From a virus, in IMG/VR virus record IMGVR_UViG_3300022836_000569, positions 1-36,614 of that record: a stretch of DNA of 36,614 bases. The stretch is one strand, 5' to 3'. Every line of letters begins with the position of its first letter. Position 1 is the stretch's first letter. The notes below the pieces were generated by a model. That model ran no database searches and was not told the DNA's origin. It saw only the letters and a program-made list of their open reading frames with translations. The translations under genes and the position numbers were made by a program. Positions 1 to 36,614 of the stretch are shown here, in pieces.

Positions 1-1143
1 TCACGATCCGCACGGATGCTCACCGATGTAGCGGAACCCCTGGACGGCGCGGAAGTGGCCACCGTATCCGGAGCCGATCCCTGAATAGCCGCCCCGGGCG
101 GCTGCCCTGGCGATGGTCGCCGCGCTCTTGGTCTTGTTCCCGCCATGGAGCACCGCGCTTACCTGGGTCCAGCACCGATGCGCTCGCAGCGCCGCCGCCA
201 GGCCGGGGTGGCTAGTGTGGAACAGGGTCGGCATCGGCTTGCCGAACCGATTGAGCCCATCGAGCCAGCGCGCGCAGATCGTGTTGAGAAAGCGGAGGCC
301 TACGCCCGCGCCCTGCCAGTCCGGCATGATGACCAGGCGGCAGGCCCGAGCCTCGCGTAGACCGGGTCTGGTGCTGAAGGCGACATGCGCCACCGGCTCG
401 CCGGCGACGAAGCCGACATAGCATTTGGCCGCGACCATCTTCGGGGCTTTCAGATAGTGATGCGGCTCAAACAGGGACCACCAGCTCCAGTCGGTCTCCT
501 GGATCTCGACGTCAAAGGAGGGACGTCGTTGAAGCCACCTCCCGGCAAAGCGCCCGGTCGAGGTGTCGAAGGTCCAATCCGGCTGCAGCCAGTCGAGCAC
601 GTCGTAGTGGCACGTCAAGAGGACCGCCTGTCCCGGACCGCGGCGCCACGCCTTCGCGAAGGCCAAGGCGCCAATCCGGGCAATCTGGCGATCGACGACG
701 CTGGAAAACTCGTCGATCACCACCCGGCCCAGCCGATCGCACACGATGCGCGCCAAGTCGGCGCGGAACCGCTCGCCATTGGATAGCAACCGGTAGGGGC
801 GCATCCATGCCGGCACCGCCCCAAGGCCAACCGCGGCGAGCGCCCCCGTCACTTCGTCGATGGTCCGCTCGGGCGCGATCGCCTCCACAATGGGGAGGTC
901 GCGCGGCCACCCGGCTGACTTGTAGACCGCGCGCGGCCCCCATATGGCTCGGCCGAGCGAGGACTTGCCGGAACCGGAGGGACCGACCACAGCGCCGATG
1001 CTCCAGCCGTCGCCCTCGATCGGCAGCTCGGCCGACAATCGGAACTCGCGGCTTTCGGGCGTGTCAGTGTTGTACAAGGACGCCACCAGGGCAGCCCGGT
1101 AGGTGTCCGCCGGCAGGGCCGGGTGGTGGATCTCGACCCTCAT
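1..1143 (-). CDS. ABC-type ATPase fused to GNAT acetyltransferase, in the mom position
   Basis: The 380-residue protein has two parts. Residues about 45-200 carry a Walker A (GPSGSGKSS, 54-62), an ABC-signature-like LSNGE (120-124), a Walker B ending in D144-E145 and an H-loop-like H179, as in soluble ABC ATPases; no membrane segment is visible. Residues about 205-330 look like a GNAT domain with the acyl-CoA loop QGAGVG (277-282), followed by a Gly-rich tail. The ATG at 1143 is chosen because it overlaps the stop of the preceding small gene (ATGA) and lies just before the domain. In Mu this place, last in the genome and behind com, is held by mom, whose GNAT-related product modifies adenines in phage DNA. 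I infer a Mom-like DNA-modification role, with the ATPase perhaps acting on DNA. Substrate and chemistry are not readable from sequence. Confidence 0.85.
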   Translation of the reverse strand: MRVEIHHPALPADTYRAALVASLYNTDTPESREFRLSAELPIEGDGWSIGAVVGPSGSGKSSLGRAIWGPRAVYKSAGWPRDLPIVEAIAPERTIDEVTGALAAVGLGAVPAWMRPYRLLSNGERFRADLARIVCDRLGRVVIDEFSSVVDRQIARIGALAFAKAWRRGPGQAVLLTCHYDVLDWLQPDWTFDTSTGRFAGRWLQRRPSFDVEIQETDWSWWSLFEPHHYLKAPKMVAAKCYVGFVAGEPVAHVAFSTRPGLREARACRLVIMPDWQGAGVGLRFLNTICARWLDGLNRFGKPMPTLFHTSHPGLAAALRAHRCWTQVSAVLHGGNKTKSAATIARAAARGGYSGIGSGYGGHFRAVQGFRYIGEHPCGS

Positions 1144-1289
1144 ACCGACACCACCCGCAGCCGCTCGTAGCCGGCCGCCTTCAGGGCCTCGAAGGTGCGC
1201 TTTTGTTCGTCCTCGTCGGCGCATACGACGATCACCGCAAACTGCGGTCGGTACCGAAATCCGTTCTTACCGGGAGGAGGCTTCGCCAA
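1140..1289 (-). CDS. Small 49-residue protein between com and the ABC-GNAT gene
   Basis: This short frame is open between com and the ATPase-acetyltransferase gene. The best start is TTG at 1289, with GGAG 7 bases upstream (1296-1299). It overlaps the com 3' end by 23 bases and its TGA overlaps the next ATG (ATGA), so the three genes look translationally coupled. The product begins LAKPPPGKNGFRYR, has a hydrophobic strand (AVIVVC), an acidic patch (ADEDEQ) and ends AGYERLRVVSV, which looks like a compact alpha/beta fold. I believe similar short proteins accompany mom-like genes in other phages, but that is memory. An upstream start inside com is possible. Function unknown. Confidence 0.6.
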   Translation of the reverse strand: MAKPPPGKNGFRYRPQFAVIVVCADEDEQKRTFEALKAAGYERLRVVSV

Positions 1290-1458
1290 GGTCAGCTCCG
1301 TTAGGATGCGACGCTTGGGAGCGCTCTGGTGTGGGGCTCTGAGGGACCCGCTGGACGGTGTTGAGAGTGCGACAACGACCGCACTTGATGGTGATTCTAC
1401 CGGTGAACTCGCCGTCGAACAAGCGGCGTCTGCACGACCCGCATCGAATCGACTCCAT
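1267..1458 (-). CDS. com: Com-family zinc-finger translational regulator
   Basis: The 63-residue protein starts MESIRCGSC and has the Com layout: CxxC at residues 6-9 and CxxC at 26-29, separated by a short beta-like stretch with a conserved RRLF segment. Mu Com is 62 residues with the same N-terminal SIRC motif and four zinc-binding cysteines; it binds mom mRNA and frees the mom start codon from an inhibitory hairpin. The tail after residue 33 is polar and not conserved. The gene lies immediately before the small gene and the ABC-GNAT gene, the Mu com-mom order with one insertion. An analogous translational role on the downstream genes is inferred. Confidence 0.85.
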   Translation of the reverse strand: MESIRCGSCRRRLFDGEFTGRITIKCGRCRTLNTVQRVPQSPTPERSQASHPNGADLGEASSR

Positions 1459-1567
1459 GGATTGTACCTGTCTACTCTTCCCCGCCCCGCATGCTGGGGA
1501 GGGCGGGACCGGCTGCCTGGTCGACCATGGCGGCCGGGTTGTCCGGTGCGGGGTTCCATCCCGCGGT

Positions 1568-1589
1568 TCGGAGCGTTACAGCGCTCCGA
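1568..1589. promoter_or_regulatory. 8-bp perfect inverted repeat upstream of com
   Basis: TCGGAGCG (1568-1575) pairs with CGCTCCGA (1582-1589) around a 6-base loop. It directly abuts a second stem-loop at 1590-1610. It could be a protein-binding operator for the com promoter or part of a bidirectional termination structure. There is no T-run next to it. Confidence 0.45.
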
Positions 1590-1610
1590 CCCCCGCCCGA
1601 AATGCGGGGG
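1590..1610. promoter_or_regulatory. 7-bp GC-only stem-loop upstream of com
   Basis: CCCCCGC (1590-1596) and GCGGGGG (1604-1610) form a perfect stem with a 7-base loop. Together with the adjacent hairpin at 1568-1589 it would strongly fold in a leftward transcript leaving the tail operon. No poly-T tract follows on either strand, so an intrinsic terminator is not established. Confidence 0.4.
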
Positions 1611-1641
1611 CAGTCCTTGAAGGGCCGTTCAGGGCCCCGCA

Positions 1642-1661
1642 AAGGCCACTGAAGCGGCCTT
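1642..1661 (-). terminator. Weak terminator-like hairpin after the last tail gene
   Basis: On the minus strand, 6 bases after the stop of the gene ending at 1667, GAAGGCC pairs with GGCCTTT around an 8-base loop, and the second arm ends in three Ts. This is the only candidate end for the long tail transcript before com. The T-run is short, so termination may be partial. Confidence 0.3.
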
Positions 1662-1666
1662 CAACA

Positions 1667-2356
1667 TCAGCTCGGCGCCGGCAGGCTGCCGACCAGGTCG
1701 ATCGCGTCGAGCCCGGCGTGATCCGCGGCACCGTCGATCGCCTCGTGCATGTCGAACTCGTACTGGCAGCCGGCGGCGAAACGCTCTCGCACCGCCTGTC
1801 GGGCGGCGTCGACCAGGGCGGTGTCGAGGGTCAGCCGAGAACCGGATCTGGTGACCACGCCGAGGGAGCTGCCGCCACCGACCTGGTTGGAGGCCTCCAT
1901 AAGCTCGACTACCGCGTCGTGCGAAGTCGAAAGCGTGACGGTCTGAGGTCCGACGGTGACCAGGGCGCCGGCGTTCCGGTACTCCCAGCTGAGCCGGGTC
2001 GCCTCGATCGTCATTTCTGCCTTGCGCTCGGCAACCGGCTTGGACAGCACGGTCCGGGCGTAGGAAGCCGTCCCGGCCACGAAATCGACACTCGACGGAT
2101 CCGCGCCGAGCGGGCCGAGCTTCTCATCGGTGCCGATCTGAGGATCGGGTGCGGCCTCCTCCAGCAGGATGATCAGTCCGGCCAGCTCACCGCAGTTGCC
2201 GCGTTCGGGATGACTCGGGTCGATGCGCATGGCCAGGGACCATGGCGGCCGGCGCCGATTGGCGATCGTCTGATGGCGCATCGGAACACCGTCGATCACC
2301 GCGACCCCACCGGCGCCGCTGTTCGCGGCAGGGTCCCAGAGCGTGACAGCCGTCAT
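1667..2356 (-). CDS. DUF4376-like phage tail-associated protein
   Basis: The 229-residue protein is the last gene of the tail operon. Residues about 105-220 (ARTVLSKPVAERKAEM through the AIDL segment) match my memory of the phage DUF4376 domain: an alpha-helical region with a basic helix (VAERKAEMTIEATR) and a C-terminal helix containing ARQAVRERF. The N-terminal half has a patch MRIDPSHPERG with no assignable fold. Such proteins usually follow tail-fibre genes; whether this one is a fibre-assembly chaperone or a virion protein is unknown. It starts at ATG 2356, 25 bases after the upstream gene, preceded by a good GGAGG-type site (complement of cctcc near 2363-2367). Confidence 0.6.
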   Translation of the reverse strand: MTAVTLWDPAANSGAGGVAVIDGVPMRHQTIANRRRPPWSLAMRIDPSHPERGNCGELAGLIILLEEAAPDPQIGTDEKLGPLGADPSSVDFVAGTASYARTVLSKPVAERKAEMTIEATRLSWEYRNAGALVTVGPQTVTLSTSHDAVVELMEASNQVGGGSSLGVVTRSGSRLTLDTALVDAARQAVRERFAAGCQYEFDMHEAIDGAADHAGLDAIDLVGSLPAPS

Positions 2357-2381
2357 GAGTGCCTCCCTCCAAGGTTACGGA

Positions 2382-3113
2382 TCAGGCAGCCGGAACCAGC
2401 GACGCGAGGTAGTCCTCGAAGCCGGGAACCTGGATCGTGGCGCCGAAATACCGGGTGTGCTGGGTGATCCGCCAAGCGTTGCAGTTGCCGGCGAACCAGG
2501 TGCCGCCGCCGGTGATCAGGCTGGCCAGGTACAGGTAGTCCTGCGGAGCCGTGAAGGCGCCGACCGCGATCGTCGCGGTCCTGGCGCCGGCGACATAGAC
2601 CCGCCATTCGACGGCTGCCTGGTCGTAGGCCAGCGCGATGTGGGTCCAGGTGGTGTCGGCGACCGCCCCCCGGTTGGTCGCCATCGCCGACAGGTCCTCG
2701 GCCGACGATGCGGTCAGGGACACGCCCACGTGGCCGGCGGAATTGATCCCGAGCGCCCAGGTGTAGTCGTAGCCGCTGTGGTTCATCGACGCGATGCCCC
2801 AGGCGGTGCCCGGCGTGCCGCTGCGGCGGAAATGGCCCTCGTAGCAGATGCCGCCGGTGACGACCCGGAAGTCGTCGGACATCGGGAACCGCAAGCCGTC
2901 GTTGGTGCCGTCGAGCTGGATGCTGCTGGCGCCGAACGCCTTCTGGCTCGTGGTCGTCGCCGGGGCGTCCAGGAGGGTGCGGGCATGCCGGCCGGTCAGG
3001 TCGACCAGGCCGTCGGTCGTGCCGTTGGGTCCTTGCCCCAGGATCAGCATTCGGACGTATTGCTGGAACGGGTCGCGGCGAGTGACGCTCTGCGGGCCGG
3101 GGATGCCGAACAT
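2382..3113 (-). CDS. LamG/concanavalin-A-like tail protein, probably receptor- or glycan-binding
   Basis: The 243-residue protein has the signature of a LamG/laminin-type jelly roll. An N-terminal segment (about 45-75) contains SSIQLDGTNDGLRFP. Alternating strands and Trp-rich motifs follow (TWTHIALAYDQAAVEWRVYV, YLASLITGGGTWFAG), and it ends in a strand (NAWRITQHTRYFG). Such domains commonly decorate tail tips or fibres and bind carbohydrate. The ATG at 3113 overlaps the upstream stop (TGATG); a GTG one codon earlier is an alternative. A role in host-surface recognition is inferred from fold type and position near the end of the tail module. Confidence 0.65.
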   Translation of the reverse strand: MFGIPGPQSVTRRDPFQQYVRMLILGQGPNGTTDGLVDLTGRHARTLLDAPATTTSQKAFGASSIQLDGTNDGLRFPMSDDFRVVTGGICYEGHFRRSGTPGTAWGIASMNHSGYDYTWALGINSAGHVGVSLTASSAEDLSAMATNRGAVADTTWTHIALAYDQAAVEWRVYVAGARTATIAVGAFTAPQDYLYLASLITGGGTWFAGNCNAWRITQHTRYFGATIQVPGFEDYLASLVPAA

Positions 3114-3934
3114 CACACGTCCTCCGCGATCAGCCAGACCAGCTTGATGTTCGTCGGCGTCACGGCCCAGCCGAGCAGCGTTTTCGTCGCTGCCGCCTGC
3201 GCCGCCCAGGTCGGTTCCGTGCCGATGAAGGTGCAGCCCGTGAAGGTCGGGACCCGCCCGCCGGTGCCGTCCTGCTCGGTCTCCAGCATCCGGGTTCCGA
3301 GCTTGCCCGCCGCCGGCGCGGTCATGGTGAACGTCGTGTCGCCGATCAGCCGCGCCCTGGTGTACGGCAGGGCGCTGACGATCGCGGCCGTGGTGACGTC
3401 GCCCAGGTTCTGGTACTCGCCGTCCACGACGTCGACGGTGAGATTATGGCCGGCCATGTCGACGTCGCTGGTCGCGTCGCCGGCGGGCGTCGCCACTATC
3501 TCCAAGGTTTCGTCGCCGCCATCGTCGACCTCGTTGAGCGAGACGCCGGATCCAGCGCCGAGCTTTTCACTGAGCGACTTGGGCGTGGTGTCGTTGGCGG
3601 ACACCCGAACCCCGCCGACCGCGGCGGCGGCAGCCAGGGCACTGGCGGTGGCCTCGCCAGCTTTGGTCGTCGCGATGCCGGCCTGCGTCGCGGCGGTCCC
3701 CGCCGCGGTCGTGGCGATGCCAGCCTGCGTCATCGCGGTGACGGCCGAGGCGGCGGCACCGTCGACGCTGCCGGACAGTTCCGTGCCGACGACGCCGATC
3801 GCCTCCGCGACCTCGGGGAGGTTGGCCGCATGGCCATTGGCGCCGAAGCCGCCCGGGTTGGCCTCCGTCTTGGACTGGGCGTTGTAGTAGCCGCCGATCA
3901 TCCGGGCGAGCGCGGTCGCAAGGCTCATGGTCAT
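3113..3934 (-). CDS. Tail fibre-like structural protein
   Basis: This 273-residue protein has an Ala/Thr/Gly-rich low-complexity middle with near-repeats of AGIATT and AGTAATQAG (about residues 65-100), typical of extended trimeric tail-fibre shafts. The second half is beta-rich (SLNEVDDGGDETLEIVA, DMAGHNLTVDVVDG) and ends in a predicted receptor- or chaperone-proximal domain (FTGCTFIGTEPTWAAQAAATKTLLGWAVTP contains the recognisable part). The ATG at 3934 overlaps the upstream stop (ATGA); an in-frame ATG at 3928 is also possible. I place it as a fibre or tip protein by composition and by its neighbours, not by homology to a named protein. Confidence 0.6.
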   Translation of the reverse strand: MTMSLATALARMIGGYYNAQSKTEANPGGFGANGHAANLPEVAEAIGVVGTELSGSVDGAAASAVTAMTQAGIATTAAGTAATQAGIATTKAGEATASALAAAAAVGGVRVSANDTTPKSLSEKLGAGSGVSLNEVDDGGDETLEIVATPAGDATSDVDMAGHNLTVDVVDGEYQNLGDVTTAAIVSALPYTRARLIGDTTFTMTAPAAGKLGTRMLETEQDGTGGRVPTFTGCTFIGTEPTWAAQAAATKTLLGWAVTPTNIKLVWLIAEDV

Positions 3935-4797
3935 CCCTGCATCTCCTCGAAGGTCAGCGTGATCGACCACTCGCTGAGGCCATCGTCGGCCAGCTCGTTG
4001 GTCTCGCGCGGCGGGCTCGCCACGGACAGATGCGCCGGGAAGAACTCCCGGAAGGCGTGGACCAGGTCGGCGGTGTTCGGCAGGAACACCGCCGGGTGGT
4101 CCTCGTCGGCCATGGCGAAGTCGTAGAGGCGCATGGCCTCGCCCTTGGTCAGGTGCGGGAAGGTGACGGTGTGGACCCGGGCGTTGCGGCGGCGCGTCTT
4201 GATCTTCCGGCCGCCGGCGGTGATCTCCTCGAGCGTGCGCCGGCGGATCCCGAGGTCGCGGCCCCAGTCGTATGTCCAACCCGTCGCCAGCGGGTTCGCC
4301 ACCACCAGGTAGCCGACGTCGTAATCGTCGATCCCGGCCTGCGCCGTCACGTCCAGCTCGACCACCAGCTCGTCGGCCGCGATCAGCTCCGGCAGGCGGA
4401 TATGCAGGTGGCGCGCGTAGCCCTGGATGTCCTTGAGGCGCGGCTTGCCGGTGTACCAGTTCTCCTGCTCGAACGGCAGGTCGGCGGTGTCGTAGACGCG
4501 GCCGAAGAAGTCGGTCCACTCGCCCTCGTAAAGTGGCGTTCCGTTCTCCGATGCCGTGATCCGGTACATGGCGTCCAGGTCGCCGGTGTGGCCGCACAGC
4601 ATGATGTCCGTCATGAACACCGGGCTCGGCCAGGTGGCGGTGAACTGGCTCGCCCCCAGGTCGCTCGGGTCCGCGCACCGGGCCGGCAGGCTGGTGATCC
4701 GCGGGTCGACCAGGTTGTCGAGGGTGCCGCTCCAGTCGCCGCCGGTCAGCACCGCGTCGCGGGCCAGGTTCTCCAGCAGGATGTCGCCGATCGCCAT
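3931..4797 (-). CDS. Tail tip-associated protein of unknown function
   Basis: The 288-residue protein starts MAIGDILLENLARDAV at ATG 4797, 2 bases after the upstream stop. Its first half reads as a beta-sandwich (SPVFMTDIMLCGHTGDLDAMYRI around residues 58-82) that could be a carbohydrate-binding-like fold. The second half is mixed alpha/beta, with an aromatic strand GWTYDWGRD, a basic RRRTLEEI segment and a C-terminal strand WSITLTFEEMQG. There is no signal peptide or membrane span. Its position between two tip-like proteins and overlaps on both sides suggest a tail-tip component. I do not recognise a named family. Confidence 0.55.
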   Translation of the reverse strand: MAIGDILLENLARDAVLTGGDWSGTLDNLVDPRITSLPARCADPSDLGASQFTATWPSPVFMTDIMLCGHTGDLDAMYRITASENGTPLYEGEWTDFFGRVYDTADLPFEQENWYTGKPRLKDIQGYARHLHIRLPELIAADELVVELDVTAQAGIDDYDVGYLVVANPLATGWTYDWGRDLGIRRRTLEEITAGGRKIKTRRRNARVHTVTFPHLTKGEAMRLYDFAMADEDHPAVFLPNTADLVHAFREFFPAHLSVASPPRETNELADDGLSEWSITLTFEEMQG

Positions 4798-4799
4798 GC

Positions 4800-6407
4800 T
4801 CAGCCCCACAGCCTGAGGGTGATCTGACTGGACCTCGGCCGGCCGGGCCTGGCGCCGAGCATCAGCATGACGCGGTCGATCCCGTCTTCGGGATAGTCGA
4901 GGCGGACCTCGGCCTGCCCGATGCCGGGATCCGCCAGCAGGTCGAGCCACTCGTTGTCCATCTCGGTGGTGGCAACCCACTCCCGGAACGGTGTGCCGTC
5001 GGCGCGCACCGACATGCAGTCGAACAGCAGGTCGGCCACCGCCTGCAGATCGCCCTGGTCGCGCAAGGCCGTCTCGATCGTCACCTCGCGGACGTTCGGC
5101 CACCAGCGGTCGCGCAGATCGGTGTCCTTCCTGACGGCCTGGCGCCACTCGCTACCCAGCCGGCCTTCCTCTTCCGTCTCCCACAACGCGCCGGCGAGGT
5201 TGCTGCGACTGTGGGTCTGGTAGAGCCGGCCACCCTTCACGGTGACCCGCCATACCGGCACGCTGATCGTCGGATCGCCGGGCGCGATGGACAGGACGTC
5301 GGTCGCGGTGATGGTGCGATCGGGCACGCCGGTCGGCAGGTGCAGCCGGCCGATCTGCCAGGCGCCCTGCGGATCCGGCAGGACCCAGCCGGGAAGCGAC
5401 CGTGCGAACGCGTCGATCGCCTGGCGCACCGGCATGCGATTGGCGATGTAGAGCCCGACCGTCTCGGTGGCGACGATGCTCGCGAAAGTGCCGCCGATCG
5501 TGGCGGCCGGATCCTGGCGCAGGATCAGTGCCTCGATCAGTCCGGGTGCGGTGTCCAGGTAGCCCGCACCCGGGACCAGGTCGACCGCACCCTGCAGGCC
5601 GACGGTGACCACACCCCCGAAGCCCTGGTCGACCTTGAACAGCCCGCGGGCATTGTTCGTCGTGTAGTGTCCGACCGACGGCGCCGCGGCATCGAACGTG
5701 GAATCGTCGACGTCGCCGTCGTCGACCAGGCTGGCGTCCTCGCCGCGATCGGCGATCAGGGTATAGCCCTGCACCCCGCCGGCGTGCGCCTGGCCGACCT
5801 GCGCTTGCGGGTTGACCCAGGTGATCGGGATGTTGGCTGTCCGCAGGTCGCCGAGCGACAGCGGCTTGGGCTGGTCCTTCAGGTCCTCGGCCGTGCCCTC
5901 GTAGCCGGTGGCACCGGTATTGCTGCCGTCGAACTCGACGGGCTGGATGTCCGCCTCCAGGTCCAGGCGGCGATCGTAGATCGGCACCGCGAGGCGGCTC
6001 GGCTGCGTCCCCGACACCGACCACTGCGGCGTCTCGGCGCGGCCGTCCAGCATCGCCCGGAAGTCGACCGCGAAGCCCCGCGCCTGGCCGAGCGGCTTGA
6101 TCTCTCCCCACCAGACCCGAACCGCCTTGAAGACCCAGCCGCGGTACTGGTTCAACGCACCGTCGGCGTTGCCCAGGACCAGCTGCGAAGTGCCGAGCGC
6201 TCCGGTCAGTCGATCGGCGTCCGCGTACAGGTCCAGGGCCACGGTCGGCACGTCGATCACGCGCGGGTCGTACCCCTGGCCCGGCTTGTCCGGATCGGTC
6301 GACGGCCACGGCCGCATCGGCAGGTCGCTGAGGTGGAGGGTGACCGGATCGTCCTCGGGATCCACGAGGTCCAGCTCCACCAGGTAGGCCATGACGGTGT
6401 CCGTCAT
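4800..6407 (-). CDS. Large tail tip / baseplate hub-like protein
   Basis: The 535-residue protein follows the tape measure directly (TGATG overlap at 6407), the usual place of the distal-tail and hub proteins in siphophages. It is soluble and beta-rich, with a region around residues 60-130 containing TVALDLYADADRLTG and FKAVRVWWGEI, and a later Trp-containing region (GWVLPDPQGAWQIGRL) that resembles hub domains of phage tails. A run of acidic residues near the middle (EDASLVDDGDVDDS) may be a metal-binding or linker loop. No lytic-enzyme catalytic motif is visible. The hub assignment is from position, size and strand pattern. Confidence 0.55.
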   Translation of the reverse strand: MTDTVMAYLVELDLVDPEDDPVTLHLSDLPMRPWPSTDPDKPGQGYDPRVIDVPTVALDLYADADRLTGALGTSQLVLGNADGALNQYRGWVFKAVRVWWGEIKPLGQARGFAVDFRAMLDGRAETPQWSVSGTQPSRLAVPIYDRRLDLEADIQPVEFDGSNTGATGYEGTAEDLKDQPKPLSLGDLRTANIPITWVNPQAQVGQAHAGGVQGYTLIADRGEDASLVDDGDVDDSTFDAAAPSVGHYTTNNARGLFKVDQGFGGVVTVGLQGAVDLVPGAGYLDTAPGLIEALILRQDPAATIGGTFASIVATETVGLYIANRMPVRQAIDAFARSLPGWVLPDPQGAWQIGRLHLPTGVPDRTITATDVLSIAPGDPTISVPVWRVTVKGGRLYQTHSRSNLAGALWETEEEGRLGSEWRQAVRKDTDLRDRWWPNVREVTIETALRDQGDLQAVADLLFDCMSVRADGTPFREWVATTEMDNEWLDLLADPGIGQAEVRLDYPEDGIDRVMLMLGARPGRPRSSQITLRLWG

Positions 6408-9400
6408 CACGCCCTCTTCTTCAGGAACTGGGTCAGCTCGCCGATCGTGCGGGCCTGGTCGTCGACCGTCGCCCGCAACTCGGCGACCTCGCCGGCCAGC
6501 ATGGCGGCAGCGGCCATCTGCGCGTCACCGGCGTCGGCGACCGCCGCGGTGGTGCCGCGCACCGCCCGAACCACCGGGTCGAAGTCGACGACGTTCGGCG
6601 ACCGGTCGCGGCCGGCGCTCATCAGCGCCAGGCTGTCCTTGGCGTTGAAGACGTGCGCGGCCGGGCCGGTGTAGAGCAGCTCGTCGTTGTGAACCCGCGT
6701 CAGGCCGCCCGGCGTCGTCCAGCCGCCCTGCTCCAGGCCGCGGGACAGCAGGTAGGCGTTGACCGCCGCATTGGAGGCGCGGAGCGCGTTCAGCTCGCCG
6801 GCTCCGAACCCGGTCGGCGTCGGCAGGCCGAGGCGGACCAGGTCGTCGTAGATTCCCATGTTGGTGTCGCGGCGAGTGCCGAACGCGAAGCCCTGTTCCG
6901 CAGCCACGTCGGACGGTTGGCGGTTGGACGCGAGCAGCGCCGCCAGGCCGTTGCCGGCGACGGCCTGCAGCTCGCGGATCGCCTGTTCGACCGACACCAC
7001 GTTGTCGTTCAGCTCGGCGTACTGGCCGACCTGGGCGCGCAGTTCGCTCAGCTGCCGGTCGGCGACCGAGGCCTGGCGGTCGGCGACTTCCTTGACCGCT
7101 TCGAGCCGGTCGATCGTGAGGTCGTAGCCGGCATTGTAGACCTCGCGGTCGCCGCGGAACGCCTGCAGGGCCTCCAGGTAGGCCTGCGCGATGGTGCCGA
7201 TCTCGGCCATCGCGTCCTGGTCGCCGAGCTGGGCACGCCCGAACACCTCGTCGAACTGCGCCTTGGCCTCGTCCACCCGGTCCTGCGGCCCGCCCTTGGC
7301 GAACTCGCCGCGCTTGATCTGGTTGACGATGTCGCCGATCGACAGGCTGAACGACCGCATCCGGTCGGACAGGTCCTGCAGCGCCTGCGCCTCGCGCTGA
7401 TAAGCCTCCAGCAGGGTGTTCCGGCTGGCCTGGACGTCGGCCTGGCGCACGCCGGCGAACATCTCGTCGAGCATCGACGTGATGACCTTGCGCGCCGCCT
7501 CGTCGGTGGTCTGGGTGAAGGCCTCGGCCAGGCCGGCGGCGTCGAGCCCGGAGAACTGCCGGCGGACCTGGTCGGTGAAGGTTGAAGCGATGCGCCCGCC
7601 GGCATCGGCGCCGAACTCGGCGGCGTCGGCCAGCATGGCGTCGCGGGCGGCGATCAGGGTGCCGAGGCCGTTGATCGCGCCGCGGCCGCGGGCATCGTTC
7701 TCGGTGGCCTGCAAGTTGTCCCAGAAGCGGTCCGTGAACTGCTCGCGGATCGCCTCGGCGGCATCGTTGAGGGTAACGCCGACGTCGTAGAGCGCGGCGT
7801 CGAGGGCGGGGAACTCCTCGTTGGCCTGGCGCAGCTGGTCGTTGACCTGTTCCAGGTAGTCGCGCAGCGCCGCCAGCTCGGCCTGCGCGGTCTGCATTTC
7901 GGCGGTGACCGGGCCACGCACGGTCGGCTCGGCGGTGCCGGTGATCCCGCCGATCAGCTGGTCGACGCTGGCCTTGGCGATCGCCACGACGTCGCGCACG
8001 GCCGAGGCGTTCGTCTCTGCCCTGAGCGCGTCCTGGACGGTGCCGCCCGAGGCGTCGATCCGCGGGAACAGCTCCAGGGCCGTTTCGATGCTGTCGACGA
8101 TCGGCTGCGCGACGCCGGCGACCCGCTCCTCGGCCGCGCGCTTGCGTGCCACCATGTCCTGGGCGACCGCCAGGGTATTGGCGTCGAGCGCCTGTGCCAG
8201 ATCGCTCACGCCGAGGCTTTCGAGCGCGTCGCGCAGGTCGACCAGGTTGCGCCCGAAGTCGAGTTGCTGGAGGAATTCCGCCAGCTCGGTCGCCGTCGAG
8301 TTGTCGGCGATCGCCGCCAGGACCTCGCTCTGATAGTCGACCATGTCCTGCAGGGCGATCAGCGTCGCCTGCTCGACCGCCTTGTCGGGCGCCAGCGCCT
8401 TGAACCGATCGTCGGACTCGAGCAGCCCGTCGACGATCGCCTTGACGTTGACGCCGGCGCGCTGGGAGCTGTCGGAATCCGGTCCGGTGAACAGACCGAA
8501 ATCGAAACCGCTGTTGGATCGCAGCGTGGCGCCATACCGCTTGGCCTGCGTCTCTATCGAGGCAGTGACGGCCTCGATCAGCTTGCGGACCTCGTCCTCG
8601 TTGTCGCCGCCGTTGTCGAAGCTGACGATGGCACTGTCCGGGTCGGACAGGTCGACGATCCGGCCGACCGTGGTCGGGCCGACACTCGGTCCGCCGCCGC
8701 CGATCAGGCCGCCCAGCGCGTTGCCGGCGAAGCTGCCGACCAGCGCACCGATCGGCCCGCCGACAGCGCCGCCGATCAACCCGCCGGCGGTGCCGCCGAA
8801 CGTCGAGCCGATGCCGCGGTCGCCGCCCAGCAGCAGGTTGGCCAGCAGGTTGCCGCCGAACCCGGATATGCCGGTCAGCGGGTCCGACAGGTTGTTCAGC
8901 CCGCCCTCGAGGAGCGACCAGCCGCCGGTCTGCGACTGCACCAGCACCGCCCCGAAATCCCCGGCGGCGACCGAGGCGGCCTGCGCCGCCTGCGGCGCTC
9001 CGAGCCACTGGCCGACCTGGCCCGACAGCAGCGAGGTGCCGAAGGTGCCGCCCGCCTGGCCGCCGAGGAACTGGCCGGTCAGCCGGGCGAACGACAGACC
9101 GTCGAGCAGGCCGGGTCCGGCGGCGCCGCCGGCGGCACCCGCCGCGCCGGTACCGCCGAGGTTCCGGGTGACCGCCGAGATCGCGGCGTTGTCCAGGTCG
9201 AGGGTCTGGCCGAGCGAGGTCACCAGCGGGATGATGATCGGGCGGGCGGCGGCGAGCGTGACCAGTTCGCCGAGCATGCGCGCGACGATGTCCTTCGCGC
9301 GCCCAGCCAGGTCCTTAATGGACAGCTCGCCGTGCCGGATGATCTCGGTGAAGGCGTCCGCGAAGCCGCGCTGTATGCCCTCGGCGGCATTCTTGAATGC

Positions 9401-12223
9401 CTCGGCCAGCGGGTTGGCCTGGTCGCGGATACGCTCCAGCTGGCGGACTTGGCCTTCGTCGAGGATCGCGCGCCGTAGCCGGTCGTAGGCCGCATTGACG
9501 GCATCGTACTGCTCGGGCTGCGCCTCCAGCAGGGCCGAGGTTCGCTCGATCTCCAGCTGCTCCAGCTTGCGCGCCGATGTCAGGTCGATGATCTGCTCGC
9601 GGGCCTCCTCGGTGTTCTCCAGCTCGAGGCGGCGGATCTCGGTGGCGTGCTCGAGGTCGGCCGCCTGCTCGCGCACCGACCGGGCCGCCTCGCCGAGGCC
9701 TCGCTTCCACAGGTCCTCTTCCCGGCGCAGGGCGGCTGTCAGCTTGGCGTGGTCGGCTTTGCCGGCCTTGCCGGCGGCGAGGGCGGCATTGAGCACCTGC
9801 TCGCGCTCGGCCAGCTGCCGGGTCGCGGCACCGACCGGGTCGAGCTGGTCGCGCAGCGCCTTGAAGGTCTGCGCCTGGCTGGTCGACCAGGACCGCTCCG
9901 CGGCGGCGTTGGCAACGATCGCCGTGCGCAGCTTGGCATAGGCCGCTTCAATGCCGGCGATCTGACCGGGCTGCGCCGTCATGACCGCCTGCTGACGCTG
10001 CAGCTCGACGCGCTCCAGCTCGCGGGCGGTCGTCAGTTCCAGGATCTCGCGGCGGGCGGCTTCGGTACCTTCGACCTCGAGCCGGCGGATCTGGTTCTGG
10101 ACCACCAGGTCGCGGGCTTGCTCGGACGCCGCCCGGGCCGCCGCCTCCAAGCCGAACTTGTAGGCGTCGACGCCGTGGGTGAGAACCTTGAGGAGGTCGC
10201 CGACATTGTGGCCGGCGGCGGCCAGTTCCTTCTGGGCGGCGGTCAGCTGGGCCGAGGCGTTGGCATTCTCCCGGGTCAGCTTGGCCAGCGGATCCAGCTG
10301 CTCGACCAGGTCGCGGATAGCGCCGGTCAGGCCCAGGCCGGCACCGCCGGCGCCGGCGGCGGTCGCCGCGGCGGTGACGGCCGCGATCTGTTTGGGGAGG
10401 ATGTTCAGCCAGCGACCGTCCGCCGGATCCTGGCGCAGCAGCTTGACCAGGCTCGGCACCACCCGGTCGATCGAGGCGACCAGCTCGGGATCGGAGGCGG
10501 CGTCGCGGATCCGGCGCAACGCGTCGTCGATCTCGCGCAGGTCGCGCGCGGCTTCCTGGGCGCCGGCGGTGTCGGGCAGGACGCCTTCGTTGGTGCTGCG
10601 CAGGGCACCCAGTCGGGCGGTCGCGGCGGCACGCTGGCCGAGCAGCAGTTGCACCTGCGCGGCCGCAGCCTCGCGCGCAGCGGCGGCGACCTTGCGGTAA
10701 CTCGTCGCCAGCTCTGCGTTGGCGCCGCGGCCGAGGTCGGTCGCACGCTCTGCTCTTGCCTGGGCGGCCGAGAATGTATCGACGGCCACCGATGTCTCGT
10801 CGACGTCGTCGGACAGCGCGACCATGGTGACGCCGAAACCGACGACCGCCCCCGCCGTCCCGCCGATCACGGTGCCGAGCGGTCCGAAGATGGAGCCGAT
10901 CGCCGCGCCGAGCTGGACACCCACGCGACCGGCGATCAGCCCCGCCACCACGTCGAGATTGCCGGCCAGCAGGGCGACCGCACCGGCGATCGTGTCGAAC
11001 ACCTCGGCCGCCTGGCCGCTGTCGATCGACGCCTGGACGAAGGCCCGCAGATCCTCGGTCGCCTGGATGATCTGCGGCGACAGGGCTTCGCCGAGTGCCG
11101 CCCCCATCTCCGTGATCGCATTGCCGGCCAGCTGCAGCTGGGCGTCCAGGGTCTTCGCCGCGCGGGCGTACTCTTCGTTGAGCGCCGTCGCGTTGGCGGC
11201 CTCGTCGGCCGCCATTCGGACGGCCCGCCCGAGTTTCTCCGAGTTCAGCGCCAGGGTGGGCAGCACCTTCAAGATCTCGTCGCCCTGCAGACCGAAGCGC
11301 TCCAGCATCTCGGAAGCACTAGCGCCACCGGCGACGGCTCGGCCGATACCCTCGACGAAGGCCTGGAAGACCGCGGTAGCGTCTTCGTCGAAGGTCCGCT
11401 TCAGCTGCTCGCCGGTCAGACCGGTAAGGCGTTCGAGCTCGAGCAGTTGCTCGCCGCCGGCGCGGATAGTGGCGTCTATTGACCGGAAGGCCTTGCCGAC
11501 CGCGCTGCCGCCCAGCTCCGCCTGCACGCCCATGGAGCGTAGAGCGGTCGCCATTGCCGCCGCCTGATCCGACGACACTCGGAACTGTGCGGTCGCCTGC
11601 GCCACCTGCGTGGTGACCCTGGCGATCTCGGACTCGCTGGCCGCGAAGTTGTTGCCGAGGCGGACGATGACGCTGGCGAACTCGTCGATCCGGTCGATCG
11701 ACTCGCCGGTGACATTCAGGATCCGCGTGAGGCTGGTCGCGGCTTCCTCGCCGGCGAGGTCGGAGGCGGTGCCGAGCTTGGCGATCGTCTCGGTGAACAG
11801 GCTGAGGTCGCGAACGCCCTTCACGCCGAGCTGGCCGCCGGCCTGGGCGATCGCCAGCAACTGGGTCCGGGCGAACGGCATGCGGCGCGCCATGTCAGTG
11901 ACGGCCGCACCCATCTCCTTGACCTGGTCGGCGGTCAAGTCGGCCGTCTTGGCGACCCCGATCAGGCCTTTCTCGTACTCAGCGAACTCCTGGACGGCCC
12001 GCTTGGCGGCGATCGCGATGCCGAGCCCGGCCAGGGTCGCCTGCAGGGAGCGCAGCGGGGCCAGGGCACGATCGGCACGGCCGCCGAGGTCGTTGAGATC
12101 GGCGCCGGCCCGCTTGGCGCCGATACCGAGCTTCCGCAGCTCAGCGCCGACCAGGCGCACCTCGCCAACGAAGCCCTTGCCATCGGCGCGCAGCGTGAGA
12201 CCGACGACGATATCGCCGCTCAT
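6407..12223 (-). CDS. Tail tape measure protein
   Basis: At 1938 residues this is by far the largest gene. It starts MSGDIVVGLTLRADGKG and contains a TP901-type tape-measure core in the first 400 residues (segments such as FAASESEIARVTTQVAQA and LGGSAVGKAFRSIDATI). Long coiled, Ala/Glu/Arg-rich stretches follow. Two Gly-rich hydrophobic segments, GRVGVQLGAAIGSIFGPLG and GGLIGGAVGGPIGALVG, may be membrane-active during DNA ejection. Tape-measure length sets siphovirus tail length, and at roughly 0.15 nm per residue this implies a tail near 290 nm. The ATG at 12223 overlaps the stop of the chaperone frame (ATGA). It serves in tail assembly and probably in DNA channel formation. Confidence 0.92.
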   Translation of the reverse strand: MSGDIVVGLTLRADGKGFVGEVRLVGAELRKLGIGAKRAGADLNDLGGRADRALAPLRSLQATLAGLGIAIAAKRAVQEFAEYEKGLIGVAKTADLTADQVKEMGAAVTDMARRMPFARTQLLAIAQAGGQLGVKGVRDLSLFTETIAKLGTASDLAGEEAATSLTRILNVTGESIDRIDEFASVIVRLGNNFAASESEIARVTTQVAQATAQFRVSSDQAAAMATALRSMGVQAELGGSAVGKAFRSIDATIRAGGEQLLELERLTGLTGEQLKRTFDEDATAVFQAFVEGIGRAVAGGASASEMLERFGLQGDEILKVLPTLALNSEKLGRAVRMAADEAANATALNEEYARAAKTLDAQLQLAGNAITEMGAALGEALSPQIIQATEDLRAFVQASIDSGQAAEVFDTIAGAVALLAGNLDVVAGLIAGRVGVQLGAAIGSIFGPLGTVIGGTAGAVVGFGVTMVALSDDVDETSVAVDTFSAAQARAERATDLGRGANAELATSYRKVAAAAREAAAAQVQLLLGQRAAATARLGALRSTNEGVLPDTAGAQEAARDLREIDDALRRIRDAASDPELVASIDRVVPSLVKLLRQDPADGRWLNILPKQIAAVTAAATAAGAGGAGLGLTGAIRDLVEQLDPLAKLTRENANASAQLTAAQKELAAAGHNVGDLLKVLTHGVDAYKFGLEAAARAASEQARDLVVQNQIRRLEVEGTEAARREILELTTARELERVELQRQQAVMTAQPGQIAGIEAAYAKLRTAIVANAAAERSWSTSQAQTFKALRDQLDPVGAATRQLAEREQVLNAALAAGKAGKADHAKLTAALRREEDLWKRGLGEAARSVREQAADLEHATEIRRLELENTEEAREQIIDLTSARKLEQLEIERTSALLEAQPEQYDAVNAAYDRLRRAILDEGQVRQLERIRDQANPLAEAFKNAAEGIQRGFADAFTEIIRHGELSIKDLAGRAKDIVARMLGELVTLAAARPIIIPLVTSLGQTLDLDNAAISAVTRNLGGTGAAGAAGGAAGPGLLDGLSFARLTGQFLGGQAGGTFGTSLLSGQVGQWLGAPQAAQAASVAAGDFGAVLVQSQTGGWSLLEGGLNNLSDPLTGISGFGGNLLANLLLGGDRGIGSTFGGTAGGLIGGAVGGPIGALVGSFAGNALGGLIGGGGPSVGPTTVGRIVDLSDPDSAIVSFDNGGDNEDEVRKLIEAVTASIETQAKRYGATLRSNSGFDFGLFTGPDSDSSQRAGVNVKAIVDGLLESDDRFKALAPDKAVEQATLIALQDMVDYQSEVLAAIADNSTATELAEFLQQLDFGRNLVDLRDALESLGVSDLAQALDANTLAVAQDMVARKRAAEERVAGVAQPIVDSIETALELFPRIDASGGTVQDALRAETNASAVRDVVAIAKASVDQLIGGITGTAEPTVRGPVTAEMQTAQAELAALRDYLEQVNDQLRQANEEFPALDAALYDVGVTLNDAAEAIREQFTDRFWDNLQATENDARGRGAINGLGTLIAARDAMLADAAEFGADAGGRIASTFTDQVRRQFSGLDAAGLAEAFTQTTDEAARKVITSMLDEMFAGVRQADVQASRNTLLEAYQREAQALQDLSDRMRSFSLSIGDIVNQIKRGEFAKGGPQDRVDEAKAQFDEVFGRAQLGDQDAMAEIGTIAQAYLEALQAFRGDREVYNAGYDLTIDRLEAVKEVADRQASVADRQLSELRAQVGQYAELNDNVVSVEQAIRELQAVAGNGLAALLASNRQPSDVAAEQGFAFGTRRDTNMGIYDDLVRLGLPTPTGFGAGELNALRASNAAVNAYLLSRGLEQGGWTTPGGLTRVHNDELLYTGPAAHVFNAKDSLALMSAGRDRSPNVVDFDPVVRAVRGTTAAVADAGDAQMAAAAMLAGEVAELRATVDDQARTIGELTQFLKKRA

Positions 12224-12585
12224 CGCCGACCCCGCGGTGCGTTGCCGCGCTGGCTGCGTCGGATCCGGGCGATCTCGGCCGAGCGCCGGCGGGCGAAGAT
12301 CCTGATCGCCTCGTTCTCGATCACCTTCAGTCGCGCCAGCGTGCCCGAGCGCGCATCCGGCTCGATGCCGATCGTCTCCATGACCGGCATCACGGCCGCC
12401 AGGTCGAGACCGACCTGGACCGCCGGATCACCGGCGTAGCGCCATTGGGTGTCGCAGGTCAGGAACAGCATCACGGCCCGGGTGTTGGACGGCAGGATCG
12501 GATACGGCAGGCCCGGATCCCCGGCCGGCGCATGCTCGCGCTCCCGGGCGGCTCGTCGGCGCTGCCAGGCCTGGTAGCAGGCCAT
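12220..12585 (-). CDS. Tail assembly chaperone, downstream frame (gpT-like, DUF1799-like)
   Basis: From its first ATG the frame gives 121 residues, including LPYPILPSNTRAVMLFLTCDTQWRY and LDLAAVMPVMETIGI, a DUF1799-like pattern of a helix with a conserved Trp before a hydrophobic helix. The frame is open without stops from 12220 up to the A AAA AAC heptamer at 12726-12732 inside the upstream gene. A -1 shift there would yield a 314-residue fusion (146 residues of the upstream protein plus 168 here), the G/GT arrangement of tail chaperones just ahead of the tape measure. The ATG at 12585 has no clear ribosome site, which favours frameshift expression. An independent start cannot be excluded. 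Confidence 0.75.
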   Translation of the reverse strand: MACYQAWQRRRAAREREHAPAGDPGLPYPILPSNTRAVMLFLTCDTQWRYAGDPAVQVGLDLAAVMPVMETIGIEPDARSGTLARLKVIENEAIRIFARRRSAEIARIRRSQRGNAPRGRR

Positions 12586-12614
12586 GTCCTGGCCAGCGGC
12601 GCGGAGCTGGTCGG

Positions 12615-13163
12615 CTATGCCGTAGCCTTCGCCGGCCTCTTCAGCGCCGTTTGCAGCGCCTTGCCCGCCGCGCGCCGCTGGGACCGGTTTGGCGGGGCCG
12701 ATCCAGCGGTGCGCGACGTCTCGGAGTTTTTTTCCTCTATCCCCATCGAGACCTGGACCAGGGCGCCATTGACGGCCTGGCGGACACGTGGGTCGGCGAG
12801 CAGCCGAGCCTTGTTCGCCTCGGTGAAGGCCAGCTCGCCCTTGCCTTGCTGGCCGATGCCCGACCAGCCATGCAGCTTGTCCAGCATCGGGTCGCCCGGC
12901 CCACCGAACCTGCCGCCGTCCGCGGTGAACTTCGCGATCGCGGCGTCGAGCTCCAGGCCTTCCTCGATAGTCATGTACTGCACGTCGAGCCGGAGCTCGT
13001 GGATGCGGACCTTGCCGCCGGCGACCGGCAAGCGGACCTTGGCCGGCCAGCCGCGAATGACCGGGCGCGCGTCGAAATCGAACAACGCGTCCGCATCGAA
13101 CCCCTCGACCGGCAGCGGCACGGCCGAGGCGTCGATATCCTGGACCTTCTTGCGGGGCGCCAT
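12615..13163 (-). CDS. Tail assembly chaperone, upstream frame (gpG-like)
   Basis: The 182-residue protein lies between the tail tube protein and the tape measure, the fixed position of lambda-G-like chaperones. The start MAPRKKVQD at 13163 overlaps the tube gene stop (TGATG). Its core (about residues 35-125) contains KVRIHELRLDVQYMTIEEGLE and a helical ANKARLLADPRVRQAVNGAL region. The last 36 residues after the slippery codons are basic and low in structure, as expected for the unshifted tail. It probably coats the tape measure during tail assembly and is absent from mature virions. Confidence 0.75.
   Translation of the reverse strand: MAPRKKVQDIDASAVPLPVEGFDADALFDFDARPVIRGWPAKVRLPVAGGKVRIHELRLDVQYMTIEEGLELDAAIAKFTADGGRFGGPGDPMLDKLHGWSGIGQQGKGELAFTEANKARLLADPRVRQAVNGALVQVSMGIEEKNSETSRTAGSAPPNRSQRRAAGKALQTALKRPAKATA
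12726..12732 (-). promoter_or_regulatory. Programmed -1 ribosomal frameshift site, A AAA AAC
   Basis: Reading the minus strand in the upstream chaperone frame, codons GAA AAA AAC contain the heptamer A|AAA|AAC in the correct phase (X XXY YYZ). After a -1 slip the next codon is CTC, and the frame then stays open for 168 codons through the DUF1799-like gene to its stop at 12220. Seven consecutive A residues are striking in this GC-rich sequence. G/GT chaperone frameshifting is a conserved feature of long-tailed phages. No downstream pseudoknot was worked out. Confidence 0.7.
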
Positions 13164-14425
13164 CACTTGATCCCCAGCAGGAACTCGTCGTTGCCGGCGT
13201 CGCTCGGCAGCGCGTTCCAGTTGCACGAGAACATCGCCTCGCCTTCGTCGTCCTGGTACTGGATGTCCGACAGTTCCAGGCGGGGCATCGCGTAGTCGAC
13301 GATCTCGCCGCGGGTCAGGCCGTGGATCAGCCGGAAGTCCAGGACCGTGCCGTCCTCCAGATTGTCGAAGTAGTCGACGTCGTTGAGGTCGAGCGCGGCG
13401 AACACCAGCTGCCCGCTCGTGCCGCGATCGGTGATCTTGGCACCCTGCCGACCCACCAGATGCCGCCAGATCAGGTTCTGCCCGACGTTCGGTCCGATCG
13501 ATTTGAAGTCGATCTCGATGCCGCCGAGGCTCACGAACGGCGTGTAGTCGTCGCCGATCGGATCGGGGTCGCGGAAGGCTGAGAAGTCGACGGTGGGGAT
13601 TGCCTCGCTCGACCGCGCTCCGATCTTGGCCATGAAGTTGAAGGCCATGTCGAAGTAGCCGTCGACGCCGATGTTGAATTGCACGTTGCCCCGGCCGCCG
13701 GTGTGGAGATGCCGGTTCGGGCCGTACTGGTAGTACCAGGATCCGCTCTCGAAGCCGGTGGACACCGGGCTGTAGAAGCTGCCAGGCGCGCGCAGCTGGA
13801 TCGTGAACGCATCGCCGATCGTGAAGGGGCCGGCGACCGTCGGGGTGATCGTGGCGCCACCCGGCAGGGCCAGAGCCGTTGCGTCGGTCATGATCACGCC
13901 GGTCTGGTTGTAAGCCGCGACGTGCGCCATGGCCGGGGCCGCCACCGTGAACTCGGCGGTGGCGCTGCCGCCGCCGGTGGTGCAGGTCAGCGTCACCAGG
14001 CGGTCGACGATCCCCTCATGGGGATCCGCGGCGACATAGGTGAAACTACCGTCCGGAGTGTCGACCCCGGTGGGCGGACTGGCGGCGATCGTCGCCGCCG
14101 GCGCGCGGATCACTTCGGCGAGGCCGGCCTGGCGCAGCAGCCGCCCGAACACCGGCGCGGTGCCGGCGTCGAGCGCCGTCTCGCCGGCCCCGTGCGCCTC
14201 GGCCGTGAACTGCATGACGCCGTGCCGGCCGACCAGGCGCGACGGCCGGGCGCCGAAGAACGGGCGGATGAACTCGCGGGTGATCCGGTTGCCGGTCACC
14301 GGCTGCGCGGAGAAGTCCTTGACCCGCACGGCCTGCGCCGACGCCCATGCTTCGGGAGTGACGTTCTCCGTCTCCTCGAGCTGGTTGAACAGGACGGCCG
14401 TGTTCATGGAGATTTCGTCGGGCAT
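13163..14425 (-). CDS. Major tail (tube) protein
   Basis: The 420-residue protein is Gly/Thr-rich and beta-dominated. It precedes the chaperone pair and tape measure, the standard position of the siphovirus tube protein. Conserved-looking parts include the N-terminal NVTPEAWASAQAVRVKDFSA, a GRHGVMQFTAEAHG strand and a long C-terminal region (YTPFVSLGGIEIDFKSIGPN and RGEIVDYAMPRLELSD). A central segment (about residues 120-200) resembles an added Ig-like domain, plausible as a surface decoration. The ATG at 14425 has an AAGGGG site a few bases upstream; an in-frame ATG at 14407 is an alternative. No sheath gene is adjacent, which supports a non-contractile tail. Confidence 0.75.
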   Translation of the reverse strand: MPDEISMNTAVLFNQLEETENVTPEAWASAQAVRVKDFSAQPVTGNRITREFIRPFFGARPSRLVGRHGVMQFTAEAHGAGETALDAGTAPVFGRLLRQAGLAEVIRAPAATIAASPPTGVDTPDGSFTYVAADPHEGIVDRLVTLTCTTGGGSATAEFTVAAPAMAHVAAYNQTGVIMTDATALALPGGATITPTVAGPFTIGDAFTIQLRAPGSFYSPVSTGFESGSWYYQYGPNRHLHTGGRGNVQFNIGVDGYFDMAFNFMAKIGARSSEAIPTVDFSAFRDPDPIGDDYTPFVSLGGIEIDFKSIGPNVGQNLIWRHLVGRQGAKITDRGTSGQLVFAALDLNDVDYFDNLEDGTVLDFRLIHGLTRGEIVDYAMPRLELSDIQYQDDEGEAMFSCNWNALPSDAGNDEFLLGIK

Positions 14426-14431
14426 GGCCCC

Positions 14432-14698
14432 TTACTCCTCGCTTGGGGTGGGCGTGGTGGCGACGGCCTTTTCGCCGCCGGCCTCGATCGGTGACGGCCC
14501 GGGGTGTTTCGCGTCCCGGCCCTTGCGCCCCTTGCGGCCCTTGCCGGCGGTGGTCTGCTCGACCTTCGCCTGATCTGCCTCGGCTTCGGCCGCGTGCTGG
14601 GCGGCACGTCGCTCGGCGCGGCCTGGCCGCTGGTGCGGCTTGCCTTCGCGGGCGGGTTCGCCCGTCTCGGGATCAATCCTGTAGCTGCCGCCACTCAT
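14432..14698 (-). CDS. Small charged phage protein of unknown function
   Basis: The 88-residue protein starts MSGGSYRIDPETGEPAREGK at ATG 14698 and then becomes low-complexity, basic and Ala/Glu-rich (AERRAAQHAAEAEAD, GKGRKGRKGRD), so it is probably largely disordered. It sits between the tail terminator-like gene and the tube gene, where Mu carries gp38 (DUF2635). The short DPETGEP motif is reminiscent of that family, but I would not assign it. A starter or capping accessory to tail assembly is possible. Confidence 0.6.
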   Translation of the reverse strand: MSGGSYRIDPETGEPAREGKPHQRPGRAERRAAQHAAEAEADQAKVEQTTAGKGRKGRKGRDAKHPGPSPIEAGGEKAVATTPTPSEE

Positions 14699-14709
14699 GG
14701 CTGGCCTCC

Positions 14710-15141
14710 CTACGGTTTCAGACGGGTGTGGACGTTGAAGTCGAGCTGCCGCCACAGGACCTGATCCTTCAGGCCAAGGGTGCGGGCTCCGGTGAACTGC
14801 ATGAGGTCGACAGCGTTGTCGGGCCGCCAGCCGGCCAGCTGTCGCGCCACCAGGTCCTCGACGGCGGCCATGGCGATGCTGGCCTTCTCGCCTCGCGCAT
14901 CGCCAAGGTTGCCGAGAGCCAGGACGACTGCGAAGCCGCGGCTGACCCGTTGCCGGTAGTCGCCGATCAGCTCGTTTCGACCGGCGCGATCGACGGTCGG
15001 CAGGACGTAGCCGGCCGGCTGCTGGTTCCTTGGCGGCGGTCCCTGGAGCGCCGAGAACTCGGCGGCACCGGCGACCAGCTTCAATCCGGTGGTGGCCTTG
15101 GTGTCCTCCAGGCGGGCGATCGTCTGCGCCATGATCGTCAT
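14710..15141 (-). CDS. Tail terminator / completion-like protein
   Basis: The 143-residue protein has the mixed alpha/beta pattern of tail terminators: an N-terminal helix (MTIMAQTIARLED), a strand-turn region with PPPRNQQPAGYVLPTVD, and then a strand-helix unit, RGFAVVLALGNLGDARGEKASIAMAAVEDLVARQL. That pattern, a self-regulating VV strand followed by a long helix, recurs in phage terminator proteins. It follows the G morphogenesis gene (ATGA overlap at 15141) and precedes the tube gene. The assignment rests on pattern and position, since this class diverges strongly. Confidence 0.6.
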   Translation of the reverse strand: MTIMAQTIARLEDTKATTGLKLVAGAAEFSALQGPPPRNQQPAGYVLPTVDRAGRNELIGDYRQRVSRGFAVVLALGNLGDARGEKASIAMAAVEDLVARQLAGWRPDNAVDLMQFTGARTLGLKDQVLWRQLDFNVHTRLKP

Positions 15142-15695
15142 GACGCCACCGCGGGCAGCGAGGCGAGCGGCGCGCGGATCCACGCCTCGACCATGTCGTG
15201 GATCGCGTCCTCGTCCTCGGGCGAGAGTGCCGCCCCCGGCCCGGTGGCCGGCAGGAACGGCCGCGGCGGCATGGTCACGCTGTCGACGATCACCAAGTGC
15301 TCCCCGCCGCCCTCGGCCGCGAAGCCCGGGACCGTGAAGGCCAGCCCCTTCGCCGTCTTCGCCTTGATGACCCCGCCGAACTGGTGGATCGCGGCGTAGA
15401 TCACATTGCTGCCGACCTCGACCTCGCGGGCGGTCGCCTCGTAGGTGATCGAGTCGCGCAGCCGGCCCTTGTCGACCAGGGTCTGGCCACCCTGTTGGGC
15501 GGCGCGGCGGGACTTCTTCCACGCGGTCCCGTCCGGGCCGCGGCCGTGCTCGAACCTGTCCAGCACGTTGTCGCGCAGCGCCGAGCCGATCGGGTCCATC
15601 AGGTCGTACAGGTCGCCGTCGCCGGCTGCCCAGCGAGCCAGGGCGACCCGCATCTGCGCGTCGTCGAGGTCGAGCGTGAAGGACAGCCCGGCCAT
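15138..15695 (-). CDS. Mu G-like virion morphogenesis protein
   Basis: The 185-residue protein matches the phage virion morphogenesis family (Mu gpG / P2 S type). It has an N-terminal strand SFTLDLDD, the pattern GSALRDNVLDRFEHGRGPDGTAWKKSRRAA (a helix followed by the conserved basic DGTAWKKS), the loop LVDKGRLRDSITYE, and the C-terminal PPRPFLPATG motif. These proteins act in head-tail joining or tail completion. In Mu the gene follows F directly; here it is displaced behind T, gp35 and gp36, so the head module has been rearranged relative to Mu. Confidence 0.85.
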   Translation of the reverse strand: MAGLSFTLDLDDAQMRVALARWAAGDGDLYDLMDPIGSALRDNVLDRFEHGRGPDGTAWKKSRRAAQQGGQTLVDKGRLRDSITYEATAREVEVGSNVIYAAIHQFGGVIKAKTAKGLAFTVPGFAAEGGGEHLVIVDSVTMPPRPFLPATGPGAALSPEDEDAIHDMVEAWIRAPLASLPAVAS

Positions 15696-15697
15696 CG

Positions 15698-16117
15698 TCA
15701 GAAGTCCTGCATGCCGGTGCGGGTGAACATCCGGTCGTCGCCGACGAATTCAACGGCGGCGTCGGCCGGCGAGGCGGCAGCCACCCCGTCGTCTCCGAGC
15801 GTCGCCTTGCCGAGGCCGATGTCCTTCAGCCAGGCGAGCGCGTCCTTGTAGGCGGTACGGACCTGCTCGGTCGGCGCGTCGGCGTGCAGGTAGTAGCGGG
15901 CGATGTCGCCGGCGACGCGGACCAGGCGTGGCGGGACAGTGGCCAACGGCAGCGCGACCCGGGCGGCGATGTAGCTGTCGACCAGCTCGTCGGCGTCGGC
16001 CAGCGCCGCGGCCACGACGTCGGCGTCGATCGCCGCGCCGTTCTCGCGGTCGGTTAGCTGGATCAGCTCCAGCTCCCCGAACCGGTCGACCAGGTCCTGC
16101 TGGGTCGCGTAGCTCAT
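15698..16117 (-). CDS. Mu gp36-like protein (DUF1320)
   Basis: The 139-residue protein starts MSYATQQDLVDRFGELELIQLTDR, the characteristic DUF1320 opening, continues with an Ala/Asp-rich helix (VVAAALADADELVDSYIAARVALPL) and the VPPRLVRVAGDIARYYLH helix, and ends in a variable tail. In Mu the gp36 family lies directly after gp35, as here, and is thought to be a head-completion or connector protein. Its ATG overlaps the upstream stop by ATGA. Confidence 0.85.
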   Translation of the reverse strand: MSYATQQDLVDRFGELELIQLTDRENGAAIDADVVAAALADADELVDSYIAARVALPLATVPPRLVRVAGDIARYYLHADAPTEQVRTAYKDALAWLKDIGLGKATLGDDGVAAASPADAAVEFVGDDRMFTRTGMQDF

Positions 16118-16419
16118 GCGCGCTTGCCGGGCTTCTTCTCGGCAGCAGCCTTCTCAGCAGCCGCCTTGTCAGCTGCGGCCTTGTCGGTGGCGACCTTGTC
16201 GGCAGCCGCCTTCTCAGCAGCGGCCTGCTCGGCGGCGGCCTGTTCGTCGTCCGGCAGCTCGAGGTACTTAACCGTGAGCAGCGGCTCCGCATCGAGCGCG
16301 TCCAGCTGCTTTGCGGTGAAGTCGCCGAAATCGTGGTCGGTGGGCTTCGCCGGGTGACGGAGCCCGGCGCGACGGAAACCGTCGCGCCGGGACACGATGC
16401 GGAGAACCTGGCGCTGCAT
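16114..16419 (-). CDS. Mu gp35-like protein with Ala/Lys pentapeptide repeat tail
   Basis: The 101-residue protein has an N-terminal half resembling the gp35/HI1506 family (FRRAGLRHPAKPTDHDFGDF and the LDALDAEPLLTVKYLEL helix-strand). The C-terminal half is a run of AAAEK/AAADK-type pentapeptides ending KKPGKRA. It lies directly behind the major capsid gene as in Mu. The repeats would form a charged helix or flexible tail. Function unknown; a capsid-associated role is likely from position. Confidence 0.75.
   Translation of the reverse strand: MQRQVLRIVSRRDGFRRAGLRHPAKPTDHDFGDFTAKQLDALDAEPLLTVKYLELPDDEQAAAEQAAAEKAAADKVATDKAAADKAAAEKAAAEKKPGKRA
16138..16242 (-). repeat. Seven tandem 15-bp repeats coding for A-A-A-(E/D)-(K/Q)
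   Basis: Seven imperfect copies of a 15-base unit encode the pentapeptides QAAAE, QAAAE, KAAAD, KVATD, KAAAD, KAAAE, KAAAE in the gp35-like tail. Copies differ mostly at third positions and in one VAT unit. Such an array can change length by slippage. Confidence 0.7.
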
Positions 16420-16421
16420 GA

Positions 16422-17318
16422 TCAAGCCGCCAGCAGCTGTTCGACGTGCAGGGTCGCGGTCCCCTGGGCAACGTTGTCGGCGCCGGCGGCATCCCGACCC
16501 GCCTTCAGGACCTCCAGGCCCTTCTTCTCCAGCGTGCCGGGAACCACCAGCAGCCTCGGCTTCAGGCGGAGCTGGCGGCCGTGGTCGCCTTTCATGTCCT
16601 GCATCGCGGCGCGGGCCGCCATGTAGCTGTCGGCCGTCAGGGCCTCCTTCGACGCGTAGGCTAGCTGCCAGAGTCCGAAGCCGGCAGCACAGCGCATGTC
16701 GACGCCCCAGAGGAACTCGTCGCGCATGAAGACGTTCGGGTCGTCCATGTTGACGAGCGACGTGAGCTTCGCCGGCCGACGGCTCTGGAAGATCATCGGC
16801 TTGATGGCGCGGCTGGTATCCAGCAGGAACCACGCCGGGTTGGCGCCATCGACGAAGTTGGAGACGCTCTGCTCCTCGCCGTTCTCGTCGATCACCGGAT
16901 GATCGGTGTCGAAGTAATTCTGGCGGTCGTAGCAAGCCGTGGTGAAGCCGGCCTTGAAGAGGGACCAGACGAGATAGTCCGGATGCTCGGCGGCAGTCTG
17001 CGCGAGATCCGTGACCAGCGGGTTGTAGACCCCGATCTGATCGTCCTCGATGTCGTCGCGGTCGACACCGACGGTGTTCTCGAACTTACGGTTGGTGACC
17101 TTGTAGCCGTCCTTGGCCACGTTGTTGATCACCCGGTCGCCGATCCACTCGCGCATGCCCTGCAGCTTGCCGAGCCAGCGATAGTCGTTCTCACGGGTGG
17201 TGGACGGAACCGTCATGGCAACCTTGCCATGGGTCGTTTCCACGCCGCCGAGGGCGCCGTTGAAGATGGTGTTGAAGCTGGTGTTCAGGCCAGCCAGCGC
17301 TGCGTGGTTGACTTCCAA
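16422..17318 (-). CDS. Major capsid protein (Mu T family)
   Basis: The 298-residue protein matches the Mu gpT family: N-terminal LNTSFNTIFNGALGG, then the conserved ENDYRWLGKLQGMREWIGDR block and a basic, Asp-containing loop VTNRKFENTVGVDRDDIEDD. The middle has FKAGFTTACYDRQNYFDTDHPV, and the C-terminal half has the LLVVPGTLEKKGLEVLK pattern. It forms the icosahedral shell. The start is a TTG at 17318, supported by GGAGG 5 bases upstream (17324-17328); no ATG fits the N terminus as well. Its neighbours are the decoration gene upstream and gp35 downstream. Confidence 0.9.
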   Translation of the reverse strand: MEVNHAALAGLNTSFNTIFNGALGGVETTHGKVAMTVPSTTRENDYRWLGKLQGMREWIGDRVINNVAKDGYKVTNRKFENTVGVDRDDIEDDQIGVYNPLVTDLAQTAAEHPDYLVWSLFKAGFTTACYDRQNYFDTDHPVIDENGEEQSVSNFVDGANPAWFLLDTSRAIKPMIFQSRRPAKLTSLVNMDDPNVFMRDEFLWGVDMRCAAGFGLWQLAYASKEALTADSYMAARAAMQDMKGDHGRQLRLKPRLLVVPGTLEKKGLEVLKAGRDAAGADNVAQGTATLHVEQLLAA

Positions 17319-17333
17319 GGTCGCCTCCGAGGC

Positions 17334-18170
17334 TCAGGTTTCGATCAGCAGGGTGACCGCCGCGGTCTGGACCGCGTCGTTGGTGCCGCCCGGCGTGATC
17401 GTGATGAGGTCGCCGACAGCGACGACGTTGGCCGCCGACGGCGTGGCGCTGTCGACGTCGCCCGCGGCCGAGCCGGCCTGGGTGATCGTGACGACACCGT
17501 TGGTGACCGGCGTGCCCTCGATCTCCGCCGTCAGGGTGGCGTTCCCGGTGGTCAGCGCGCCGTCGATCGCGGAGTGGATCTTCGTCAGCGTGCCGGCGAC
17601 CGGGCTGACCAGGTAGATCGGGTCCGTGCCGTCGAGTGCGGCGAGCGCTGGGAATGCCAAGGCCACGAGGTTGGCGCCGATGTTGGCGCGGGCAGTCGGC
17701 GCATCGTCGACGTCGTCGAGGTTGTTGGTGTCGAGCAACGCGCCGGCGTCGCTGTCGAACGGCCCGTTGCCGACCTGGACCCACACGCCGCGACTGTCGA
17801 CTTCCATGATCCGGCCGGCGCGGGACCGTGCCCCGGTGTCGGACGTCTTGGCGACGGTCTGGTCGTCGACGATGTAGCAGGCACTGCCGATGTTGGCCGC
17901 CGCGATGGCCTCGCCGCCGCCGCTGTTGGCGAACTGGAAGCAACCGCGCCTGACCTTCACGGTCAGGTCGCCGGCATCGCCGAGGCTGTTGTCGACGGAC
18001 TGCTCGGCGCGGCCGATCGCGATCAGGCCGGTGTCGGTGGAGCCGGGCTCCGCGAAGCCGCCGTTCAGGACGACCAGGGAGCCGGCGTGGATGACGGTCG
18101 CCGCCGCGACGGGCAGGACCAGGAAGTCACCCGCGCGCTGCGGCGTGTTGCGATCTCCGGTAAGCGCCAT
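17334..18170 (-). CDS. Capsid decoration-like protein
   Basis: The 278-residue protein lies between the protease/scaffold and major capsid genes, where head decoration proteins occur. Residues about 1-135 form a beta-rich domain (NTPQRAGDFLVLPVAAATVI and GVWVQVGNG near its end) like DUF2190-type capsid accessory proteins. A linker (LDTNNLDDVDDAPTARANIG) and a second beta domain (LTKIHSAIDGALTTGNATL and ITITPGGTNDA) follow. The linker is a motif common in tail and head spike proteins. A role in stabilising or decorating the capsid is inferred. Confidence 0.6.
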   Translation of the reverse strand: MALTGDRNTPQRAGDFLVLPVAAATVIHAGSLVVLNGGFAEPGSTDTGLIAIGRAEQSVDNSLGDAGDLTVKVRRGCFQFANSGGGEAIAAANIGSACYIVDDQTVAKTSDTGARSRAGRIMEVDSRGVWVQVGNGPFDSDAGALLDTNNLDDVDDAPTARANIGANLVALAFPALAALDGTDPIYLVSPVAGTLTKIHSAIDGALTTGNATLTAEIEGTPVTNGVVTITQAGSAAGDVDSATPSAANVVAVGDLITITPGGTNDAVQTAAVTLLIET

Positions 18171-18173
18171 CGA

Positions 18174-19232
18174 TCAGCCCTCCGCCTGCACGCCAAGCTC
18201 GGCCTGGCGCGTCTTCTTGAACTCGTCGAGGGGAATGCCGAGCCCGGCGGCGATCGCGCGGTCCTCGGTGGTGATCGCCGCATCGCCGGTCGGCGCCGGC
18301 GTAGCCGGCACGCCGCCAGCCGCGATCTTCGGCGCCTTCTCGGCCCACGCTTTGAAGCCGGCCAGGTCCTTGGCGGCGTACTCGGTCGCCCAAGTCTTCA
18401 GCGCCGGTGACACCTTGCCGTCGGTCATCGCGACCGCGACGGCGGACTCGGCCTTCTCGGCCGCGCGCTCGGTCTGGATCGCCGCCAGTTCGGTCTGCAC
18501 CGCGCTGACCTGATCGATCGGCACGAACTTCGCCGGGTCCGGATTGCCGGGCTTGGCCGCCTGGTCGATCGCCGCGGCCAGCGCCGTCTCGGTCGTTTCC
18601 TTGATGCCGAGCTTGGCGGCGATCGCGGTGGCCACCTTGTCGGCGGCGACCAGCTCCTGGACGTGGGCCAGGGCGGTCGCCTGGTCGGTGTCCGGCTTGA
18701 GGCCCATCGCCTCGAGCAATGCCTTCAGGATCGGGTCCACCCCGTCCTCCTTCTGTTGGTGGGAAAGGGCGGTCATCGTCATCGCCGGGTTGTTGGTCAG
18801 CGCGGCGTGACGGAAGAGCAGGATGCGGCGGTCGGCCTTGGTGAAGTCGAACACCGGCGAGATGAACCGGTATTCCTTGGCGGCGATCGCCTGTGCCGCG
18901 GCCGGGGTCCACTCGACACGGCCCCAGATGCCATCGGCCCGGGCCTCGAGCTGTTTGATCCAGCCGGCGGCCGGAGCCTTGCCGCCGACGCCGGGAACCG
19001 CGGCCAGGTCGATCTGGTGGTCGTAGTCGATCGGCATGTCCAGGCCGCGGGCGGCGGCCAGCGATGCGGCGACGACGTCGGCCGGCGCATCCAGGTGCCA
19101 GGCCGGGCGGCCGTCACGCGGCGTGATGGTGCCGAGCGGCAGCAGCTGGATCCATTCCGGCCCGCCGGCGGCGGCCTGGTCTGGAAGCTGTACGACCGCG
19201 CCGAGCGCGGTCTCTGTCGTCTTCGTCGTCAT
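18174..19232 (-). CDS. Mu I-like head protease with C-terminal scaffold
   Basis: The 352-residue protein has the Mu I protease pattern in residues about 15-170: EWIQLLPLGTITPRDGR, a strand-helix with AADVVAAS-like order, the conserved LDMPIDYDHQ motif, AAGWIKQLEARADGIWG and the EYRFISPVFD segment. The Ala/Lys-rich C-terminal half (AALAHVQELVAADKV-like helices) is the scaffold part (Z in Mu), which may also be made from an internal start. The D-H pair in DYDHQ and the S of FISP are the likely active-site region. ATG 19232 is preferred; ATG 19241 is an alternative. It precedes the capsid genes and cleaves the scaffold during head maturation. Confidence 0.85.
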   Translation of the reverse strand: MTTKTTETALGAVVQLPDQAAAGGPEWIQLLPLGTITPRDGRPAWHLDAPADVVAASLAAARGLDMPIDYDHQIDLAAVPGVGGKAPAAGWIKQLEARADGIWGRVEWTPAAAQAIAAKEYRFISPVFDFTKADRRILLFRHAALTNNPAMTMTALSHQQKEDGVDPILKALLEAMGLKPDTDQATALAHVQELVAADKVATAIAAKLGIKETTETALAAAIDQAAKPGNPDPAKFVPIDQVSAVQTELAAIQTERAAEKAESAVAVAMTDGKVSPALKTWATEYAAKDLAGFKAWAEKAPKIAAGGVPATPAPTGDAAITTEDRAIAAGLGIPLDEFKKTRQAELGVQAEG

Positions 19233-19269
19233 GCCGAGCATCTTCAGGAGCCCGGCGACACGAAAACAT

Positions 19270-19285
19270 GGTGACAAACGTCACC
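19270..19285. promoter_or_regulatory. Dyad GGTGAC-N4-GTCACC upstream of gene I
   Basis: A perfect 6+6 inverted repeat with a 4-base centre (AAAC on the plus strand) lies 38 bases before the gene I ATG. The extended minus-strand form GTGGTGACNNNTGTCACC also matches the dyad at 26775-26790. It is in the position of Mu PI, so it may be a Mor-type activator site for the head/tail transcript. Against this, centring it near -43 would put the RNA start almost at the ATG. Confidence 0.6.
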
Positions 19286-19300
19286 ACGGGAGGCGTTTAA

Positions 19301-19606
19301 ATGGGGAGCGATGCACCCTTCAGGGCGGGTGCCGGGAACCTGGATCCGGCCATCTGGTGGCGGATCCGGCCCCGAAAGGACGTCCAGCATGGTGGTTTCG
19401 GAGGTGACGGGCAAGAGGTCGACCTCGCCGGGCGACCCGATGGCCCCGCGTTCCGCCTGCGGGTGCGTTTAACGACGTTTAAGGAAATTTCGCGGCCGTC
19501 CGACGCTCCGAGGCCCGACTTGCCGGTCCTGGAGCTTCCTACGGCCTTGCCAGCCGGGCTGAAACGTCGCTCAACGGATCAGCAACCGGGATTTAAACGA
19601 TCCTGA
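19301..19606 (+). CDS. Doubtful rightward ORF in the central gap
   Basis: A 101-residue frame starts MGSDAPFRAGAGNLDPAIWW at ATG 19301, with GGGAGG 7 bases upstream (19288-19293) and the dyad just before that. It would be the only rightward gene inside the structural block. The sequence is Pro/Arg/Gly-rich, has no recognisable domain, and its start codon overlaps a CGTTTAAAT motif. I list it because of the good ribosome site, but it may be chance coding in a regulatory region. Confidence 0.2.
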   Translation: MGSDAPFRAGAGNLDPAIWWRIRPRKDVQHGGFGGDGQEVDLAGRPDGPAFRLRVRLTTFKEISRPSDAPRPDLPVLELPTALPAGLKRRSTDQQPGFKRS

Positions 19607-19762
19607 AACGCCAGCGTTTAAATTGACGTCGCCGCCGAGCCGCCCTATCTCAAGGTCAGGACGCGCGCGACACGGTGCAATTCTCCCGGCCGTAGCACCG
19701 CCGCCGGCAACGGAGGCGGGAGCGCAATGTGGGGTTACTGGGAGGCCCCACCGCGCGTCCGT

Positions 19763-20989
19763 TCACTCCTCCCAACCTCCAAACAGCAGCTCGCCGCGGC
19801 GGATCAATGCCCGGACGTTCGCCGCATGCGTCCGGCGGAACGAAGTCACGAAAGTCGCCAGGCCGGAATCCGTCGCCTTGATCGCCGCGGACCATAGGCG
19901 GTCGCCCTGATGGACGATCACGACGACCCGGTCGCCGTCCTTCACGGCGACGGCCGGACGGGCGCCCAGCTCGGGGAGCTGGCGGTAGTCGGTGGCCGCC
20001 AGGTCGGGATGGCGCTCCAGGTTCTTCGCCAGGCTCTCCGGCGACAGCACGGCCACTGGGTTCCTTGCGCCGATCGCCTCGGCGATTGCCGCCGGCAACC
20101 GCAGGACCGGCAGCGCCTCGGCCGGCTTGACCAGCTGGCGGGCGAAGTCGGCGGACCGCACCACGTCGCGCAGGGCCTCGTGCGCGATCTCCGGCCGGGC
20201 GGCCGCCAGTTTGTCCAGAAGCGCCCGGGCGGCCCCGCCGGCGAGGCCTTCCTCGAGCGTGGCGTCCCGCCGGGCAGCGTCGGCAGCCCGACCGGGGTGA
20301 TAGTCCCAGCCTGGGTCGATGCCCTCGGCGACCTCGATCTCTTCGCCGGTGCGCTTGTTCAACCAGGGCCGCGTTTCGGTCTCCGGTGCCTTGCTGACAC
20401 CTCCCAGCCGATCGACGTCGCGCGCGGAAAGCTGCCGCACGGTGCAACGGCAGTTCCAACCGTTCGGCGGGTAGTGGCTCAGCCACCACTCGTGGTCGAC
20501 TGGCAGGACCGTGCCGTGCCAGGCCGAATGGTCCGGCCGGGTGCGGCGATCCTGCACGGCGACGTAGCGAAGGAAGGGCCGCAGCCGCTTGGTTCGCTGG
20601 ATCTGGTCCCAGCGGCCGGCGGCATAGGACGTGCGTAGGTTGGTGTCGAAGATGGTGCGCAGTCGCCGCGGGCTGCCGAGTTGGACGACACGCTCTTTAC
20701 CCGTCAGCGGGTCGACCTGGCGCTCCTTACCCCACCAGCCCTTGGCCTTCAGCGTCGGCTCCAGCTCCTTGACGAAGGTATCGAAGGTGGTGCCGTCGGC
20801 GATCGCGCGATCGACCGCGCCACGAATGTCCTCGAGCACATCCAGCTGCATGGCCTTAGCGACGGTGAACGACTTGGCGTGCTCGCCCTGCCAGACGTCC
20901 TGCCAGGCGAAGCTCGGCTTGAAGCCCTTGGACCGGAAATACTCGATCGCCTCGCGCGGCGGCAGCGGCTTCAGCTCGACGGGCGCCAT
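19763..20989 (-). CDS. MuF-type head morphogenesis protein with C-terminal nuclease-like domain
   Basis: The 408-residue protein has the MuF/SPP1-gp7 core in residues about 1-190: a helical N terminus, FDTNLRTSYAAGRWDQIQR, and the diagnostic RPDHSAWHGTVLPVDHEWW through the PPNGWNCRC cysteine motif (174-182). MuF proteins lie in the procapsid near the portal. The remaining 200 residues are extra. Residues about 290-408 contain a strand-rich unit (SPESLAKNLERHPDL, AVAVKDGDRVVVIVHQGDRLW, then FVTSFRRTHAANVR) resembling the barnase/EndoU/RelE-like nuclease domains (PBECR type) often fused to MuF in temperate phages. The nuclease call is by pattern. The gene follows the portal by 6 bases. Confidence 0.85.
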   Translation of the reverse strand: MAPVELKPLPPREAIEYFRSKGFKPSFAWQDVWQGEHAKSFTVAKAMQLDVLEDIRGAVDRAIADGTTFDTFVKELEPTLKAKGWWGKERQVDPLTGKERVVQLGSPRRLRTIFDTNLRTSYAAGRWDQIQRTKRLRPFLRYVAVQDRRTRPDHSAWHGTVLPVDHEWWLSHYPPNGWNCRCTVRQLSARDVDRLGGVSKAPETETRPWLNKRTGEEIEVAEGIDPGWDYHPGRAADAARRDATLEEGLAGGAARALLDKLAAARPEIAHEALRDVVRSADFARQLVKPAEALPVLRLPAAIAEAIGARNPVAVLSPESLAKNLERHPDLAATDYRQLPELGARPAVAVKDGDRVVVIVHQGDRLWSAAIKATDSGLATFVTSFRRTHAANVRALIRRGELLFGGWEE

Positions 20990-20995
20990 CCGCGG

Positions 20996-22591
20996 TCAGC
21001 CGGCGTCGCCGTCGATCGGCGCGTCGACCGCGCCCGCGATCCGGGCAGTGAAGCCCGCCCGGGCGAGACCCTCGATCAGCTCGGTCGGGTCCATGCGGCC
21101 GAGCAGCTCGGGCAGCCGCTCCTGGAACTCCTCGAACGATCCGACCTCGCCGGCGAGATCGAGTATCGGGTCCACGATCGGATCGACCATCGCCTCCCAG
21201 TCGTCGAGCGCCTCGAGCGCCAGGCGGTCGACCGCGTCGTCGGCCGGCGACGTCTGGGCGGCTGTCGCCTTGGCGGTTGCCGGGTCCGCGTCCTCGGCTC
21301 CGCCAGTCCCGCCACCAGCCGCTGGCGGCGTGGGCTGGGCGGGCGGCTTCAACAGTTCCTCCTTGGGATCCGGATCCTCAATGCCGAGCTTGTCGCGGAT
21401 CGCGGCCGAGCCGACCCGGCCGCCCATGTTCACGTACTTCTCGACCAGCGGCATCAGCGCCGACATGTCGGTCTGGTCGGGTAGGCCGATGAACACCCGC
21501 GGGTACTGGCCGTCCCTGGGCGGGCCGAAATTAAGGTCGATCATCGGCCGGACCAGATCACGGTTGATCGACACCGCCAGGCGCTTGGCGTCGCTCTGCT
21601 GGATGTCCGTGCGCACCTGGTCGTGGACCTTGCCGACCGCATAGCCACCGGCAATCGCGTCGGTGGTGCCGGTCTGGCCGAGGACTGCCTTGCTGACCTG
21701 TTGGTCCAGGAAGTCGGCCAGGCCCCGGAACAGCCCGCCGTCGCCCTTGGAAGCAGCCTCGACGAAGTCGACCGACATGCTGTCGGGGATGATGCCGGCG
21801 GCGTCATGGCCAAGCTGCGAGACGGCCCGCAGCAGGACCCGGCGATCGTCGACCGTCGACCCGGTCGGATACTTCCCAAGGCGAAGCGGCTGGCCGAAGG
21901 TTTCCAGGAAGCTGACCCAGTCCTTGATACCGAAGTTCTTGAACAGCCATGCCCACGCCACCGGCCGCGCTAAGCCGCCGCGGATCGGCAGGCCAGACTT
22001 GGCGTTGATGATCGTGGTGATGAACTTGTAGGGCATCAACGGCTGCGGCTGGCCGTCGTCGCCGCGCAGGCGGATGGTCCGCAGGTCGACCTGGTCGAAC
22101 ACGAACCAACGCGGATCGCGCCACTCCAGGCGCGTCGGCTGCCATTGCTTCTCGCTGGTCTCCCACAGGATCTCGACGACGCTGTAGCCCTTGCCGATGG
22201 CGTCGAGCATGTCGAACAGTTCGTCCTCCAGCTCGTCGCGGCGCAGCCATTCCCGGATGAAGTCGGCGTGTTCGACCCAGGGGTTCTTGTCCTCGGCCGA
22301 CTCGACGGTGATTTCCAGTTGAGCGACGGCCCGGCGGCGGGTGCCGAGCACGCCGAGGTAGTGGAGATCCTTCTCCTCGATGTCCTCGGCCAGCTCAAGG
22401 TACGCCGTCGGATCGCCTTCCTCGGAACCGCGCAGGATCGTGCCAAGCCGGGCGGGTGTGAGGCCGCGGGACGGGTGCTCGCCGATCGGGCGACGCACGC
22501 CGGCCATCGTCGGTCCGGCGATCTCCTCGAGCAGTTCTTGCCGACGCAGCGGTGTCACGCCGTCCGGGCCGACCAGGATCGGGGTGGCCAT
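20996..22591 (-). CDS. Portal protein (Mu gp29, DUF935)
   Basis: The 531-residue protein has the DUF935 signature throughout: the early LGTILRGSEEGDPTAYLELAED, then DLHYLGVLGTRRRAVAQLEI, the aromatic IGKGYSVVEILWE segment, the VAWAWLFKNFGIKDWVSFLE block and the QVSKAVLGQTGTTDA loop. The C-terminal 110 residues are Pro/Ala/acidic-rich. It forms the dodecameric channel through which DNA is packaged and to which the tail joins. It follows the large terminase by 11 bases, with a GGAGAG site before its ATG at 22591. Confidence 0.92.
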   Translation of the reverse strand: MATPILVGPDGVTPLRRQELLEEIAGPTMAGVRRPIGEHPSRGLTPARLGTILRGSEEGDPTAYLELAEDIEEKDLHYLGVLGTRRRAVAQLEITVESAEDKNPWVEHADFIREWLRRDELEDELFDMLDAIGKGYSVVEILWETSEKQWQPTRLEWRDPRWFVFDQVDLRTIRLRGDDGQPQPLMPYKFITTIINAKSGLPIRGGLARPVAWAWLFKNFGIKDWVSFLETFGQPLRLGKYPTGSTVDDRRVLLRAVSQLGHDAAGIIPDSMSVDFVEAASKGDGGLFRGLADFLDQQVSKAVLGQTGTTDAIAGGYAVGKVHDQVRTDIQQSDAKRLAVSINRDLVRPMIDLNFGPPRDGQYPRVFIGLPDQTDMSALMPLVEKYVNMGGRVGSAAIRDKLGIEDPDPKEELLKPPAQPTPPAAGGGTGGAEDADPATAKATAAQTSPADDAVDRLALEALDDWEAMVDPIVDPILDLAGEVGSFEEFQERLPELLGRMDPTELIEGLARAGFTARIAGAVDAPIDGDAG

Positions 22592-22602
22592 GCGGATCTC
22601 TC

Positions 22603-23964
22603 CTACCAGGCCCCGCGCCCGAAGCGGGCGCCGGGCATCTCGTCGTCGGTGCCGTAGGCGGGGGCGTCGTCGACACGGCGGCGCAACCGAGGTGCCGGGT
22701 CATAGCCGAACTCGACCGGGCCACCGCCGGCCGCGTTGATCGCCAGGAAGCCGGCCCAGGCCCGGTCCGCGTGACCGGCGGCATCGCTGTCCGCGACGAA
22801 CCGTGGAGCACCGGTCGGGCCGGACACCTTCTGCAGCTTGTGCAGGTCGGCTCGCAGAACCGGGTCACCTATCGGGATCCGGACCTTGCGATCCTCGAAC
22901 GCCTGCTTTCCAGCGGTCGCCATGATCAGCTTGTTGCCGGTGTTGAACAGCACGCCTTCGACCTTGTGCTCTCCGTAGCGGCGCTTGGCATCTTCGACGG
23001 GCTTTTCACCCATGCCAGTCTGGTCCATGCCGATCCGGGCAACCCGATACTTTCCGACCAGCTCGTCCAGCACGGCGTCGTGCTCTGCGAACTTCTTGCG
23101 GTGAAGGGTCCGGATCTCGCGCGTCCACAGGACGTCGCCGACCTCTTCCATGACCCAGGCAACCCACAGGTCGCTGCGCAGGCCGATATCGTTTCCGATG
23201 TAGCAGGCGCCGCCCTGGTAGAGGTCCGGGTTCCCGGCGTCGGAATCCTCGACCGTCGAGATCAGTTCGTAGGACAGCCAGGCGCTCGCCTCGTCGAGCC
23301 ACTGCAGCTCGTACTCCTGCGCCCAGGCATCGTCGTCGGCGATGCCGGCGCGCAGCTCCTCGATATTCCGTGGCAGGCCGTCGCGGACCGCCCGGTAGAT
23401 GTCCACCTCGTGCTTCGACCAGGCGCTGTCCTTCGCGGTCATCAGCTCGAAAAACTTGTTGCCCTTGCCGTTCGGCGTGCTGACCACGCGGAGCTTGTGG
23501 CCGGCCGAGATCACCGGGAACAGCGCCTTCCAGATGGCGCGGCTGTCCTGGTGAAAGGCGAACTCGTCGAGGAAGACGTTGGCGCTGAAGCCGCGGGCGG
23601 TGTCGGGGTTGGCGGGCAGTGCCGTGATTCGGGAACCGCCCTTCAAGACGACTTCAAGGGCCTTGTAACGGTTCTCCCCGTCACCCCAGTCGTACTCCAG
23701 CTCGTCCAGGTAGGCGTCGTAGGCCTTGGCGTGCAGCTTCACGCCCTCGTCCATGGCTTCCTTGGCCTGGCGCTCACCGCGCGACAGGATCACCCAGCGC
23801 TTGCGGCCGCCCATGGCCTCGGCCTCGTAGCAGTCGTCGACCAGCTCCAGCGTGCTGGTGAACGTCTTGCCGGTCTGGCGGGCGAACATCCCGATCTTGA
23901 ACCGGGACCGGTCCCGGAACCACCGCTGCTGAAATGGATAGAGCGGGACCGCCGGGGTCGTCAT
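22603..23964 (-). CDS. Terminase large subunit (Mu gp28-like)
   Basis: The 453-residue packaging motor has an N-terminal ATPase with ARQTGKT (28-34) as a Walker A variant, VFLDEF (130-135) as Walker B with catalytic E, and the coupling motif VVSTPNGKGN (160-169). The C-terminal RNase H-like nuclease has acidic residues at D259 (GNDIG), D314 (GMDQTG) and the D392/D394/D400 cluster. In Mu the enzyme cuts host DNA flanking the integrated genome and packages by headful. Its ATG overlaps the small terminase stop. All key residues are present. Confidence 0.92.
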   Translation of the reverse strand: MTTPAVPLYPFQQRWFRDRSRFKIGMFARQTGKTFTSTLELVDDCYEAEAMGGRKRWVILSRGERQAKEAMDEGVKLHAKAYDAYLDELEYDWGDGENRYKALEVVLKGGSRITALPANPDTARGFSANVFLDEFAFHQDSRAIWKALFPVISAGHKLRVVSTPNGKGNKFFELMTAKDSAWSKHEVDIYRAVRDGLPRNIEELRAGIADDDAWAQEYELQWLDEASAWLSYELISTVEDSDAGNPDLYQGGACYIGNDIGLRSDLWVAWVMEEVGDVLWTREIRTLHRKKFAEHDAVLDELVGKYRVARIGMDQTGMGEKPVEDAKRRYGEHKVEGVLFNTGNKLIMATAGKQAFEDRKVRIPIGDPVLRADLHKLQKVSGPTGAPRFVADSDAAGHADRAWAGFLAINAAGGGPVEFGYDPAPRLRRRVDDAPAYGTDDEMPGARFGRGAW

Positions 23965-24521
23965 TCGACCATTCCGTAGATGTCCTCGCGCACCTTGCGC
24001 AGGGCCTCCATCGGGTCGATCGTGCGCCCGGCGGCAGCAGCCCCGGTGATATCCGCCTCGGCCTGGTCGAGCACCTCGCCGGCCCTGTCCGCGAATTCCT
24101 TGCGAAGGCGCAGTTCGCGATCGACGTCGGTCTTCGCCGCCGCGGCCAGATCTTTCATCGTGCGCGCCAGCAGCATCGCCCCCTGCGGGTCGAGCGTTAC
24201 CGGCGTGCCGTCGTCGCCGCCGGCCAGCAGCTGCTGCACGTTGGCGTGCATCAGCTCGATGTTGAGCCGGGCGGTGCGGTTGTCGGGCTGCTCGCCGAGG
24301 CGCGCCATGATCGCCTCGGCGGCGGCGCGGCTCTCGCGCAGCCTGGCGCCGATCGCGTCGATCCGCTTGATGTGGTCGCCAAGGCCGGTGCGGGAAACGT
24401 CGACGTCGAGCTGCCGCAGCACCGACAGGATCTCGTCGATCGTGCGGCCGTCACGGCGCAGCGACCCGATCTTGTCGCGGATCTCGGCCGGCAGGCGGTC
24501 GATCTTGGATGGGCGGGCCAT
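23961..24521 (-). CDS. Small terminase subunit (Mu gp27-like, DUF3486)
   Basis: The 186-residue protein starts MARPSKIDRLPAEIRDKIGSL, the standard DUF3486 opening. A helix-turn-helix (about residues 10-50: RDGRTIDEILSVLRQLDVDVS followed by LGDHIKRID) is followed by a long helical domain with AAAEAIMARLGEQPDNRTARL. Mu gp27-type proteins recognise the phage end and recruit the large subunit. The gene lies directly upstream of the large terminase with an overlap. Confidence 0.88.
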   Translation of the reverse strand: MARPSKIDRLPAEIRDKIGSLRRDGRTIDEILSVLRQLDVDVSRTGLGDHIKRIDAIGARLRESRAAAEAIMARLGEQPDNRTARLNIELMHANVQQLLAGGDDGTPVTLDPQGAMLLARTMKDLAAAAKTDVDRELRLRKEFADRAGEVLDQAEADITGAAAAGRTIDPMEALRKVREDIYGMVE

Positions 24522-24525
24522 GCCT

Positions 24526-24822
24526 TCAGCTCGTGGCCGAAGGGCGCTTGACGCCCGGCACGCTCGCCGAGCCGGTCGCGACGTCCTGGCCCCGGCCGGT
24601 GAGGGTCACGACCTGGAGCTGGCCGAGCGGCTCGCAGCGCACCAGGTCCTGCTCGGCGAGCCAGGCCAGTTCGGCGCACACTTGGTCCCGGCTGGCGCTG
24701 AAGCCCAGCGACCGCACCGCGTCCGTCAATACGCTGTCGTTGGCCGAGTAGCCGGCCGCCTGTTCGAGGAGCTTCAGCATCGCCAGCCGAAGGTGCTGGC
24801 GCCAGGCATCGTTGAGGCTCAT
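24526..24822 (-). CDS. Mu gp26-like winged-helix protein (VpaChn25_0724 family)
   Basis: The 98-residue protein reads as a small winged helix: MSLNDAWRQHLRLAMLKLLEQ, then DSVLTDAVRSLGFSASRDQV and a wing-like strand LGQLQVVTLTGRGQDVA. The opening and overall length match the phage family annotated as VpaChn25_0724, which sits between gp25 and the small terminase in Mu-like phages. A DNA-binding role in packaging is plausible but unproven. It overlaps the preceding gene by ATGA. Confidence 0.8.
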   Translation of the reverse strand: MSLNDAWRQHLRLAMLKLLEQAAGYSANDSVLTDAVRSLGFSASRDQVCAELAWLAEQDLVRCEPLGQLQVVTLTGRGQDVATGSASVPGVKRPSATS

Positions 24823-25223
24823 CGCCGTCCCTCCGCGAAGATCGATTCATGGCGGCCCACCGACTGCTCCAGCCGCTCGACCAGCTTCTCGTGGCCTTCG
24901 AACCGCGCGCCGAGCGTGTCGATCGAACCGGCGAGGCGAGTTATCTGAAGACCCAACCCGTGGAGATCGTCCTTCTGCGGCAGGGTCACCAGCGCCCGGT
25001 CGAGCCGCTCGAATCGGGCCTCGCCGGCGTCGAGCCGACTGCGCTTGGCCTCGATCTGTCGGCTGATCTCGGCGAGCGCTTCGCCGGTATCACGGCGGTC
25101 GGAATCGAACTCCTCGCGCGGCACGAACTTCGACCGCAGCCACAAGGCCACCACGAAGACGGCGGCGGTGCCGACCAGCTGCGCGACGGGAAGCCAGTCC
25201 TTCAGGGCTGCTACGTCGATCAT
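24819..25223 (-). CDS. Mu gp25-like membrane-anchored coiled coil (DUF2730)
   Basis: The 134-residue protein has one N-terminal transmembrane helix (about 12-30, LPVAQLVGTAAVFVVALWL) followed by a long heptad-rich helix (EEFDSDRRDTGEALAEISRQ onward, with regular Leu spacing to LVERLEQSVGRHE). This is the DUF2730 architecture found after the lysis genes of Mu-like phages. ATG 25223 is used because it overlaps the upstream stop and immediately precedes the membrane helix. Its role is unknown; it may act with the lysis proteins at the inner membrane. Confidence 0.8.
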   Translation of the reverse strand: MIDVAALKDWLPVAQLVGTAAVFVVALWLRSKFVPREEFDSDRRDTGEALAEISRQIEAKRSRLDAGEARFERLDRALVTLPQKDDLHGLGLQITRLAGSIDTLGARFEGHEKLVERLEQSVGRHESIFAEGRR

Positions 25224-25438
25224 CGCCCCCGGCGCTCCCTCTTGATCTGGCACTCGACACAGGTGCTCACCCCTGGGACCGCACGGCGTCGTGCCGGTGG
25301 GATCTCGCCGCCACAGTCGACGCAATGCTCGGTGGACACGGTTCCCAGCGCCGGCCGGCGCCGCCGGGCCGCGCGGATCGCATCCTCGGTCGCGGCCTGG
25401 ACGCGGGCCTGGACGGCGTCGAACAGGTCAGGCACCAC
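25220..25438 (-). CDS. TraR/DksA-type C4 zinc-finger protein
   Basis: The 72-residue protein has an N-terminal helix (DLFDAVQARVQAATEDAIRAA) and a C-terminal finger CVDCGGEIPPARRRAVPG followed by CVEC, the DksA/TraR C4 pattern. Family members bind the RNA polymerase secondary channel; in Mu-like phages such small versions lie in the same region as here. The start is GTG 25438 or the next GTG at 25435. It overlaps the upstream gene by 11 bases. Confidence 0.8.
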   Translation of the reverse strand: MVPDLFDAVQARVQAATEDAIRAARRRRPALGTVSTEHCVDCGGEIPPARRRAVPGVSTCVECQIKRERRGR

Positions 25439-25649
25439 TGCCCTCGCCGCCGGCTGCCGCCTGCACGCGTCCGTGCAGGGCCTCGGCGACGGCGTTCAGC
25501 TCGTCCCACTCGGCCCGCGTCGGGTCGCGCCCCTCGGCGGTGATGCGCTTGACCGCCTCGGCCGCGGCGAGCGCCGCCGGCACTCCCTGGGCGGCAGCGG
25601 TGGCGATCTGGATCCCCTGCAGGATCAGCAGCACGGTACCGGGGTTCAT
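25428..25649 (-). CDS. Small helical phage protein of unknown function
   Basis: The 73-residue protein starts MNPGTVLLILQGIQIATAAAQG and has an amphipathic N-terminal helix, a helix rich in Ala/Glu (ALAAAEAVKRITAEG) and a third (EWDELNAVAEALHGRV). It could be membrane-associated through its first helix. It overlaps both neighbours in the lysis block (ATGA with the holin-like gene), so a lysis-related or regulatory role is possible. No family recognised. Confidence 0.6.
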   Translation of the reverse strand: MNPGTVLLILQGIQIATAAAQGVPAALAAAEAVKRITAEGRDPTRAEWDELNAVAEALHGRVQAAAGGEGSGA

Positions 25650-26254
25650 GATCCGCCTCCCGCATGCTGGGCCAGGTACAGTCCCAGCCCGGACACGGCG
25701 GCACTTGCCGCCGCGATCGCCAGGCCGACGGTCGCGCTGTCGCCGGCACGGACCGTCGCCTGTGCCTGTCGGATCGCCGCGTAGGCGTACCGGTCGGCCC
25801 GGGCTATCGCCTGCACGATGTCCGGCTCGGCCGCGGGGCTCTCGACGTAGGCGGCAGCGGCGGCGAGCGCGGCGTTGTAGTCGGCCTGAACCGCATAGAG
25901 GCGCTGCGCCGGCGAGGTCGCGTCGGCTTGGGTCAACTGGGCGGTACCGCAGGCAACCGGCCCGCCGAGGGCCAGGCCGCCGAGCAGCAGGAAGGTGATC
26001 GCCAAGGGGCCGACGCCCCTGCCGACAGCGCTCTTGCCGGCGGAGCCGATCGGCCGCGCCGCCTTCAGACGACCGTAGATCGACAGGATGGAGCCGGCGA
26101 CGACGCCGGCGGCCAGCAGGACGTCGGTGATCTCGCCCTGCATCTCCGGCAGGACCTGCACACCCCCAACGGCGACGGCGGTGCAGAGCAGCGACACGAT
26201 CGCGCCGATGATCGTGCGCGACTGGTACCAGGGCTTGGCTTCGTTCGTGTTCAC
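25646..26254 (-). CDS. Holin-like multi-span membrane protein with extra C-terminal region
   Basis: The 202-residue protein starts at GTG 26254, supported by GAGGAG 7 bases upstream. Helix 1 (about 14-34, IIGAIVSLLCTAVAVGGV) and helix 2 (44-62, VLLAAGVVAGSILSIYG) with a basic loop after them resemble a holin. A third hydrophobic stretch (82-100, PLAITFLLLGGLALGGPVA) runs into C102, in a poor lipobox context (PVAC), followed by an Ala-rich helical domain and a possible fourth span. It lies right after the endolysin gene. It may combine holin and a spanin-like part in one chain; that is inference. Confidence 0.6.
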   Translation of the reverse strand: MNTNEAKPWYQSRTIIGAIVSLLCTAVAVGGVQVLPEMQGEITDVLLAAGVVAGSILSIYGRLKAARPIGSAGKSAVGRGVGPLAITFLLLGGLALGGPVACGTAQLTQADATSPAQRLYAVQADYNAALAAAAAYVESPAAEPDIVQAIARADRYAYAAIRQAQATVRAGDSATVGLAIAAASAAVSGLGLYLAQHAGGGS

Positions 26255-26265
26255 GCGCGGTCTCC

Positions 26266-26694
26266 TCAATAGGACCAGAGAAACGGCCGCGGCGCGTGGT
26301 AGCTGTCGGCCGCGGTCATGTCGTCCAGGTGGACGAAACGCTTGCTCAGAGGGGCGTTGAGGTTCTGCGACACGCCGATTCCGGTGAAGCCGAAGCGCAA
26401 CGCCGCCGCGACCAGCTCGAATGCCCGCTCACCGGAGATCGCGATATCGACCGCCCGGGCGAAGGCGTGGGAGCCGGGCTGCGCCTTCTTCGCCTCGGCC
26501 GGATGCGTCGGGTGGCGGTAGCCAGAAGTCACGGGAAGCGGAAACGACAGTTCGAGGCGCATGCCCTGCAGCCGGTCCATGAAAGCCGGTACGACGACCA
26601 GCACGCCGGTGTGCTTGCAGGTCAGCTCGGCCGGCGTGAAGTTCGGCCAGCCCCAGTGCTCGGGTATGCCGGGCTCAGGCAGCTTCGGGTCCAT
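26266..26694 (-). CDS. Endolysin, M15-type peptidase
   Basis: The 142-residue enzyme has the peptidase M15 layout: SGYR (57-60) ahead of the first zinc region, H76 in GSHAFARAVD with D83, and VHLDD (121-125) giving H122. These correspond to the H-D-H zinc ligands of phage M15 endolysins, which cleave stem peptides of peptidoglycan. There is no signal peptide, so export or release needs the neighbouring holin-like gene. The start at 26694 has GAGGG about 8 bases upstream. It is the first gene after the dyad at 26775-26790, suggesting it begins the late transcript. Confidence 0.88.
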   Translation of the reverse strand: MDPKLPEPGIPEHWGWPNFTPAELTCKHTGVLVVVPAFMDRLQGMRLELSFPLPVTSGYRHPTHPAEAKKAQPGSHAFARAVDIAISGERAFELVAAALRFGFTGIGVSQNLNAPLSKRFVHLDDMTAADSYHAPRPFLWSY

Positions 26695-26774
26695 TGCTCA
26701 TCCCTCAACGTGGGGAAGCGAGGACGCGCCCCGCTCGCCGAATGAGCGTGGCCGATGCCAAGGCCCGGGTAAGC

Positions 26775-26790
26775 GGTGACAGGTGTCACC
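26775..26790. promoter_or_regulatory. Dyad GGTGAC-N4-GTCACC upstream of the lysis operon
   Basis: A perfect 6+6 inverted repeat (centre AGGT on the plus strand) lies between the mor-like gene and the endolysin gene, 81 bases before the endolysin ATG. The extended minus-strand form GTGGTGACNNNTGTCACC is shared with the dyad at 19270-19285. Its position fits Mu Pm/Plys, and Mor-family activators bind dyads just upstream of the promoter. I infer it is the Mor site of the late promoter. No strong -10 box is apparent. Confidence 0.65.
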
Positions 26791-26799
26791 ACAGGCCGA

Positions 26800-27201
26800 T
26801 CAGATGGATGATTTCCTGGGGGTGAAAAGCGGCAGGTCGGCGTCGCCGGCCCGGGCCTGTGCACGATGCCGTTTGACGGTACGGCCGGCAACGCCGAAGC
26901 GGCGGGCGATCGCCGAAGCGCTGTCGTCGCCCTGCTCGATGGCACGGCGCAGGCGGGCGGCGCGATCGGCGCGATCGCCGGTCGGCCCGAGCGGCATGTC
27001 GACGTGGCCGGGGCCATGGTGCTCACATAGCCAGGCAGCCAGCTCCTGGCCGACCTTGGCGACGAATGCTGGCGTCGGGTGCTTCGGGACAGCCAGGCGC
27101 CCGCCGCCATGGTCCCGCGCTAGGCGCAGCGCTGCTCCCGTGCCGAGAGCCTCGGCGATGTCGGCCAGCAGCTGCGGGAGCGGGGGCGCCTGGTCGGTCA
27201 T
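26800..27201 (-). CDS. mor: Mor-family transcription activator
   Basis: The 133-residue protein has the two-domain Mor/C pattern. The N-terminal dimerisation part (residues 10-72) has LLADIAEALGTGAALRLARDHGG, then RLAVPK, and HVDMPLG as the paired beta strands. The C-terminal helix-turn-helix (about 95-114) is IARRFGVAGRTVKRHRAQAR. In Mu, Mor activates the middle promoter and C the late ones; only one such gene is present here, so it may do both jobs. It sits at the end of the early operon and just before the lysis-operon dyad. Start ATG 27201 overlaps the stop of a tiny upstream ORF. Confidence 0.85.
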   Translation of the reverse strand: MTDQAPPLPQLLADIAEALGTGAALRLARDHGGGRLAVPKHPTPAFVAKVGQELAAWLCEHHGPGHVDMPLGPTGDRADRAARLRRAIEQGDDSASAIARRFGVAGRTVKRHRAQARAGDADLPLFTPRKSSI

Positions 27202-27278
27202 GCGGCGGGCGTGCCGCCGTGCCCGGCCTCGGCCTTCAGCTTACGGATGCACTCCAGGATATTGTTGCTGTCAGCCAT
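27198..27278 (-). CDS. 26-residue coupled ORF ahead of mor
   Basis: A tiny frame from ATG 27278 encodes MADSNNILECIRKLKAEAGH followed by GGTPAA. Its TGA overlaps the mor ATG (ATGA), and it starts 3 bases before the 3' end of the gene upstream. The first 18 residues form a plausible amphipathic helix. It may be a leader that couples mor translation to the early operon, or a real micro-protein. No clear ribosome site is visible. Confidence 0.4.
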   Translation of the reverse strand: MADSNNILECIRKLKAEAGHGGTPAA

Positions 27279-27280
27279 GA

Positions 27281-27520
27281 TCAGCGATGCTCGTCCTGCC
27301 ACTTCTTCAGGGCGGCGTAGAGCTGCCCATCGGCGCCGCTATCGAAGCCGGTCAACTCGAACGCGATCGAGAGAGCCTCGGCCAGGTCCGGCAATGCGTC
27401 CCCCAAGTCGAACTTGGCCGAGGTACTCGGGTCGGTAGCCCGGGCGATCTCCAGCAACCCGGTAGCCGTTGTGGTCGATAGGGAAGCCGCGCGCAGCAGT
27501 GCCCGATAGCGGTCGGTCAT
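27281..27520 (-). CDS. Small phage protein of unknown function
   Basis: The 79-residue protein starts MTDRYRALLRAASLSTTTAT at ATG 27520 (ATGA overlap with the DnaA-like gene upstream). It is acidic and helical, with DLGDALPDLAEALSIAFELTG as the most conserved-looking segment and a Trp near the end (LKKWQDEHR). The early-operon context suggests a regulatory or host-takeover role. No family recognised. Confidence 0.6.
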   Translation of the reverse strand: MTDRYRALLRAASLSTTTATGLLEIARATDPSTSAKFDLGDALPDLAEALSIAFELTGFDSGADGQLYAALKKWQDEHR

Positions 27521-27903
27521 TTCAGCACCTCGAAGCTCTGAAATTTGGCAGCGGCCGGCATTCGCATGGGCCAGCCAAAGGTGAAGTCCGGCCCGTGCGC
27601 AGGCCTCAGCAGCGCCACGCAGGCCTCGGCCGCCATGAGTCGCCCCCGAAAGGCGGGCGACCGATCCCAGTGCCCACACTCGACCGCGCGAATCCCATGC
27701 AGCACGGTGGTGTGGTCACGGCGGAAGTACCGGCCGAGCACGGTCGTCGAGCGGTTGCCGTAGCGACAGCAGAGCCACATGGCGGCGTGCCGAGCCTCGG
27801 CAACACGCCGTTGACGGACCCGCCCGCGTAGCTCATCCAGCGTGACAGGCCAGATACCGCACACTACGCGGGCGACGTCGGCGCTGAGGATCCGAGCGGT
27901 CAT
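27517..27903 (-). CDS. DnaA domain IV-like DNA-binding protein
   Basis: The 128-residue protein carries the DnaA C-terminal (domain IV) pattern: VAEARHAAMWLCCRYGN as the first helices and RYFRRDHTTVLHGIRAVE as the DNA-recognition helix. DHTTVLHGI (63-71) is close to the DnaA signature DHTTVLHA. There is no AAA+ domain. Cellular DnaA uses this region to bind DnaA boxes, so this small version may occupy host or phage boxes, or act as an early regulator. It lies between gemA and mor with overlaps on both sides. Confidence 0.75.
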   Translation of the reverse strand: MTARILSADVARVVCGIWPVTLDELRGRVRQRRVAEARHAAMWLCCRYGNRSTTVLGRYFRRDHTTVLHGIRAVECGHWDRSPAFRGRLMAAEACVALLRPAHGPDFTFGWPMRMPAAAKFQSFEVLK

Positions 27904-28616
27904 CGGGTCGACCCCGCCTGAGCTTGGCGGATGGCCCGCCCGAACCACTCCATCACGCGGTGCCAGTCCTCGGGCGTGTACAGGTCCGGGCTCGGCTTGC
28001 TGGTCGCGGCGATCGCCGCGCCCCACCAGCGGTCACTCGGACCCGGCAGCGCGCCCAGCTCGGCCAGCCGCCGCCACTGCGCCGACACCACGGCGAAGGG
28101 CTCCCGCGATCGAGCCGGCAGGAACGGTTCCCACCGGCCAAGTCCGGCCTTTGTCCAGTCGACACCATGGCGCTCGGCCATCTTCTTCAGGCCCTCGATG
28201 GCCTTGGTGCCGGCCTCGACGTCGAGCCATTGCAGGGCCTCGACGCGGGTCGTGCGCTTGACGTAGGCAGCGAGCGCGGCTTCGGACGGGTCGCGGACGG
28301 CGCCGAGGTGGTAGAGGCTGATCCAGAGCGCGCGCAGCTTGTCCTGCGACGGGCCATGCGCCATCGCCCGGCTGCCGGCGCGCTTCGGCGCCTGTCGCGG
28401 TCGATCCTTGAAGCCCTCGGCCTTGAAGTGCTCCAGCAGCGCGTCCAGCTCGCTCACGCTCAGGTCGCCGGCGCTCGTCTTGCCCTTGAAGAGGCGGGCC
28501 AGCAGCTGGCGGTACGTGGTGTCGTCCAGTTGGAGCTGCGCCTTGGCGATGTGGATCTTGGCGAGCCGCGCACGGCGAGCCTGATCGGCACCGCTGGCCG
28601 CAGGTCTGGCGTTCAT
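27900..28616 (-). CDS. gemA: GemA-like early regulatory protein (DUF1018)
   Basis: The 238-residue protein contains the GemA/DUF1018 core: LAKIHIAKAQLQLDDTTYRQ, LARLFKGKTSAGDLS with LSVSELDALLEHFKAEGF, then SQDKLRALWISLYHLGAV. In Mu, GemA modulates host gene expression and DNA gyrase-related supercoiling. The C-terminal 100 residues (AGLGRWEPFLPARSREP onward) are variable. Start ATG 28616 overlaps the gene upstream. The link to gyrase is of interest given the candidate gyrase-site region in this genome. Confidence 0.85.
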   Translation of the reverse strand: MNARPAASGADQARRARLAKIHIAKAQLQLDDTTYRQLLARLFKGKTSAGDLSVSELDALLEHFKAEGFKDRPRQAPKRAGSRAMAHGPSQDKLRALWISLYHLGAVRDPSEAALAAYVKRTTRVEALQWLDVEAGTKAIEGLKKMAERHGVDWTKAGLGRWEPFLPARSREPFAVVSAQWRRLAELGALPGPSDRWWGAAIAATSKPSPDLYTPEDWHRVMEWFGRAIRQAQAGSTR

Positions 28617-28918
28617 GGCTGATCTCCCTGGATGAAGGTGGCTCGCTCGGCCTCCCTCCGTGGTGGGCCGGCGTGGACCCGGCCGAGCTTGTTCACGATG
28701 ATCATGGTGCCGCTCCAGCCCAGCTCGGCCGCGGCGCGCTCCAGCGCTGCCTGCAGCTGCTCGGCGGGATCGACGCGCGTGCCCTCGGCCTCGGCCCGGG
28801 CGGTCGCCCGCACGGCGGCAACGGCGGCGCGTACCGCGTCCTGCCGGTGGCGCGGCCGGTGGATCAGGATGGCGCGGATCGCCACGTCGAGATCGAGCAG
28901 AGCGTCGTCGAGCGTCAT
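28613..28918 (-). CDS. Small early protein of unknown function
   Basis: The 101-residue protein starts MTLDDALLDLDVAIRAILIH at ATG 28918. It has a basic helix rich in Ala/Arg (DAVRAAVAAVRATARAEAEG) and a second part with GWSGTMIIVNKLGRVHAG. There are no cysteines or membrane spans. It overlaps both neighbours by 4 bases, as a fully coupled operon member. No family recognised. Confidence 0.6.
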   Translation of the reverse strand: MTLDDALLDLDVAIRAILIHRPRHRQDAVRAAVAAVRATARAEAEGTRVDPAEQLQAALERAAAELGWSGTMIIVNKLGRVHAGPPRREAERATFIQGDQP

Positions 28919-29139
28919 CGCCGCGCCACCACATCGGCGATCGCCAGATCGAGCGCGTAGCGATAGAGGTTCAGCGCCGGGATCTTGTCGTCGAGCTGCG
29001 CTCGCTGAAAGGCCCGCCAACTCCGGCCGACGTTCCGCTTGTGGTCTTGACCGGCGGTGCCCCAGCAGCTGCGGCACATGGCGCGGCCGCGCTTCACCGG
29101 CGCGCCGCAGCCGGGCACGGGGCAGATGCGGGCGGTCAT
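28915..29139 (-). CDS. Small zinc-finger-like early protein
   Basis: The 74-residue protein has four cysteines arranged CPVPGC and CRSC (residues 6-11 and 22-25), a treble-clef-like finger, followed by a basic helix (KRNVGRSWRAFQRAQ) and a hydrophobic helix (LNLYRYALDLAIADVV). It could bind nucleic acid or a host protein. Start ATG 29139; overlaps both neighbours. No family recognised. Confidence 0.6.
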   Translation of the reverse strand: MTARICPVPGCGAPVKRGRAMCRSCWGTAGQDHKRNVGRSWRAFQRAQLDDKIPALNLYRYALDLAIADVVARR

Positions 29140-29300
29140 CGCGCGATCCGCCAGGCGACCAGGGCGACGTAGGCCGCGCAGCACACCCCCCAGCCGATCA
29201 GGATCCGGGGATAGGCCGCCGGCTCGATCGACGCGCCGATCGACGCGCCGGCGAGGCCGATCACGATGGCGGCCACCGCCAGGAAGATCAGGGTCCGCAT
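29136..29300 (-). CDS. Two-span small membrane protein
   Basis: The 54-residue protein is almost entirely two hydrophobic helices: MRTLIFLAVAAIVIGLAGAS, then ILIGWGVCCAAYVALVAW, ending with RIAR. The Gly/Ala-rich first helix and basic tail suggest inner-membrane insertion. Small early membrane proteins in temperate phages can cause superinfection exclusion, but nothing here proves that. Start ATG 29300; the stop overlaps the next gene. Confidence 0.55.
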   Translation of the reverse strand: MRTLIFLAVAAIVIGLAGASIGASIEPAAYPRILIGWGVCCAAYVALVAWRIAR

Positions 29301-29302
29301 CC

Positions 29303-29542
29303 TCAGACCCCCTGCGCGGCCAGCCAGGGGCCGATCGGGGGCCAGCCGCGCAGCTCCCCGTCGGGCAGCGGCGACGGCAGGCCCCGGACCGGCGTGAGGG
29401 TACGGACACGGCCGCCGGTGTCCCGGTACAGCCACAGGTCCCGCACGCCGTACCAGACCGTCAGGTGGACGACCGAGATCCCGGCCGGCAGCGCCGGTTC
29501 GTAGATATCGGCCGCCACCGTCTCGCGAGCGCGGCGGGTCAT
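29303..29542 (-). CDS. Small early protein of unknown function
   Basis: The 79-residue protein starts MTRRARETVAADIYEPALPA at ATG 29542 (TGATG overlap with the DUF3164 gene). It has a beta-hairpin-like centre (ISVVHLTVWYGVRDLWLYRD), and its C-terminal half is Pro/Gly-rich (SPLPDGELRGWPPIGPWL). No motif or family recognised. Confidence 0.6.
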   Translation of the reverse strand: MTRRARETVAADIYEPALPAGISVVHLTVWYGVRDLWLYRDTGGRVRTLTPVRGLPSPLPDGELRGWPPIGPWLAAQGV

Positions 29543-30189
29543 CACGCTGCCGCCAGGTCGATCGGCACGGCCTTCCAGTCGGCCTGCTGATCGGCGCGGA
29601 TGTAGAAGCGGGCGTAGCTCTTGCTGCCGATCACCCGGATGGAGTCGCGGATGGCGTCCTGGGCGCGTCGCCACCGGGTGTCCTCGAAGGTGACGCGCAG
29701 CAGGCGGAACACCGCGTCGCGCGACACCTGGCCTTCCTTGTCGGCCGCGAACGCCTGGTCGACCAGGACGCGCAGCTCGGCGCGGGCATCCTCGGCCCAC
29801 TCGCCGATGCACTCGTCGATCAGCGTCCGTGCGACCTGCAGCTCGGGACCAAAGGTCAACCGGTCGGCGACCGAGATCTGCACCTTCAGAAGCCCGTCCA
29901 GGCTGGTGAAGGTGACGTTGCCTCGGCCCTTCGCGCCGCGCTTGGTGACCCCGTATTCTTCCTCGGCCAGGCTCATGTAGGACCCGGTGTCGGCGAAGAC
30001 ATGGCTCTTGAACCGACCGATCTGGTTGGCGAGGTCGACGGCGTAGCCGAGCACCTTGCGGACCATCTGGTCCTCCAGCAGTTCGACCGGACGCACGGAC
30101 GCCTCCGGCACGAACCGGCCCTTGGCGTCGATGAGGTAGCCGGCCGGCGGCTCAGCCGCGGGAATCGGCAGGGCGATCTGTTCGGTCAC
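29542..30189 (-). CDS. DUF3164 family early protein
   Basis: The 215-residue protein matches DUF3164, common in the early region of Mu-like phages: an opening AGYLIDAKGRFVPEASVRPVE, the helical VLGYAVDLANQIGRFKSHVFAD segment, a basic loop GVTKRGAKGRGNVTF and the DGLLKVQISVADRLTFGPEL strand-helix. The C-terminal helix has RRAQDAIRDSIRVIGSK. It begins at GTG 30189 with AGGAGG 6-7 bases upstream. Molecular role not established; proximity to A and B suggests involvement in replication or host takeover. Confidence 0.8.
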   Translation of the reverse strand: MTEQIALPIPAAEPPAGYLIDAKGRFVPEASVRPVELLEDQMVRKVLGYAVDLANQIGRFKSHVFADTGSYMSLAEEEYGVTKRGAKGRGNVTFTSLDGLLKVQISVADRLTFGPELQVARTLIDECIGEWAEDARAELRVLVDQAFAADKEGQVSRDAVFRLLRVTFEDTRWRRAQDAIRDSIRVIGSKSYARFYIRADQQADWKAVPIDLAAA

Positions 30190-30281
30190 ATGAACCTCCT
30201 CTCAAGGCAGGTTGAAAGCCGGGGAAACCACCAGCGCAGCTGCTGGCGGATCAGGTGCAGCAGGCCGCGGCGGCTACGCAC
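30186..30281 (-). CDS. 31-residue basic micro-ORF
   Basis: GTG 30281, with GGAGG 6 bases upstream, opens a frame encoding VRSRRGLLHLIRQQLRWWF and then PRLSTCLERRFM. It ends in ATGTGA overlapping the GTG of DUF3164. It overlaps the 3' end of the gene upstream by 8 bases. The product would be a strongly basic amphipathic helix. It may be a translated coupling leader. There is no homology to check by eye, so this stays tentative. Confidence 0.3.
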   Translation of the reverse strand: MRSRRGLLHLIRQQLRWWFPRLSTCLERRFM

Positions 30282-30537
30282 GGGCGGCCTCCATCAGGAT
30301 CGTGAAGGGATCGCCGAGGCCGCTGATCACGAGCAGCACCTCGCCGCTATCCGGGTCGAGATCGGCGATCGCCGACAGGGCGATGCCATCGCTGGTCCTC
30401 AGGGTGTAGATCCGGAAATGACCGCTCGGCCGGAACAGCTCGAACGTCGCCCGGTACCGGGTGTTGCTGCCCGGGGGGCAGAACTCGACAGGACTGTCGA
30501 GCGGCGGCCAGAAGGCGCCGATTTTGAGGTCGCTCAT
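30274..30537 (-). CDS. Small early protein of unknown function
   Basis: The 87-residue protein starts MSDLKIGAFWPPLDSPVEFC at ATG 30537 (ATGA overlap). It looks like an all-beta fold with strands TRYRATFELFR, HFRIYTLRTS and EVLLVISGLG. It is placed after the MuB gene and one further small gene. No family recognised. Confidence 0.6.
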   Translation of the reverse strand: MSDLKIGAFWPPLDSPVEFCPPGSNTRYRATFELFRPSGHFRIYTLRTSDGIALSAIADLDPDSGEVLLVISGLGDPFTILMEAARA

Positions 30538-30815
30538 GCCGCCGGCCCTCCCTGCGGGCCGGCCGGGCGGCGGTGGGGCTGGGCCGGGATCCGGCGGCGC
30601 CAGGCGTCGAGCGACACCACCGGATCGGCGGCGTCGTCGGACCCGACCACGCGCAGGCGGGCGCGGGTGCGGCGACGCTCCATGGCGTCGGCCAAGGTGG
30701 CGGCGTCCAGCAGCTCGGCGCAGCCACCCTCGTACAGCTGCATCGGGATCTCGCCGCCCTCGCGCAGGGCGGTAGTCCAGCGCTCGACCACGGAGCGGAC
30801 CTTGGATCCGATCAT
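30534..30815 (-). CDS. Small protein following muB
   Basis: The 93-residue protein starts MIGSKVRSVVERWTTALREG at ATG 30815, which overlaps the muB stop (ATGA). The first half is helical (MQLYEGGCAELLDAATLADA) and the second half is basic and Pro-rich, probably disordered. Translational coupling to muB suggests a part in transposition or early control. No family recognised. An upstream in-frame start inside muB is possible but unlikely. Confidence 0.6.
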   Translation of the reverse strand: MIGSKVRSVVERWTTALREGGEIPMQLYEGGCAELLDAATLADAMERRRTRARLRVVGSDDAADPVVSLDAWRRRIPAQPHRRPAGPQGGPAA

Positions 30816-31795
30816 CGGTCGGCTCCCAGGTTCCGCCACGCGGCCTGCAGATGCTCGACCGTGACCTTGTCGATGCCGCCGGCGTGCATGACGGCCCGGC
30901 GGACCGTCTTGGTGACCAGGCGCAGCGCGCCCGACTTCGACGCCAGCTCCTCCAGGAAACCGACGCAGTCGACACAGTCGACGCCCCAGGCGTCCGCCTG
31001 TGAGCGCACGTCGCCCCTGGTCGGGCGTGGGATGTAGCGACGGCCGCCGACCCGGCTGTAGACCTGGGCGTGATCGCCGGCGCGGCCGCCGCCGGCCATC
31101 CGGCCCGACACCGTCTCGTTGCCCATGAAGGCGATGCCGATGCCGGTGCTGTCATGAATACTCCGGATCTCGTCGAAGCATTTCACGTTGAGGTGCTGCG
31201 CTTCGTCGACGATCAGCAGGCCGTTGGTGTCACGCACCCGCTGCAGGATGGCCCGGTAGAGCGCGCGGGCGCCGGTGTAGGACATGTCCTTGATGCCGAC
31301 CGCATCCGCTATGTCCTGCAGCGCGATGACGACCGACGACGAGTGCGGCGCCATGGTGGCGAGCCACACCGACGCCCCGCTGGCGCGGTAGCGCTCGGCC
31401 GACTTCGTCTTGCCGACACCAGGGCCGCCGGTGATCGTCACGATGTCGCCGTCGGCTTGGGCCAGGGCCAGCGTCGCCATGATGTCCCGGGCGGTCGGGC
31501 CTTCGAACCACTCCGGCGCCGACGGGATCTGCAGGGCCGCCTGCAGGCGGCGATCGCGAGCCGTGAGCCAGCGCTCGATAGCGCCGTCGAGACCGGCGTT
31601 GTCGCCTTTGTACTTGCCCTTGAGCCACTGGTTCAGGGCGGGGCCGCTGAAGCCCATCTCCTTGGCCGCGGCGTTCTGCGACAGATCATCCGCATCCAGG
31701 GCGGCCTGGACGCGCTGGCGCAGATCGTCGCCCGGCGCAGCCGACACCAGGTCGGCAGCGGGTTCCGGGATATGCGTGTTCCTGATATCGTCCAC
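30812..31795 (-). CDS. B: MuB-like transposition target ATPase
   Basis: The 327-residue protein has an N-terminal helix-turn-helix (about 38-60, LSQNAAAKEMGFSGPALNQW) and an AAA+ domain with GGPGVGKT (123-130) and Walker B LLIVDEAQ (193-200). This is the MuB architecture. MuB polymerises on target DNA, delivers it to the MuA transpososome and gives target immunity. The C-terminal part (GGIDKVTVEHLQAAWRNLGA) is a helical DNA-binding tail. It starts with GTG 31795, supported by GGAGGT 6 bases upstream. It lies 64 bases after the transposase gene. Confidence 0.9.
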   Translation of the reverse strand: MDDIRNTHIPEPAADLVSAAPGDDLRQRVQAALDADDLSQNAAAKEMGFSGPALNQWLKGKYKGDNAGLDGAIERWLTARDRRLQAALQIPSAPEWFEGPTARDIMATLALAQADGDIVTITGGPGVGKTKSAERYRASGASVWLATMAPHSSSVVIALQDIADAVGIKDMSYTGARALYRAILQRVRDTNGLLIVDEAQHLNVKCFDEIRSIHDSTGIGIAFMGNETVSGRMAGGGRAGDHAQVYSRVGGRRYIPRPTRGDVRSQADAWGVDCVDCVGFLEELASKSGALRLVTKTVRRAVMHAGGIDKVTVEHLQAAWRNLGADR

Positions 31796-31815
31796 GTTCT
31801 ACCTCCATCGTTACC

Positions 31816-31845
31816 GGCCGGTGGGCGTTGCCGCGCCCGCCGGCC
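31816..31845. promoter_or_regulatory. Strong stem-loop between the transposase and MuB genes
   Basis: GGCCGGTGGGCG (31816-31827) and CGCCCGCCGGCC (31834-31845) form a 12-bp arm with one wobble pair and a 6-base loop. It fills most of the 64-base A-B gap, which is the widest gap in the early operon. There is no T-run, so it is more likely an RNA-processing or attenuation structure, or a protein site, than a full terminator. It could lower B relative to A. Confidence 0.45.
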
Positions 31846-31859
31846 ACTTCACGCCGCCG

Positions 31860-33830
31860 TCACAGACGGCTGCGATTCCTCGTGGCCGCGTAGGCCAGGA
31901 CGTTGTTCACCAAGTCTTCCGGCATCGCGTGCGGGTCCTGCTCGGGTAGCCCACGCGGCTCGACCTTCACCGCCGCATTCCCATCGAAGCGGTGCGGGCG
32001 GATGACCCTTGTTTCTGGGGTTGGCGGTGCCGGCAGATCGGGCTGGCGACGGGCGACGGCGGCGGCGTCGAGGATCCCCTCGGCTGCCTCCAGGTCGCGG
32101 GTGGCGCGCCGCTTCGCCGACAGTGCCCGCGCAGTTTTCTTGGCGCCGTCCCGGTCGTTCCAACCCACGTCGGCGATGCACTCGGCCTGGCCGACATAGG
32201 CGCCGTCGAGGCGGTAGACGTGCAGGGGATCGTGCAGCCGGTCGGGGTCGAAGCGCACCGCGACCTTCTTGCCGCGGTGCCGCAGCAGGGCGTCGCTCCA
32301 GTAGCGGTTGCCGTACAGCTCGATCAGGCCGCTTTCTTGATGGCAGCGCACGCCCTCGGCCGACAGCAGCAGCATCCGGCGCACGGGCTCGTCGGCCGCG
32401 GTCAACCGACGGATCGGCGCGGTGGCGTAGCCCTCGGCGAAGATCTCGTCGTAGCTCTGGCCCTTGGCCACCAGGCCGTTGCGGTCGGTCCGGCGGTTGA
32501 ACCGGATGATCTCGCGTTCGCAGACCGCCAGCAGGACGTCCATGGAGACGGCCCGGGCGCCGTAGTTGGCCGGCTTGTTCTGGGTGTTGTGGCCGGTGTA
32601 GGCGCCCTCGCACTCGGGCGCCCGGCTGATGTAACGGCTCAGGTCGCCGAAGGCGCGCTCGATCAGCTTGGCCTGGCCGTGGGCCGGTTTGGTGAACCGC
32701 ACCTCGACGCCGACCGCCGTGAACGCGCCCAGGAAGTCGTCGTCCTTGATCTTGCCGCGATGCCGGAACCGGCTGCCGGCGGTGTTTTCCTTGGCCGCCG
32801 CGGCCATGGTGTTGTCGGAATAGATGACCTCCGGCAGGCCGTAGGTATCGGCGACGTCGCCGAAGGTCAGGCGGAAACCCTCGGCGGTCTCGGCCCGGTC
32901 CAGTCGCCAGCCGACGATCTTGCCCGACCGCAGGTCCTGGAAGGCGATCAGGAATGCTCGCTCCGTCTTGGCGCCGTCCGGCCACTTCACGAACACGTCG
33001 AGCTTGTGACCGTCGTAGTTCAGCGCCTCCATGACGTGGAACACGGTCCGGTCGCGGCGCTGCGGCGGGATCATCCGGTCGAGGGCGTCGACTCCCTTCC
33101 GGCGCAGGACCACCAGGCTCGGATCCATCTGCTTGACGCGGCGGATCAGGGTGTCGAGGGACGGGATCGTCCAGCCGTTCTCGGCGGCTGCATCCTGGAG
33201 CCGCTGGTAGCACTCGGCCGGCAATGGTTGGCTCTGGCGCAGGTAGTCGCCCTTGAACTGTTCCCAGGCTTCCGGCGTGATCTCGGCGGTCGCCGTGCGG
33301 CCGGCGTAGTGCGGCGCCAGGTGCGGCAGCCAGTCCCGGCGATCGACGCCGCGGACCTCGCCCAGCCAGTTGAAGATGCTGGCGGCACTCTTGCGGATCT
33401 CACCGGCGACGGCCGCGACGGCCGCCGACCTAGTCATCCCGCCGACCTCGAGTTGCGCGACCTTCAGCAGGGCGTCCAGCTTGGCCTTCGCGCGGGCTTT
33501 CGTCTTGTCGGGCAGGGACTCGTAGCGGTCCCAGGCGGCGCGGCGGTCGGCCTCGTGCCGGGCAATCTCCGGTGACGCGTCCTCGGCCGGTGCCGCCTCG
33601 CGGACCGCGAGCCGCATCAGTCGGGCCTGGGCGGCGCTCGGCAATAGGCTGTAGTGGTACTCCCAGCCGCCGCCTTGGCCCTCCCGCTGCCGCGCCAGCG
33701 GGTCGCCGGCGAGGTCGACCGAACACCGCCAATCGTCGCGGCGGATCACCTTGTAGAGGTTGTCCAGGCCCTTCGGCAGACCGGGGAGGCCCAGCTCGGC
33801 GAGCCGTTGCGGGGTCAACCAGGTCTCCAT
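31860..33830 (-). CDS. A: MuA-family DDE transposase
   Basis: The 656-residue protein has the MuA layout. An N-terminal winged-helix-like end-binding region (about 1-75) has METWLTPQRLAELGLPGLPK and WEYHYSLL. Further DNA-binding helices follow (PEAWEQFKGDYLRQS and SLDTLIRRVKQMDP). The RNase H-like catalytic core carries D273 (NYDGHK), D339 (SDNT) and E391 (GQAKLIERAFG), matching Mu A D269, D336 and E392. The beta-barrel and C-terminal regions contain YGNRYWSDALLRHRGKKVAV and a YRLDGAYVGQAECIADVGWND segment. It catalyses end cleavage and strand transfer for replicative transposition. The ATG overlaps the gene upstream (TGATG). The core looks intact. Confidence 0.95.
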   Translation of the reverse strand: METWLTPQRLAELGLPGLPKGLDNLYKVIRRDDWRCSVDLAGDPLARQREGQGGGWEYHYSLLPSAAQARLMRLAVREAAPAEDASPEIARHEADRRAAWDRYESLPDKTKARAKAKLDALLKVAQLEVGGMTRSAAVAAVAGEIRKSAASIFNWLGEVRGVDRRDWLPHLAPHYAGRTATAEITPEAWEQFKGDYLRQSQPLPAECYQRLQDAAAENGWTIPSLDTLIRRVKQMDPSLVVLRRKGVDALDRMIPPQRRDRTVFHVMEALNYDGHKLDVFVKWPDGAKTERAFLIAFQDLRSGKIVGWRLDRAETAEGFRLTFGDVADTYGLPEVIYSDNTMAAAAKENTAGSRFRHRGKIKDDDFLGAFTAVGVEVRFTKPAHGQAKLIERAFGDLSRYISRAPECEGAYTGHNTQNKPANYGARAVSMDVLLAVCEREIIRFNRRTDRNGLVAKGQSYDEIFAEGYATAPIRRLTAADEPVRRMLLLSAEGVRCHQESGLIELYGNRYWSDALLRHRGKKVAVRFDPDRLHDPLHVYRLDGAYVGQAECIADVGWNDRDGAKKTARALSAKRRATRDLEAAEGILDAAAVARRQPDLPAPPTPETRVIRPHRFDGNAAVKVEPRGLPEQDPHAMPEDLVNNVLAYAATRNRSRL

Positions 33831-34321
33831 CAGTAGCCCCGCCAGATGCGGTCTTTGCGATCTGCCGTCCGCTCGGCTTCCTCCGCCTCGCGGCGCAGTT
33901 CCTTTGCGCGGTCGCGCTCGATCGCGCTCTCGATCGCCGGGACGTACTTGGCGTGAACCAGGGCACCGCCGACGGCCTGGGCGCCGATGTCGAGAAGGTC
34001 GAGCCGACCGACGGCGTGACAGAGCGCCACCAGCCGGACGAACGTGATGTTGTGGTCGTCGCGGGCCTGCGAGGCGTAGGCGTTGAGGGTGTGGACCGGC
34101 ACCCGCTCGCCCAGGAAATCAGTCATCCGCCGGGCGACCTCGTCGCGGGGAAGGTCGCAATCGCGCAGCGCGTCGGCGACCGCCAAGCTGATCCGATCCG
34201 CCAGGCCGCGTCCGTTCGGCTTGGTCTCCGTCGGGATGTCGACACCGGCCGGCGCGGCCGGGACCCGCGGTTGCCAGTCGAACAGGTTCATCGTGGCGGT
34301 GTCGGACCGGGCCTTGGCCAT
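33830..34321 (-). CDS. Helix-turn-helix-like early protein upstream of the transposase
   Basis: The 163-residue protein has a central helical domain (about 38-110) with RISLAVADALRDCDLPRDEV, then MTDFLGERVPVHTLNAYAS and FVRLVALCHAVGR, arranged like an XRE-type or transposition-regulator HTH. The C-terminal end is a charged helix (ERDRAKELRREAEEAERTA). It lies between the parB-like and transposase genes with overlaps on both sides. It is common in this position in related phages as far as I recall, but has no established function. Confidence 0.65.
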   Translation of the reverse strand: MAKARSDTATMNLFDWQPRVPAAPAGVDIPTETKPNGRGLADRISLAVADALRDCDLPRDEVARRMTDFLGERVPVHTLNAYASQARDDHNITFVRLVALCHAVGRLDLLDIGAQAVGGALVHAKYVPAIESAIERDRAKELRREAEEAERTADRKDRIWRGY

Positions 34322-35235
34322 CAGGCGGCGCCCTCCAGCTTGTCGCCGGCGAGCCGCCCGCCGAGCAGCTCGTCCAGGTCGCCGCGCTCGTGCAGAGTGG
34401 CTAGGAACTGCCGCCGCGCGCGCTTGCCGCCGCGCCCCCAGGCGTCCAGGAGGCGCTGGTAGCCCTTGTCGTCGGCCGACGCCGCCTTCGCGGGCTTTCC
34501 GGCCAGCTGCGCTATCGCGGCCTTGACCTTCAGCGGGGTCTCCGAGCGCTCGACTAAGTCGAGCGCCTTGACCTGGTCGGCCGGCGGTAGCCTGGAGAGG
34601 GCGATCAGCTGGCTCTGGTCTTTGGCCAATGGCGACCCGCCCAGGCGCGACCGGGCGGCCGGCGCCAGACGCTCGTACATGCCGATGGAGCGGCGGATGG
34701 TGCGGGCAGTGTAACCCGCTGCCAGGGCGGTCTTTTCAGCAAACGACACGATGTCGTTTGTTGATGTCTGCCAAACGGACATCGTGTCCGTTTGCCTCGG
34801 CTTCCCTCCGGTGTGCTGGTTACCGCGATCACCGCCGCGCTTCGACTCAGGGTGCAGCGCCTGCCAGATCGTCTTGCGCTCTGTCAGGAAGCGGCCGCGG
34901 TCGAACGGGTTCAGCTCGTGGCGGTAGAGGTTCTCGTCGATCTCGCGCAGGCGGGCCTGCAGCTCGTCGATCTCGACCACAAAGGCCTCGATCTCGGAGT
35001 GCCCGACCAGCCCGACGGCGACGTAGCGGTGACCACCCGCGACCAGCTTAAAGCGGCCACCGTCGATCGGCCGGACCTCGATAGGCGTCGTCTGGCCGAT
35101 TTCGCGGATGCTCTCCGCCAGCATCCGGACATGATCGTTGGCGACGACCCGAAGTCGGTCGCCGAGGTCGATCTGGCTCAGCGGTATGGACTGAGCGGTC
35201 CGAGCACTGCCAAGGCTGGGTCGCACCTTTGTCAT
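34321..35235 (-). CDS. ParB/Spo0J-like nuclease-fold DNA-binding protein
   Basis: The 304-residue protein begins MTKVRPSLGSARTAQSIPLS and has the ParB N-terminal domain: IREIGQTTPIEVRPI, the GGHRY box (67-71) and the ENLYRHELNPFDRGRFL motif that follows it in ParB proteins. A helix-turn-helix follows (about residues 165-215, AALAAGYTARTIRRSIGMYERL). Mu lacks this gene; it occurs in alphaproteobacterial Mu-like phages as far as I recall. Roles could be CTP-dependent clamp loading at specific sites, early regulation or prophage maintenance. Two perfect palindromes inside the gene (34740-34760 and 34772-34794) may be its own binding sites. ATG 35235 overlaps the ner stop. Confidence 0.8.
   Translation of the reverse strand: MTKVRPSLGSARTAQSIPLSQIDLGDRLRVVANDHVRMLAESIREIGQTTPIEVRPIDGGRFKLVAGGHRYVAVGLVGHSEIEAFVVEIDELQARLREIDENLYRHELNPFDRGRFLTERKTIWQALHPESKRGGDRGNQHTGGKPRQTDTMSVWQTSTNDIVSFAEKTALAAGYTARTIRRSIGMYERLAPAARSRLGGSPLAKDQSQLIALSRLPPADQVKALDLVERSETPLKVKAAIAQLAGKPAKAASADDKGYQRLLDAWGRGGKRARRQFLATLHERGDLDELLGGRLAGDKLEGAA
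34740..34760. repeat. Perfect palindrome 1 inside the parB-like gene
   Basis: CAAACGACA (34740-34748) and TGTCGTTTG (34752-34760) are exact inverted arms around a 3-base centre (CGA). It is one of a pair with 34772-34794, centred 33 bp apart (34750 and 34783). It is the palindrome nearer the 3' end of the gene. Candidate parS-like site. Confidence 0.75.
34772..34794. repeat. Perfect palindrome 2 inside the parB-like gene
   Basis: CAAACGGACA (34772-34781) and TGTCCGTTTG (34785-34794) are exact 10-bp arms around TCG. It is nearly identical to palindrome 1 apart from one inserted base pair per arm. Both share the outer CAAACG/CGTTTG blocks and inner ACA/TGT. The 11-base spacer between the two places them on about the same helix face. 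Confidence 0.75.
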
Positions 35236-35534
35236 GCGGCTGCCGCCTTTTGGCGGTGACTCGCGCAAATCTGCCTTCTAGAGTCGCCGTCGGAACGCGA
35301 AGTTGAGTGACGGTTGCCATCGGCGTCGTACCAATCGGGCCAGATCTCGTGGACCTCTTTGCCCAGGGCGGCGGCGATGATCCGGTTGCCGCGGGGAATA
35401 GGTCGCCGCAGGCAGCTCCGAAGTACTGCACCGGTGACGCCACGCTTGCCGGCGAGGGCCTCCAAAGTGCCGTGGTCCTTGCAGACTCGGGCCTTGACGT
35501 CCTCGGCGTGCCAGTTGGTGGGAGCCTTCGCCAT
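35232..35534 (-). CDS. ner: Ner-like early regulator
   Basis: The 100-residue protein matches the Ner/Nlp family over residues about 7-73: NWHAEDVKARVCKDHGTLEA, then GVTGAVLRSCLRRPIPRGNR and the conserved IIAAALGKEVHEIWPDWYD. This is a lambda-Cro-like helical DNA-binding fold. In Mu, Ner turns off both the early and repressor promoters after infection. It is the first gene of the leftward early operon, facing the repressor across a 184-base operator region. ATG 35534 has GGAACGG upstream as a moderate ribosome site. Confidence 0.85.
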   Translation of the reverse strand: MAKAPTNWHAEDVKARVCKDHGTLEALAGKRGVTGAVLRSCLRRPIPRGNRIIAAALGKEVHEIWPDWYDADGNRHSTSRSDGDSRRQICASHRQKAAAA

Positions 35535-35589
35535 CTACCGTTCCGCTAGTTTGGCCGGCCGATACGCCGGCTTTATTCGGGGGGCGCTG

Positions 35590-35622
35590 GTTACGTTCGT
35601 GACTGCTAGTTACGAACGTAAC
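35590..35622. promoter_or_regulatory. Pair of operator-like dyads, GTTACG-N2-CGT(A/G)AC
   Basis: GTTACG-TT-CGTGAC (35590-35603) and GTTACG-AA-CGTAAC (35609-35622) are two 14-bp dyads 19 bp apart centre to centre; as a pair, GTTACGTTCGT and ACGAACGTAAC (35612-35622) also form a perfect 11-bp inverted repeat. They lie on the ner side of the divergent region. They are the likely binding sites for Ner or the c repressor and may serve as the transpositional enhancer, as operators do in Mu. Confidence 0.65.
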
Positions 35623-35647
35623 TTGAATGTTAGGTGGCAAATATGCG

Positions 35648-35674
35648 AGATGCAATATCAAATGTGCTGCATCT
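35648..35674. promoter_or_regulatory. AGATGCA-N13-TGCATCT inverted repeat near the repressor gene
   Basis: Exact 7-bp arms (35648-35654 and 35668-35674) flank a 13-base AT-rich spacer, 45 bases before the repressor ATG. The arm sequence differs from the GTTACG-type dyads, so it may be for a different protein (for example repressor versus Ner). Confidence 0.45.
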
Positions 35675-35718
35675 AGTTCTAGCTTTGAGATCTCCGGGGG
35701 GGAAACCGGAGGGGCGTC

Positions 35719-36156
35719 ATGCCTGACGAATCAGAATCGCAGGACAGCCGCTCTCAAGCTGCCTTCGGCCAGCGCCTGAGAGCGGCATATGACCGACTAG
35801 GGGGTCAGCAGGCGGTTGCCGAGCGGCTGGGTGTTGCCAAAGGAACGCCCGGCCGATGGGCGCGCGGCGAGTCCAGGATGTTGCTAGAGGATGCTGCCCG
35901 GCTATGTGACGCGGCCGACGTGAGCCTCGAATGGCTAATGTATGGCGGTCCGGTCCGCCCCCGGGGCGGCCAATGGGTCGAGGCCGGATCAGTCTATGAC
36001 GCGGCCGAACTGATTCTGGAGGTGACCAAAGCGCTGGGGCAGCCGGTCGATCCGGCGCGGCTCGCCAAGACGATCCAGGACCGCGCGGTTGCACTCACCG
36101 CAGAGCGACACCCGCAAGGCGAGGGCGAGGGATTGACGAAAACAACCAACCAGTGA
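35719..36156 (+). CDS. c: C-type repressor, XRE-family helix-turn-helix
   Basis: The 145-residue rightward protein has an XRE-type HTH at residues about 15-75: AFGQRLRAAYDRLGGQQAVA, then GVAKGTPGRWARGESRMLLE and a third segment AARLCDAADVSLEWLMYGG. The C-terminal 70 residues have one helix (YDAAELILEVTKALGQPVD) and a charged, disordered end. It is divergent to ner, as expected for a lysogeny repressor; Mu c itself has a different fold, so equivalence is by position. The ATG at 35719 has GGAGGGG about 5 bases upstream. No RecA-cleavage motif or peptidase domain is visible. Confidence 0.8.
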   Translation: MPDESESQDSRSQAAFGQRLRAAYDRLGGQQAVAERLGVAKGTPGRWARGESRMLLEDAARLCDAADVSLEWLMYGGPVRPRGGQWVEAGSVYDAAELILEVTKALGQPVDPARLAKTIQDRAVALTAERHPQGEGEGLTKTTNQ

Positions 36157-36194
36157 AAATGATGGTTCACCGGGATTGAAGGGCGGTTTAGGGA

Positions 36195-36614
36195 ATGGCA
36201 CAGCCTGCCAATAACGTGATCCGGCTCTCAGAGCGCCGCCTGATCGTACAAATGATCAGGTTCATTGACGCTGACCCGCGCTTGCAGCTTGCCTTGCTGG
36301 AGTGGCTGCAGCTCGCCGAGACGAATCACCTCGGGGTGCTGTCCAACCCGACGATCTGCGGCCGCCGCGCGCTAATTTTCAAGCGAGATACTGGGCGCCT
36401 GGTGAACGAGGAGTTTCTTCGGTCTCGAATGGAGCGCGCGGAGCAACGGATCGAGCTTGGAAGGGCGCTATTGGAAGCGGTCGGACCAGTGGATCGCCCG
36501 CGCTCCGTTCAGTTTACGTCGGCCACGGACAGCGCGGTTCACGGCCAGCTCGTCCTGCTTCCCGTAGGGGTCGAGGGCGTGGCGCTGAACATAATGCGGG
36601 TCGCGCAATGGTAA
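36195..36614 (+). CDS. Unknown protein between the repressor and the left genome end
   Basis: The 139-residue protein follows the repressor by 38 bases on the same strand and ends with the last base of the window. It is mainly helical at the N terminus (SERRLIVQMIRFIDADPRLQ, LALLEWLQLAETNH), with a basic middle (GRRALIFKRDTGRL), a second helical pair (FLRSRMERAEQRIELGRALL) and a beta-like C terminus. Genes here are expressed in the lysogen in related phages, so immunity, superinfection exclusion or defence are possible. No family recognised. Confidence 0.65.
   Translation: MAQPANNVIRLSERRLIVQMIRFIDADPRLQLALLEWLQLAETNHLGVLSNPTICGRRALIFKRDTGRLVNEEFLRSRMERAEQRIELGRALLEAVGPVDRPRSVQFTSATDSAVHGQLVLLPVGVEGVALNIMRVAQW

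Follow-up and report, generated by a model that had tools for sequence, protein, structure and literature searches.

A Com-associated ABC-ATPase/GNAT cassette in the place of mom in a Mu-like phage: a putative acyl DNA-modification system

Coupling of a GNAT domain to an ABC ATPase has been predicted to bring about an acyl modification of a base, with the Tenacibaculum phage pT24 named (Iyer 2013, as cited in PMC7824862), a prediction that appears to have stayed without experimental follow-up. For the com-mom operon of phage Mu, the target of Com defined by SELEX is CC(N)2-3GAG in the loop of an RNA hairpin close to the mom start (PMC6483171). The ABC-ATPase/GNAT fusion described here is homologous to the pT24 exemplar of the predicted base-acylation system (tblastn E 4e-37), so the central inference of this work, base acylation by an ABC-GNAT protein, is a core idea already known as a prediction. 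The formyltransferase-type partner (FT), the tandem Com sites and the exchange with Mom are provisionally regarded as new: the literature searched, with Iyer 2013 lying outside its coverage, held no earlier account of an ABC-GNAT protein with any of the three, and the word 'formyltransferase' has no occurrence in PMC7824862.

The window analysed here, meaning the whole stretch of 36,614 bases, is an IMG/VR virus record of a Mu-like transposable phage in which the families MuA, MuB, GemA, Mu portal and protein F are all present. Com, the 49-residue ORF (orf49) and the 380-residue fusion are encoded on the minus strand, from 1458 to 1, at the contig end (Table 1). All three ORFs exist as an earlier sequence-only reading of this DNA had described them, a coupled 49-residue protein between Com and fusion, with the same order, coordinates and motifs. 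Its statement that they are the last three genes needs amending, as a fourth gene (FT) probably begins at the contig end. The record lacks the phage right end: the contig ends exactly at the stop codon of the fusion, inside what appears to be the overlapping fourth gene. Matches to phrog_11143, phrog_28816 and phrog_6417, together with the same gene order across dozens of phages, argue that the cassette is not a chance arrangement. A 229-residue protein without a Pfam match is encoded directly upstream of com (1667-2356, minus strand).

Table 1. Features of the cassette and of the record, in window coordinates.
Feature	Positions	Strand	Basis and remarks
ABC-ATPase/GNAT fusion, 380 aa + stop	1..1143	-	phrog_11143, E 7.7e-138 over full length; alignment of 52 relatives; AlphaFold2 pLDDT 87
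Predicted ABC ATPase domain, residues 1-200	544..1143	-	invariant columns; Foldseek to ABC ATPases, E about 1e-7
Predicted GNAT domain, residues 205-380	4..531	-	Acetyltransf_1 match on isolated domain; Foldseek to GNATs
Putative formyltransferase gene start, GTG CGG ATC GTG = M R I V	1..13	-	overlaps fusion stop; cut by contig end
orf49, 49 aa	1140..1289	-	TTG start; homologous to C-terminal domain of phage ParB-like proteins; phrog_28816, E 2.3e-17
com, 63-aa zinc-ribbon translational regulator	1267..1458	-	PF10122; phrog_6417; phrog_13819 'gpCom'
Predicted hairpin pairing orf49 RBS (GGAG 1299-1296) and UUG start (1289-1287), candidate translation-inhibition structure	1277..1326	-	MFE -30.4, z -1.3, a weak signal by itself
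Degenerate second Com-type hairpin GCGC-UCCCAA-GCGU inside com	1311..1324	-	stem kept, loop motif lost; position of hairpin 2 of relatives
Degenerate first Com-type hairpin GGGU-CCCUCAGA-GCCC inside com	1334..1349	-	contains CC-N3-GAG; position of hairpin 1 of relatives
Mu-type transposase (MuA)	31860..33830	-	DDE_2, E 8e-41, and Mu transposase domains

The fusion is, by its motifs and its predicted structure, an ABC ATPase domain joined to a GNAT domain. Walker A (GPSGSGKSS) and Walker B (RVVIDEFSS) lie at residues 54-62 and 140-148; in an alignment of 52 sequences the ABC signature LSNGE (120-124) and the H-loop His179 occupy conserved columns, as does the PxxQGxG of the acetyl-CoA motif A (R/Q-x-x-G-x-G/A). 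The GNAT domain features an HHY at 228-230 and motif A, RLVIMPDWQGAGVG, at 269-282, with QGAGVG at 277-282. The AlphaFold2 model is confident and comprises two domains (pLDDT 87). Foldseek aligned the whole fusion with ABC ATPases and residues 205-380 with GNATs (E about 1e-4, TM 0.5-0.6), the latter matches being ordinary GNATs such as Ard1, SpeG and ElaA. The structure prediction thus bears out the two-domain architecture proposed from the letters, in which the Walker and QGAGVG motifs had been placed at these residues. Searching PDB profiles with the GNAT domain gave no significant match, and no DNA-binding element was identified. Among the cassette genes, none was recognised as the membrane-spanning partner that marks an ABC transporter. 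Relatives of the fusion were collected from 80 viral loci, 80 bacterial loci and additional phage records; they split into two clades, a core one at about 50-70% identity and a distant one at about 31-44% that includes pT24. A class III CoA-transferase gene is found in 3/24 viral records of the distant clade, and at two of its loci (L055:7502-8182 and L070:7314-8024) it lies directly downstream of ABC-GNAT, in place of the formyltransferase; these neighbours may be a weak pointer to acyl-CoA chemistry.

Com, with the motifs MESIRCGSC...IKCGRC, scored 40.5 bits against Pfam Zn_ribbon_Com (PF10122, cut-off 22.9, E 1.9e-10) and matched phrog_6417 (E 3e-12), and the Cys columns of its zinc ribbon (two CxxC) are invariant among 24 Com proteins, in agreement with the earlier description of a well-conserved Com with two CxxC and an SIRC opening. 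PF10122 scored above its cut-off in 17 of 49 related records, all 17 within the FT-bearing clade. The TTG start of orf49 is preceded by CGGAG and its stop codon overlaps the ATG of the fusion (ATGA). The orf49 family also matches the C-terminus (residues 166-201, E 5e-7) of the ParB-like gp1 of Gordonia phage Axumite. Free-standing beside Com, the orf49 domain elsewhere closes a ParB-like protein encoded directly upstream of the fusion, as it does in Gordonia phages and at several further loci, which suggests that it is a partner linking the fusion to DNA. Existing annotations of these genes can mislead: at L147 (PP754929.1 33155-34883) orf49 is labelled an Acr candidate and FT is listed as an enzyme of purine synthesis, and the FT of Axumite is annotated as a tRNA-methyltransferase.

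The com/orf49 junction of the window reached a folding z of only -1.3 and the orf49/fusion junction gave no signal (z -0.26); RNA control was therefore examined in the relatives. Com-type hairpins, defined by a 4-bp stem and a C-N2-3-G-A loop and located past the zinc ribbon in the com frame, are present in 35/38 cassette com genes, usually as a pair at about +19 and +41 nt past the last Cys codon; their motif is the one that SELEX defined for Mu Com. They total 63, whereas 200 shuffles gave 1.4 on average and never more than 4, and the neighbouring regions have 2 and 1. The stems differ widely yet stay paired (AGGC/GCCT, GCGT/ACGC, TTGC/GCAA, AGAC/GTCT, GCGG/CCGC); with the loops located regardless of pairing, and with registers mixed, stem pairing was 0.62 vs 0.52 and 0.65 vs 0.48 for permuted arms, both hairpins exceeding all 2000 permutations. 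The bacterial set, some loci of which may overlap the viral set, has such hairpins in 31/39 com genes. Mu and its near relatives possess one (Mu: ATGC-CTGCGA-GCAT), and tandem hairpins occur in the com genes of Pseudomonas phage Bise (L142) and Burkholderia phage AP3 (L143), upstream of DNA methyltransferases, and of Pseudomonas phage PAN70 (L149), upstream of Mom. In Bise, a reverse transcriptase family gene (L142:1266-2297) lies directly upstream of com and the adenine methylase.

Shuffling the upstream sequence of the relatives makes the orf49 start more accessible (0.43 native vs 0.49 shuffled, n=36, p 0.0017), and the start opens further when the hairpins are masked than under random masks (0.567 vs 0.518, n=20, p 0.006), with p values that are optimistic because the loci are related and non-independent; masks of equal size were used since blocking bases always frees others. 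Both effects are modest. Folding predictions for the window place its orf49 start largely in paired sequence (unpaired probability 0.31 vs 0.46 in shuffles, p 0.03), and its own com does not match the strict hairpin pattern: two stems are at the right places and the strict loops are absent. The proposal that Com controls the cassette is upheld by the hairpins conserved in com mRNAs of relatives; for the copy of this window, with its degenerate hairpins, such control is thus presumed by analogy with them, possibly with a co-diverged Com.

The existence of the fourth gene is suggested by the last 13 bases of the window as read on the minus strand, GTG CGG ATC GTG A; the same -12 offset occurs at loci L008 (MRIMIIGQKW) and L011 (MRVVIVGQQW), and from the four codons, their position and their frame we infer that the record ends within an FT gene. 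(Pattern matching picked up FT start overlaps at 7 loci only, a count that was left out of the results.) Core-clade fusions have a formyltransferase-type protein of 170-250 residues next downstream, the ends usually overlapping, and these proteins match PF00551 (E 1e-8 to 3e-18) and phrog_9240. PF00551 was found in 27/29 viral records of the core clade vs 0/19 of the distant clade. When FT served as the query, 25 relatives were recovered, every one of them directly downstream of orf49 and the fusion, with Com detected in 20. FT adjoins the fusion in 66/80 bacterial loci; since the remaining 14, like the distant clade, are without an adjacent FT, it is not essential to the ABC-GNAT module. At L050:6001-7614, ABC-GNAT and FT form one natural ORF of 537 residues.

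The nearest solved relative of FT is the N-terminal 10-formyl-THF domain of ALDH1L1 (E 8e-24), with the sugar, Met-tRNA and PurN formyltransferases ranking behind. In ALDH1L1 numbering, the His106 and Asp142 equivalents are invariant (38/38) and position 104 is Gly in 37/38. Ordinary formyltransferases have Asn at this position, the first residue of the catalytic Asn-His-Asp, and ALDH1L1 has Ile; lacking the Asn, FT might only hydrolyse formyl-THF. The ALDH1L1 domain takes the formyl group off 10-formyl-THF, and the formyl is then carried on a 4'-phosphopantetheine arm (PMC8748788), which makes a formyl-thioester route from FT to GNAT conceivable by analogy.

The genomic setting of the cassette bears on its role. 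The closely related Porphyromonas phages 014a_Kyudai4 (with Mom) and 007a_Bg4 (with orf49-ABC-GNAT-FT) show an exchange at one right-end site, which is flanked by tail genes of 82-90% identity upstream and by a final 94 bp of 84% identity. Given this swap, and since Com elsewhere precedes Mom or DNA methyltransferases, DNA modification appears to be the likeliest role of the cassette, consistent with the earlier proposal that it holds the mom position in an equivalent capacity. PAN70 vs Komp_PAO1_1, considered as a second Mom swap, was rejected with only about 240 bp shared around com. Mom is present in only 2/49 ABC-GNAT records, as a separate gene, and the other 47 are without it. A gene of Arthrobacter phage SWEP2 annotated as an endolysin (L156:968-1834) matches Mom (35% identity, E 2e-22).

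The genes com, orf49 and the fusion, with the FT-type gene that is complete in relatives and cut off here, form a tightly packed operon with overlapping ends. We propose that this operon is probably a Com-gated, ATP-dependent cassette for acyl, possibly formyl, modification of DNA that takes the place of mom, its product being putative. Late in infection, Com would bind the hairpins of the com mRNA and free the sequestered orf49 start, and coupled translation from orf49 would then switch on the fusion and FT, so that modification would arise only when phage DNA can be marked before packaging. Orf49, which elsewhere is a ParB-like C-terminal domain, may help to position the fusion on DNA, where the ABC domain would spend ATP to clamp, scan or open it and the GNAT domain would acylate an exocyclic amine of a base from an acyl-CoA-type donor. 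Less certainly, FT could supply or add a formyl group, being kin to the ALDH1L1 domain that passes the formyl of 10-formyl-THF towards a 4'-phosphopantetheine thiol. As Mom does, the cassette would protect DNA against restriction enzymes. Against a DNA target stands the finding that the GNAT domain is as close to generic small-molecule and protein acetyltransferases as to any. A more specific version, drawn by analogy and held tentatively as a doubtful possibility, has FT moving the formyl of 10-formyl-THF to CoA or pantetheine and the ATP-driven GNAT placing formyl, or a formylated acyl group, on the exocyclic amine, with the tandem Com-RNA hairpins as the gate; if true, such a folate-derived one-carbon acyl mark would be a new class of DNA modification.

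How far the cassette, which the sequence-only reading had called Mom-like, resembles Mom itself can be judged from the GNAT domain, whose descent from Mom finds no support. Pfam Mom (PF25680) did not match the fusion at E up to 1, hhalign of the GNAT domain against Mom gave probabilities of 0.3% and 5%, and the Mom structure 8bv8 was not among the best 50 fold matches of the domain, so membership in the Mom family was rejected. The domain on its own does match Pfam Acetyltransf_1 (21.2 bits vs a cut-off of 20.7). A canonical acetyl-CoA motif occupies the place of the conserved ELNR..D..RN.E block of Mom, and all that the two have in common is a conserved His-Tyr pair where the domain begins. 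That pair, at the same place as the HY of Mom, and the adjoining Com are what could speak for a diverged true Mom fused to an ABC ATPase, which the profile and fold results make extremely improbable. The earlier suggestion that the chemistry may differ from that of Mu is upheld. Convergent enzymes might even so make the Mu Mom product, N6-carbamoylmethyl adenine, if the PurN/FT-like protein handled a glycinamide-type group that GNAT attaches; the shared regulator, the shared genomic slot with its direct allelic swap and the PurN-type relatives among the FT homologues would agree with this, but the GNAT domain has neither sequence kinship to Mom nor its ELNR..D..RN.E block, and the records of L045 and L047 hold a Mom gene and the ABC-GNAT-FT cassette together, suggesting different products, so we consider an identical product decidedly unlikely.

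The ordinary character of the GNAT fold matches (Ard1, SpeG, ElaA), and the phage GNATs known to act on RNA polymerase (PMC7824862), would also suit a protein or small-molecule acyltransferase whose target could be, for example, RNA polymerase or a protein of host defence, with FT modifying the same target. This seems unlikely in view of Com control, the exchange with Mom or methyltransferases and the association with ParB-like proteins, and it leaves the ABC ATPase unexplained. The ATPase would find a place in a module for defence or superinfection exclusion encoded by the phage, sensing foreign DNA while GNAT and FT poison that DNA or a protein; defence systems commonly contain ABC ATPases (PMC10853773). 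The gating by Com and the mom slot agree with self-protection instead, the cassette is without a nuclease or toxin, and we hold such a module to be very improbable.

DNA modification under Com control, the reading we prefer, has several implications. The recurrent FT pairing offers a specific chemical hypothesis for ABC-GNAT that is open to mass spectrometry. The covarying hairpins provide a sequence rule for finding Com-controlled genes, so far Mom, DNA methyltransferases and the ABC-GNAT cassette, and make Com regulation outside Mu directly testable. The Porphyromonas pair represents a natural exchange of Mom for the ABC-GNAT-FT cassette, and the same RNA-binding switch (Com) over a different multi-gene cassette suggests that phage DNA bears a chemical mark yet to be characterised.

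Among described systems, the pT24 ABC-ATPase/GNAT pair shares both domains in the same order (31% identity in the tblastn comparison with its locus), but no Com or FT is annotated beside the pT24 genes, whereas the core clade has Com, FT and a stand-alone orf49. With Mu com-mom the cassette shares a homologous Com, overlapping genes, a Com-type hairpin in the com mRNA and a right-end position in Mu-like phages; it differs in a modifying enzyme unrelated by profile, in two more genes, and in usually having two hairpins, about 22 nt apart, where Mu has one. The com-methyltransferase pairs of Burkholderia phage AP3, Pseudomonas phage Bise and Escherichia phage Chuche likewise place Com directly upstream of a DNA-modifying gene, with tandem Com hairpins in AP3 and Bise, but have a SAM-dependent methyltransferase in place of ABC-GNAT and FT. 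FT itself matches the ALDH1L1 and PurN/Fmt formyltransferases (PF00551) over its length and keeps their His and Asp, differs from them in the Gly that replaces the formyltransferase Asn (Ile in ALDH1L1), and belongs to a phage family (phrog_9240) that, in the scan made, was met only beside ABC-GNAT.
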